From contig NC_049987.1 of the NCBI RefSeq assembly GCF_000003815.2, positions 3,769,683 through 3,833,682 on the forward strand: a stretch of DNA of 64,000 nt, in the 5' to 3' direction. Shown one piece after another: positions 1 to 64,000 of this stretch. Source of the stretch: Branchiostoma floridae (lineage: Eukaryota > Chordata > Leptocardii > Amphioxiformes > Branchiostomatidae). Below the pieces are notes generated by a model. The model was not told the DNA's origin. It made no database searches and saw nothing but the letters and a program-made list of their open reading frames with translations. A program made the position numbers and the translations under genes. Within the stretch, counting starts at the first letter, position 1. Each line of letters starts with the position of its first letter.

Positions 1-640
1 TTGGAATCCAGATATTTTGTCACTTTTATGGACCATTGTGCTCTAAAAAGGCTACTTTTATACATGGACAAATTACGACAGAATGACCCACAAATGTTCT
101 GATGACGTTTGTGAACACACAGTCTACTAAAAGATTTTTTTTATTGCAACAGATAGATACATAACATGATGGCGGCACACTCAAGCTCAACATGCTTATT
201 TTCAGGCCGTCATCAAAAACAAACTGAGAGTACAAAAGAACATTGAAACAAATACAGACAAGCAAAGCATATAACAGAAGTAATGTTAAGTAACACCACA
301 TAACGAAATCATAGAATATAAGAAAATACATTTGACTAGAAAGGTAACATTTGCAAGCAAATACAGAATGTTTACCTTCACATGGTCTAGCCTAACATTT
401 CTACTTGGAAATTGGGGAGGGAGCCATGGACAAAATTGGTTTCCTTCAACGATATGTAATCAAATGTTTAAAAAAAACTTTGAAATCTATCAGGCCACAG
501 CAAGTAAATTTTATGGATGACATCCTCTGCAGATTGCAAAAATAGTGCGATAGGGCGAAAAAAAACAAGATGGGTGAAAAAAAGTTGGCTACATTTTCAA
601 AAATAGGCACCATAAAGTTGTGATGACTGTTGTAAAAAGA
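1..640. other. Intergenic, nothing recognised
   Basis: AT-rich sequence. I see no coding exon, RNA gene or clear repeat boundary. The short open frames here have no recognisable protein character. Confidence 0.5.
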
Positions 641-1713
641 AGCTAGAGTTCGGCGACCTCATACCTCCATGAATATTTAGAGGTTTTGTAAATTTCATGC
701 AAATGACTAAGACATTAACATAATTTATGCATGGTGTTGTTCATCATTGACAAATGTACACATGTCACAATTATCAAATTCCCATTATTAATCATAAAGA
801 GGTTTTGCAATTTTTACATAAATTATGCAAATAAGTTCCTCATTACCATATTTAGTATCTGCTTATATTCCACCCATCATAATTAACATGTGTTACATTT
901 ATTGAAGTCCAGTTATTGAAAACAATGGAATTATACAATTCCCTCATTAATTATGCAAATTAAGTCCTCATTTGCATAACATGTATATCATTATGAACAT
1001 CTTTGGTTAAGCTACCCGCATGCCTTATATGATGCCATTCCGTCAATCCTTTCTGCAGTTATCCTCTTTGGAATGTCTTGACAAAAACGCCCCTGCAGTT
1101 TTTAAATTAAATGTTAGGGGGCTGAAATTTGCTCCACTTTGTCATGACACTAAAAGCTATCTACCACCTAAATTTCAAGACCATATCACGTCCAAGACAA
1201 GAGATACATAGAAAAAACTGCTATGATTGAATGTTGTCATTAATTATGCAAATTTGCTCCTTTTTGCATAATTAGTATTTCATCTTGTACAACATTGTCC
1301 AAGGTACCTACATACCAAAAATCATGAAAATCCGTTGTTCCCTTCTTGAGTTATCCTCGTCAGAAGTTTTTGACAAAAATGCCCCTGCTATCTTAAAACT
1401 AGACGCTAGGGGGCCCAAACTTATGTCACTTCATCCTGAGCACAAGAGCTATCTAAAACTCAAAAATCGTGACCATAGCATGTTCAAAACACCAAGATAG
1501 CAAAACCGGAAGTTGCGCTGCAGTACCAAGGGGAGCCGCTAGGGGGCCCAAAATCTAATCATTTCTAGCTTTCATCACACCCTACCAACACACCAAGTAT
1601 CAAACCAATCCACCCAGCCGTTCTTGAGTTATCTTGTTTACACACAGACAGACACACAGACAGACGAACGCGGGGTAAAATATAACCTCCATGACATTTC
1701 ATGGAGGTAATAA
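641..1713 (+). repeat. Repeat family R1, near full-length copy
   Basis: A dispersed ~1.1-1.7 kb repeat also found at 44448-46113 and 49588-50932, with fragments at 5235, 7262, 14862 and 18887. The left end reads AGAGTTCGGCGACC then TACCTCCATGAA. The body alternates ATTATGCAAAT and ATTTGCATAAT blocks, then conserved GCTAGGGGGCCCAAA blocks. The right end has a CACAGACAGACA tract and closes with CATGGAGGTAATAAAG. The left TACCTCCATGA is complementary to the right TCATGGAGGT. No coding capacity is visible, so it is probably a non-autonomous element. Confidence 0.8.
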
Positions 1714-4700
1714 AGGGACAAAACATGGTATCAGAGCCAAGAAGGCGTTCATTCCTGTATTTAAGACATGTACTGGTGTAGTAAAAGTGACACTAGTGTG
1801 GTAGACTGGCATCAACCAACAAAGTTGGTAGCCACACTCATAGCTTCCATATTGGTTTCACTTTTACAACTATCCAATAAGTTTCATTTCTACAACTACA
1901 GTCTCGGGTACCTTGGAAGTGTCCCTTCTACAAGTACAACTATAAGGCTACAACACATTTGCTCTTCTTGGTATTTTATCGTCATGTTGACCATCCCTGC
2001 AGAAGGAAAAAATTATTTTTTTTTTCCTTAAATCAGGCGAAAATTAATGCGCACGATGATGTCATCCATAAAATGTACTTGGTGTGGCCTTAGTCTCGTG
2101 CTCCGATTTGGTGCAGAGCGCGCGCGGCGAAGTTCAGTGGAAGTTGAATACACATGTACAATGTATAAGTTAGATTTTGTCCTTTCCGTCATTGTCGGTG
2201 CCGTCAATATGGGTGCGTAAATGTAGACAATTATTTTGCAAAAATTCAGCGGGTGTTTGCAGACGGTGCTGGTTTAGATGATACAGGTAGTTCCTAACGC
2301 CTGCCGGCGGCTAGAGTGAAGCGACCGGTCGAACCCGCCAGCATATGTATGTAGGAAAATCCCCCTCCCCTACTGCTATGGTCAGTCGCATATTGCTGAC
2401 TTTTTTGTTATTATCCCCCCCCGCCCCCCACGATTAACTGTCAGTTATTGCTACCACATACATACAGAAGTCAAATTTAAAAAAGAAGATAAATGTAAAT
2501 TCAAATGTCAAAGATACTTTCAATATAGTTGATGACAAGGGCTCAGACCTCACCAGCTTGCAATCATGCGGCATTTTATGTAAGGGCGGGGCCTTACATA
2601 ACCCGTGAAAAATAAGTTTGCTTTTGATCTTGATCTTTTTGCTAACTGCTTGTAAGATTTTGACTGAGCAAGGAGGTTAAAAAAATCACTGAGTATAAAT
2701 TTCTGCACAGAGCTGTCGTCTGAATGAATCGCGGGATTCATAGGATTGTGTACAGTAGCCAATTGCAAGTTTTGCGTCGCCAAGGAAATTTGAGCTTTAA
2801 AAATGGTTAACACGTTACGTTCGAAGCATGATCGCTACGTTGTGGCACATCTTACATTTAACTTACTAAAAAATCGCCATGCAAATTTAATTGTTTTAAA
2901 GATGAGGCATAAAACCCCTTTGGTTTGAGGCACGACGTATAGATTTGAGCTTGGAAAATCCCCGGTGGCCGGCTAACGATACACAAGCCGGCATTCGACG
3001 GATATTGATGTAGCAAACATGTCTGTATGAAACCTTAGATTCCCAGGACGTTCGCAACTTGATTGACAGGCAGCGGTTCGATCTGAGAATATGTAAATCA
3101 CTAAATGCATCATAACACGAACATCATTGAAAGTAATTTCTCCTTGCATGTCCAAAGACAAACCGGGTAAAACACTGGCAACTTAATCGGAGTAAAAAAC
3201 AAATGTGGTTCAAAGTATATCATGACTTTGCACTGAACTGACTGGAATAACAAGGCCGCGATTTGCCGCGTACTTTGAGATCAAATGCGGTGCCGATCAG
3301 ACGGCAAAGGTCATCATATTTAGTTTCCGGTGTTTCCATGGGCGGGAATTTTGTTCGTTGTTGTGACAAAGATGTAGAATTTTGCGCGTTCATACTCCGG
3401 AGCCTTTGGCGTGAAATGAAGTTTTTACTGTCATTGAAGTACGAAGTAACAGATCGTGAACGTTGGCATGGCTTCACCGACCTTGGAATGCAACAAGGGG
3501 CGTAAACAGTCCCATTTTGTGCTTGTGCTGTGAAAGGCCACAAACTCTCCCGACGCGTATAAAGCTGTATGTAGGTGAAATGTACTTAACCGTGACTCCG
3601 TTTAATGCTTCACTTGTGAATCGGGATCAACCCAGCGCTGTGGTAACGTTACTGCATGATGAACATGGTGAACGGAAATTATGACGACGTACGATGGGGA
3701 TGGAGGGCGTTCCACGTTGCGGTTTATCTTGTTCAGGTCAGTTTATTTGCGAAATAAAATCCTCAATTCCCTCGTTTGTGTTTTGCATACCTAATATGTC
3801 TCAAATTTAAATCTTTCAGTTTGGATGACGATCTTCGTGCGTAAAAGCCACCAATACGCAGTGACCTTGCGTGTAACGCAGAGCATGTTTTTGTGCACAA
3901 TTTTTCTTGTTTACTCAAAATTTGGTTAACTATACACCATTCCGTATTCTCTCTGTCGACGGTATGCGTTTGTTTACAAATTAGTGCGTGAGCATGCAAC
4001 CTTGTAAAAACAGTTGAATCAAAAGACTAGTGCTGGCATACAATGTATGACACCGTGTGTGTTGTCGATTTGACGTAACTCGATCGAATACAACATAGAA
4101 TCATATCAATGTTTGGATAGCTTAGAGATAAGGTACAACTGGCTCGTTCAGGTTACTGAACTTAAACAAAATCAAAAATAATATGCCCAACAGACACTTA
4201 ATCTTGACTTGATATATATTCAAACAATTAGTGACCTACCTCTCCACACACTTCGATACTATTTTGGGGTATTATATTTCCTTCTGCTGGCGCGGCGGCT
4301 TGTTCGATAGCTGCGGCGGTCGTTGACCTCGTTTCGAACAACGTTCCAAGATTCCAGAGGTGTTCTAAAGTTCGATTTTGTGTTAAAATTGCTATTTTTT
4401 TCACCCTTTTTTGCTCCATAAAATCATTATTTTGGGTCTATGTGGGCCCGAATGACCACGGTGCAGTGCGTTATGTACAGGCCTACCAGATAACTCTGGC
4501 TTTCAAGTTAATCCAAGCTCTACTTTCGGAGATATTCATGTTTTTGAGGTGCGCGGAAAAAAAGAACGTCTAAGCAAAAACAATATGTGTACCTTCGGTG
4601 AAGGTAAACATAAATATAGGTGGATATTCGGACAGACACTCCGGGCCAAGCTTGTAGGATAGAGATTCACTTATTCAAATCTTTTTGTTTCTTTTATGAA

Positions 4701-5234
4701 TGATTGTACATGCTGTAGAAGTTTTGTGTTAATTGAGTTGGATACAAATGCAGACCCTCGGGTCATTAAATGGACTAGATCATGATCCGAGAGATCGTCC
4801 ATGTTTATGGCAAATCCTACCAGCTTATGCAAATTGATTGTTCATAAATCATATAGTATCGAAATGTATGCCGGTTTTAAACGGTACCTGTTCCCATAAT
4901 AAACGTCACGTCCTTTCCCAACCATCGCACAATGTATTGGAAGGGTCCTCACTCCTCAGGGGAATTCAAGAACTCGTTTGCTACAATGTCTGCCCTGCCT
5001 TTAAGCTTCAACTTGTGGTAAAATTAACCATACAAACTTGATTCATTCATAATCATAATCTATTCTCAGAGGAATTATAATACTCTGACTTCTGGAGTGG
5101 AATGCTTCGTTAAGAAGCTGAACAAAGCTCATGATCAGTAAATGAAGACAGCACATTTTAGCAGCACCAGTCGGTACTGCAGCCGGGGTAGCATCTAGTG
5201 GAATGCCTCTTTAACTAAATTGGCCAAAGTCTCC
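1714..5234. other. Intergenic, no gene recognised
   Basis: About 3.5 kb without a supportable exon. Overlapping open frames on both strands around 3220-3680 show no domain, signal peptide or splice context that I can defend. A short C-rich tract lies near 2416-2430. Confidence 0.45.
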
Positions 5235-5598
5235 CATTACTATTCGACCAGGCTGGAGTCTGGTAGAGAATAGGGGTGGGTACCGGTACAGCAAAACACC
5301 AGTCCCTAAGAAAAAAACCGCTAGGGGGCAAATACCTATACGCCAAAAGTCTCGCTTCCGAAAGCTATCTGCCACCCAAAAATCAAATCACATAGCATGT
5401 CCAGAAAACGTTATGAAAACCACACATTCCGCGGCGGTGCCATGGAACGCCACAGGGGGAATATAATCCATGGCATTCCATTCAGTGTTATAAAGACAAG
5501 TACCCACATACAAAATATCAAAACAATCCATATAGACGTTCTCTATTTATCTTACAAACAAACAGTAGTCACTACAAATCCCCCGCTTCAAGGAGGTA
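5235..5598 (+). repeat. Repeat family R1, 3' fragment
   Basis: It contains CCGCTAGGGGGCAAAT, AAGCTATCTGCCACC and CACATAGCATGTCCAG in the same order as the full-length R1 copies, and ends with TTCAAGGAGGTAAAA. The 5' half is missing. Confidence 0.7.
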
Positions 5599-5813
5599 AA
5601 AGGAATGTTATTACAAAAAAAAACCAGATAAACAAACAGTTGTACCCGTTTATTTCCGTTTCTTCCCCGGAAATACGCCATCAGTCCACCAGCCGCCATT
5701 GCGCAAGTCACAAGCAGCAAGGCAACAGCCAATCCCAGCGCGACATGGAAACGAGGCTGGGACCTGGTCTTTTCAATTTTCTTGTCCTCGGGTCGATATC
5801 TGTCAACGGCAGT

Positions 5814-5940
5814 TGAATGAATGAATGAATGAATGAATGAATGAATGAATGAATGAATGAATGAATGAATGAATGAATGAATGAATGAATGAATGAATGA
5901 ATGAATGAATGAATGAATGAATGAATGAATGAATGAATGA
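5814..5940. repeat. (TGAA)n microsatellite
   Basis: About 32 uninterrupted TGAA/ATGA units. The long Phe-Ile-His-Ser repeat frame on the minus strand is an artefact of this tract. Confidence 0.98.
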
Positions 5941-6275
5941 AACACAGGACTGTTGCCTCAGAAAAGTTTAAGCCAGGATGAGCATATCTATGTGTGTGCA
6001 GAATTGTAACAGAAAAAAAGGACCGTTGCCCCAGAAACGCTTACGACAAGACGAGGTGTAAATATGTGTGTACAGAATTGGAACAGTAGCACAGGACTGT
6101 TGTCCTAGAAACGTTTATGACAAGACGAGGTGTGTACAGAAATGTAACAGAAACACAGGACTGTTGTCCTAGAAACGTTTATGACAAGACGAGGTGTAAC
6201 TATGTGTGTACAGAATTGTAACAGAAACGCAGGAAGGTTGTTCCAGAAACTTTTGAAGCGAGAGGAGGTGTAATT
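5941..6275 (-). repeat. 74-bp minisatellite, left array (inverted relative to the right array)
   Basis: Four to five diverged units of the same minisatellite that fills 61.3-63.6 kb, in the opposite orientation. A typical unit contains ACTGTTGTCCTAGAAACG, ATGACAAGACGAGGTG and TGTACAGAATTGTAACAG. It directly abuts the TGAA microsatellite. Confidence 0.9.
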
Positions 6276-6957
6276 ATGTTGCGTTTTATAATTTGATATA
6301 GTGGTTGTAGGTAGTGGTTGGGGATCGGGAGGCCATGTTCTGCTATGTGTAGCATGGCTTTACGTAACGTCGAACGTACGATCAAGTGTTAGATCGTCAC
6401 GCAGTAACAGAAGAATAAACACTTACTTTGACTTCAGATTTCTATTCCACGGTTTCGTTCAGATAGTCTGTGGCCAGCTCCAACAGGTAACCAATTTTAA
6501 TTGCCGAACGTCAGTGACTCAGGTCTGTACGACGAACAACAGTAACAACAGTAACTACACCTTCATGGCTTGCATAACTGTTTCGAAAACAGATATTCAC
6601 TTCTGTAACCAGTTGCCATGATACCATGACCTATATATTCTAGCCTGTTGTTGCAGAGAGGTCGCTGATCAAGTAAAGTTTCACGATCAAGCATCTGATG
6701 TCAACCGGTAAAATATCCGGCTGTAATAAGTTTAAAATCTAAATTTAATATAACGCTTGAAACAAAAAGAAACTGCCCTATACAAATAAGACACAAAAGA
6801 AAACTGCCCCCCTCCCCCTTACCAACTGGTTCGGTGATCTGAACACAATTCATGTTATCCCACGTTTTGAAGGACTATTTTACATTTTCCTGACCTACTT
6901 TGTGTCTAGGTACCGACGAACAATACCAGCATCATCTTTTTTTGTTGATCATATGTA
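6276..6957. other. Intergenic, nothing recognised
   Basis: No exon or repeat boundary that I can support. Confidence 0.45.
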
Positions 6958-7260
6958 ACTGTGTGTGTGTGTGAGTGCCTGTTTGTGCTTGTGTGTGTGT
7001 GTGAATGTATGTATGAATGTGTGTGTTTGTGACTGTGTGTGTGTATGTGTGTGTATGTATGTATGTGTGTTGTGTGCCTGTTTGTGTCTCTGTGTGTGTG
7101 TGTGTGTGTGTGTGTGCCTGTTTGTGCCTCAGTGTGTGTGTTTTCGTATGTATGTATGTGNNNNNNNNNNNNNNNNNNNNNNNNNNNNNNNNNNNNNNNN
7201 NNNNNNNNNNNNNNNNNNNNNNNNNNNNNNNNNNNNNNNNNNNNNNNNNNNNNNNNNNNN
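6958..7260. repeat. (TG)n-rich simple repeat running into an assembly gap
   Basis: TG/TGTA/TGTT simple repeat from 6958 to 7160, then 100 N (7161-7260). The round gap length suggests a placeholder at an unresolved microsatellite. All open frames here are simple-repeat artefacts. Confidence 0.97.
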
Positions 7261-7261
7261 C

Positions 7262-7620
7262 CCGAGGCACGCGATCTATTCTTGTTCCTGGATATTTGTT
7301 GTAAGTAAGTCATTTTAACCTTTTGATGGATTGCAATGAAATTTGGTGTGTGTGGGTAGGTGTTGGAAAGACGAAGGTCAAGGATAGCTCCCCATGGCGT
7401 GTGATCTTGGTATTGCAGCAAAACTTCTATAGGTTTGCGTCTTTTGACCTGGACAGAATTTGGTCTTGATATTTAGGTGGCAGATAGCTGGCAATATAAG
7501 GAAAAAGTAATGTAGTGTAGGTTTGTGCCTCCTAGCAACTTACTCTGGAACTACTTGGACGTTTTACGTCTTAAGATTTGCAGTGGGGAGACGCTGTATG
7601 TGACCGGGCCCTAAGTTGAG
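7262..7620 (-). repeat. Repeat family R1, inverted fragment (probable)
   Basis: Read on the minus strand it gives blocks typical of R1: the CCTACCCACA-like stretch followed by a 'fits ATTTCATTGCAATCC' block, and AGCTATCTGCCACCTAA near 7485-7460. It is diverged and its edges are uncertain. Confidence 0.55.
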
Positions 7621-7979
7621 CTTTACCGACACGTCTGGGGTGTGGGGTACAAAAGTCCTGATAATCTTGCTATGAACTATTCTAATGTCTTTCAAAAATT
7701 CAAGGAACCGGGACGTTACAAAATATTCAAGCAGCCTGAGTTCAATCACTTCTTTTTGAGAATAACTTCAACCAGCAGCCCCAAACATGGCTGTGAATCT
7801 ATAACCCTACTCTACAGATAACACTCGGTTTTTTTTACAACAAAGAAACTACATCGAGAAGTAAATACAGAAGGCAAAACATAGATTATCCTCGGTCAAA
7901 ACGTGAAAATCAATTGTTTCGTTGGGAACAGAGGGCTATGATATCAAAAATCCACTGAACTGAGACGCCTGGCCTTTTT

Positions 7980-8228
7980 TGGTGTGTTGCTTTATTCATC
8001 CGATCTTATTAACGTTTGCACTTTGATCTTATTTTCAAAAGTATAAAAACAGACAGCAGCAGACTAATTTCCTCACAGTGTGTGTTGGGAAAAGACTATG
8101 TTATTTCCAGCATTTCCAGAACCTGTGACAGACAGGTTTTGGAACGCGTCTGTCAGTAAAAACACTTTTACGTTATTGAAACTGTAAAATCTGTTTACTG
8201 TCGAGGATTGGTGAGCGGCTAGCAAAAC
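7980..8228 (+). promoter_or_regulatory. Promoter and 5' leader of gene A, with TATA box
   Basis: A TATAAAAA box lies at 8042-8049, about 180 bp before the gene A ATG, followed by AGCAGCAGAC and CACAGTGTGTGTTGGG. The block from about 7990 to 8228 aligns with sequence in front of gene B (16.1-16.8 kb): shared landmarks are GACAGGTTTTGGAACGC, TCTGTCAGTAA and GCAAAACATG. The TATA call is inferred from its position upstream of a signal-peptide exon; no transcript start is known. Confidence 0.6.
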
Positions 8229-11200
8229 ATGTCGGCCTGGCTTTGCGTGATACTCGCCTTAGGTTGTGTCATGTCGTATGGTAAGTTAACAATTTTTCGT
8301 TGCCAAAACATGGGTGCCTTTAAATATCCATGCGATTTTTAGAAGTGATTAATTCACGTTTTCGGGAATACATACGAATTGAATAAATCGAATACATGCA
8401 TTTCTTACTAATAGATCGAATTAGTGTTCTGTAAGCTTTAGATTGGCATGATTCGTTGTATATACCGTAAGACTCGTATGATTCTTTGTAGTGGGTCGTA
8501 TGAATTCGAATTCGTATTCCAGAAAACTCGTATGACTTCTATGAAACCTGAATTTATTCCGAATAAAGAGACTCTTTTTACACAACCAATGTTTTATTCT
8601 CATCGACGTTTTGGTGACCGTCTGTCACCTTCTTCAGGGCAATTCTGACTGGCTCACATTGTACTGCAGGACAGTACAATTATTTATTTTGAATTTATTC
8701 CGTTAAAGTCGTATGAAGTCCATTTAATTCTGAAAACTTGATTCGAGCTCCTGCTCTAATTATAACCAATCCAGAGACCCTCTTCTACTACACTTGCTCC
8801 TCCATGGCCCTTTAGTATCTTGAAGACTTGTGTCGCTACGTAGTAATAAGTCACTCTGGGTTTTCTCCTATTCTCCTACCTTCTCGTTACTTTTTTTCAG
8901 TTTCATTCTGCGCTGTTCTTGTCAACAGATTGTTTATTTTTTATGATTTAGATATTACGTTGGGACAACTGATAGCTTTTGCTGCTATCCCATGAAACGT
9001 TAACCTTAAAACATATGTGTCTCAGCCATTTATCCTTTTTTCTCGTGACTTTGTCCACCTCCACGTTTTTTTAACCGTATAGGAAGACCGATTCCACTGT
9101 GGTAATAAACATTCTGACTTTAATTCTGCGTTGGATCTTGGATTTTCTGTAGCTTGTGGGATTTTCTGACTTCAAAGTCTGTTTAAAAATATAATTCCGA
9201 ATATCTTAAGTTGTTGACCGCTTCTCCGGTTGTACCACTTCTAGTACAAATGATATTAGGTGTTAAAAAGATAACAGGCGTTTTCTGGTTGAAAGTCATC
9301 ATTTGGGGTTACTTGGAAATTAGCTAGAGAACTTTATTGCACAACTATTGTACGAGATACAAATGTATGGCAGCAACATAACTACAGTTTTATAGCTTAA
9401 CTTAAGGCATATCTAACTAATACAGAAGTTGTAGTATGGGATAAGTTTCTTACAATCATTGAAGGCTTTTACAATCATTGAGGAATTTCTAACCTTCTTT
9501 AATATATTTTCCTATATCTGTCATGCAGGGATTGTCACATGTCATGGTGTATTTGAATTGGCACTTCAGGTCCATTGAGATAGATCCTTGTGTATAAAAT
9601 GACAGCCTTATGTATAGAGAATTGGGCATATCAGAATATCTGGGACATACAACCATAAAGTGATATTCGTCTTCAGTTAGCTCTGGATAGAAAGGACAAA
9701 CCCTCTGGTCAATAGGGATTTGTGGGAATCTCCCAGTTTCTATATTCAATTTGTGACAGCCAATTCTGAGTTTTGTGATTGTCCTACGAATGTCAAGGCT
9801 ATTTAAGGTTGAAATGTAGTTTTCTTGCTTGTAATGCTTGTTGTAGAAAGAGAGGCTTCACATCATACGACTGCAATTGTCCGTTCACCATACAATGAAC
9901 TTCCTAATCTTACCGTACCCTCCTTCTTACAGGTTCCATTTCAAAAGATGAATTATACAAGGAAACAATGCAGGAGTCCACATGCATCTATGCATTTGTA
10001 AACAGGCCCCAGTTCAACAGCCCCCTCTACCGGGATCAAACGCTCTGCAGCGTTTGCTTGATCTTCCTAATCTTACCGTACTCTCCTTCTTACAGGTTCC
10101 ACTTCAAAAGATGAATTATGCAAGGAAACAATGCAAGAGTCCACTGTTTACGCATTTGTAAACAGGCAACCGTTCATCAGCCCCCTCTACCGGAATGAAA
10201 CCACTCTACAGCCTACGACTGATTCGCAGACTAAGACAGGTTGATCTTACCTTATTGTTTTACAGTTCTTTGATATTCGTCTAAACAGGCTTGTGTAACT
10301 ACAGGAGATATTGTAGCTTTTACAAATCCGTTTTATTAGAATATCAATAAATTGATGACAGGTCAGCTAACAATCATATGCATGTCTTGTTGGCATTAGT
10401 ATCGTTTTTTTTTTTCATATAATGTTTATGTATTTGATTGTACAACCTTGCTTATAAATAAATGCACGTCTTATTGGCATATCTAACGATCTTGTTGGCT
10501 AATCTTACTTTCCTTTATGTTCAGGATCAATTGAATCAGAGAAGACCACCACCGGGCCACAGTTCAGCAGCCCCCTCTATCGGAATCAAGGCGCTCTGCA
10601 GACTACGAGTGACCTGCAAACTAAGACCAATGGTAAGGGTAGTTGGTGTTTTCTCGCATTCTATCTTATTGATTATCCTGAGTAAATGTTTTTATTTCAC
10701 ACATTTCCAGAACCTAGGATGAATCTGGTTCAAAACACTCCATTTCGAAGTGAATGAAACTTTTTTGAATGGTTTACTGACAAAAATATTGATGAATGGA
10801 AGCAAAACATGTTGGCATGAGTCTGCATGATACGTCGAACAATGTGGGAAATCTGGTAAACTTAGGGTCAAAGGTGGTTGCTATCTGTTGCTAGTGGAGC
10901 CAACACCCACCTCGCTGGGGGTCTTCAGTGTGACCTAACCCTCGCCTTTGGCTGCGGCATTTCACCTGACGGGTTTGAAGGAGCTTAACACATGGGTAAT
11001 AGGCCCCGGAATGGGTTTTTTAATTGCAACAAAGAGGAAAATACAATCTTAATTTTCTTCAGCTTCAGGATCTTTTGAATCAGAGCAGACCACCACCAAG
11101 CCACAGTTCAGCAGCCCCCTCTACCGGGATCGACACACTCTGCAGACTCCGACTACCATGAAGACCAAGGCTAAGGGTAAGAGTGGTTGATCTTTTTTCC

Positions 11201-12773
11201 CCATCCCTTCATCTTCATTAGCATAACTTAAGGCTAATTATGCACAGTAGTACCTAATTTGCATAAGAAAATGGCAACGTTTTGCAATCCCGCTACAGTT
11301 AATTAAAGGATCTTTATATAGGCAACAGTTATAACTTTAAAAGAGAGAAGAATTAAGAGATATCAATTATGGAGATCACTACCTCTATGTTCAAGTGATC
11401 ATTGTTTTTATTTGCATAATCCCTAAGAAGCCTTCGTATTATGACAAATGATTACCATGTCACGCAAATTCATATATATATATATATACGTCACTAGTTA
11501 TTATTGGATGTACTGTAGTGGTAAGGCGTTGTTTTTTTGCAACCATTACTGTAAATGCAGAAATGTTCGCGGTGGATTAATGTTCGCGGTTTTCGCGGCG
11601 ACCACTTTACCGCGAACTTAAATCCACCGCAAACATTTTTCTATTATGGTAATAGACTGCAGTCTATGGTGTCACCGCGAAATTAAAACCACCGCGAAAA
11701 GTCCTTTTTCCCGCTACCACGAAATTAAATCCCCGCGAACTTAAATGCATTTACAGTAATTGTCTTTTCTTGTACTTGGGCAAAATCTGTCCACCGCCAC
11801 ACAAAATGAACAGATGAGGTCCGTATGGAATTTAGCCTCTCCCAGGCTCCACAGGTCGCTGGAAGAAAAATTGTAGAGATATAGACACATAATTATAACA
11901 TGCAGTGGTGTTAGCTTTCCAAAGAATATTCTTTGCGACCAGCCAACACTTCTGGCTATCTTTGTCCAATTTCTATTATTTTTCCAGCGACCTGTGTGGT
12001 ATTCCATTGCAAAAGAAAGTGTTATTTTCCAATAGATAATGTATCTCTAAATATATAATCAGCCGGCCTTTGGTGGAATTCCACTTGTGGTTAATTACGC
12101 AACGTGTGTCTGTAAAATGATATGACACTCACTAAGTCCATGCAGACCCTACGGTTGCATTCCTTATGCAGTGGCACTTCCTTAATCGCGATTATTTTCC
12201 GGCATAAATGAGGGGCGCTAAGCACACCAAGAAGGTCAATTGTAAAGGTATCAAAGAACACATGACGTGTTTTTCTTAGCGCCCCTGAAATCATATGTGT
12301 AACCAAACTTATGCCAGGCGTTGACGTTGCAAGACACATTGTATTCAAGCTATAGACTGGGATTGGTTAATTTGATTTGAGGGTACTTGGGGAGTTTTGT
12401 AGAAGACTAAATGCTGTTTGATGTGCGTGGGGCTAATGGGTATTTTATTTTAATGTGGAGTAAGTACTTCATGCGATGTTTACAAGCTTAAATCGCATAG
12501 ATGTTGACCAGTACCAATGATATAGGAACTTGGTAATTTTTATGAATTAAAAGACTTTGTTGTTGTACATCGAACTTTGCTATCCGGATCCGGTGACTTA
12601 CAACCTGATGAAACTATTCACGCCTCCTTTTTATTTCTTTTCCCACTGTAGCGAAATGTTTTGAAGGGGGATTTGCTTGCGACAACGGCGCGTGCATCTT
12701 TGGCAATTGGAAGTGCGACGGCGGGACAGACTGTCCGGATGGAGAGGACGAGTCGCCTGTCAACTGCCCATAG
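8229..12773 (+). CDS. Gene A: small secreted protein with repeated SPLYR exons and a C-terminal LDLa domain
   Basis: Model: exons 8229-8280, 10096-10239, 10525-10632, 11069-11176 and 12652-12773, total 534 nt, 177 aa. All junctions are GT/AG and all introns are phase 1. Exon 1 encodes a hydrophobic signal peptide ([17 protein letters not shown]). Exons 2-4 are homologous and each contains a version of F-(S/I)-S-P-L-Y-R-(N/D) in a Thr/Gln-rich context; exon 2 also has [14 protein letters not shown]. The last exon encodes one LDL receptor class A domain (residues ~140-176) with six cysteines and the calcium-site pattern W-K-C-D-G...D-C-P-D-G-E-D-E, then TAG. LDLa modules bind ligands outside the cell; the partner here is unknown. 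Seen: splice phase, repeats and cysteines. Inferred: secretion. I do not recognise the SPLYR family. Gene B is a paralogue. Confidence 0.72.
9489..9860 (-). pseudogene. Non-LTR retrotransposon fragment, C-terminal end of ORF2
   Basis: In intron 1 of gene A, on the opposite strand. The translation runs from a [15 protein letters not shown] stretch into [21 protein letters not shown] and VVCPRYSD. This is the Cys/His-containing C-terminal tail found after the reverse transcriptase domain in several LINE clades. No RT domain remains. Confidence 0.7.
9933..10080 (+). pseudogene. Truncated duplicate of gene A exon 2
   Basis: A tandem copy of exon 2 with its own acceptor (CCTTCTTACAG before 9933). 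It reads [16 protein letters not shown] and [10 protein letters not shown], then loses the exon's last part and its donor at CTCTGCAG and runs into a copy of the intron sequence upstream of the true exon 2. The duplication unit is about 160 bp. Without a good donor I leave it out of the gene A model. Confidence 0.65.
10690..10850 (+). pseudogene. Decayed copy of the gene A/B leader and signal-peptide exon
   Basis: In intron 3 of gene A. It contains CATTTCCAGAACC, GGTTTACTGACAA and GAAGCAAAACATG in the same order as the leaders at 8.1 kb and 16.7 kb, followed by ATG TTG GCA TGA, so the signal-peptide frame is broken at codon 4. It marks an earlier local duplication of the promoter and exon 1. 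Confidence 0.6.
11547..11758. mobile_element. Palindromic GCGG-type MITE, copy 1
   Basis: A 212-bp element with ends TACTGTAAATGCAGAAATG and ATGCATTTACAGTA. The interior is built from TTCGCGG/CCGCGAA and GGTGG/CCACC blocks that pair across the centre. Copies at 47826-48036 and 51029-51242 share the same termini. It has no coding capacity and lies in intron 4 of gene A. Confidence 0.85.
12016..12445 (+). repeat. Repeat family R3, copy 1
   Basis: Starts near GTGTTATTTTCCAATAGATA and includes TCAGCCGGC and an internal hairpin GGGGCGCTAAG...CTTAGCGCCCC (about 12209-12287). A second direct copy lies at 13198-13640 and an inverted copy at 17030-17420. Confidence 0.75.
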
Positions 12774-13197
12774 ATGGTCCCTGGCCCTATCATATTTGTG
12801 TCATACTAGGCCTATACCTTCGGGCAACCTAAGCAATATCAAATTGTTAAAAGTGGAAATATTCTGAATAAGGCAGTCTGTATAGTATTGACATCTAATG
12901 CCCTATTTTAGCTCGTTTACATCATTATTTCATAAATTGAGCCGTTAAAAACAGCGCAGGAATGAGTTGCATAAGGATTTCAGATCAAGTCCTTATTTTT
13001 TGGGGGTACAATAATAAGGAATATCCTCGTGCAACTTGTCTCTGGGCTGTTTTTAACCGCTCAAAGTATATAATTATGATGTAAATGTGGGAATACAGTG
13101 CAGTAGATGTCAATATCATGCAGATTGCCTTATTTATATTTCCACTTTGACGCTGTTATATTGTTTAGGTTGCCTTTAAAGGATTCATAAACCCCAG

Positions 13198-13640
13198 AAA
13201 AGGAATATTATTTGCCAATAGATAATGTATCAATGAATACACAATCAGCCGGCTTTTTTCAGAATTTTACTTGTGGTGAGATATGCAACGTGTGTTTGTA
13301 CAACTATATGACACTCACTAAACCCATGTAGACCCTACCCATGTATTTCCTATACGTAAAGATACTTCCTTCATCATGCATATTTTTGGCATAAATGAGG
13401 GGCGATGTGCATACCGAGAAGGCCAATTGTTTACAAAATAACAAAAAAACACACATAACAAGACTAGTTTTAACGTCACCCCTCAAATTGGTTTTGTAGG
13501 TTAACGTTTGTCAAACCTTGCCAGACACATTGTACATTATTTGATTTAAGTAAAGGCTACTTAGGGGGGTTAGCAGAATACTAAATGCTTTTCGATGCAC
13601 ATGAGACTAATGGAAACTTTATCGTAGAATGTGAAATAGT
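13198..13640 (+). repeat. Repeat family R3, copy 2
   Basis: Aligns with copy 1 through CCAATAGATAATGTATC, ATCAGCCGGC, TAAATGAGGGGCGATG, ACTAAATGC and GACTAATGG. The internal hairpin is degraded (GAGGGGCGATG...CGTCACCCCTC). Confidence 0.75.
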
Positions 13641-14861
13641 GTTCATTTTTATTTCTACTCTATTCTGGAGTTTAGGACTCCTTTAACGTCACCCTGGTTT
13701 CAATTCTTTCAAAAGGCTTGTATTATTTTATGAAAAGACCAAATATCTTATTGCGTCTCGGAGAGGGAAGCTGGAGAGGCACCGGGGTAAGTGATGATCT
13801 TTATGTAATGCTTAAGTTTCATCTTCATTCTACCATACTGTCTCATTATTTATCGACTTATCAATTTTCTTTACGTAAAGCTTAAGTTGCATCTTTGTTT
13901 AACATACTATGTCATTATTCATCAATTTATCAATTCCGTTGTAACGCATCTGCTAGGGGTGGCTTCATCTGTGTTTTTTGTAATGTCTGAATGTTTTGTT
14001 TATCATAATGGAAAATGAATAAATATCTAATAAATAAAAAAAAATAAAAATAAAAAAACTCACCCTGGGTGCCAGACCAACTCCTCGGGCAGCCAACCGG
14101 TTTTTAGCTGCCCAAGGCAGTATGTTAGTAGATCTAAATTGAAAACATACCTTCTCCAAATAGACAGGAATCATGCTGAAGGTATTTTGGTAGTCATGAT
14201 ATTATTACATGTTATATCATGTTACTATGGTCAGTGCCTTGTACTCCACTGAAGGCAAATATCACCAATGAATTAACTGGGTTGAACCTCAAGACCAAGG
14301 TTACAAACCCATCACAAGTGTATCATAATGGTACCATTCATTCATATATAAGTAAAATCTGTCCAGACCTTTCAGTTACATATGTCGCGTGTTTAATAAT
14401 CCTATCATGAAATGCACTGGATTCAGAAACTTTCTTTATTCATTATGCAGATTACCTAATGATTTACAAATTTAATGTCAGATTATGTAAAGTATTACTG
14501 AAACCATTTGATTGTGTCAGTTACTTTTCCTTGTTATTTATTGATTTCATTGATCATACATCTTTTGTTGTATTATTATAACATATGATTGTGGTAGTTA
14601 CTTTGGTTTGTTATTTATTGATTTTATTGATCATTGATGTTTTTGTATTATTATAACATATGTGTTAGTTTCTTTTCTTTGTCATTCATGATTTCATTGA
14701 TCATACATCTTGTGTAAGTATGGAGGAGGGGCGCACAGCATAAACTGTTAAGGTTTTCCCCTCCTTCTGCACCTGTTTTATGTTTTATTCTTTTCTGTAT
14801 TTATTATTATTTTGTTGTGCAAAATAAATAAACAAACAAATAAAACAAACAAACATTTAAA
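13641..14861. other. Gene A/B spacer with LINE-like 3' tails
   Basis: No gene. A-rich AAATAAATAAAAAAA at about 14020-14060 and ATAAATAAACAAACAAATAAA at about 14823-14850, each after T-rich sequence. The second follows a GGAGGAGGGGCG...CCCCTCC hairpin and resembles the tail of the LINE relic at 31.9 kb. These may be 3' ends of truncated retroposons. Confidence 0.4.
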
Positions 14862-15250
14862 TGCCCAAAGTCATGACGATATATCAACCGCTTTTTCTTG
14901 ATTTATCCATGGCAAAAACTCAAAACGAAAACACTCTCTGCAGTTCCAAACGAGTTGCTAGGTGGCCCAAACTTACAACATTTCCGCCATGCCCCAATAC
15001 CTATCCACTACTAACAATCATGAACCTGGCACCTGATTCTGAGAGCAGAAAGTTTGATCTCCAACTTTACAGTTCCACTACAGTACTGTAACTATCCCCT
15101 AGAGGGCCCATTATCTACCTTGACCTTCATTTTCACTACCATCCACCAAAATACCAAATATCATGCAGAGCTTGTCACGTTATGTTGGTCACAGCCACAC
15201 AGGAACATACACAGACCACTGCAGTACCGACGGAAAATGCCATGTGAACC
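14862..15250 (+). repeat. Repeat family R1, 3' half fragment
   Basis: R1 landmarks in order: GTCATGACGATATATCAA, GTTGCTAGGTGGCCCAAAC, CCCCTAGAGGGCCCATTATC and CCAAATATCATGCAGAGC. No terminal hairpin is left. Confidence 0.7.
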
Positions 15251-15757
15251 ATTTTGAAACTTAACTTTCCTTATTATAAGTGCTACTCACCTACTAAATT
15301 GAAAGTACTAAAAAGTAATACAGATAGCCTATATTCAAACAATGGGGCTTTACAACTCACTATGACAGTGGGTCACACCACCAGGCTTACAATAACCTCT
15401 CATCCTGAATTAGAAAGGAACGCATAGGCAAGTAGTTTCATTAGGCAATAAAACAGAAAACTGTCACCATTTCCTGCTCCACAACTAAGACTACATCCTT
15501 TTTTTTACAAAATGGTGATGTGGATATCAAACAAAAACACTGCAGATCCACAACGCAATGTTAATGCATGCTAAAACGCGAACTCTAAAGTACCATTCAG
15601 AGGTTCTCCAGATTTCTGTCCGGAAACACAGAAGAAAGCCACATATGTAAGGGACCATACAGGCCAAATAAAACTAAGAAACGCGTTAAAAACGACATCG
15701 AGAAATTGAGAACACAAAACAAGGCAAAAGTAGAATAAAAACTAACGCTAAATATTT

Positions 15758-15995
15758 AAGGTAACGGACGGTGGTTTCAAACTGTTATATTTTGAAATTT
15801 TTGAAACTACCATTCGTTAAGTTGATGACTTCCCTAAATTACTCTACCGAAAATATTTTCATGATGTTGGTACGTAGAATATAACGTTAGGATGTAAGAG
15901 AATTCTACCACAAATAGACATCTTCTTCAGAGCTTCTAGCTAAAGAGCATTTAGTTAGTAGTTAGAACATCTTCAACGGATAAAGGTGAACAAGC
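15758..15995 (+). mobile_element. R4-type MITE fragment
   Basis: Contains GACGGTGGTTTCAAA...TTTGAAACTACC and ends near ACGGATAAAGGTGAAC. It shares this order with elements at 32113-32333 and 33692-33917. It is diverged. Confidence 0.55.
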
Positions 15996-16039
15996 CTTAG
16001 AACTTCCAGGGTCTGAACATGTAGATCAGTTGTTGAATT

Positions 16040-16740
16040 CGCAGTAGAGAGCTGTGATCCCGGTATGAAAAAAAAAACACAGAACTAAGCCCTGGCCTTT
16101 TCTTTATGCTGTACTAGTCACTTGTTCTATCTTTGAGCTTTTACTTGCAAGTTTGAAAAAAAATAGAGTATCTCGAAAGCAGCAGACTTATTTCCTCTGC
16201 GCAGGGTGTGTCTGAAAAAAAAAAACTACGAGTTTTTTATCGAATGAATTTAAAGAATAAGGGATGGGTTAGTCACTTGATCTATCTTTTGAACATGTAC
16301 TAGAAAGTATGAGCAAAGAGAATAGCAGCAGACCAGTTTCCTCGGCGAAGGGTGTGCCTGAAAAATAAACTGCGGGGTTTTCATTGCATGAATTTCCAGA
16401 GCCAGGGATGAACTAGTCACTTGATCTATATTTTGTACTTGTACTAGAAAGTATAAGCAAATAGAGTATCAAGAAAGCAGCAGACCAATTTCTTCTGTAC
16501 AGAGTGTGTCGAAAAAATAAACTGCGAAGTTTTTATCGCATGAATTTCCAGAACAAGGGATGAGCTAGTCACTTCATCTATCTTTTGAACTTGTACTAGA
16601 AAGTAGAAGAAAACAGATTATCACGAAAGCAGCAGACCAATTTCCTCTACACAGGGTGTGTCTGAAAAATTAACTGCGAGGTTTTTTATTGCACGCATTT
16701 CCAAAAGCAGGGAAGGACAGGTTTTGGAACGCTTCTGTCA
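16040..16740 (+). promoter_or_regulatory. Gene B upstream region: four tandem ~150-bp promoter-like units
   Basis: AGCAGCAGAC recurs near 16178, 16324, 16476 and 16628, so the unit is 146-152 bp. Each unit carries CTAGTCACTT, CTATCTTTTGA..., GCAGCAGAC, TTTCCTC, GGGTGTGTCTGAAAAA and TTTCCA. Gene A has this block once. At the position of gene A's TATAAAAA the B units read weaker versions such as TATGAGCAAA, TATAAGCAAA and TAGAAGAAAA. The promoter role is inferred. Confidence 0.6.
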
Positions 16741-16813
16741 GTAATAACATTTCAACGTTGACGGGACTGTAAGAATTGTTTACTGACAAGGACGGATGCG
16801 TGGGAAGCAAAAC

Positions 16814-18549
16814 ATGTCGGTCTGGTTCTACGTGATGCTGGCTTTTGGCTGCGTCATTTTACCAGGTAGGTTGACAAACTTTTTTTTCTTAAACAGTGGG
16901 CCTTCAAAGGAGTCCCAAACTCGGCAAGAGAGTGTTATTTTCCGATAGATATTGACTTTATGAAGTACAACGTGCATGCTACTTCACAATATACGATAAA
17001 ATATCGACTAGTTTTGCGTATACGTACATCAAAAAGCATTCAGTATTGTGCTAAACTCCCTAAGAACTACATGGTTCAATTAAAAAAGCTAAGCCTATGG
17101 CTGAATACAGTGTGTCCGATATGGCCTAACAAAAATTCGCTTACAAAACCAATTTAAGGGGCGATGTTAAAAACTCATCTTGTTATGCGTTTGATATTTT
17201 GTGAGCATCGCCTCTCATTTATGCCAAGAATATGCATAATGAAGGAAGTGTCCATGCGTATAGGAAATGCATGGGTAGGGTCTGTTTGGGCTTAGTGCGT
17301 GTCATATTGTTGTACAAACACACGTTGCGTATCCCACCACAAGTGAAATTCAGCAAATTGTCGGCTGATTGTGTATTCATTTATACATGATCTATTGGAC
17401 AATGACATTCTCTTCTGGTCAATGACATTCTCTTAGGGCCCCTTTATGCATTCTTGCGAATGTTAGGACGCCGTTACACGAGCGCGTAAATCTGCATAAC
17501 AAGTCCGCATGAGGTCCACATAGACATTTCCTTTTATTCATACGTAGCCATACGCAGGGCAATCGGTTTATGTCAGTTTTAGGTACACATGCATAACCAC
17601 AGTTCGAAGAATACTGTATGTTCCGAAAAACAATGTATTCCGTAAAATTCGTACTTATTCCGTAAAACTCGAATGAATACCGTAATATTCGAATAGATAC
17701 TAAGTTTAGCCGCCCCTGCAATTTTTGGAAGTACTCAAATTTTCATAAGGCTAATATGTTGATTTTATTATATGGATGACATCCTATGGGGACCTCAAAA
17801 CTGGTGCGAAAGTGCGAAAAAAAATGGACAAATTGAAAATTATCATGAAAACTATTTTGAAATCTATGTGATTAGGGGCGTTAAACAAATAACCAAACAA
17901 TATGTTCTTCATTTTGTTCTTTCGCATTGGCATCTTTGTCTTTAGATTTGACATCAATATACGTCAATATACTTTCGATGTTTGTTTTGAACTTACGGCA
18001 TATATTTCCTCATTATGTAGCTGCTTTATATGACTTATAGCATGGTCGATTTTTTTTTATCTTTCAGGTTCCAGTTCAAAAGATGAATTATGTAAAGCAG
18101 CGGTGCAGGAGTCCACTATCTACGCATTTGTAAGCGGGCCACAGTTCAACAGCCCCCTCTACCGAGATCAAACCGATCTACAACCTACAACTGATCCACA
18201 GACTAAGACAGGTTAATCTTTTACCTTATTCTTTGCAGTTCTATCGTCTACAAAGGCCTATGCAAGTGAAGGAACTATAATTGTAGCTTTTACAAATCTG
18301 TTTTGTCTCAATATCAATAAATTGATAACACGTCAGATAAAAATCACTTGTCTTATATTGGCATTTGTATCATTTCTTCACAGATTATGTTTTTATATTC
18401 GTTTACATATCTTTGATTATTTTTTTTCACGTTCAGAACCATTTGAATCAGAGCAGATCACTACCAGGCCACAGCTCAGCAGCCCCCTCTACCGGAATCA
18501 AGACGCTCTGCAGACTCTCTCACCCTTCCCTCTTAATAAGCATGATTAA
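16814..18549 (+). CDS. Gene B: short secreted paralogue of gene A, no LDLa domain
   Basis: Model: exons 16814-16865, 18068-18211 and 18437-18549, total 309 nt, 102 aa. The first two exons have exactly the lengths of their gene A counterparts (52 and 144 nt) and the same phase-1 junctions. Exon 1 is a signal peptide (MSVWFYVMLAFGCVILP). Exon 2 has [25 protein letters not shown] and a Thr/Gln-rich end. Exon 3 has [19 protein letters not shown] and then reads directly into SPFPLNKHD and a TAA, because the donor used in gene A's equivalent exon is absent. The product is therefore signal peptide plus two SPLYR units only. It could be functional, a decoy-like short form, or a gene that lost its 3' part; the sequence does not decide. 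Confidence 0.66.
17030..17420 (-). repeat. Repeat family R3, copy 3 (inverted)
   Basis: Reverse-strand match to R3: CCTCTCATTTATGCC, GGGTAGGGTCTG, CAAACACACGTTGCGTAT and TCGGCTGATTGTGTATTCAT. It lies in intron 1 of gene B. Confidence 0.7.
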
Positions 18550-18692
18550 ATGATGATAATGTACATTAGAGTATTCATTATCCTTTGATATAGCATATAA
18601 AAATATTGATTTATCTTGTCAATTAATTATGAAATTATCAAGGTTTTCCGGAATTATACTGTCGCCTGTTCTACCTAACTTTAGCCATCCCT

Positions 18693-18870
18693 CGTTAGGA
18701 CCTTAAAATGAAGGTTCTGAGTTTAAGGAGAGCCACACCTCGAGCACGTTAAAGAACCCAACACACTTATCAAAAGGGTTCCGGTTCTTTCCGGTGTGGT
18801 GGTTCAAAAACTACAGTCCTTAAGCCGCACCTGGGTCAATTGCTGCCGAAATAAGGTCACAAACGTAGTG
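18693..18870 (+). repeat. SINE body fragment
   Basis: GAGAGCCACACCTCGAGCACGTTAAAGAACCCA, spread over 18729-18765, is the same body sequence that follows the tRNA-like heads at 48.4 and 49.1 kb. The head is missing. Confidence 0.7.
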
Positions 18871-18886
18871 TACAAGCAACAATGAC

Positions 18887-19400
18887 TGTAATAACTAGAG
18901 TTTCACGACCCCATACCCTCGCAGAATGTACATGTATTATGTGTGTTTATCAGTTAATCATCTCCTCCACAAAGAAAAAGACAATCTACCTTAAGAAAGA
19001 CATTAAAAGTTATAATAGTTCTACTGATTAATGCAAATGAGGACACCATTTGCATAATTAGCGAAATGAAGTTCACCTGTACATAACTTCCAAATGCCGT
19101 CATCAAAAGCAATTGAATCATAGCATTTTCTCATTAACTTTGCAAATTAGGTCCTCATTTGCATACTGTTTATAGATCAATGTTCATATTTTTCTCAGTT
19201 ACAAATGTCACATGTTGAAATAGTCCTCTAATTGATAGGTGGACTTTATAGAATCCCCTCATTCATTATGAAACTAGATTACAATTTGCATAATTGTCAG
19301 TTAAAAAGCATCAGCTATCTACATACCAAAAATCATGACGATCTGTCAAACCCTTCTTGAGTTATTTCTTTTTAAAGTTTGTCACTAGACCGGCCCACAC
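18887..19400 (+). repeat. Repeat family R1, 5' half fragment
   Basis: Starts with AACTAGAGTTTCACGACCCC and ATACCCTCGC, then repeated ATGCAAAT/ATTTGCAT blocks, and stops after CTTCTTGAGTTAT near 19365. The 3' end is absent. Confidence 0.75.
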
Positions 19401-19559
19401 AATTCATCCAAACAAACATGTATTTATTTTGATAACTCTGAACTGATCACATTACATTTACACATCACCATTACCAAATTACATTGTTACTGTAAAGGGT
19501 ATCCTTTTTTATAATGGTTTATAATGGTTTATTCGACAGAAGAATTTCACAGTCTATTA

Positions 19560-20043
19560 GCTAAATTGTACACTCAGGCCTTTCACATGAGAATCAAAGG
19601 CATAGAGTCAAAAACTGATGGTTTGAAATACAATTAATAATATAACTGAGTATTTGAAATACCATATATGAAATTTACAGCCTTAAGATTAACACTATTC
19701 AAAATACTGTAGAAATGATTTACAGCAATAAGATTGAACAATTGAATATTTAAGATACTATAGACATAATGTTCAGCAATAAGATTAATAGAACTGAGTA
19801 CTTATATAATTAAAATACTATAGACATAATTTACAGTAATAAGATTAATAGAAAAATTTAGTATTTAAGATACTATTGGATGACTTATACACTCTTTCAC
19901 ATGACAATCTAAGACATAGTCAAACACTGACTGTTGGCAATACAATTAATAACATAACTAGAGTAGAATACCATACACGAAATTTACAGCCTTAAGACTA
20001 ACAGTAAAATACTGTAGACATGATTTACGGCAATAAGATTAAT
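19560..20043. repeat. Degenerate flank of the 52-bp minisatellite
   Basis: Diverged, indel-rich copies of the unit in the next entry (TATTTAAGATACTAT, CAGCAATAAGATTAAT). Confidence 0.7.
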
Positions 20044-20460
20044 AGAACTGAGTATTTAAGATACTATAGATATAATTTTCAGCAATAAGATTGATAGAAC
20101 GGAGTATTTAAGATACTATAGACATAATTTTCAGCAATAAGATTGATAGAACGGAGTATTTAAGATACTATAGACATAATTTTCAGCAATAAGATTGATA
20201 GAACGGAGTATTTAAGATACTATAGACATAATTTTCAGCAATAAGATTGATAGAACGGAGTATTTAAGATACTATAGACATAATTTTCAGCAATAAGATT
20301 GATAGAACGGAGTATTTAAGATACTATAGACATAATTTTCAGCAATAAGATTGATAGAACGGAGTATTTAAGATACTATAGACATAATTTTCAGCAATAA
20401 GATTGATAGAACGGAGTATTTAAGATACTATAGACATAATTTTCAGCAATAAGATTAATC
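20044..20460 (+). repeat. 52-bp minisatellite, 8 units
   Basis: Eight head-to-tail 52-bp units, nearly identical after the first. Each contains AGAACGGAGTATTTAAGATA, CTATAGACATAATTTTCAGC and AATAAGATTGAT. There are no unique spacers, so it is not a CRISPR array. Confidence 0.97.
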
Positions 20461-20689
20461 GAACAACTGAGTAGTTAAAACACTATAAAGAAATATACAA
20501 CCATAAAATAATCACAGCGTTCTAAATGCTTTGTTATCTTGAACATTTTACATTGGCGGTCGCTACAATACAGGACCATTTACAAGGTTGAATTTGATGA
20601 GCTTTTCATTTACATTTCTTCGCATCAAATAAAAGGAATATCCTTCATACATGCTGCGTTAAGTCCGCATCTACGCAACGCCTGGCCGT

Positions 20690-20760
20690 GAGCGGTTACG
20701 TGTATCGTTAGTTGCGCTAGTGGTAATCGAGTTGTACGTACGATCTCTGTGAGATTGCTA
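20690..20760 (+). repeat. Short GC-rich repeat shared with 30838-30905
   Basis: CGCCTGGCCGTGAGC, then CGTGTATCGTTAGTTGCGC and GAGTTGTACGT, appear in the same order near 30841-30905. It lies just downstream of the NHL gene's stop codon. Function unknown. Confidence 0.5.
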
Positions 20761-21085
20761 CGTTACCGTATATGGGCCGTAATTACACGTGCTGTTTACG
20801 TACGGTTTTCTTACTCACCCGTATTGGTTGTACAGGGCACGCACGTCACCCGTACTCGCTCGCAGGGGGGGGGGGGGCGTAGGGTGAATTTGAAGCCCGA
20901 ATGCAGAGAAGGTTTTGCCTGCACGTAAAGTGCTACGGTTAAGTGTCTCCGTGCTCCCAAATCCGTTGGATTCCGTTGGATTTCGTACGGAGGCGGTACT
21001 TACCACGTACGGATTCCCAAAAAATTGCCCACGTTTACATCACGCAGTTGCACGCACGGCGGGTTGTGCCCATACCTTTAACAGG

Positions 21086-24000
21086 TCAATAGCGTGAGAA
21101 TATAGTGACGGTACTGTCGTAATAATCTGTCACTACCAGCTGTCCACCCGGTGTTACTGCCACACCGCATGAGCTGGACATGTTGGTAGCGACGCTGCGA
21201 ACGTACCGCCCGTTCTGGGTAAACCTCTCCACCGTCCCACCAAACCCTGTCCCCACCAAAACGTCCCCTGAAATGTCCGTACACATTCCCATGACCAAGA
21301 TTCTCTGACCGACTTCTGCCTCACCGTCACCAATTCTGTCACCGCCGAAACTAGACAGGTAGTGGCCAGTGTTGTTATAGACGTACACAGGGATGTCGGA
21401 CACAAACAGGTCGGACACAAGCAGGTTTCCCTCCCGCCCCACTGCGACCCGCCCGGGGTACTCTGGGCCCTTCTCCGTCCTAAACTTACGAACGACAGTC
21501 CCGTTGAAATGCAGAAGCTTCACTTCCCCATAATCACTCCGGATCCAGAACTCTGTGACTACGACAAGATTGCGAGGTGTGTCCACCGTGATGCCAATGA
21601 AAGAATCGTTGGTGAATGTTGCACGAAGCGTTGCAAGGTGATGCCCCATTGTCGTATACCGAACGATGAACCCTGTCAGATCGTTGTCTTTGTCTCCCAC
21701 CACCCACAGGTGACCCTCCCCGTCCATAGATATGTCCTCGGGTTCTATCGTTTCGGAGGCTTCTCCGGAAATAACGGCAGGAAAATGGCGGAGGTAGACG
21801 CCCGTCATGCTGAAGACTTGAACTCGCCTGTTGTAGGTGTCCGCTACAAACATCTCGTTGCTAGGAGACACGACAACAGCTTTTGGTCCGTCAAGCTGGC
21901 CCGGTTCCTTTCCTTCTCCACCGAAGACAATCGTCGTTTGTTCGAGGTCTTTATTTTCGTTCTCTGGAGAAGATTCAAAATAAAAGAAATGCTAATGCAA
22001 CGGATTACATTTTATTTTGTGTTTAGAAAACAGATTTGGTGTTTTCTGTTTCGGATATGTTTTTGTTTTCAGCAGTGCTATGTCAGGGGGGCCTAAGCAT
22101 TTGCACGAAACCTATGAGATTCGTACGAACATTATGTGATACGCACGAATCACTATGCGAAAACGCACGAACCTTATGAAAATCACACGAATCACTATGC
22201 GAAAATGTACGAACCTAATGAAAATCACACGAATCACTATGCGAGATTTGCTCGAACCTTATGCGAATGACGTGATGTCACGTAACCCGGTGACGGTTGG
22301 CCGGTTTCAACAGGTTTGTTCGAATCACATAAGGTTCGTGTGTGTTTACATAGTGATTCGTGCGAATCACATAAGGTTTGTACGTTTTCGCATAGTGATT
22401 CGTGTGATTTTCATAAGGTTCGTGCGTTTTCGCATAGTGATTCGTGCGTATCACATAATGTTCGTACGAATCTCATAGGGTTCGTGCAAATGCTTAGGCA
22501 GTTTAGACACCCCTGTATATATCGTTGATATAAAACATTAACATCGTGGGTATCATGGAATGTTGTCTTTTTTGTATGACAATGCAGGTGAGAGTGCCAA
22601 ATCACCATATTTTCATCCCAGATAAGCCAGTACATCTGGATATTTCATGGTTGCATTCACTGTAACAGATACACTGTTATTTTATCTTATAGGAAAGATC
22701 CCATTATGCTCTCGCATCATCTACATGTAAAGAGTGGGCTGATTTGCCATTTTACACACAAACGTGATACAGATGTTAGGATATTTCAATCTTTCCTACG
22801 AGAAGCGGAATCAGCCGGAATGCCGTCAGAATTAATTCTTTGTATATTCCTGGGTATTCGTAAAGCATTCTAGAAATCCTCACTGCGTTCCAGATATTTC
22901 TGTCCATTCTTGTGGGCCGTCACGAATGCTTTTGTCGTGCTCAAAACTTTCGAGGTGCATTTGAAGTGGAGAAATATCGAATAGCATCCAAATTGTATTC
23001 AAACTTCAGTATTACCACATTCTACGGAATTCTAACATTATTAAAAAAAATTCTAATCTCATTCGATAGAGAACCGAAACGGCAAGCCACTTCAAATCCT
23101 CAGAATGTGGCCAAAAGAATATCTGGAATGCAGTGAGAATTTCTAGAATGCAATACGGATACCCAGGAATAGACAACGAATAGTTATCCCGACGGCATTT
23201 CGGTTCATTCCTTATCGTGCGCAGGGGATACAAGGTCCATTTGGAATATTTCCACCCGAATGTGGCACGAATTTTGCAAATTCGTTACTCCGGCTGGTTC
23301 TGCTTGATTCCTGCTAATTCTGTTTCAGTGTGAAGGCCCTATTAAGGTTGCTAGTATTGACGAAGTATTACCTGCAGTGCTGGTTGGTGGAGATGACGTG
23401 TAGTTCACCTGTCGGGTTACGTCATCTGTAGTTGTGTCTGTGAAGGTGGGGCATGTAGTTTTAGCGGTGAGGTTGGGCCTTGTAGTTTTACCAGTGAAAG
23501 AGGGTTCTGTCCATGTCTGAGAAGAAAACAAATAGGAAGTCTATAAAGTAAGTTTTTTTGCACAACCAATGAGTACTTACTTCCAACGTTTCGCTGTCGG
23601 TAAGACACCATCATTAGGGTTAGAATGGCTGGATACGATTCTCGCTGCTACTTATAGCCGTTGTAGGTGGCGCTGCAGCAGCGAGAATGCCGTCCCAAAC
23701 GTGGCTCAGTTTGTATCCCCCCTCATCTCTGTTCATGATAATGTCTGACAGACACCGAAACGTCGGAAGTAAGTACTCATTGGTTGTGTGGTTGTGCCTA
23801 AAGAACCTGTTACTATAGGAATAATTGCCAACCTGATGAATTTATTCAAGGAAATAGGAAGTCGGCTAGAAATTCAGCATATGCATGAGAATTCAACATG
23901 TATAACGTTTCAATCAACATCAACCCTAATCTTCTATTCTTCAAAGGGCCTTGCAAAATATCAGTTCATCTGATTCCTATTAAAGTACGTTCACAATATG

Positions 24001-26471
24001 TGGTAGTACTGTCAAGATATACAACTTACAGTTTGCATTTGATTGTTCTGTTTTCCTGGTAGGAAGGCTGCAATAATAAGAGCTGCCAGAACCGTTATCA
24101 CCGTCACCACCACTCCCGTAGTGATGACATAGGCCAGGCAAGATCGAGTCAGTGCACACGCATTAGCTGAAAAGCAAATGGAGTAATGCCTAGGTCCCAA
24201 GTCCCAACCAGGGGCCCGGCCGGGTAGCTTTCGGAAACGAAAAATATGATAAGAAAGGTAAAAAAAAACACACAGAACGTAAAAGGAATTAGTCAGGAGC
24301 ATAGTTTGTGTATATTCCTTGGTAAATACTTTATATTTCGTTTCCGCTAACATCCCGGCCGGGCCCCGTTTCGTAAATGGGACCTAAGCCTAAGAAAGAA
24401 ACCCGGTAAATTGCACAACTGCAGAAGGTAACAAAGGCAATTGTAACAAAGTATAAAAATCTTAACATATATAGGACTACACATTACCTTCACCTGCCCT
24501 TGGTTGTGTAATATTAGGGGCGTACATGGGGTTTAAGTGTAACCCGTTCCCGCTGTACATGGGGTTGGGGCGCAGACCGCCCGCTTTGTTATCCACAGCC
24601 TCTGTAGAAGAGATTGAAACAGGATAAAAGATGTACGCTCACTATCTTTTTTGATAGTGCCACATTCTTCTGTTTCCGAACAAGCCGTACCTATGACCCT
24701 ACGTATGAACTATTAGCCCGGCGTCAGTTAACCTTAAATATCTATATGTGGCCTGTCACGAAGAGCAGATAACATGGACTAAAAGACTATCAAAAAATGA
24801 TTGAAAGGAATTTTCGAGCTACAAAATCCTCGAACAGGAATGATCCAAAACTTGTGATAATGGACAAATTCACTTTGATGACGTTACGGTTATTTCATCA
24901 AAACCTTTCCTGATTTATTCATGGATTTTTAAAACCACATATTAAATAGTGGTCACTAACTTGTTATACCCCTTTCCACTTGGATGGCGCTCTTGCCGCC
25001 TTCTCTCTGTGACCTAGTTTTTGATAGATCGCTCAACGAATTGTATAGAAAAGAAACGAATCTCTTTAAACTTTGTGTGTTTTGTTGTCCTCTCAATCAC
25101 ACTTTTACGTTTTGTGTGAAAGCGAAGATTACACATATTCTATTTAGGCCGCAATGAGAGCGCAGCGCGATCGCCGTCTAGTGGAAACTAGTGCTAAAGG
25201 GCGGGGGGGGGGGGGGCTTACTGTGACAAAATTGACCAACCGGCAGTGCTTCCAGGCTGAGAACTGTCGGCACAACGGCCAGTCGGTGTTTGGGTCTCAC
25301 AATGTCCATCCTGTACATCATAAGCAACGGCGTACGGTTGGACGTCACAGGCATCGTCTTGGTCACCGTTTGTTTGGCCGTCCAACTGATACCTGACAGC
25401 ATACGGACGGATGCACTCATCGCTTGATACGGCTTTGTTTCCGCTCTGGGGATTGTTGACAGAACGACCAGTTTGGTCCTCATTATGTCCATCCTGTTCG
25501 TCATAAGCAACGGCGTACGGTTGGACATCTTGTTCGCCGTTTATTTGGCTGTCTCGGCAATAAGCAACTGCATAAGGACGGATGAACTCATTGTCTGGCC
25601 GGGCTTTGGTTTCTGCTTTGTTCTGAGCAGAGATTTTAGCGTCATTTAACTGTTTGATCGTCTTTGGTCGAGTTCCAGCCTCGTCTTCTGCTTCGTTATG
25701 TGCATTTTCGACTTCGATATCTGGTCTGTCCATATTGGCATTAGCTACATCTCCGCCGCATTGGTAAGCAGAGGCTGATGTTTCGGGGGAGGTACTCTTC
25801 AGCTGGTATTGCACTTCATTATCTGCGCTACAGTCGTCAGTATTGTAGATGTCTTTGGACAGGGATTTTTCAGTGTCTATACCAGGGTTGTCAACGTAGA
25901 GCGTTTGGTTCCGTTCAGCGTGGTAAGCGTGTGTGTGTGAAGTGCACATTGCCGGTAGAGAACGCCTTTTCATGTAAAGTGCTTGATTCTCTTCACCTTT
26001 GCCGATTTGTGAGTAGGAAGTGCAGACAGCCGGTAACGATGTACGTCCTGCTACGTTGTTAGAGTTGTAAAAAGGTCTACCATCCTGGTCAGAATTTTCA
26101 GCCGAAGCGTTGCTGTGGTCGTCCTGCAAAGGATGCAAAGGATGTTCCGCGTTGCCCAATGAGATGTCTTCCTGCTCCTCTGGACTGGCAGGGATGTCTT
26201 GTTGATCCTCAGGGTCCGCTTTGTCAGAATACTTGATGGTCTCTGGTCGAGATCCATTCTGGTCGACGTCTTCTTCTTCTTGGTTTTTTACATCACTGAC
26301 TTGGACATCTGGGCGGCTCACACTGACATTATTTTTAACGACATCTCCATGGATGCCCTGATGATTCACAGTCTCTGTTGTAGAGTCAGGAGAGTCACGG
26401 TCCATGTTGTCGGGTATTTCATGGCCGATGCCGCTGGAGAAATCGTCTGCTGTGTTGTAAATCCCATCCAT
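21086..26471 (-). CDS. Single-pass membrane protein: tyrosine-motif N-tail, TM segment, Thr-rich stalk, NHL propeller
   Basis: Exons (minus): 1 26471-25241 (or 25222), 2 24601-24488, 3 24166-24030, 4 23516-23372, 5 21963-21086; about 834 aa. Exon 1 encodes an acidic tail with no signal peptide and four P-Y-A-V-(A/R)-Y motifs (Y300, Y319, Y357, Y380). Exon 2 adds two N-P-M-Y motifs. Exon 3 is a membrane segment (~459-483, LAYVITTGVVVTVITVLAAL). Exon 4 is a Thr-rich, probably glycosylated stalk. Exon 5 starts with IVFGGEGKEPGQLDGP and has about six NHL blades (FVADTYNRRVQVFS, VVTDYYDSTVTIFS at the end). Type II topology is inferred: tail cytosolic, propeller outside. Junctions 2/3, 3/4 and 4/5 agree in phase. 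The strong exon 1 donor (CACA|GTAAGC, phase 2) does not fit exon 2 (phase 1); the weaker G|GTTGGT at 25240 does, or a small exon is missing. NHL propellers bind protein or RNA; ligand unknown. I recall this tail from lancelet proteins but cannot check. Confidence 0.88.
22084..22515. mobile_element. 432-bp palindromic MITE, hAT-like CAGGGG ends
   Basis: Lies in intron 4 of the NHL gene. The ends read CAGGGG and CCCCTG. Just inside, GCCTAAGCATTTGCACGAA (22091) pairs with TTCGTGCAAATGCTTAGGC (ends 22499), and the arms stay complementary for about 120-180 bp. The arms are themselves made of tandem CGAATCACTATGCGAAAA-like units. CAGGG termini are typical of hAT elements, but I found no convincing 8-bp target duplication. 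Confidence 0.85.
23563..23790. mobile_element. Inverted-repeat element (MITE-like)
   Basis: CACAACCAATGAGTACTTAC at the left pairs with GTAAGTACTCATTGGTTGTG at the right. ACGTTTCG/CGAAACGT lies just inside, with GAGAATGCC/ACGATTCTC-like pairing toward the centre. Located in intron 3 of the NHL gene. Confidence 0.75.
24188..24390. mobile_element. Short MITE with CCGGCCGGG subterminal repeats, copy 1
   Basis: The left GCCTAGGTCCCAAGTCCC and GGGCCCGGCCGGG pair with the right CCCGGCCGGGCCCC and GGGACCTAAGCC. AGCTTTCGGAAACGAAAA pairs with ATTTCGTTTCCGCT. In intron 2 of the NHL gene. Relatives at 27036 and 29380. Confidence 0.8.
24965..25190 (-). mobile_element. MITE with CCCCTTTCCACT ends, copy 1
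   Basis: The reverse complement aligns with 30419-30673: GGCGATCGCGCTGCGCTCTC near one end, ATATTCTA/TAGAATATGTGTAA and AACGAATT/AATTCGTT in the body, and CTAGTGGAAA-type ends. It lies 30 bp from the 3' end of NHL exon 1. Confidence 0.7.
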
Positions 26472-27035
26472 CGTATGCCTGAGTTAAAGCAGTGACGGAA
26501 ACATTCAAACTTTTCTTTTTTTTCATTATTCGCACTTTTGGAATCTTTCAAATATTCTTTAAATCTTTATTGTAAAACAAACAGATTGGTACATGGCAAT
26601 CATTAAAGAAACATCTAAAATATAGGCAGCGGAAGGTACGTAGGCCTTTAACGTTAGAGCGCAAGACTTTTTCGGCGAATTAATAACATTCCGCATGGCA
26701 ATATCAATCATTTTGGTAGATTTAACATTAGCAGAGGATCAACACAATGTTACTTGGTGAGAAAGATTAGTTGGTACTGAAAACATGTGTAACTAATTGC
26801 ATGTGGTCAATTGATCAAGATTTTCTCTATATATAGTGGCCACATTTCACCAGCCCATTGAGGGGCCGCTATAGACAGATTTGACTGTATTCATATAATT
26901 TGACATGCATAAAATCCCAGGTTCCGCTTACAGGCTGGTTCCATATCTATGATGATCTATAGGCTTTTCAAGCAAAAAAATAAGGGCGAGATTGCTCGGA
27001 ACTTCAAAGGAATGATCTTAGCTTGTTCCGCATAA

Positions 27036-27147
27036 GGCTTAGGTCACATTTCCAATCCGGGACCCGAGCGGGCAGCTTTCGGGAGCGAAAAGTATGATAT
27101 AAAAGACATGAAAATACACAAAATATCAAAATAAGATTCACGGATAT
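27036..27147. mobile_element. CCGGCCGGG-type MITE, left part, interrupted by a LINE
   Basis: GGCTTAGGTCACATTTCC and GCAGCTTTCGGGAGCGAAAA match the left half of the element at 29380. It stops at CGGATATTTC where the LINE 3' tail begins. The matching right part is at about 29318-29375. Confidence 0.65.
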
Positions 27148-29317
27148 TTCAAGTTTCAAGTTTATTTATTTTACCAGGGAATACCTCAGATCCATTGATC
27201 TGATTTTCAGGTATCCCTGGACACACATTAAAAATTACATGACACAGTTTAAACCCAACAATATACAAATAACGTTGCAAACATTTACATGTACAAAACA
27301 GTCTCAGTATAGGCACATCTGCAGTCATCTACAGTCCGTTTTTAAATGCTGACGTTGACGTGTGTTTCCGCTGATCAGCAGCGAGACTATTCCACAGGAC
27401 AGGCCCTAGGTACTGCAGGCTGCCCTTGAAGGTTTCCACATGTGCTTTTGGAGTGTCCAGCATGTGAGGGTCGAAGTTGTAGAGCTGTTTCGTAGCGGTG
27501 CGAGTACGAACTCTAAGCACTGGGGGCGACAGCCATTTGAACATTTGTGTCATGTAGGCAGGTGCCTTGTGGCGAACTGCCTTGTGTACAGTCACTAACG
27601 TGTTCAATTTCACCCTTTCAATCAGGGGTACCATACCAGCCTCTGTAAGCAGGGTTTCTGTAGGTACACGATCTTTGAGTGATCGCCCAGTAATAATCCT
27701 GGCTGCCCGATTTAGCAGTTTAGTCAACTGTTGTGATCTTACTTTGTTACAATGAAAAAGTGACAGTAACCATGCAGTATCACAATAATCCAGGTGAGTA
27801 TATAACAAGGTTCGACACATGACTAGCAGGATCTCCTTAGTAACATAAGGCTTAGCCCGGCTTAAGGCACTAAGGCCAGCAAGGAGCTTCTTTACCATCC
27901 TTTCTGTGTGTGCTGACCAGTTTAGAGAGGAGTCCATGGTGACACCTAGGTAAGTATACACTTTTACCTGCTCAAATGAGTTAAAACCATCAGTTACAGT
28001 GACAGTGTTTCCTGCGTGACGCAGTTTCTGAGGTGATCCAAATAACATGGCTTTAGTTTTGTCAGGGTGAAGTGATAGTCTATTTACAATAAACCAGTTA
28101 GCTACCAGTTTCATGTCCTCTGACACAGTTTCCTCACATTCCTTAGACAGGCTAGCCGAGCAATAAAGCACAGTGTCGTCTGCGTACATATGGATTTTAC
28201 ACTTACGCACAACCTGTGGTAGATCATTCACATATAAGCTGAATAACAAAGGACCTAACACGCTCCCTTGCGGGACACCACACGTGACACGTTTTTGCGT
28301 AGACTGCTGGTTCTGAATATCTACGTGCTGGAAACGGTCTGTGAGGTAAGATCTGAACTAATTTATCGCCCCGTTGTCAAAACCCATCTTCTGAAGTTTA
28401 CCAAGGAGGATTTGGTGGTTGACAGTGTCGAACGCTTTCCTTAGGTCAAGGAACAGCGCGACAGTTACCTTCTTGTTGTTTTGTGCTGACTGGATGTCCT
28501 CCACCACCTTTTGCACTGCTGTACCTGTGCTGTGGTGTTTTCTGAAACCACTTTGGTGGGCCGTGAGCTGGCAACTACTGTTCACAAAGTGTGAGACCTG
28601 GTTGTGAACCATTTTCTCCATCACTTTGGAGGCCACATTTAGGACAGAGACAGGACGGTAGTTGGAAACACTGTCTTTGTTCCCTGATTTGTATATGGGC
28701 GATAATTTAGCCAGTTTCCAGTCGTCGGGAACTTCACCTGATGTTATAGACAGGTTAAAGATGTGTGCTAACGGTTTGACAATTATAGGCGCAGAATCCT
28801 TAAGGAGCCTTGATGGAATCTTGTCAACTCCTGTGGCTTTCTTTGGCTTGAGCCTAAGAAGCTCGTTTAGGACCTCTGTTTCTTCAACTGGCCGCAGGCG
28901 GAAAGTCGATGTTGCCTCAGGAACATGACGAAGGGGATCCTCCTCGGACACTGGGATATCCCTTGCCAAGTCTGCTGCACATGACGAGAAGTAGTTGTTA
29001 AACTCCTCAGCCATTTTGGAAGGTTCAGATATACAACTCTCGTCAGATCGTCGTATTTTCCGGACTTGACATTTGCCTTTTGTTTTTCCTGTGAAAGTGT
29101 TGATAATTTTCCACATTAGACTGGAATCTTCTGCAGCGTCGGTGATGGCACTTTCAAAATGAGTTTTCTTCGCCTTCTTAATCATTGATGTTGTTTGGTT
29201 CCTGAGAGACCGGTAGAGTTCTCAGTCCTTCGTGTCCTTCGTCTTGATGGCTTTGCGCCTTGCAGCATCACGTTGGCCCATTAGGTTCTTTACTCTGTCT
29301 GTAAATTTGTATGTTTC
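27148..29317 (-). mobile_element. 5'-truncated non-LTR retrotransposon (CR1/L2-like) with inactivated ORF2
   Basis: Reverse transcriptase of a LINE. One ORF2 frame runs from about 29315 to its stop at 27329. It contains the RT blocks [65 protein letters not shown] and YADDTVLY (catalytic DD intact), then the C-terminal segment ending FKNGL. Two in-frame stops break it: TGA before ELYRSLRNQ (about 29221-29219) and TAG before [10 protein letters not shown] (28357-28355). Both sit where Trp would be plausible (TGG to TGA/TAG). The endonuclease half is missing, so the copy is truncated and dead. After the stop comes about 180 bp of 3' sequence ending in AAACTTGAAACTTGAA instead of poly(A), typical of CR1/L2-like elements. 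The exact clade is not assignable by eye. Confidence 0.93.
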
Positions 29318-29375
29318 AAGGTATACGTTTTATTTTTTATTTTTTTGTTTCTTAAAACATCTTGGCCGGGTTCCG
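29318..29375. mobile_element. CCGGCCGGG-type MITE, right remnant
   Basis: AACATCTTGGCCGGGTTCCGG resembles the right arm of the element at 24188. Together with 27036-27147 it frames the LINE, so the LINE appears to have inserted into an older MITE. Confidence 0.5.
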
Positions 29376-29379
29376 GTTA

Positions 29380-29601
29380 GGCTAAGGTCACATTTCCACA
29401 AAGGGGCCAGGTCGGGCAGCTTTCAGGGACAATAAGTATAATATAAAAGACAACAACAACACAAAAGGGACCGAAAATAATTCAACAGCATGCATTGTGC
29501 ATATTTATTGGCATAAACTTGAATTCTTCGTTTCCGCAATCAGCCCTGCCGGGCCCCGGGTAGGAAATGTGACGTAGGCCTTAGGAAATATGACCTAAGC
29601 C
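29380..29601. mobile_element. CCGGCCGGG-type MITE, copy 3, complete
   Basis: The left GGCTAAGGTCACATTTCC and GGGCAGCTTTC pair with the right CTGCCGGGCCCCGGGTAGG and AAATGTGACGTAGGCC. About 220 bp. Confidence 0.8.
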
Positions 29602-29807
29602 TTACCCGTAAATAAACTTCAGGTATATGACACCAATATACATGTAGGACATAGGGCATATATAGGACGACAGCTGTACAGCAGGTACAGTTTTTTACTG
29701 CTGGACTAAAAAAACTCATTCACTGACAGGAGACCAACACCTACAAGTTTCGATAGTTGTGTTTTCTAATGTGGTCGACACGTGGCTGTCCTAAAAAAGC
29801 AATCCGA

Positions 29808-29993
29808 GTAATCTCCAAGCAGATCCTACGTTAGCATAATTATGATAAGACAGTATTAAAAGCTGGCAAAGGGGTTAGCTACCAAAGTAGTGCGTATGGC
29901 TACCGATACACTCCTACACTACATGGCCGGCTAATTCCCTTTACCAGCTTTTGATACAATCTTATACTACCGTAGGATCTGCTTGAAGATTAC
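29808..29993. mobile_element. 186-bp palindromic MITE
   Basis: GTAATCTCCAAGCAGATCC pairs with GGATCTGCTTGAAGATTAC, followed inward by TACG/CGTA, AAAAGCTGG/CCAGCTTTT and AAAGGG/CCCTTT. Confidence 0.88.
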
Positions 29994-30020
29994 AGTCGAG
30001 ATGAAACCTTAGTAGAGTGA

Positions 30021-30090
30021 GATCGCGTGGCGCAATCGGCAGCGCGTTTTGCTCCGGCCCAAAAGGTCCTAGAATCCCAAAAAGTCACGT
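30021..30090 (+). repeat. Degenerate tRNA-like SINE head
   Basis: GATCGCGTGGCGCAATCGGC and AGCGCGTTTTG match the head of the SINE at 48424 (A-box region). The B box is eroded (CTAGAATCCC) and no cloverleaf closes, so it is not a functional tRNA gene. Confidence 0.6.
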
Positions 30091-30418
30091 GCAGGACAGG
30101 CAGACGGCGAGTAACTGTTGAAATTGCAGCTAATGTGGTAACGATACTGAATATTCATCTATTAAAACAAGTTATTAGTAGAAAGTCTTCACCTACAGAC
30201 CAGGCATATCTTCTCATGATAGGAGTAAATTTCTAAGGTCTTCAATAGATAGTAAGTAAGTTAATATATCGTTTTCAAGTGACGTCACAGTCGCGTTCGA
30301 ACGTTCAAACGGCTATGTTGGATGATAAGCTGCCAGATCTCTACACGGCGGTGTGTTGCACGTGGTGGAAACTAGTTTTTTTTTTTTAAATTCAGAAATG
30401 GGCTGTATTTTTGTCGTA

Positions 30419-30673
30419 TTAAGGCCCCCTTTTCCAGTAGACGGCGATCGTGCGGCGCTCTCACTGCGACCTAGATAGAATATGTGTAACCTTTGATTTC
30501 ACACTGGGAATATCATACAAAACGGAAAAGTGCGACTGAAAGGACATTCAACAAAACACAAAAAGTGTAAAAAGATTAGTTTCCTTTCTAAATAATTCGT
30601 TGGACGATAAGTCAAAATTTCTATCGCATGGAGAGCTCGGCTTGAGCGCCGTGCCTAGTGGAAAGGGGGTATA
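30419..30673 (+). mobile_element. MITE with CCCCTTTCCACT ends, copy 2
   Basis: Left TAAGGCCCCCTTTTCCAGTA and GACGGCG; right CGCCGTGCCTAGTGG and AAAGGGGGTATAA. The termini are imperfect inverted repeats. Diverged inverted copy at 24965-25190. Confidence 0.75.
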
Positions 30674-31229
30674 AAGCTAGGCCGGACGTGCTTTTTGTCC
30701 GTACGTTTTTTGGGAGGTCACGTCCGCCACGTTTTCTGAAAACGTGGGGAAGGACTGGCAAGAGCAGGGAGGGAGTACGTCTCAACGCACGTCTCTCGCA
30801 CGGTTGCGCAAGCTAAGGTGTAAGCATGTGGTCTGCACGCCACGCCTGGCCGTGAGCCGGTTGCGTGCATCATTCGTAGCGCAAGTGGTAAGTGAGTTGT
30901 ACGTGCTTACAACATACAATCTCTGTGCGATTGCCCACGTTTTGGCACGTAGACACCACGCAGTTGCAAGTACGGATAGAGCTCGGCCGACGTGTTGACG
31001 AGCTCTAGATGGGCATTGGCGACTACGTGGACTCGGGCCCTAGCGAGACGCGCGCACGAACCTAAAAACTATCCAGCTGGCGGGTACTTTGGGGGTTAAT
31101 GCTTTATAATGCAACTGCTCTCTTGTCCAAGTCCAATATAAAGTGGCCGATACAATTACATTTTGGGATTCAGAAAAATATTACTAGCAGAACCGGAACA
31201 CTCTTCTCTGGAGTACAGTATTGCTTTTA
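30674..31229. other. GC-rich intergenic block, no gene
   Basis: Contains ACGTTTTCTGAAAACGT (palindrome near 30728) and the short repeat shared with 20690-20760. The open frame across it has no protein signature. Confidence 0.45.
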
Positions 31230-32045
31230 CTATAGATTAACAACTGGGCTCAAGTGGGGTTATTATACAACAAAATAACAACTGAGACTAATTATAAACA
31301 GACATTGCGAGTGATCAAACGCAACTGGGCATCCCCAGCCAGGGTAAAATCACCTGCATACACGTCACTGGTAAGACCAAACCTTGAATATGCTGCAACA
31401 GTCTGGGATCCGTATTCAACAAAGAAAGACAAACTTAAGATGAACTGGAAAGAGTACAGAACCAATCTGCCGTATCCTGTACAAACAACTACAAGGTGGA
31501 TGCCAGTGTTACCAAGATGAAAACAGACCTTCAGTGAACATCACTTGAAAACAGAAGGAAAAGGTCCAGACGTTTCATGATGCACAATGGAACTCCTTAC
31601 CACCTGAAATTAGACAACTTCTGCAACTGAATCCAACATTTTCAACCAATCGTTTTAAGCAGTCCGTTATTGAACATTACTTTTCTCTTCTGGCCACACA
31701 TTTTGATTTCCATCTAATAAGCACTTGGACCCATTGTTGCAAGTGCTGATTGGATGCACATCTAAATGTGTAGTCAACCTATAGTTACATCATTCTCATT
31801 TGTTTGTTAACCTTAGTTTATCTGATCCCTTTTACTGTCGTTTCGTTTGGGTATTGTTTTGTATCTGCCGTTATTTTGTTATAATGTCTCTATGTAAAGT
31901 TCTTTGTTTTTATTTGCCCATTCTCTATTGTTTATTGTTGTGCTTTTAACTGTTGCTGGAGGTGTGGGTCGTGTAAAGGTATATCCTGTTACCCACACAT
32001 TGCAGAACTTTTTCTGTAGAAGTTTAATAAAAAAATAAATAAAAA
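31230..32045 (+). pseudogene. LINE relic, C-terminal end of RT ORF and 3' tail
   Basis: A frame at 31254-31450 reads KQTLRVIKRNW and YTSLVRPNLEYAATVWDPYS, the conserved post-RT block of several non-LTR elements. Downstream the homology continues with frameshifts and stops (NNYKVDASVTKMKTDLQ, then WNSLPPEIRQLL and FSTNRFKQSVIEHYF in another frame). It ends at about 31980 with a 3' region and AATAAAAAAATAAATAAAA. It is on the opposite strand to the 27-29 kb LINE and from a different subfamily. Confidence 0.85.
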
Positions 32046-32112
32046 TAAACCTCGACCACCTGTATCACCAACTGCACTGCACTCACCGCTAAGCAACAGT
32101 GATCATAACCTC

Positions 32113-32333
32113 GTAACGCTAGTGTTTCTTTATCAACCGGGTGACCTTATTCGTTGCCCTTACAAACAACATCTTTAGGAGTATTAAGTCTGCGGACTGT
32201 GGTTTCAAATTTGCAATATTTTCCAAAATGTTCATATTTGAAACCACAGTTCGTCGACATATCCCTAAATACGCTTTTTTTAAAACAAACAACGGATATA
32301 GGTCACCCTCGGATAAAGGTGAACCAACGTTAC
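32113..32333. mobile_element. R4-type MITE, copy 2
   Basis: Left GTAACGCTAG, right GGTGAACCAACGTTAC. Internal ACTGTGGTTTCAAAT pairs with ATTTGAAACCACAGT. Its central part is near-identical to 33692-33917. Confidence 0.75.
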
Positions 32334-33691
32334 ATCTCGTGCCTAAACACGCCTCATAACAAACGAGACAAGGTCGGAGGTCACCAGACCAATTCCGTCT
32401 CTAGGATCAGCTCTTTTGGCCAATGGTCACTTTGGTCCGAGGTCCTTCGTCGGTGGATGACGTCCAAACCCAGACCAACATCTTTTACCAAACATTAATG
32501 GAAAAAAAATAGACCAAAACTTTCCGTTGAAGGTTACCAGAATGACAGTGTCAAGCCATGCATCAACGCCAAAATTAAAGAACTGATACATATCCCATTC
32601 ATACATGCAAAACCATCACACGTTGTTTTCCACCATTTTAAATGATCTTGTAGATTTGCGTAACAATTTTCAGATTAATACTGTCGCCTGTAAGATGTCG
32701 GAATGTTTAGGGGGCTCCACCTTTGACATATTGCCCAGAATTCTTGTCGCCCGAACATGCGTAGTCGAATCTGAGAAAAATCTTATACAATGGCGTTTTC
32801 AAAAGATTTTCAAAAAATACAATGGTCATTTTTCAAGCATAAGCTGCAAAATGTTAGAGGTGCTTGTCCAAAGAGCAATGTTTAGCCCAATCTGGAGGAT
32901 TAAGTCAACCCAATCGTAACACGTAACAAAATCTTGTGTTGTTTATCAGCCTGGCAAACAATCAAACAAACGCAATCTAAGACATTTAGAGACATGTGTT
33001 GTTATTCTGGAGGGTTAGATTATCAAATTGCAAGCTATTTGCCAAGAAAACACCTGTGGGAAATATGTCGTGTTTAATAGTAGCAAATAGCATTTCCTTC
33101 TCACCACATGGGCAAGAAACATTAGAGGAACATTACACATTTCATTGAAACATTATGTGTTATATAGACAAATAAATATCTGGAAATCCCCGCTACATAC
33201 TACGAATCATATTTGAGGGGAAAGAAGTGTATGAAATAAGGGGTGGGCACCGGTACAGAAAATTAAGGTGCAGGTACAGTTCAGGTCCAGAGAATCAGGT
33301 CCATATCCGGAACTGAACTTAATTTTGAAATGTTGTGAATGGGCAATTCTCTTGGCTGTAAAAACTTAGTAGAAATCATTATAAACTCTACTCTTCTTTG
33401 TTCCTGTTTGGCGCATGGCGGCCTGTGCCGCCAAGGCATACTGACGGAATGGTTCATTGGATCGTTGCATGGACCTACTTAACCTAGCCCTTCCAAAGGC
33501 CCTTCTCTCGTTGCCCAATTCGAATACTTAGTTGGTTGTCTCTGGTTGTTTTGATGTGATCCTCACGTTTATTGATGAGCACCCGCGAAGCGCCAAGCTA
33601 CTTTTTTCTGACGATATCCCCACTACATACCAAGGCACAGCTTTTTTGAAAAGCACATGTTTCTTGGACCCCAAATCATGTGCCTGCATAT
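32334..33691. other. Intergenic, no gene recognised
   Basis: No signal-peptide exon or other coding exon for the downstream kringle gene could be defended here. AT-rich with scattered short open frames. Confidence 0.45.
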
Positions 33692-33917
33692 ATAACGCTA
33701 GTTCACCTTTATCCGCGGTGTGACCTTTATCCGAGGTCATTAAAAACAGCACATTTAGGAGTATTAAGTCTGCGGACTGTGGTTTCAAATATTCTCTAAA
33801 TGTTCCGATTTGAAACCACCGTCCGTCGACTTCATATGAATCATATCCCTAAGTATCGTACGTTATTTTTACAAACAATGGATATAGGTATCCTCGGATT
33901 AAGGTGAACCAACGTTA
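33692..33917. mobile_element. R4-type MITE, copy 3, adjacent to the kringle exon
   Basis: Left TAACGCTAGTTCACCTTTAT, right GGTGAACCAACGTTAGG. Internal GGTTTCAAAT/ATTTGAAACC. Its right edge is about 20 bp before the acceptor of the kringle exon. Confidence 0.78.
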
Positions 33918-33936
33918 GGTGTTCTTTTACCTACAG

Positions 33937-35130
33937 GCATAGACTGCGTTGTACCGGGAAGTTGGTCATCCTACCGGGGAGCAGTTTCTCTGACCCGAAC
34001 AGGCAAGACGTGCCAGCGCTGGGACAGTCAGACACCACACGAACACAAGTACACACCTTCTGACTATCCGGCTTCCGGACTGGAGCAGAACTACTGCCGG
34101 GAACCGGATGGCAACGAGCCCAGACTTTGGTGCTACACCACGGATCCCGGCACGAGATGGGAATATTGTTACGTGCCATTCTGTGGTAAGATTTGATTCT
34201 CAAAGCTTATGAGTGTTTGTTAACCTGGAAGCCATTATGAGCCAATTAACTGTAAACTTTGGCCCCCTTTACCCTGGCATTACAACCGAATGACCTGAAA
34301 TTTTGCACAGAGGTTTTCTGATCATATATTCACATAGATTCTATAACACCGTACAACAAAATGCTTAATTTTGCAATTTTGGGCCAGTCTTTGACCCAAA
34401 CAGTACATTTCAGGCTCCTGTACTCTGTTTTTAAAATCAAATGACCTGAAATTTGGTCTAGGAGTACCTGCACACATGCCTCTTATTTTGACCTAACTTA
34501 CTGTCTGCCAGCGCGAAACTACCCCCCCTCCCCAGTATGAACCTTAGCCCACATTGACAATTGTTTGTGAATTAGCACTCAATCAAGAAAACAAAGATAC
34601 ACCTAGAAGCCAAAGTTCTCGAATAATTTCTTCCATGGAATAGCTTCCTTATTTACTACCAAGACATACATATAACCACAGCCAACGTTTCGGTAACCGG
34701 CTGTGTACAGCTTTTCAACACTGCAGCTAGGTGTCACTGCTAACCACCCGGTTTCAAACGCAAAGAGGTGTCATACATGCGGTCCTAAACGGAAATTGCG
34801 GTATAGTACAAGCTTGTATTCCCTTGAGAAAGGTGCAAGACGGTCACAGAAACGTCGTGTGTGATTTTATGTATTGGCTGCTATCCATTCCTGAAATTTA
34901 CTGGTTTAGTTTTACCATGCTGAATTATGCTTATTACTTCTTTTCATAATGAAGAGACTGGGTGGTGTCCTGGTGAAGACTTCCTCTGCGATCACTTCGT
35001 GTGCATCTATGCCAGTTGGAAGTGTGACGGCACCGCAAACTGTCTGGACGGAGAGGATGAGTCACCTGCCAACTGCCCAGATCTTTACCCAACAGATGGC
35101 ATTAGTCATACTACACCCATTATTCGTTAA
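33937..35130 (+). CDS. Gene C (5' partial): kringle domain plus C-terminal LDLa domain
   Basis: Two exons: 33937-34185 (249 nt, phase 1 at both ends) and 34955-35130, ending at TAA; 141 residues visible. Exon 1 is one whole kringle from D-C-V-V-P-G to V-P-F-C with all six cysteines and the [10 protein letters not shown] and [15 protein letters not shown] blocks. The Asp pair of lysine-binding kringles reads D-G-N, so one acidic residue is lost and lysine binding is doubtful. Exon 2 is an LDLa domain with six cysteines and [15 protein letters not shown], very like gene A's (both have DGEDESP then NCP), then a 15-residue tail. The second acceptor (AATGAAG|AG) has a poor pyrimidine tract but is the only one in phase. 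Kringle and LDLa modules are extracellular binding domains. No start or signal exon was found. Confidence 0.85.
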
Positions 35131-35173
35131 ACATTGTTCTCGCCAGACCGTTTCTGCTGTGGTTTATTATATA

Positions 35174-36594
35174 ATTATATTTCAGCCATACCATAGGTAT
35201 GGTGAAATATATTGTATTCGTAATGTTTCTTTCTTTCTTTCTTTCTTTCTCCTGTCAAATTTTCAAAGCGATTCATCTCCGCCATTTCTGGACCAAATGA
35301 CTTGAAATTTGGCACAAGGGTAGAGTGGGCAAATACCCAAATGTGTTTTTTTCATTTTTTTCATATCTGCTCCTGAAATGATTTTATTGAGGTTTTATTG
35401 CAATTTTTGGACCAAAACTGTATATTTTGGCCCCCTGTACCATGGTATTACATCCAAATGACCTGAAATTTGGCACAGAGGTGCCCTAGATACTTTTTCA
35501 AAGGATCCATGTATAATATGTGGTATAAATCACTTCAAAATGGCTCCTTAAGGAGGTTTTTGTAGGAGAGTTTAGGATAGGTAAGGTTGGAGTGCCGAGG
35601 TCAACGACCTCTAGGTCATTCTGGTGTGTCAGGGCCACAGGTGTGCCAGATAGATCCAATTATCTACCTACCCACCTAGTCCATAGACATCCAGGTGGTT
35701 GGTGGACAAGGTAAATCCAATTATTGGCCAGCCAATGAGCGAGCTTATTTTGCTGGAAGAGTCCATTGTTGGACAGGGGGTGTATTTTAAAATTTACTTT
35801 TAGACTTTGGTGATAATGCCAATGTTTTTTTTTAGTGGAAGTGTTTTCGCACTGATCCACTTGACATAAGACTACTACTGGGACAGTCCATTTTTGCACA
35901 TAGGGGGGATTTTGAAAAAAATTAGTTTTGGACATGGGTGATGATTCCGAATTCCATTTGTAAATGGAAGCTTACCCCCACCTGAAGACTGTACATGAGG
36001 AGGATTCGGCAGCCAATCAGCAAGCCTTGTGTTATCTGGAAGAGCCCATTCATGCACGGGGGACTTTTTTAAAATTCAGTTTTGGACTGGGTTGCTTCTT
36101 ATACAAAAGCCATGTACTGTGAGTATTTCTGGACTTGTCTATTGTGCAATTTCAAACAGGGTGAGCTGGGAGATTCCATTCTTCGACGAAGGGGGTATTT
36201 TTTTAAAATTCATTTTGTGGACTTTGCTGACTATTTTAGCTGATATATGTTTGGATCGCTCCACTTTACATAGGGTTATAAGGCAGGAAGAGTCGATTCT
36301 TGCACAGAGGGGGGATTTTTTTCAAATATGGTTTTTGACGGCTGATGATTCCAAATTCCATTTCTTAGCGGAAGTGTTTTTGGAGTCGTCTATTTTTTTG
36401 AGTCCATTCTTGAAGGGGTTTTTGTAAGATTCATTTCATGCTCATAAGTGTGATTAGTAGTTAGAAGTCATTTTAAGCAGAAGTGTTCCATTTTTGCACA
36501 TGAGTGATTTTGGAACAGTCTATTGTTACATGAGGAGGAGATGGCTGAAATATGCTGTATTTGCTCTCAAGCAAATGTCGGCCTTTCTAGTAAT
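35174..36594 (+). mobile_element. R5 element, copy 1 (~1.4 kb)
   Basis: Nearly identical to the inverse of 55838-57236 over its whole length. It starts at ATATTTCAGCCATACCATAG 45 bp after gene C's stop and ends at CTTTCTAGTAATAAT. ATATTTCAGCCAT near the left end is repeated inverted near the right end (ATGGCTGAAATAT). It has a (TTTC)n tract and several 'ATGACCTGAAATTTGGCACA' blocks. No recognisable coding region. Confidence 0.85.
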
Positions 36595-38069
36595 AATGGT
36601 TTGATTGGTCCATTAAAAAGTACCGATTAGCAGGACTAAGAAATTGACCCAGAATTGCTCATGCACTAACATAGTCGTAACATGGACAACATAACGAGGA
36701 CATTTAAAATCGTTTACAGTTACCAAACGCATTAAAATACACACAGGTTTATATACAGATTGGGTTGACCGATACAATGGACAGATAAGGTAAAACAACA
36801 CAGTTTATGAGTTCAGTAGTCGGACGATGTGCGGAACGGTACTGTTCTTATACCGCTCCGTTCTGGCATTGATAGTGGTCAGTTTGATGTGTGATCCGGT
36901 GCGCCATCCACTGGTTTCACCCCGGGTTGGTTTAGGCCCCTATGTTGTGTTTTAACCAGTGAGGGGGACTTTTCAGTTGCAACAAAATTTTTAAAAAAAT
37001 GTTAGCTTTTATTTCAATAAATATGGCCCTCGAAGGGCAGGAAAGTAGACTGTTTCTGAGGGTTATAGATTTAAATATTTGCAAGGGAAGATTTCTACAT
37101 ACCCCTAAAATGCTCACACCTGAATCACTTATACATAACTTTGCTGTAGAAAGATATTCCTATAGATGCTGGAAAAAATCCTGGTGATAACACCGGTTTA
37201 ACTTTCAGACGTTTTTCACGTCGTGGACATGACAGAACGCAAACGAGGTCAATGAGGCAAACAAACGTTTTGTTTCTAAATTTTATAGAATCATCTCCCA
37301 TTTAGTTTTCTCCATATCCAGAACCACGCTAATTTATAAAGATATGAGATAAAATAATGTAAGTAGTGTTATACATGGAAAACATGCAAAATATTTTAAT
37401 GACATGAATTAGCCATTCTCTTATTGGTCAGTTCGCTAATTGTCATGCTATTATTGGTTGAACTGCTGATCATGATGGATCGTCTGATGTTTGCCAAATT
37501 GGCCTAGAAGGATGATGTTATTTACGTTACCATATGATTGATGTTACCACTTTTTTATCCTCTAATGCGTCTTTGCATTTACTGCTTTACAACATATGAT
37601 ATACAGTAAAGTTATTGTAAATTGGCTTGTCTTGACACATTATAATTGAACTTTACGTGGCTGAAAGTACACATTTCGTCGGGTGTACTGAGAGTGAACT
37701 ACTGCTAGTTGATAGAACAATACAGTACATTTGATTAAGCATTTTTCATTGACACGTTTACCTTGAATTTATTGAAGAGAAATAGAAATGATGAAAACTC
37801 AAAACAGAATCCATGTCGTCTTGTAAATTTTCTAACAGACTTCCTTTATTTTGGGTTTACATTAAAACAAAGCTGGTATCTAATACAAATGGTACACAAT
37901 CACACAACTGATTTTACTCTACATCTATTACAACTATTTCACGTTGCAAACTTTCAGAAAAGTAACGAAACAAAATCGGCCTTTGATTTGTTTAAGCGAT
38001 TACAAAGTTAACACAATAGCCAATACAAGGTCTGCATTGTAGGCATTTCGGCAGTGCTACAATCTTACT
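36595..38069. other. Intergenic, nothing recognised
   Basis: No coding exon, RNA or clear repeat found between the R5 element and the 3' end of the PEBP-like gene. Confidence 0.45.
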
Positions 38070-41000
38070 CTAGTTAAGGACAAAGATGCTAAGTACAAGA
38101 CACCAGGCGGACGCCATGGCAGTAGACAGCGACATCATGACGTTCACACTGCCGCTGCCAGGAGGCGCTGTCGGACAGGGATCATACCCATCAAACCCCT
38201 GGCAAGCAGATGCTTCATTTTGCCCCAGCGCTAGAAAAAAAAATCAGAAAAAGATGAAACATTGCAAATGACCTGTATTTTGAACAACCAAAATCGGCAA
38301 AATAACTAATAGTCGGCCAAATAACTACCAGTAGGTAGTACCCTACTCATTATCAAGATCACGGAACCCAGGCGCCTTGTAATTCACTAGACAGGCAACA
38401 TTTGCAAGAAAAAACGATATATTTCAACCATCTTCCTGCCCATACAAAGAACTGTTCCGAGACAAAAGTGAATTAAAAAAAGAACGTTTTTTTTTTCAAA
38501 AGTAAAAACTGTAAAGAATCAAACTAGTCAAAATTACAGCAATAACACAATCCGGTTCCCTGATTTTAATCGCAGAACCTGTATGCCAAAAGAAAGTGGA
38601 ATTACAATCTCCGTCACACCCTCGCTTTCGCCCAATTCACGCACGTTCTCGCTAGTTTGTGTTCTCGCAAGAAATAGCACCAGAGTTTGGAAAGAGGCCT
38701 ATTCTCAGCAGAAAAGGATTGCATCTAGAAGAAAACACAGCGTTCCTGTTCATGTTTTAGGTGTAATATAAAACATCAGTCACAGAGGTTTGCAATAGAA
38801 AAAGCACATTCGCGGTTTTGTGTACGCATGTTCAGCGACAGGATTTATGAACGATATGTCAAAAATGAAGGCCTCTGAGACACAAAGAAACCACGTCATG
38901 ACTAAGGTCGAGACAAGAACTGTATACAAGTCAGCGGCCCTCACCTTTGACATATTACCCACAATTCCTGTCACTACGCAAGCGTACTCGGAACCATGAA
39001 CGAGCTTTCACAAAAGAGCTCACCTGGGTTGTTTTCGTAGCTCCAACGGGAATACCCATCTACACCCGCTACCATGGTGACGTAACCCACTGTGGTCAGG
39101 TTGTTGGTAGACATGAAGTTTGCCACTTCAAAATTACACCTTAGAAAACAAAAGAAAGGACTTAAAATATCCACGATAATACATACTTAAAATCAGAATG
39201 TATTTGAATATTGTTAAGCTAATTGTGAATGTTAGTAAAGTCAAGTCGGGTCAAGAATAAAAAAATGCAACCATTAATGCAAAGAAGAACACCTTGGTAT
39301 GGTACGATGGCTTCTTTGTGACAGAAGCTTGAAGTGAGAACGGTTTGTTGGATATAGTCGTTCGGTAAATATATAATTAGTAAGTCATCTAAATGTAAGT
39401 TCATCTGTGACGGTAGTCAACATTATGTTACGATCTTAAGATTCCTACAATTTTTAAGAACCATATATCCGTACACAAAATAAAGGTCAACGATGCTTGG
39501 CAGTCGGTATCGGCCCCCGTTTCGGTTGAGGGAAGTTGGTGCGCTCTGATGTAAAGGTGAAGATACTTAATTCCGAACAGGATTACACTCTAATAGGGAG
39601 TGAAAGTGGCCATCGATACCAACTGCCAAGCACCTTTGACCCTTTGCTGACATCACACTTCCGGTCTGGATGTATGACTTAGGCTTTTGGTCATTTCAAC
39701 TTGATAAGGATCAGAGGACTGAACGGAAGCTTGTTGGTAAGCGCTCTATTTTGTGTACGGATATATGGTTCTTAAAATTGTAACATAACAGGAAGTCATT
39801 TTTTGTGATTGACCAATTAAAGCCAATAACATCAAGTATAAATTTTTATATGATTTCACACAAAATTCTCAGTTCCCTATTGAATTTATCATGACGTCAG
39901 CTAGTTTGGCAGGGTTTAAATGATTAATAATGAATAAAAACACGACCTACTTGCCCTCGAGGCCAGGAAAGATGCAGTTTGGGGCGTACGTTGGGAGGTC
40001 ATCGGCGGTCAGAGACAAGGCGGCTGTCTGTTTGAACAGGAGGTAGTGGTAGGTTCTGGCAACGCCACAGGGCGGAGGCACCGGTGCCACATACGGTTCG
40101 ATGACTGCTCCTGTACTCGGTCAGCATTCTGAATGTAAAATAATTCAAAACAAGGAATGTAACATTTACAAGCAAATAGATTATGTTTACATTCACATGT
40201 TCTAGCCTGCTGCTCATTGGAAATTGAAATATCGCCCACCTAATCAATATATGTATATGTATAGTACATGTCCGTTGCCATTTGTTACATCCCTTTTATC
40301 TTGGGAATCAACTTAAGCCTCGCTTTCGCACTTCTCGTGAGAGTTTGACAGCACGAGAGGAAGCGAGAAATTGTAACCGGAAAAGGGGCCAAGGTATCGA
40401 CGCCGACGTAAAAGGCCGATTTTTGATCATGAGTCTATAAACGTTTTATCATACTTAGACTTGTAGAATCCTTTTTCTTGGACAATATTAGAACATAAAC
40501 GTCATGTTGACGAGTAAGTAAAGTATGCCGACTTTCAGATTTACTTAAACCAAGATTTTTGTCATTTTTTTGGTCAGTGCAGATCCCTAACTTGCAGTAG
40601 CAAGTCCCTAAATTGACGTCATGAAAGACCAAGATGGCGGCATTTTTTTTAGATGGCTATGTCTTCCATTAGTTTTTTTTTTTTCAAATCAGACTTTTTG
40701 GACACTTGAGAGAGCGGGCTACTGTGTGGGGTGAGTTGTTATGACATGGAATGTTCACGGATGAGGTTATAAAATCCCGAAATTGTCAACTTGTTAGTTT
40801 AACACAATCTAAAAAAAATGGTTAACATTTCTGTGTCCTAAAGGCATGATTGACATGAAGGTGTATATTTACCGTTATGTTTGTGATGAGCATTTGAAGA
40901 AGCGGTTTAAAAGTCGGAAAGTCGACATCTCCTTTCCCGTCTGAGTCTAACATCAAAATGGAGAACATATCACCTGGAGAGGGCGAATCAAAAAGAAGGA

Positions 41001-42016
41001 ATACATCAGTCCTGTACATCTCTGCAGGCTTCGCTGTAAAATAGGTGATGTTGATACACTGTTATCATATAGCAAGACGATGTTGACCAATCAGGAGGCT
41101 CCATTTTCCTCATAACCTAGGTCATTAAAATCCCATATACTACCTGCTTTTTCCAAGGTACCCATTGTTCCAAATTCCTTTTGTAAAGTTACCATAATGA
41201 CATGAGAAGTTGTGATCTTTTCATGAAATTGTCTTCTTCGATTCTAATAAACTCTATATTATAGACAGACTGACGATGCACCTGTGATAGTCATGGTTGG
41301 AGCGTTTGCAGCTTCACCAGGAGTGATCACGACTCCCGTGGTGGCGATAGAAACAGTCCTGGCACTAGTGGCGATCAAATAAAACTCTTTACTTGAAAGA
41401 TCATCTGTGTTGGTACAAGTCATTCTTGAAATAGTTGAACTGTATTTTCCAACACAAAAATTGGACTCACCCAAATTTTCGATTGCACAGCATCAGTCTT
41501 TGTCAAGGAATGAACAATCCACTGCTGTCCTGACGTCACATTATGCAGATAGAACACGTGACTCACTGGTGCCATATACTTCCTGCAAATTATGATTCAC
41601 TGCTCACTGAGTCACGTGTTTCATCTGCATAATTTGACGTCACGACAGCACTGGATTTTTCATTCCTTGACAAAGACTGATGCTGTGCGGTCGAAAATTT
41701 GGGTGAGTCCAATTTTTGTGTTGGAAATTACAGTTCAACTATTTCAAAAATAAAACTCTTCGAATAAACATTTGATAAAGCCGAATTGATTATTCGAATC
41801 TCATACATCGCCACTGTATCTAACATGTGATGTCAATATTAGCAGTTAAATGTTATAAGATAACAGTCGGAAATTGGCAAATCATTAGAGAGTGTCACTA
41901 CAATAGGACCTACCTTTGGGTAAAGTTACGATTGCAGACGTTATACACCGTTTCCGGCGCTGTGAACGTGACGGTGAAGTCCACGGGAAGATCGCCAGAG
42001 GGCACCCATGAGTCAG
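38070..42016 (-). CDS. PEBP-like secreted or surface protein (5' partial, one frameshifted exon)
   Basis: Exons (minus): 42016-41914, 41424-41282, 41033-40873, 40128-39951, 39139-39024, 38230-38070. The middle exons match the phosphatidylethanolamine-binding protein fold: FSILMLDSDGKGDVDF stands where the family has a DPDAPS strand, followed by LLQMLITNIT (family W-L-V-x-N-I), and PYVAPVPPPCGVARTYHYLL aligns with the Y-x-G-P-x-P-P...H-R-Y block. Both ligand-pocket motifs are altered, so phospholipid binding is uncertain. The last exon ends in a hydrophobic tail (SAWCLVLSIFVLN) that could be a GPI signal or membrane anchor. Exon 40128-39951 is 178 nt where the flanking phases need 179; the frame breaks at about 40120-40117 and a single missing base would restore it. 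No start codon or signal peptide was found; the first exons may lie upstream or in the 42466-42623 gap. Confidence 0.78.
39448..39780. mobile_element. 333-bp MITE with 34-bp TIRs and TA target site
   Basis: Left CAATTTTTAAGAACCATATA (continuing to 39481) and right TATATGGTTCTTAAAATTG are near-perfect inverted repeats. They are flanked by TA on both sides, consistent with a Tc1/mariner-type target duplication. A second nested inverted repeat (ATGCTTGGCAGTCGGTATCG with CGATACCAACTGCCAAGC) lies inside. In the PEBP-like gene's intron 39140-39950. Confidence 0.92.
41426..41747. mobile_element. 322-bp near-perfect palindrome at a splice acceptor
   Basis: TTGAAATAGTTGAACTGTA at the left pairs with TACAGTTCAACTATTTCAA at the right, and the arms stay complementary for about 145 bp around 41586. 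On the minus strand the intron of the PEBP-like gene ends ...TTTCAA|G then exon, so the last intron bases before the acceptor G are the element's own terminus. No coding capacity. Confidence 0.9.
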
Positions 42017-42465
42017 CTAATGGGGAAAGCACAATCTTGCACAGTAATGACAATCAAATAATGGCAATTTTACTACTTGATGATTCCTATACATGAGTGG
42101 TCGTTAACTCGCTACAACTCCTAAGTTATTCTAAACGTAAACTAATAATACGTCAGTGTTGGTTTCATATTGTGTGCAAAGTTCATTTCCACATAATAAA
42201 AGATGTTTTACAAAATGTACACCTAAATTTCAGTACTGAGTATGTTACGAACATGTACCACTTGACAGTACAATCCGTGTTGCGATGGTGAATAACGTTG
42301 AAAACATCTTTGTTTCGGGAAATGCAGTGGTGGAATAATAAGGAGTTGATATTTATGGAAAAAAAACTTTTATCTAAACCAACCCCCTCTATTTAAACAG
42401 GTAACCCCCACCCGAAAACCCTGGGGAAAAAGGTGGGAATGGAAAATTATTGCTCCACTCTCTGC

Positions 42466-42623
42466 NNNNNNNNNNNNNNNNNNNNNNNNNNNNNNNNNNN
42501 NNNNNNNNNNNNNNNNNNNNNNNNNNNNNNNNNNNNNNNNNNNNNNNNNNNNNNNNNNNNNNNNNNNNNNNNNNNNNNNNNNNNNNNNNNNNNNNNNNNN
42601 NNNNNNNNNNNNNNNNNNNNNNN
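42466..42623. other. Assembly gap (158 N)
   Basis: Unknown sequence. It hides the left end of the TTAA-type MITE copy 1 and possibly 5' exons of the PEBP-like gene. Confidence 1.
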
Positions 42624-43079
42624 ATAGACTTCTATGTATTAATTCGTGGTTAAATGGGCGCGTTCATAATGAAGCTACGTGAAATTTCAGCAGATTTTTC
42701 ATTCTATGTCGAGCACATTTACCCTATATCGTGGGAAAAAATTGCCAATGTAAACTATACGTAGGAACTTTTTTTATAGCAATCACAAACTACGGTTAGT
42801 CAATCCCCACAAAAGGCACTTTTTCGCTGCTATTGTACAACCGCACCACTCAGAACCCACGACTGTGTACCTCCGACCTAGCGCGCGGCTGCAAAACTTT
42901 ACCTGCTAATTTCTTCAGGTACAAATAAGCTTTCACCAATCTAACTTTTGAGATCATTTCCGCTGGCTAAAAGGGAATTTCTCACCGCTAAAAACATGCG
43001 TCCGTGCAGCCGTTCATTTTTGGCTCGGATCTCTTTTAGGGTCCCCACTCGCGGAGTAATACATCAATGAGACCTTAAG
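42624..43079 (+). mobile_element. TTAA-type MITE, copy 1 (left end in gap)
   Basis: About 97 percent identical by eye to 43953-44422. It ends CATCAATGAGACC followed by TTAA. It carries a 12-bp segment (ATCTCTTTTAGG) that copy 2 lacks. Confidence 0.85.
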
Positions 43080-43948
43080 TTTAATGTATTATTGAAAAAA
43101 TCTATCAGAGGAAAGAATGTCGGTTTCTTCATCATCTCTGAAAGTTTGGGTGTCTTACGTTAATGAATTAGCCTCTGGGAGATAATTAAGTACGAGATCA
43201 TGATAGGCATGAAAGCGCCACCTAGCGGCGGACAAAGGCCAATGTCGGACAAAGTGCGAAGGCGTCGAGACGGACGCTTTTGACGTGTCGCAAAGACTCA
43301 TTAGATCAGTCTGTGTTTGAGTTTGACTGAGTAGTGTTCCCTTTGTGACTTTGTCTTTGTTTAATTGGAATATATCTCAGAGAATAGTCGTGTAAGGGAT
43401 ATCGGCACGAAAGGCACGACGAGATTCATCCGGATCTTTCTACGTAAATAAACGGTTCTATAGAGGATCGGGTGAAGGTACTATAGCTCATAAAGTCAAA
43501 ACAGAGCTTAACGACAAGAAATTGATGTTAGCTGCGTTTCAAGCTCCCTTATACCAGAGGCGGGCAAGCCGAATTGAGCCTTTCTGATTGGCCTTTTATA
43601 GGTGTCGCCAAGCCCGGGGTTTGGGGGGGGGGGGGGGTGTTGGAGGGGCGTTCGAGAGAAGGCGGCGATTGCAAAAAATAACTTGGATGTAGTTTGCATC
43701 AAGAAAGATAGCTTTAGAACCTTGGTCCTCTTCCAAATGGCTTGTATATCCAGTAGAGTGTGATACAAGAAAAATAACAATAGTAACGCCCTTTGGAAAT
43801 GTAGACCCGTCCGTTACCATGGTAACGGAAATAGGTACACGGCTAATCTGCAGCCAAAAAATGCGGGGTGGCGCCCGGTTATAAACACTTTTCAAATTTT
43901 TGCTCCAGTGCTATTCCTTGATTTTTTATGAATATTTTTGATTTTTAT
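43080..43948. other. Spacer between two MITE copies, no gene
   Basis: No coding exon. Contains a G homopolymer of about 14-16 at 43622-43637 and CGTTACCATGGTAACG near 43812. Confidence 0.5.
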
Positions 43949-44426
43949 TTAAGGTCTCATTGATGAGTTTCTTCTTCCCATAGACTTCTATGTATTGATT
44001 CGTGGTTTAAATGGGCGCGTTCATAATGAAGCTACGTGAAATTTCAGCAGATTTTTCATTCTATGTCGAGCACATTTACCCTATATCGTGGGAAAAAATT
44101 GCCAATGTAAACTATACGTAGGAACTTTTTTTATAGCAATTACAAACTACGATTAGTCAATCCCCACAAAAGGCACTTTTTCGCTGCTATTGTACAACAG
44201 CACCGCTCAGAACCCACGACTGTGTACCTCCGACCTAGCGCGCGGCTGCAAAACTTTACCTGCTAATTTCTTCAGGTACAAATAAGCTTTCACCAATCTA
44301 ACTTTTGAGATCATTTCCGCTGGCTAAAAGGGAATTTCTCACCGCTAAAAACATGCGTCCGTGCAGCCGTTCATTTTTGGCTCGGAGTCCCCACTCGCGG
44401 AGTAATACATCAATGAGACCATAAGA
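43949..44426 (+). mobile_element. TTAA-type MITE, copy 2, complete
   Basis: About 470 bp with perfect 13-bp ends GGTCTCATTGATG and CATCAATGAGACC. Preceded by TTAA and followed by ATAA; copy 1 is followed by TTAA. A TTAA target points to the piggyBac or Kolobok superfamilies. No transposase. Confidence 0.85.
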
Positions 44427-44447
44427 GGGGCACATTTCGAAACTAGA

Positions 44448-46113
44448 GTTCCACGACCCCATACCTTCGCCAAATAAGCCTACCTTTCTTTACAACTGCT
44501 GTATTAATTGTGTTTGTCATTGATTATGCAAATAAGGTTCTCATTTGCATAAATTACATCAGCTGATCATCTCCACCACCAGACAGCAGACGTACACAAT
44601 CTATGTTAAGAAAGAAGGCTTTTATCGCATTTTCTGCTAATTAATGCAAATGAGGATCTCATTTGCATAATTGATGTTCAACGATGTTCACCTGTACATA
44701 ACTTCCAAATGCTACAAGTAAAAATTTCCTGTCATTTACCACAATGAAATAATAGCATTTTCTCATTAATTATGCAAATTAGGTCTTCACTTTGCATAAT
44801 ATACATCAATCAATATTCCTGTCCTTCTCAGTTACAAATGTTACATGTTGCAATGGTCCCATAATGGAACTGGGCGCATTCACCAAATTTCCTAATTGAT
44901 TATGCAAATTAGACACAAATTTGCTTAATTGTTATGTCATTATATGTAGCATAACTTCAGACATCTACATACCAAAAATCATAACAATCCGTTAATCCTT
45001 TCTTGAGTTATTCCCTTTTAAAGTCTGACATTAAACCTGTCCTGCAGTTCCAAAACAAGCCGCTAGGGGGCCCAAATTTACACCACTTACTCTCGGCATC
45101 AAGAGCTGTCTACCACTCAATAACCATAGCCGCAGCATGTTCAGAACTTGAGATATCAAACCAGGAAGTTCCGCTGCAGTCCCGTTACAGCCTGCTAGGG
45201 GGCCCAAAATCTAATCGCTTCCAGGTCTCATCTAGACCTACCCACATACCGAATATCAATACAATCCATCCAGACATTCTCGTACACAATCTATGTTAAG
45301 AAAGAAGGCTTTAATCGCATTTTCTGATAATTTATGCAAATGAGGATCTCATTTGCATAATCAATGTTCAACGATGTTCACCTGTACATAACTTCCAAAT
45401 GCTACAAGTAAGAAGTTACTGTCATTTACCACAATGAAATTATAGCATTTTCTCATTAATTATGCAAATTAGGTCTTTATTTTGCATAATATATATCAAT
45501 CAATATTCTTCTCCTTGTCAGTTACAAATGTCACATGTNNNNNNNNNNNNNNNNNNNNNNNNNNNNNNNNNNNNNNNNNNNNNNNNNNNNNNNNNNNNNN
45601 NNNNNNNNNNNNNNNNNNNNNNNNNNNNNNNNNNNNNNATTGATTATGCAAATTAGATACCAATTTGCATAATTAATACGTCATTATATGAATCATCACT
45701 TAAGCTATCTACATACCAAAAATCATGACAATCCGTCAACTCCTTCTTGAGTTATTCCCTTTCAAAATCTGACACTAAACCTGCCCTGCAGTTCCAAAAC
45801 AAGCCGCTAGGGGGCCCAAACCTATACCACTTACTCTCGACATCAAGAGCTATTCACCACTTAAAAATCATTGCCGCAGCATGTCCAGAACTCGAAATAT
45901 CAAACCAGGAAGTTCCGCTGCAGTACCGTAACTGGCCGCTAGGGGGCCCAGAATCTAATCGTTTCCAGGTCTCAACAAGACCTACCCACATACCGAATAT
46001 TAATACAATCCATCCAGGCGTTCTTGAGTTATGATGGTCTTCTACAGACATAGAAACAAACATACATACATACACACATACACACGCTACCCAAAACATA
46101 ACCTTCTTGGCGA
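44448..46113 (+). repeat. Repeat family R1, full-length copy with internal tandem duplication
   Basis: Left end AGAGTTCCACGACCCC and ATACCTTCGCCAAATAA; right end ACCTTCTTGGCGAAGGTAAT. About 690 bp is duplicated in tandem: ACACAATCTATGTTAAGAAA occurs at about 44595 and 45284. A 100-N gap (45539-45638) lies in the second unit. Many ATGCAAAT/ATTTGCAT octamers and four GCTAGGGGGCCC blocks. Confidence 0.88.
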
Positions 46114-46260
46114 AGGTAATAAGTAGTTTATATCGTATACCTTCTCGCCGCACACAATCAAACGCCTTTTTAAAGTCAACGAAACAAGCATAATGCGTTT
46201 GTTAGTTGACAGGGGCTTGCTGAAGCTTAGGTTAGAAATGGAAAACTCCAGGCTTTGTCT
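46110..46260 (-). pseudogene. Short LINE reverse transcriptase fragment
   Basis: On the minus strand one frame reads ACFVDFKKAFDCVRREGIRY, the RT motif A region with its catalytic Asp, of the F-x-D-F-x-K-A-F-D type. Only about 130-150 bp remain, abutting R1. A different family from the other LINEs in the window. Confidence 0.75.
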
Positions 46261-46319
46261 GAGGTATTTATGTATAGGACAGAGACCATAACCTGGCATT
46301 GAGAACTCACATACAGTCA

Positions 46320-47825
46320 AATTTCACACACAATACTGAGAACACGTTCGTCATGATCTATGAACGTTGGCTGTCTTAACTCTGATTGATATTTCATGTT
46401 AAATAGATACATACAGAATTGTAGTGAGAAACAGTAGTAATAATAATATACATGTATACATGTATATATGAAGGGAGTCAGTGCGGATTGGGGATCTAGC
46501 CAGATCCGGCAAAGAATCTGTTCGGCAGCTAAGGCACTCTTTCCCGTCAACATGACAATACCGTTCCGTGGATACGTCCTGCGGGGAGGTAGTTGGCCGG
46601 GCCCGACTGACTGCCTCACAGGTGACACTACCCGAAGCAAGGAATTGTACGGCATTTTACGGGGTTTAGGAGTAGGGGCTGTAAGGGCTAACCAGTGCGT
46701 TGGAAATCCGATCACAAAATTGCCACAACCCTTCCCCCCAACCGTAATTTTCCAAACGTGACCCCCCTCCCCACCTTAACAAATTTTGCCGTGACTCTCC
46801 TACTGACAAGTATCTTTTTAACTAGTTAGAAACGACCTCCATTCAAAAAGCAAAAAGCTGTGATATGCAAGGGCAACTATAGTACCTATAGTACAGTTCA
46901 GAAGTGATCGGTATAACAACTAACAGTTTATATCTACAGTCTACAGAGAGAACTTCCTACATATCTTCACTCACCTGCTTCCTAGTCGGCGACTGTCCGT
47001 ATCTAGGTCATGTAGGCGTGGTTTGGTACACTATATCCAGTGTTACTAATACGACTCTCAGGGCCACCCTATTGTTCTCAGCTAATGTCTGTGATTACTT
47101 CTTCCCAATCATGCGTGGTAAAGTGCCGCTTATGCCCTGGAATCTCCTCTTAACTAATCAAACAAAGGGCGTTGAGGTTACAGGACACAATATTTATTTG
47201 CGACCCGCTGGTATATTTTGAAAAAGGCTCAAAATCTCAAAGGATGTGTAAAAAGTTTTTCGTGAGGGGCAGTCACGTGTTAACTGTTCTGCGTATTATA
47301 GGTCTATTTGTTTACCTTTAGACTGTTAGATTTAGATTGTGCAGGTTTTCCAGTTTGTATACAAATTATGCCTTATTGCGTAAGTAAGGTAAGCCGGCTG
47401 CAGTTATTTGAACTCCGCAGAGTGGCGTTTTCAAGAGGGCGTCAAAATGCAATACGCAAACAGATTTTTAAGTACTCTTAATTACCCTAAAAGTCAACAT
47501 AATCGTTTTTCGTTTTTCTCTAGTGTACCCTTCTACAATTGTTTTCCTCGTTGAATGTTGTCATCTCATGGTTCTTAACTGTAGTAATCCCTTGAGGGTG
47601 AAAACTGTCTTTCGCAACCTCAAACGTTTTACATATTGAACTTCGTACACTTGCATGTCTTGGAGCAAACATGGTTCAGAAGGTATCATACCACAATTAG
47701 AGAGTACAAATTGAATTATTGTTAGACCACAAACCTTTTATGCCCGAAAATTCAATCAAAGAACAGTGTACTAGTATTTGAAGATATTTTGCTTTCTATT
47801 GTAAGCACACTCGTTGGTTAGACAA
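46320..47825. other. Intergenic, no gene recognised
   Basis: Open frames at 46468-46761 and 46904-47221 (plus strand) were read in full and show no domain, no splice consensus logic and no signal peptide that I can support. Confidence 0.4.
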
Positions 47826-48036
47826 TACTGTAAATGCAGAAATGTTCGCGGTGGATTAATGTTCGCGGTTTTCGCGGTGGCCGCTTCACCGCGAACTTAA
47901 AACCACCGCGAACATTTTCCATGGCATTAAGAGACTACAGTGCATGATGCTGCCGCGAAATTAAAACCACCGCGAAAAGTCCTTTTTCCCTCTCCCGCGA
48001 AATTAAATCCCCGCGAACTTAAATGCATTTACAGTT
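47826..48036. mobile_element. Palindromic GCGG-type MITE, copy 2
   Basis: TACTGTAAATGCAGAAATG to ATGCATTTACAGTTA, same internal order as the 11.5 kb copy, with a few substitutions and length changes in the centre. Confidence 0.9.
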
Positions 48037-48423
48037 ACAGAGTAAATTGACATCCAAATGTAACCGACGAAACAATTGTGACCGTGGGTAACTCTGTGAT
48101 CTTATCATGGTTAACGTCGGTTGTGATGTTTTCTGTGGTGTGTGACGTTGTGTTGATATCGCATACAGAACACATAACAGTGACTTATGCCAAAAGCTTA
48201 CTTAAAAGCTAACGTACCTATTACTGTCAGATGAACATAATCCTGTTCCCATAAACAGGAAAATAAGCCTCGAACAAAGCTTCTTTTCGAAATACAAAAC
48301 GCCACGTCTGCTATCCCTGGATGTAGTCAGACAATCTTACAACGATGTGGATTTTCTAGGCCAATCCTAGATTTCCTGGTTAGTGATTAAAAGTAGTCTA
48401 ATACGGCTAGACCTCTTCTAATT

Positions 48424-48800
48424 AATGTGGGATCGTGAGGCGTAATCGGCAGCGCGTTGGACTCAGGCCTAAGAGGCCCCGAGTTCGAAACTTGCCATGT
48501 CCGTCCGATCCTGTGCCCTTGGTAAAGGCACTTTACACGACTTTCCTCACTTCAAAAATGAGTATCTAGTATTCGAGTCCCTCGGATAGGACGTTAAATG
48601 GAGGTCCCGTGTTCGGGTAGAGCCACACCTCGAGCACGTTAAAGAACCCACCACACGTATTGAAAAGAGTAGAGGTCCTTTCTGGTATAAGTGGATCAAA
48701 CCTTACAGTCTGGTCTCCGGGTTGACATCTTGCCAAGGTGATAGTCAACTGTTATGTCAATCATTCCACAAAGGTGGTAAGACTGAATAAAAAAGGGATA
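48424..48800 (+). repeat. tRNA-derived SINE with intact A and B boxes
   Basis: Head: TGAGGCGTAATCGG (A-box-like, 48436-48449) and GTTCGAAAC (B box, 48483-48491) with RNA polymerase III spacing. Body: CTGTGCCCTTGGTAAAGGCA, CTTTACACGACTTTCCTCAC, TCGGATAGGACGTTAAATGG, then CACACCTCGAGCACGTTAAA. The same body follows the head at 49.1 kb and occurs without a head at 18.7 and 57.4 kb. Confidence 0.82.
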
Positions 48801-49084
48801 TCTAACTTAGTCCCTCATTTTATAGGGCAATCTAAGCTTTTGACAACACCTCAGGGGCGGGGCTATTCTTTACAGTACATGATGTATCAGGATCTTTTTT
48901 GAAAATGTTCTTTTAAAACCTGATAAATGTTACTGGTCAAAAAGTATTGGCTTCTGTCTTGCAACCTCTCTCTGTCTCCGGACACTCAGCTTTGACCAAG
49001 ACTAGGGGTTAATTCGGGATTTCGTGTGACCCTGCTAAATCCCCTTGATATGTGATTACAGATTGACAGATTGACAGATCTACA

Positions 49085-49590
49085 TGGAAAGGTGCCTCGT
49101 GACCGAGAGGTTGCGGGTTCGAATCCGACTGCGTGTCACCGATCTTGTGCCCTTGGGAAAGGCACTTTACACGGATTTCCTCACGTCAATGATATTTAGA
49201 GGGTAATGGGATCATCACCAAATGAGTACCTAGCTTCGGCTAGGGCCGTCCCTCGGATAGGACGTTAAATGGAGGTCCCGTGTATGGGGAGAGTCACACC
49301 CCATGCACGTTAAAGAACCTCCCTCCACACATGGTGCGGTGTGAGATGGAACAAACCCTTCTGTCTGGAGTTGGTGATTCACTTCAAATCACCCGGATGG
49401 AGGCCTGGCGAACCTCCATACCGTATCAGCCACACGGTGATTTACCAGCGAAAGGGTATGTCACCCCGTATGGGGCGATATAACCCCGCCGTGTTAACAT
49501 GTGCGAACATGTGTCAGGGCTCCCTTGGAAATCAGTCATCTAGAGTGAAGGGACTACCCTATAAGATCAATAAATAAATAAAAAATAAAC
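49085..49590 (+). repeat. tRNA-derived SINE, second copy with a different head
   Basis: B box GTTCGAATC at 49117-49125 in GCGGGTTCGAATCC context. The A-box half is truncated. The body matches the 48.4 kb copy (GGGAAAGGCACTTTACACG, GGATAGGACGTTAAATGG) and extends to CAATAAATAAATAAAAAATA. Confidence 0.8.
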
Positions 49591-50932
49591 TAGAGTTCCA
49601 CGAAAACATACCTTTGCCAAATAAACCAGGTTTGTTATGCAGAATAATGTCTGTAGACAAATGCGTTACTCATTTCATTTTCTTTATAATTATATGCTTG
49701 GAGTTGGTTTATAAAATTTTGGCATTGATTATGCAAATTAGATCCCAAGTTACAATCAATTGATATCAAATTGTAGCAAGCATTACTTAAGCTATTAGCA
49801 TACCAAAAATCATGATGATCCTTTGATCCATTCTTGACATATTCTCTTTCAACGTCTTTAAATACACCTCTTACTCTCTTCCCTCTTTCTCAGTTACATA
49901 TGTGACAACTTTCATTGATGAAAGTACTATAATGGAATACAGTGGATTTATGAACATTTCCTAATCAATTATGCAAATTAGCTGTTAATTTGCATAATAA
50001 GTATCACATTATATAAGTCTTCACTTAGGCTATCTACATGCCAAACATGATGACGATCCGTCAACACGTTCATATTTTCTCATTAATTATGCAAATGAGA
50101 TCATCATTTGCATGGTAAATATGTATTGACATTTCTCTCTTTCTCAGCTACATATGTGACAAGTTTTAAAGTCCTATCATGGAATGTAGTGAATTTATAA
50201 ATATCCTCATTAATTATGTAAATTAGCTGTTGATTAGCATAATTGGTATCTCATTATGTAGGTCTTCACTTGCGCTACCTACATACCAAAAAGCATGATG
50301 ATCCGCCAAAATGTTCATATTTTCTCATTAATTATGCAAATAAGGCCATCATTTGCATAATTGATATCTATCAACATTTCTCTCATTCCCAGCTACATAT
50401 GTGACAAGTTTGAAAGTCCTATCATGGAATGCAGTGGTTTTATAAATTTTCCTAATTAATTATGCAAATTAGCTGTTGATTTGCATAATTAGTATACCAT
50501 TATGTAAGTCATCACTCATTCTATGTACATACCAAAAATCATGACGATTCGTCAACACGTTGTAGAGTTATTCTCGTCCAAAGTTTGAAAGGAAACCGGC
50601 GCCTGCAGTTCCAAAAAAGCTGCTAGGGGGCCCAAACTCCCAGCACTTTTTCTCTGCCTCGAGGGCTATCTACCACTCGAAAATCATGATCACAGAATGT
50701 CCAGAACAGGAGATATAAAAATTGAGGTTCTGCTGCAGTACCTTAGCAAGCCGCTAGGGGGCCCATTATCGAACTTGACCTTCGTTTTCCCGACCCCTAC
50801 CCACCTACCAAATATAATCGGGATACATCAAAGGCTTCTCGAGTTATGCTGTTAACACACACACACACAGACACACACACAGACTCACAAGCCTAAAACA
50901 TAACCTTAGCCATTCTGGCAAAGGTAATAAAG
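49588..50932 (+). repeat. Repeat family R1, full-length copy
   Basis: Left end AGAGTTCCACGAAAACATACC and CCTTTGCCAAATAAACC; right end CCTTAGCCATTCTGGCAAAGG then TAATAAAG. Between them are about six tandem ~120-250-bp blocks, each with TTAATTATGCAAAT and ATTTGCATAAT, then GCTAGGGGGCCC blocks and a CACACACAGACAC tract. Confidence 0.88.
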
Positions 50933-51028
50933 TTGCAGCTTTTGATATTAGACTCTATAGAAATGGAAATAATTAACTGCTAGATATAAGTTATAATGTA
51001 GCTAAATTTATTTATGTAAACACCGGAA

Positions 51029-51242
51029 TTCTGTAAATGCATTTAAGTTCGCGGGGATTTAATTAGGCGGTAGCGGGGAAAAGGGACTTTTCGCGGTGGA
51101 TTTAAGTTCGCGGTAACACCATAGACTGCAGTCTAATACCATTATAGGAAAATGTTCGCGGTGGTTTTAATTTCGCGGTAATGTGGTCACCGCGAAAACC
51201 GCGAACATTAATCCACCGCGAACATTTCTGCATTTACAGTAT
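51029..51242. mobile_element. Palindromic GCGG-type MITE, copy 3
   Basis: Opposite orientation to copies 1 and 2: starts TCTGTAAATGCATTTAAG and ends AACATTTCTGCATTTACAGT. Similar length. Confidence 0.9.
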
Positions 51243-51856
51243 AGCATTCTAACAACAATTCTATATATATCGTCATTCCTAAATAATGCAATACATCCAC
51301 AAATATTGAACTGAACAACTACAAATTCTGACTCACTAGTATCACACACATAATCCAATAGCTTTAAATACCTCACCCATACAAGCACATAGAAATATAT
51401 GAATAGAAAATCGTCTCCGAAAGTAACAGTATACATTGCAGTTTCAACCCTCTCAAGTTCTAAACCTACTAACAGTTCTTCTTGTACCAAAACTTAAGTC
51501 GCCATAAGCACCATAATATATATACTTGCCACCGGTTTTACTAAGTGTGTTCGGCGACTCTGTCTCGGTACAACAGTGTTTATTTACGACCCCCGTGCTC
51601 GGGTATAAAGTAGTGCGGCACATAAACTCCGCTGGGGGTCAAATAAATGTATAAATAATGAGCCAGCAAATCTATGCTAATTTTTAGATATTCTGTAGAC
51701 TGTACCCTGGACTTCAACATATTGAATTCTTAAAAATTGTTTCTGCAACCTGCTACAAATTTTGAGGCGTCGAACCTCATCACCTTGGGGTCCTTAACCA
51801 TATAAATCCCAATAGGCCAAAAACTGAGACCTTAATCATTTCCGGAAGTGCTGTAT
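51243..51856. other. Intergenic, P450 3' flank
   Basis: AT-rich, no exon recognised. A minus-strand open frame (51167-51490) reads partly through the neighbouring MITE and is not supported. Confidence 0.45.
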
Positions 51857-54800
51857 CTATTTCCGGCAGGTCACCACCACTTTGTATGGTGCATCCGCGT
51901 CATCTGGCCTCTCACCAACCGGAAAGCTGAAGTGGAAGTTTTGGACCAGTCCGCCCAACAGGAGATACGTATCGGCCATACCCATTTTCTCTCCTGGGCA
52001 TGCGCGGCGACCAACACTAAAGGAGAGAATTTACAAGAGTAGATTAGATAACATTTACATCTGTGCCCTAGATCAGCATGTATACCCCTTCCCCACGCGG
52101 CAGCCACGATAGATCGAAACCGACGCCAAAGTGGCAAACAGAACACCGTCCATTATAATTAGCGGTTCAACCAATAACACACCTTTCTCAGGCGGCGGCC
52201 ATGATAATTCGAAACCGAGGCCAAAGTAACAACGAAAAGACTGTCCATCGTAATCAATAATAGGATGGCAATTAGGGAATCGACCAATAAAAGAATGGCT
52301 GCATGTCCGTCAATTTTTTTTGCATTTTTATGTTTTTATTTTGCATCTCATCTTTTGGTGCATAATACTAGTTCTAATATCTATTAATGACTTTGTAAAC
52401 ATTTGTTTAGTTCGGGGGGGGGGGGAATGGAAGCTGATTTCAGAGAGTACGTTTTGTCTATTTGCCTCACCGACCTCCTTTTTGATCTATCATGGCCGCC
52501 ACGTGAAAAGGGTATATCATACAATCTCTCGCCGCCAGTGGCTCATGCATTTGAGCCTGCTGTACTGACCTGCACCTACGATTAATAACATCTAAGTCAA
52601 AAGATTGATTAAAAAAAGAAAAGAAAAACACCAATAGGAGCGCTAGATTCTATATCACTATGCAAATAGGATCCCGGAATCTTCCGTTGGAGCAGCCTCC
52701 AACAGCATTGTAATAAGATAGTTCTTAGTCTGACCATAACCGGTCCTTGTGACCTCTTCTGCATCGATCATAAGAGCTAGCCAGTGTCGACATACGTGCT
52801 TTAAACCTTACGTAAAATACGCGTATGCTCTTGGGGTCTTTTCGTCACATGGTGTTCACTGTTAGATTGTGTTATAAAAGCTTAAGTCTACAAAACTGCA
52901 AAGTGCCAATTTAAATGTCGGACATACATACATACAAACATACATACATACATACATACATACACAACCTTTATTTTAACTGGATGGCCCTGTCGGCCTC
53001 AGCCGCTCTTCCCAGATGTCAAATGTGAGGGGGGGGGGGGGTCACGGGAAAATGAATAAATTAATACATTTTTCGCATCTCTGATTCTCGAGATTCTTAT
53101 GGAGATGACAAAGTTGACAAAAGAAGACAGTATGAATCTTACTTAACCTACGTCTGATAATGTATCATACTGACCAAAAAGGCATCCATGCAAAAGGCTT
53201 TGGCATCAGCTTGCCACTCTCATCCAAGAAACGTTCGGGACGGAAGGTGTGGGGATCCCCCCAGATGTCGGGGTCGTGGTGAAGCGCCCACAAGTTCGGC
53301 AGTACCATCGTGCCCTTCGGAATATGGTAACCTCCTAAGACACAATTGGAATGAATCCTTGACTTCCAACCAAAAAGATTCCGTTACTCAAGCATCTGGA
53401 TATGAGTTTGGAAACGGTCAGACGTTTTAGACAGCCATCCGTCTTTCGTCAGTAAAATTGGTGAAATCTTGTTGGAGAGAGTTTTTATATCCTAGCTGTC
53501 AATTTATATGTGCAAGAGATCTAGATGGAAAACAGGTTTATACTAATTAACGCTAGGGTCACTGACAAAGACACCGGATGGCTGTCTGAAACGTCTGCTG
53601 GCCGTTTTCGAAATCATATTCAGTAACTGCTTTGTGGCGTATCTTATTACCTGGATTTATAACCTTCATCGGCGTATATACGCATTAACACCTGGGGCTA
53701 TAACGAAATGATAACAACATGTTGTTACAACTTAAAAAAATTGTATTATCATACAGCCAGGCGCCGCGGACCAATCACTTGAAGGTCCCATTCCATGTTG
53801 GTTATTGTTAAGAGATATAGATTCCGGCCAGCTCTTTCTGATTGGTTAGAATGAATAGACACCGGTGTCGATAAGACACTTAAAACAACGTAACTCGATC
53901 ATAGACAACACTACGTTTTACACAATACATAATTTTGAAGATATATTAGAGACCATCATTGTACTTCAAAATCATCCTGTAAATTTAGCGAACGTAAACT
54001 ATCAAACGTTCACATCGGTGGTGGCAGGTTGAACCTTGGAAGATTAGCCCGTAAGGGCTAAAAGGTTTCTTAATAAACAACAATAATAAACAACAAAGCA
54101 GGCTTAGACGGGCTTAGACAGTGTAGCAAGTAATCTTATAATGTGGAGAAGCTGGGTCCTTACTATAGGTTCTAATGTGTGTTTAAGATCCTCACTTTAT
54201 AAATACATTACAGAGGCGACTCGTACTCACGCAGTGACGTGTCTTGAGTCGTAGCACGCGGTAGGGACAATGGATCAGGGATTCCCATCCTCAGTACTTC
54301 ATTGACGGTGGCCTCCGTATATGGAGTATTCTGGCGGTCACCAAGCCCAGTCAGCCTGTCACGGCCCACCACACTGTCTAACTCAGCAGCCACCTTCTCC
54401 TGTATCTCCGGGTGGGCAGCAAAGAACTGGATGGCCCAGCGTAGGGCATGTGTCGTGGTTTCCGTTCCGCCTGTGTAAGTTACCAGAATTTGTTCTCACG
54501 AAAGTTGATAACAGATACCCACAACAACACTCTCTACAGTAGTATATTTCGGACAGTATTTTACACTGATGAAAAAAACATTTTTTTCAATTCAATGATT
54601 GCGAAATATGGCACATCATGCACTCGCCGCTGCAATGTGATTTGCAACTGACGGAGGCAAACAAACACCAGGCGCTGTCTCGCTTTGTTGCAAGCTCACG
54701 CACTTCACTTCAGAAATGTGCTCTCGCGTGAATACATTCAAAATGGCCACCGTATCTGAAATGAGGTCTATTGCAAGTTCATAGTGGTTATTCTCACGAC

Positions 54801-57800
54801 AGGTTAAGATTCTGTGTCGACGTTCATGTTCCAAAACAAAATGTCAGTATCAGTAAATGTATCCCTATTTTGCGCACGACAGCAAACGTTGTACTATTTT
54901 GCAGCTAGGTCACCATGTAGTACCAAGAGCAATTGAGGCTTAATATCTGTAGGCAAAATTTGGCTTATCAAAAAGATTTGGGATACCAAACTCACCCGAA
55001 AAGACATCAACTACAATCTGCCTAAGATGAGTGTCTGTCAGAGCAGTGATGTCGTGGGCACCATCCTCTTCAGCCTCCTTCTGAGCCTTGATCATGTGAT
55101 CTGTGACGTCACGCGGATTATCTGTAGCGAAAGAGATAACAGGCTGTTGTGCCATCCTACATATTTTCTGTGTTAAGCATTGAAAAGATAACCCTTTGAA
55201 AAAGATTATACCTAATGAAGATATTACACTTTATTGAAGACCCAGTTCAGACATACAAACAAGTAACCATCCCTTGAACTATTTTATATATAATCAAATA
55301 ATAAACTTAAAAACAAAAGCCTGAATAAAAAATAAATGCGTTCGCCGTGAAGTAAGCCGTGATGGTCTGATTCTCCTGACAACAATTGGTCAATCAAAGA
55401 TCAGACCAATAAACTCCAGTTGACTGAAGTAGTATGTAAGCGACAGAATGTCTGTCATAATTCAGGTGGCTGAAAGATGGCTTATCATTGGCATGAATAG
55501 GTTTAAGTGGGTACATGGCATGCTTATATGATATGTATATATGAAAACGACTTGCTAATGCTATGTAGGTATGCAGATTACCAACTATTTATCCACCAGT
55601 GCCTTACCTGGGTTGAATTCCTGCCGGTGGCGGTCCACTTGATGTTTAAAATATTCCACAAAGGGGCCCGTAAGCTTCTGCAAGTTAGTCTTTGCTGTAT
55701 AAACGGAAATGGGAAGTGTCAATCAAAATTACAGTTACAGTATTTCGTAACTGTTCAACAGCCACATCATTAATTTTTCGATTTTGGCTGTGAAATCTCA
55801 CTGTTAGGATGTTGACTGAAATACACGAACAAATTAATAACTAGAAAGGCCGACATTTGCTTGAGAGCAAATACAGCATATTTCAGCCATCTCCCTCCTC
55901 ATGTAACAATAGACTATTCCAAAATTACTCATGTGCAAAAATGGAACACTTCTGCTTAAAATGACTTCTAACTACTAATCACACTTATGAGCAAAAACCC
56001 CTTCAAGAATGGACTCAAAAAAATAGACGACTCCAAAAATACTTCCGCTAAGAAATGGAATTTGGAATCATCAGCCGTCCAAAACAATATTTGAAAAAAA
56101 TCCCCCCTCTGTGCAGAATCGACTCTTCCTGCCTTATACCCCTATGTAAAGTGGAGCGATCCAAAAATATATCAGCTAAAATAGTCAGCAAAGTCCACAA
56201 AATGAATTTTAAAAAAATACCCCCTTCGTCGAATAATGGAATCTCCCAGCTCACCCTGTTTGAAATTGCACAATAGACAAGTCCAGAAATACTCACAGTA
56301 CATGGCCTTTTGTATAAGAAGCAACCCAGTCCAAAACTGAATTTTAAAAAAGTCCCCCGTGCATGAATTGGCTCTTCCAGATAACACAAGGCTTGCTGAT
56401 TGGCTGCCGAATCCTCCTCATGTACAGTCTTCAGGTGGGGGTAAACTTCCATTTAACAAATGGAATTCGGAATCATCACCCATGTCCAAAACTGATTTTT
56501 TAAAAATCCCCCTATGTGCAAAAATGGACTGTCCCAGTAGTAGTCTTATGTCAAGTGGATCAGTGCACAAAACACTTCCACTAAAAAAACATTGGCATTA
56601 TCACCAAAGTCTAAAAGTAAATTTTAAAATACACCCCCTGTCCAACAATGGACTCTTCCAGCAAAATAAGCTCGCTCATTGGCTGGCCATTAATTGGATT
56701 TACCTTGTCCGCCAACCACCTGGATGTCTATGGACTAGGTAGGTAGGTAGATAATTGGATTTACCTGGCACACCTGTGGCCCTGACACACCAGAATGACC
56801 TAGAGGTCGTTGACCTCGGCACTCCAACCTTACCTATCCTAAGCTCTCCCACAAAAACCTCCTTAAGGAGCCATTTTGAAGTAATTTATACCACATATTA
56901 TACATGGATCCTTTAAATAAGTATCTAGGGCACCTCTGTGCCAAATTTCAGGTCATTTGGATGTAATACCATGGTACAGGGGGCCAAAATATGCAGTTTT
57001 GGTCCAAAAGTTGCAATAAAACCTCAATAAAATCATTTAAGGAGCAGATATGAAAAAAATGAAAAAAACACATTTGGGTATTTGCCCACTCTACCCTTGT
57101 GCCAAATTTCAAGTCATTTGGTCCAGAAACGGCGGAGATGAATCGCTTTGAAAATTTGACAGGAGAAAGAAAGAAAGAAAGAAACATTACGAATACAATA
57201 TATTTCACCATACCTATGGTATGGCTGAAATATAATGAATATCAGAAATTCGTTAAAACATATGACCCAGTTAGTAACTAGAAATATTTGTACCGTATGT
57301 ACCGGCTCTTAGTTTTTATTCTTTGAGTATCAGAAACTCGTTAAAACCTATGGCATAGTACCGTGTCTAGGGAGAGCTATACCTCAGGCACGTTAAAGAA
57401 CCCCCATACGTGCGATGGTGCGGTGTGCGATGGATCAAATCATTCTGTCTGACTGGAGTTGGTGATTCACTACAAATCACCCGGATGGAGGCCTGGCAAA
57501 CCTCTGTCTCGTATCAGCCATACGGTGAGTGACCTTGTTACCAACTAGACCGTATGCACTGTAGATTCTAGTGACCCCTCCATTCATCAATTAAGTTTCA
57601 GAACCTTATTACAGAGACAATGAGCCACCAGCTACATATACCTCGATTAGGAAGGAATCGAAGAGAAGGGTAGATGTCACCGACAGGACTGTTACTGTAA
57701 GTATCTTCTTCGGTCCCTGCCAGGTGCTGAAAATCCTCGTTCTCCAGGTCGAATCTGTTGCAACATTATGTAACACAACATTATGAACATATGTATATAT

Positions 57801-57889
57801 CCTAGCAAAAGCTGCATGATTGGTACGATTGTGCTTAGTTAGCGTACGCGAGACTCTTTATCTAGACTTAGGGGCTTAAACACACCCTC

Positions 57890-57930
<41 letters not shown>

Positions 57931-60359
57931 CAAACACACAAACACATATTTCAGATCTTCATATAAAATGTTTTTGTACAAAGAGACGATGACGTCACAA
58001 ATATCTCCATCTACAATTTTGCTTATTTTACATGATACTAACAGTGGGAAATATAGTCACAATCATCATCATCAAAATGGGAGTTTTATTCAATGGTAAT
58101 TTGCCCCTGTGATATTTGTTTCATTCTATGACTCATACGACAACAATTTTTTGCGAAAGTTAGTTACTGTTTATGCATGAATCAAGAGGATTAATTTTGC
58201 ATCCTTCAAATTGTCGTAGTGACTTTTAGCTATTGAGCTATATACAAGACTAAAGCCATCTGCAAGGAGCGCGATTTAATCAGGCTATTCGATAATCGAC
58301 TACATCTTTACCTGACACCGAAGGCAATTGGACAGACAACATTGTAGACCAGATTGTTGATGTGCATATGAAGATCCACTGCTTGACTCTCGACACTCAC
58401 AAGTTCATCAATGATGTCCCGAAGGGCTACATGGGCTTGTGTTTCCAGGTTTTTATCCGATGCACATTCCCTAAAAAGGACGAAAAGCGGCAATAGTCAG
58501 ATTATTTTTTCGATGATATAATCATTTGAGATGAGAATGGTGTGTCTGTTTGTTGACATCATGTCACGGTAAAGTTGTGGATAGATCTATACGGTATTTG
58601 GTAATCAGATGCCGAGAAAACGAAAGACAAGTTCGTCATTATAGACCACCTGGCGGCTGTCTATGATACAACAGCATAGGTTTCGCTTTTTTTCAATATC
58701 TTTTTCGACATGCTATTGCTATGAATCGTAATGCAATTTATCTCTTCGATATATCTTTTGTAACTGCAGGGGCCGACTTTGTTTGAGACTTTGAAAGGAC
58801 CCAAGTAGGCTTCGACGGATTTTGCAATTTTTGGTTAGCAGATAGCTTAGCTGATGATTGACTTAGCATGAAAGTTTAGTAATTCTCTATGATGATTGAC
58901 TTATTTACAGAACAACCGTGCAAATCAGGATCTAACCTACATAAAGAACGTTTCAAAGAAGCCAATGCATTCAATGATAAAATTAATGTTTTCGAAGATT
59001 TTGCATCCTGAGAAAGAAAGAAAGAAACATCTATAGAAATGGTTTTTGAAAATAAAATAAAATAAAATGAAATAAAGATATAAATGTGCAATATTTGGTA
59101 CCAACCTGAGAGCACTCTTGACGAGCTTTCTATGCTGTTTCCAGGCTGGACTGTAGTCAGTATAAGCCATGTCTCTCCTACCCTCCGACATTATTTCAGC
59201 TAAAAGGCACCAACAATGGGTTTGCAATATTATTTTATTCATGTTTTACAAAACTTTTCATGGACAATGAATACGAAGAATCCAATCAGATAACTTGGGC
59301 GTTATCTGATTACTCTAATATAAAGAAACGTTCGCGGTGGTTTGATTTTCGGCCATTTCATCGCGAACTCTAAACCACAGCGAACATTTTTATTCAGTAA
59401 TCTGCGGCTGCTGGCTACGGTGCCTCTTTCTCGTTATATATTTCAGTAATAATAATGAAATGTTTGATGTATTTGCAATTCAACGGTGTAGACACAAGAA
59501 TATTGCATAAAATAATTATTTTTAGTTCGCTTTCATTCATTTCTCCTAGTATATAGCATGGTAGAAAAGTCTTACTGTACTTAATTTAGAGATTAAGTTA
59601 GATCATTGATAGTTGGTCACGCCAAAGTCAAAGTTGACTGTTCGGTCGGTTTGTAGCACCCTTGTCGAGTAACAAGTAAGTTGTTTCGCAGACTGGCGGG
59701 TCGTAGAGGTGCCGAGTTTTTCATGACAGAACATGTATGTGTCTGACTACAGTGCAGCAAAATTTGATGAAAGCTGTATGTCTCAAGTTGGAGTCCTACT
59801 CACAAGATTGTAGATGTGGCCTGCCTGCAAACGCAACACTCTTCTCCACCAGAGCTTCCCGTAAGGCATCCACGCTGTTCAGCACCACCACGTCCGTCAT
59901 GCCCCGCTTCAGGCTAAAAACGTCGCCATACTTCTTGGCAAGGTCGATGAAGGTCAAATGGGACTTGCCAGAGAACACTGTAATACAATTGAAAGTTTCT
60001 GTACGCTAACTCCCAACATTACAGAAAAGCAAAACACTGTGACAGTACTAGCTGTTTCTGGTTAGAATATTTTGATACAATGGCTATAATAATGCAGTCT
60101 TGCCAATCAAAACAATCTGAGCATGAGAAAAGTTAATTACAATGTATAGTCACACAAAAAGCGAACGACTTTTTTTGGTAGTTTATGTCTCTATCCATTT
60201 TTAGATAATGAAGCATTTTTGTTAGTACTTACTGGAAAGATTTCCAATGATTGGCCAGGGAAACGGTCCAGGGGGCATCCGCCATCTTTTGATGTAGTCC
60301 ATTAACCAGTTTACGAACATTACAACCAACAGACTCACAGAGAGAGTAATTAACCACAT
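51857..60359 (-). CDS. Cytochrome P450, CYP2 clan, complete (10 coding exons, 479 aa)
   Basis: Heme-thiolate monooxygenase of the ER membrane. Exons (minus): 60359-60233, 59977-59804, 59199-59106, 58470-58312, 57754-57642, 55694-55608, 55121-54996, 54470-54231, 53334-53175, 52016-51857; 1440 nt, all GT/AG and in phase. An N-terminal anchor ([15 protein letters not shown]) is followed by the proline hinge [14 protein letters not shown]. The WKQHRK block lies in exon 3. I-helix GGTETT is at 294-299, ExxR is E351-R354 (EVLR), PERF is 406-409 and the heme loop is [10 protein letters not shown] with thiolate Cys433. All catalytic motifs are intact; 479 aa is slightly short for a microsomal P450. 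Blocks such as NLWALHHD recall CYP17/CYP1-type members, so I place it in the CYP2 clan without a family; substrate unknown. TTTTTTTTCAG directly before the ATG (GACGATG) suggests a 5' non-coding exon. Introns carry an R5 copy, SINE body and (CA)n. Confidence 0.95.
52922..52967. repeat. (CATA)n microsatellite
   Basis: ACATACATACATACAAACAT-type tract in P450 intron 9 (53174-52017). Confidence 0.95.
54030..54100 (+). repeat. Possible LINE 3' tail
   Basis: TTAGCCCGTAAGGGCTAA hairpin followed by TTTCTTAATAAACAACAATAATAAACAAC. Hairpin plus short-unit tail resembles a retroposon 3' end. In a P450 intron. Weak. Confidence 0.35.
55838..57236 (-). mobile_element. R5 element, copy 2, inverted
   Basis: Inverse of 35174-36594, near-identical along about 1.4 kb, located in the P450 intron 57641-55695. 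Starts TTAATAACTAGAAAGGCCGAC and ends CCATACCTATGGTATGGCTG followed by AAATATAATG. Confidence 0.87.
57350..57545 (+). repeat. SINE body fragment
   Basis: AGGGAGAGCTATACCTCAGG, CACGTTAAAGAACCCCC, CACTACAAATCACCCGGATG and GAGGCCTGGC match the body of the SINE at 49.1 kb. In a P450 intron, adjacent to R5 copy 2. Confidence 0.75.
57887..57952. repeat. (CA)n microsatellite
   Basis: CACACA tract with a few A insertions, in P450 intron between exons 4 and 5. Confidence 0.97.
59308..59402. mobile_element. Short GCGG-type hairpin element
   Basis: GATTACT and AGTAATC ends; inside, GTTCGCGGTGGTTT pairs with AAACCACAGCGAAC. Related in motif to the 212-bp MITEs but about 95 bp long. In a P450 intron. 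Confidence 0.7.
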
Positions 60360-61339
60360 CGTCCTGAAAAAAAAGATTAGAAATGCAAGTTCATATACAA
60401 ATCACGCCTCAGATACTAGAGTACTTCTTATAAATGATGTGTGGGAATTAGAAAAGGTGTATGCGCCGGGAATCTGTGGCGAGGTTTTAGGCATCTACCC
60501 GTCTTTGTGGAGCAATGGTCCTAGCATCCGGGTAGTAGTTGGCTCGTTTGTTCGCTTCTGCTATCCGTCTAGATACCTGCACATTCTAAACTTTTGGTAA
60601 TGACGTCAGTTAATTAGGGAAGTAAGGAATGGGTTCTAGAGCGCTCGTTCGATGACAACAGGCCTCCAACAATATGCAAGCGGACGGAACGCCTGTTCAA
60701 ACGATCGCTTGAACCCATTCCATAATTCGCTCATGCGTAGGGACCAATCAGCGCCTGCGTCCAAAATTTGGACGATTCCAGACGGAACAGCAGAGAAGCG
60801 ACCTGAAATTTGGTATAGGAGTGCCCTGGACATATGCTTGGGCTCATTAACACCTTTGGCATACATTACAACAAAATGCTTAATTTGGCGATTTTTTGTA
60901 GCCTGGAATCCAGCCGTGTTGTGCTTTGGTCGCTCCCCAGAGGTACGCTTCCTGCCAATGGTTTTCTATTCCGGTCAAAACTCAACTACGCCGTACTTCG
61001 GCTAACTAGGCCGTACTTTGCCGAACCACGCCGTAGTTCACAGAGCTGGATCCGATACAGCATAACTTCCTGAAGTACGCCGTAGTTGCCGCCAGTGACG
61101 TACGACCTGACTCAACTACAATCTGGCCAGTAAATATGGTCCCGCCTCTGACACAAAATTGATAACATCGACTATCATAATTCCACCAGCGCTGACCTGT
61201 GGCTGTGAATGCTGTCTAACCGGTGGTCTGTAGATGCTATCTAACCTTTTCACCTGTCCTTCACTAACTGACTTGAGGCAAAATGTCCAAGGTCAGTGGG
61301 AAACGAAGATACTCATTGTTTAAGTCAGGATCTAACTTG
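60360..61339. other. P450 5' flank
   Basis: Probably holds the 5' non-coding exon and promoter of the P450; no TATA box is convincing. Near 60985-61090 several CTACGCCGTA/TACGCCGTAGTT motifs recur in both orientations. Near 60800 an ACCTGAAATTTGGTATAGG block is shared with the R5 elements. Confidence 0.45.
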
Positions 61340-62253
61340 CATAATGCTGTTACTGTTACTGTTCTGTACACACCTCGTCTTGTCATAAATGTTTCTAGGA
61401 CAATAGTCCTGTGTTTCTGTTACATTTCTGTACACAGATAGTTACACCTCGTCTTGTCATAAACGTTTCTAGGACAACAGTCCTGTGTTTCTGTTACATT
61501 TCTGTACACAGATAGTTACACCTCGTCTTGTCATAAACGTTTCTAGGACAACAGTCCTGTGTTTCTGTTACATTTCTGTACACAGATAGTTACACCTCGT
61601 CTTGTCATAAACGTTTCTAGGACAACAGTCCTGTGTTTCTGTTACATTTCTGTACACAGATAGTTACACCTCGTCTTGTCATAAACGTTTCTAGGACAAC
61701 AGTCCTGTGCTTCTGTTACATTTCTGTACACAGATAGTTACACCTCGTCTTGTCATAAACGTTTCTAGGACAACAGTCCTGTGTTTCTGTTACATTTCTG
61801 TACACAGATAGTTACACCTCGTCTTGTCATAAACGTTTCTATGACAACAGTCCTGTGTTTCTGTTACATTTCTGTACACAGATAGTTACACCTCGTCTTG
61901 TCATAAACGTTTCTAGGACAACAGTCCTGTGTTTCTGTTACATTTCTGTACACAGATAGTTACACCTCGTCTTGTCATAAACGTTTCTAGGACAACAGTC
62001 CTGTGTTTCTGTTACATTTCTGTACACAGATAGTTACACCTCGTCTTGTCATAAACGTTTCTAGGACAACAGTCCTGTGCTTCTGTTACATTTCTGTACA
62101 CAGATAGTTACACCTCGTCTTGTCATAAACGTTTCTATGACAACAGTCCTGTGTTTCTGTTACATTTCTGTACACACATAGTTACACCTCGTCTTGTCAT
62201 GAACGTTTCTAGGACAACAGTCCTGTGTTTCTGTTACATTTCTGTACACACAT
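61340..62253 (+). repeat. 74-bp minisatellite, right array part 1 (~12 units)
   Basis: 74-bp units containing TCCTGTGTTTCTGTTACATT, TCTGTACACAGATAGTTACA, CCTCGTCTTGTCATAAACGT and TTCTAGGACAACAG. Very homogeneous, with scattered single-base variants. No unique spacers. Confidence 0.98.
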
Positions 62254-63169
62254 CAGAGGCGGCGGCACCATTTTTTTAGTTGTGGGGGCGAAAAATTCTC
62301 ATATCGCTAAATCGAGGACCGAAGGCCCGAGGCGTCGCGCCGGAGGCGAAACCCTTCTAGGGGGGTCCGGGGGCATGCACTCCCGGAAAAAATTCAATCT
62401 TTAAACCCTCTGAAACGCTATTTCCTGTATTTTGAGGGGTAAGTTTTGCTGCCAGACTTAGCTAACTTTAATGACATTTCTATCAAAAATACACATAGTT
62501 TCAGCTTTAGTTATTGAGGGCGACACCCCCAACATATTTTCATCATCTCGATCGGCGAAAGTACGAGCCGTTGCAAGGTAGGTTCTGGAAATTTTTTAAA
62601 TCTAGACCCTCTGAAACGCCATTTCCCTACAAATTTTGCAGACAGACTAAGCTGAATTTAATTAAACTTCTAGTAGAGAAAACGATTTTTGAGGGCGACG
62701 ACCCACACACCAACATATTTTGCACTACGTCGTCGTGAGCTCCGAAGACGCAAGCCGCCGCAAGGGAGTTTTGGAGAAATTTTTAAATCAGGACACTTTG
62801 AACGCCCTTTTCCTGCATTTGAGGTGAACATTTTGCTTGTAAACAAAGCTAAGCTTGAGAATGAAGATTCTACTAGAAAAAGGTCGTGGGGGATGACGCT
62901 CCGGTAGCATTTTCCCACTATGTCCAGTGCCGACGGCGCGAATCCTCACAAGGGAGGTCCTTTGAAATTTTGAAATCTGGACCCTCTGAAACGTCATTTC
63001 CTGCATTTTCAGGGCCAAATTTTGCCAGTAGACTAGCGAGATTTGATGAAATTTCCATTAGTGAAAATATACACAAGGGTTTCAGCTTGATTTTGAGTGT
63101 TTCAGCTTATTTTATCGTGGGGGCGACGCCCCCACGACCTATTTTTTGTGGGGGCGGCCGCCGCCACTG
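62254..63169. mobile_element. 916-bp transposon inserted in the minisatellite, with 5-bp target duplication
   Basis: TIRs CAGAGGCGGCGGC (62254-62266) and GCCGCCGCCACTG (63157-63169), 12 of 13 matching. The target CACAT is duplicated at 62249-62253 and 63170-63174; removing the element and one CACAT restores the normal minisatellite unit. Inside are four ~185-200-bp direct repeats, each with a CCCTCTGAAACG-like block (62406, 62608, 62792, 62982), a TTTTGC...AGACTA block and a GGGGGCGACGCCCCC-like stretch. No transposase. The superfamily is unclear: the CAG end recalls hAT, but a 5-bp duplication does not. Confidence 0.88.
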
Positions 63170-63174
63170 CACAT

Positions 63175-63653
63175 AGTTACACCTTGTCTTGTCATAAACG
63201 TTTCTAGGACAACAGTCCTGTGTTTCTGTTACATTTCTGTACACACATAGTTACACCTCGTCTTGTCATAAACGTTTCTAGGACAACAGTCCTGTGTTCC
63301 TGTTACATTTCTGTACACACATAGTTACACCTCGTCTTGTCATAAACGTTTCTAGGACAACAGTCCTGTGTTCCTGTTACATTTCTGTACACACATAGTT
63401 ACACCTCGTCTTGTCATAAACGTTTCTAGGACAACAGTCCTGTGTTTCTGTTCAATTCTGCACACACATAGTTACACTTCGTCTTGTCATGAACGTTTCT
63501 AGGACAACAGTCCTGTGTTTCCTGACTAAAATTTTTCTGCGTCAACACTCCTGTACTTCTGTTACAATTCTGCACACAGCATAACTACACCTCGTCCTGT
63601 CGTACACGTTTCTGGAACAACAGTCCTGTGTTTCTGTTACGGTTCTGTTACAG
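63175..63653 (+). repeat. 74-bp minisatellite, right array part 2 (~6 units)
   Basis: Continuation of the array after the insertion, with more variants toward the end (CTGACTAAAATTTTTCTGCG and others). Confidence 0.96.
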
Positions 63654-64000
63654 TATCCTACATGTACTCCCAATAAAGTTTATAGCCTAAAAAGACATAC
63701 CTGTTATCCTGCCGACAGACTTGCTTGCGATTTTTCAGCACTCTTCCGAAGTAGTCTCTACCAGACCGACTACTGGCCACTTTGCATGACAAAGGCTCAA
63801 ACCAGTACATCCTGATTTCCGTTGTGGTACCCAAATTACCCTGGCACCCCCCCCCCCCCACACAAAAAGTTTGGCCAGTGTAGTCGATCTGGTAGAAACT
63901 ACTTCGGAAGAATGCTGAAAAATCGCAAGGAAGTCTGTACACCAAGATAACAGGGATGTCTTTTTAGGCTATAAACTTTATTGGGAGTACATGTAGGATA
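63654..64000. mobile_element. 347-bp near-perfect palindromic MITE at the window end
   Basis: TATCCTACATGTACTCCCAA at the left pairs with TTGGGAGTACATGTAGGATA at the right. The arms continue through TTTATAGCCTAAAAAGACAT and its complement, and through ATTTTTCAGCA and CTTCCGAAGTAGT. A C homopolymer of about 14 lies at 63846-63859 near the centre. It is inserted in the decayed end of the minisatellite. Confidence 0.92.

Follow-up and report, generated by a model that had tools for sequence, protein, structure and literature searches.

A gene of the lancelet Branchiostoma floridae on contig NC_049987.1 seems to couple a long N-terminal tail of repeated tyrosine motifs to an NHL beta-propeller, and an earlier note on this DNA saw in that tail a cytosolic scaffold for signalling or endocytosis attached to an outside-facing propeller. 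Do tail and propeller belong to one protein, on which side of the membrane would the tail lie, and what might its tyrosines do there? From our analysis of 64,000 nucleotides of this contig (the window) and of related copies in the same genome, we favor, with moderate confidence, a type II receptor in which paired tyrosines would be phosphorylated docking sites and NPMY motifs would serve PTB or endocytic adaptors.

According to the gene model that we derived from the sequence, the window gene consists of five exons on the minus strand (26471-21086) with compatible phases and encodes about 835 amino acids. The exons specify, in this order, the tail, the NPMY motifs, a transmembrane helix, a Ser/Thr stalk and the NHL propeller:

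25241..26471, minus strand: exon 1, ATG and 410-residue acidic N-terminal tail with repeats; ends in phase 1 at donor G/GTTGGT
24488..24601, minus strand: exon 2 (phase 1-1), holding the NPMY motif twice, with its N at 24566 and at 24533
24030..24166, minus strand: exon 3, transmembrane; helix at about 24128-24060 (hydropathy 2.85), preceded by TRSCLAY
23372..23516, minus strand: exon 4, stalk rich in Ser/Thr; contains two N-glycosylation sequons
21086..21963, minus strand: exon 5, NHL beta-propeller and stop codon

The first exon stays open over 410 codons, a length that would arise by chance with a probability of about 2e-9 at its own base composition; an in-frame stop lies immediately upstream of the ATG at 26471, and position 25241, the lower boundary drawn in the earlier note, is the final base of the exon. 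The encoded tail is probably disordered and falls into the disordered region of the charge-hydropathy plot. Its splice donor is weak (3.1, scored with an approximate matrix), as is that of the closest paralogue of the window gene (GTTAGT). We accepted the donor at 25241 despite this score because paralogues splice at the homologous position, where C6e, C6d and C1a carry G/GTAAGT. Alternative donors at 25222 and 25301 were rejected, as, by our reading, both lead to stops when joined to exon 2 and the paralogues use the 25241 position. Exon 2 could also end at 24494, likewise in phase, and the membrane helix of exon 3 reads VITTGVVVTVITVLAALIIAAFL. The NHL assignment of exon 5 rests on a Pfam score of 59.4 bits against a cut-off of 20 (E=2.2e-16); an AlphaFold model of this exon alone reached a mean pLDDT of 38 and was discarded.

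Around these exons, intron 1 holds a repeat (24964-25187) whose beginning lies about 54 bases away from the donor of exon 1 and which is 75% identical to 30431-30674, and introns 2-4 contain inverted repeats. Upstream of the start codon, at a distance of less than 1 kb, two adjacent frames encode a reverse transcriptase (Pfam RVT_1; 27332-29221, minus strand), and a 52-nt tandem array (20005-20464; 8.8 copies, 97% match) lies about 0.6 kb past the NHL exon. Six exon-like frames on the plus strand (9908-11190 and 18034-18549) each contain one [PQ][QP][FL]xSPLYR unit, with SPLY at 10019, 10179, 10569, 11113, 18151 and 18481, a separate repeated tyrosine unit near the window gene. An LDL-receptor class A domain (12612-12770, plus strand; Pfam 2.6e-11) and a kringle domain (33903-34193, plus strand; Pfam 2.9e-25) are perhaps ectodomains of neighboring genes; a cytochrome P450 exon is present at 54211-54495 on the minus strand (Pfam 5.6e-25), and Rfam gave no match within the 64,000-nt window.

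The repeats of the exon 1 tail were assessed by local alignment, each pair against 1000 shuffles, with residues counted from the ATG at 26471:

26217..26462, minus strand: tail block 1 (IYNTADD ... RPETIK), residues 4-85; aligned to block 2 with a score of 94 (best shuffle 55)
25638..25850, minus strand: tail block 2 (IYNTDDC ... RPKTIK), residues 208-278; repeats block 1, by local alignment
25971..26039, minus strand: SLPAVCTS unit 1; 64 against unit 2 (best shuffle 30)
25893..25961, minus strand: SLPAMCTS unit 2; local alignment to unit 1
25437..25592, minus strand: PYAV pair 1 (IRPYAVAY ... VQPYAVAY), motif starts 25577 and 25520
25248..25421, minus strand: PYAV pair 2 (IRPYAVRY ... VQPYAVAY), motif starts 25406 and 25337

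All three duplications that the earlier note had described, those of the IYNT block, of the SLPA(V/M)CTS unit and, in tandem, of the paired PYAVAY unit, thus hold up, the last with a score of 149 for pair 1 against pair 2 (best shuffle 50); at the DNA level we found direct repeats of 59 nt (88% identity) and 45 nt (76%). By alignment, the solid part of the block duplication is the RPDxxV...RPxTIK stretch, and the first IYNT varies at its tyrosine, the closest paralogue reading INNTADD. The two NPMY motifs said to follow the repeats are both present, but in exon 2 (24601-24488) and hence outside 25241..26471. Regular tyrosine spacing, also claimed, applies to the PYAV pairs and does not extend to the remaining tyrosines of the tail; exon 1 encodes 18 tyrosines in all. 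PYAVxY starts at residues 299, 318, 356 and 379, compared with a mean of 0.00 in 500 shuffles.

In terms of established tyrosine signals, this paired-tyrosine motif matches none of the ITIM, ITAM, YxxM and YxN patterns. No match was found to the ITIM pattern [SIVL]xYxx[ILV] (shuffle mean 0.50) and none to the ITAM pattern Yxx[LI] x6-12 Yxx[LI], and none of the SH2 consensuses that we tried exceeded shuffles. Common definitions of SH2, ITIM and the other motifs were used, and that of the ITIM is also given in PMC8211107.

Is this architecture peculiar to the window gene? When its own genome (513 Mb in 431 contigs) was searched with the tail, 35 matches emerged, which we assign to the window gene and to 20 further copies spread over nine contigs. 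The DNA downstream of the 20 paralogous tails was examined in 19 stretches, and an NHL match follows the tail in every one of the 20. A single frame covers the full length of the NHL match in 16 copies; L012 has it broken in two, with each piece in a frame of its own, and for L017, L025 and L026 the match stops near residue 211-229 of 293. Between tail and NHL, a match to the NPMY exon is found in 19 of the 20 paralogues, and one to the transmembrane exon in 14 by tblastn (three of them marginal, E 0.035-0.048) and in 19 when hydropathy is added. This conserved exon order argues that the tail is joined to the NHL exons of a membrane protein, as the earlier note had proposed, and contradicts the opposite possibility that the two are not joined. 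Several family copies look damaged, judging from their sequences, and two paralogous tails contain in-frame stops. One C6 paralogue (L010:710-2500) has a stop in frame within its PYAV unit and might be a pseudogene or an allele. A further C11 tail (L023:8803-9459), located near the end of a stretch, was left out of the NHL count. Three distant copies (L029+L034, L030+L035 and L031+L036) likewise show a tail and then an NHL frame, confirmed by Pfam in the first and the third, with L030+L035 partly masked. Including the window gene, at least 24 NHL-joined copies, some with interrupted frames, are therefore present in one genome.

Across the paralogues the tail is modular, with zero to six PYA[VA], zero to three PYAV pairs and zero to six NPMY motifs. 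By our reading, two PYA[VA], equivalent to one pair, occur in 12 of the 20 tails; C9b and C6e have two PYAV pairs, C6b and C6d about three, C16b combines PYAV with PYAI, and the tails of C1a and C1b contain one PYA[VA] each (the regex count of 2 for C1a includes one motif in its NHL exon). Only the C5 tail has no PYAV; the other 19 of the 20 paralogues each retain one or more. Certain C6 and C4 tails contain several HGIPASPEEQEDI units, and NP[ML]Y was not found by regex in two of the 20 copies. PYAV inside the NHL exon was seen in one of 20, as EPYAVVV with the second tyrosine absent. The paralogue rows of our motif alignment were picked by a PYA...QPYA regex, and the invariance of P-Y-A in them is partly built in. 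Since paralogues carry zero to three PYAV pairs and zero to six NPMY, the duplication is not peculiar to the window copy, whose double duplication is, on this comparison of sequences, one of the states that a fluid array of repeats can take.

Between the window gene and its closest paralogue, dN/dS amounts to 0.42 in the PYAV region and 0.78 in the tail outside it; the values for the NHL, transmembrane and stalk exons are 0.40, 0.39 and 0.41, and the NPMY exon, with six amino-acid changes and no silent ones, yields no ratio. Because dS in the PYAV region is also low (0.115), conversion between copies could mimic constraint, and it is possible that the signal reflects such conversion. Within the gene, the six motif codons of the four motif copies differ by 17 synonymous and seven other changes when all pairs, which are non-independent, are counted.

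The motif extends beyond the NHL family. With the 53-residue PYAV pair of a C18 copy as the query and E up to 1, we retrieved 83 places in the genome, 29 of them in the close NHL family and 54 elsewhere by hand count. Eleven of the 54 outside places, picked mainly for long open frames, were read, so that our view of how widely the genome uses the motif is drawn from the close family and these eleven: three distant NHL genes, two N-terminal-type tails with NPMY-like repeats (L039 and L040, tail portion read) and six LRR receptors (L028, L032, L033, L037, L038 and L041; Pfam LRR_8). The LRR genes are arranged as LRRs, linker, membrane helix and C-terminal tail, and in all six PY[AS][VI]x[YF] occurs two to nine times in the tail and not at all in the ectodomain part read of the same frame; the tail sequences of L037 and L038 continue past the end of their stretches. 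Individually, the LRR matches to the PYAV query are weak (E 0.005-0.45), and it is by placement and common context that we consider the motif to be shared by the two classes. The shared context consists of an Ile two positions before the Pro, the second Tyr and acidic residues thereafter. In units chosen on PYA[VIA], with three loci forming the LRR set, the Ile at -2 is found in 30 of 44 close NHL, 16 of 19 distant NHL and 10 of 11 LRR units, and the second Tyr in 36 of 44, 18 of 19 and 10 of 11, respectively. The presence of IxPYAVxY[D/Q][E/D] on both classes suggests, as far as sequences can, that the two share a signalling code which apparently has not been described before. As to other repeats of these tails, L028 and L032 also carry YNPA units (seven LYNPA in L028 and similar runs in L032), and in the LRR tail of L038 (382-1998) LQPYSVTYDEDPGP alternates with LQPHAVTHDEDPGP, in which His replaces both tyrosines.

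These data allow us to weigh the possibility that the tail is cytosolic but mostly a disordered spacer, whose modules are gained and lost through unequal crossing over and carry no signalling meaning. The wide variation in module number among the paralogues, the dN/dS of 0.78 in those parts of the tail that lie beyond the PYAV region and the lack of enrichment for the SH2 motifs tried are what such a spacer would lead one to expect. However, a spacer would not readily account for the retention of PYAV in a fast-evolving tail in 19 of 20 copies, for the lower dN/dS of the PYAV region or for the same motif on an unrelated class of receptors, and we consider this explanation rather unlikely.

Alternatively, the tail might serve endocytosis, chiefly through NPMY, with the PYAV tyrosines being incidental. 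Two NPxY matches in the window protein (NPMY at residues 423 and 434) against a shuffle mean of 0.07, and up to six NPMY per paralogue, speak for a role of this kind. YxxPhi, however, is rarer than in shuffles (1 against a mean of 3.0), two of 20 copies are without NP[ML]Y by regex, and NPMY was not seen in the LRR exons read although PYAV is present in them; endocytosis as the main function is thus an improbable explanation.

On which side of the membrane, then, does the tail lie? A cytosolic tail and an outside propeller, as predicted in the earlier note, remain the best reading, and the best available argument for it comes from motif placement. In the window gene, 19 of 20 NHL copies and six LRR genes, which make up a proposed PYAVxY group, the motif lies opposite the ectodomain across a single transmembrane helix, N-terminally in the one class and C-terminally in the other. 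LRRs are usually extracellular in receptors of the LRR type; if this holds for the six LRR genes, the shared motif would place the NHL tails in the cytosol too. Charge rules do not enter into this argument but point in the same direction: in 18 of the 21 NHL copies (C9b, C16b and C9c were left out, their helix not being clear) the mean net flank charge is +1.0 on the N-terminal side and -0.17 on the C-terminal side, with the N-terminal flank more positive in nine, equal in eight and less positive in one, and in three LRR genes the tail flank is more positive by one each. The reverse arrangement, with the tail outside and the NHL domain inside as in TRIM-NHL proteins, would agree with the cytosolic location of the closest solved natural NHL domains (TRIM, Brat, Thin and Mei-P26), with the equal charge of the two helix flanks in the window gene (+1 each) and with five N-glycosylation sequons on the tail side. 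Yet no hydrophobic stretch at the N-terminus precedes the 457-residue N-terminal region of the window protein, the Ser/Thr stalk stands on the NHL side, and the charge bias of the family and the motif on LRR C-terminal tails point the other way, so that we give this topology only a very small chance. Sequons themselves were rejected as a topology indicator, being present on both sides of the helix (six on the other side). That tail and NHL exons come from different genes, for which the weak exon 1 donor and the recognized hazard of lancelet annotation, where PMC4967905 describes domain-combination claims as prone to prediction errors, might be cited, is hardly credible, since the same exon order is repeated in 20 paralogues on nine contigs, the phases are compatible and several relatives have canonical donors at the homologous place.

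The type II receptor that we favor might accordingly be pictured as follows. The acidic, disordered N-terminal tail would reside in the cytosol, a single helix would cross the membrane, and the Ser/Thr stalk would hold the NHL propeller outside the cell, where it would bind a ligand. A Src-family-like kinase would phosphorylate the paired tail tyrosines, and the phosphorylated PYAV tyrosines would dock SH2 proteins, with repeats raising avidity and being gained and lost freely. NPMY would recruit PTB or clathrin-adaptor proteins, leading to signalling or uptake. A broader proposal, which we put forward tentatively and hold a little less likely than its opposite, is that IxPYAVxY[D/Q][E/D] acts in lancelet receptors as a code with an ITIM/ITAM-like role: a single reiterated phosphotyrosine docking module on the cytosolic tails of many type II NHL and type I LRR receptors that recruits a dedicated SH2 adaptor or phosphatase. 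If so, the repeat number of a docking module would set gain. A motif common to unrelated, oppositely oriented receptor families would offer a handle on receptor signalling in a basal chordate and a direct test of how phosphotyrosine codes of the ITIM/ITAM type arise and spread. Neither the PYAVAY motif nor an amphioxus NHL receptor was found described in the literature within our reach, which mostly excludes subscription journals. Relatives of the tail were likewise absent from viral_contigs, genome_contigs and the PDB, collections not expected to hold lancelet relatives, so that this absence gives no age for the motif.

Among known systems, receptors with NPxY motifs, exemplified by those of the LDL receptor and integrin type, resemble the window protein in carrying these motifs near the membrane; they differ in that its motifs lie N-terminal of the helix and number up to six per paralogue. 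By NHL sequence, the nearest solved natural proteins are the TRIM-NHL proteins, and a profile built from 20 members of the family finds Brat, TRIM2/3/71, Mei-P26 and Thin. These proteins are cytosolic, whereas the window protein has a transmembrane exon before its propeller; Pfam found no RING or B-box in the tail or the transmembrane-exon frame, and exons 2 and 4 were judged by reading.

Teneurins are type II proteins whose N-terminal domain is intracellular and whose six-bladed NHL propeller lies outside the cell (PMC6297184). The succession of N-terminal tail, helix and NHL in the window protein is similar, its type II fit being predicted from exon order. It is nevertheless without the EGF, YD/RHS and toxin-like domains of teneurins: Pfam gave no YD match in the NHL exon, which terminates in a stop, and the teneurin NHL model falls under its cut-off (E=0.17). 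Because these other domains are missing, identity with a teneurin was ruled out. The tails also contrast, SH3-binding sites being described for those of teneurins and tyrosine repeats being present here.

A functional parallel comes from the same animal group. In the amphioxus LRR receptor BbLcLRR, tail tyrosines are phosphorylated by Lck, and the protein, expressed in T cells, associates with SHIP1, as reported in PMC8211107; the sites mapped there (DDYATV, HDYSEV and HDYDDP) do not correspond to PYAVxY. Like BbLcLRR and the ITIM/ITAM receptors, the window protein would be a membrane receptor with tyrosines in its tail, from which the IxPYAVxY motif, the NHL ectodomain and the type II orientation set it apart. 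On this precedent (PMC8211107), such phosphotyrosine machinery exists, working with other motifs.
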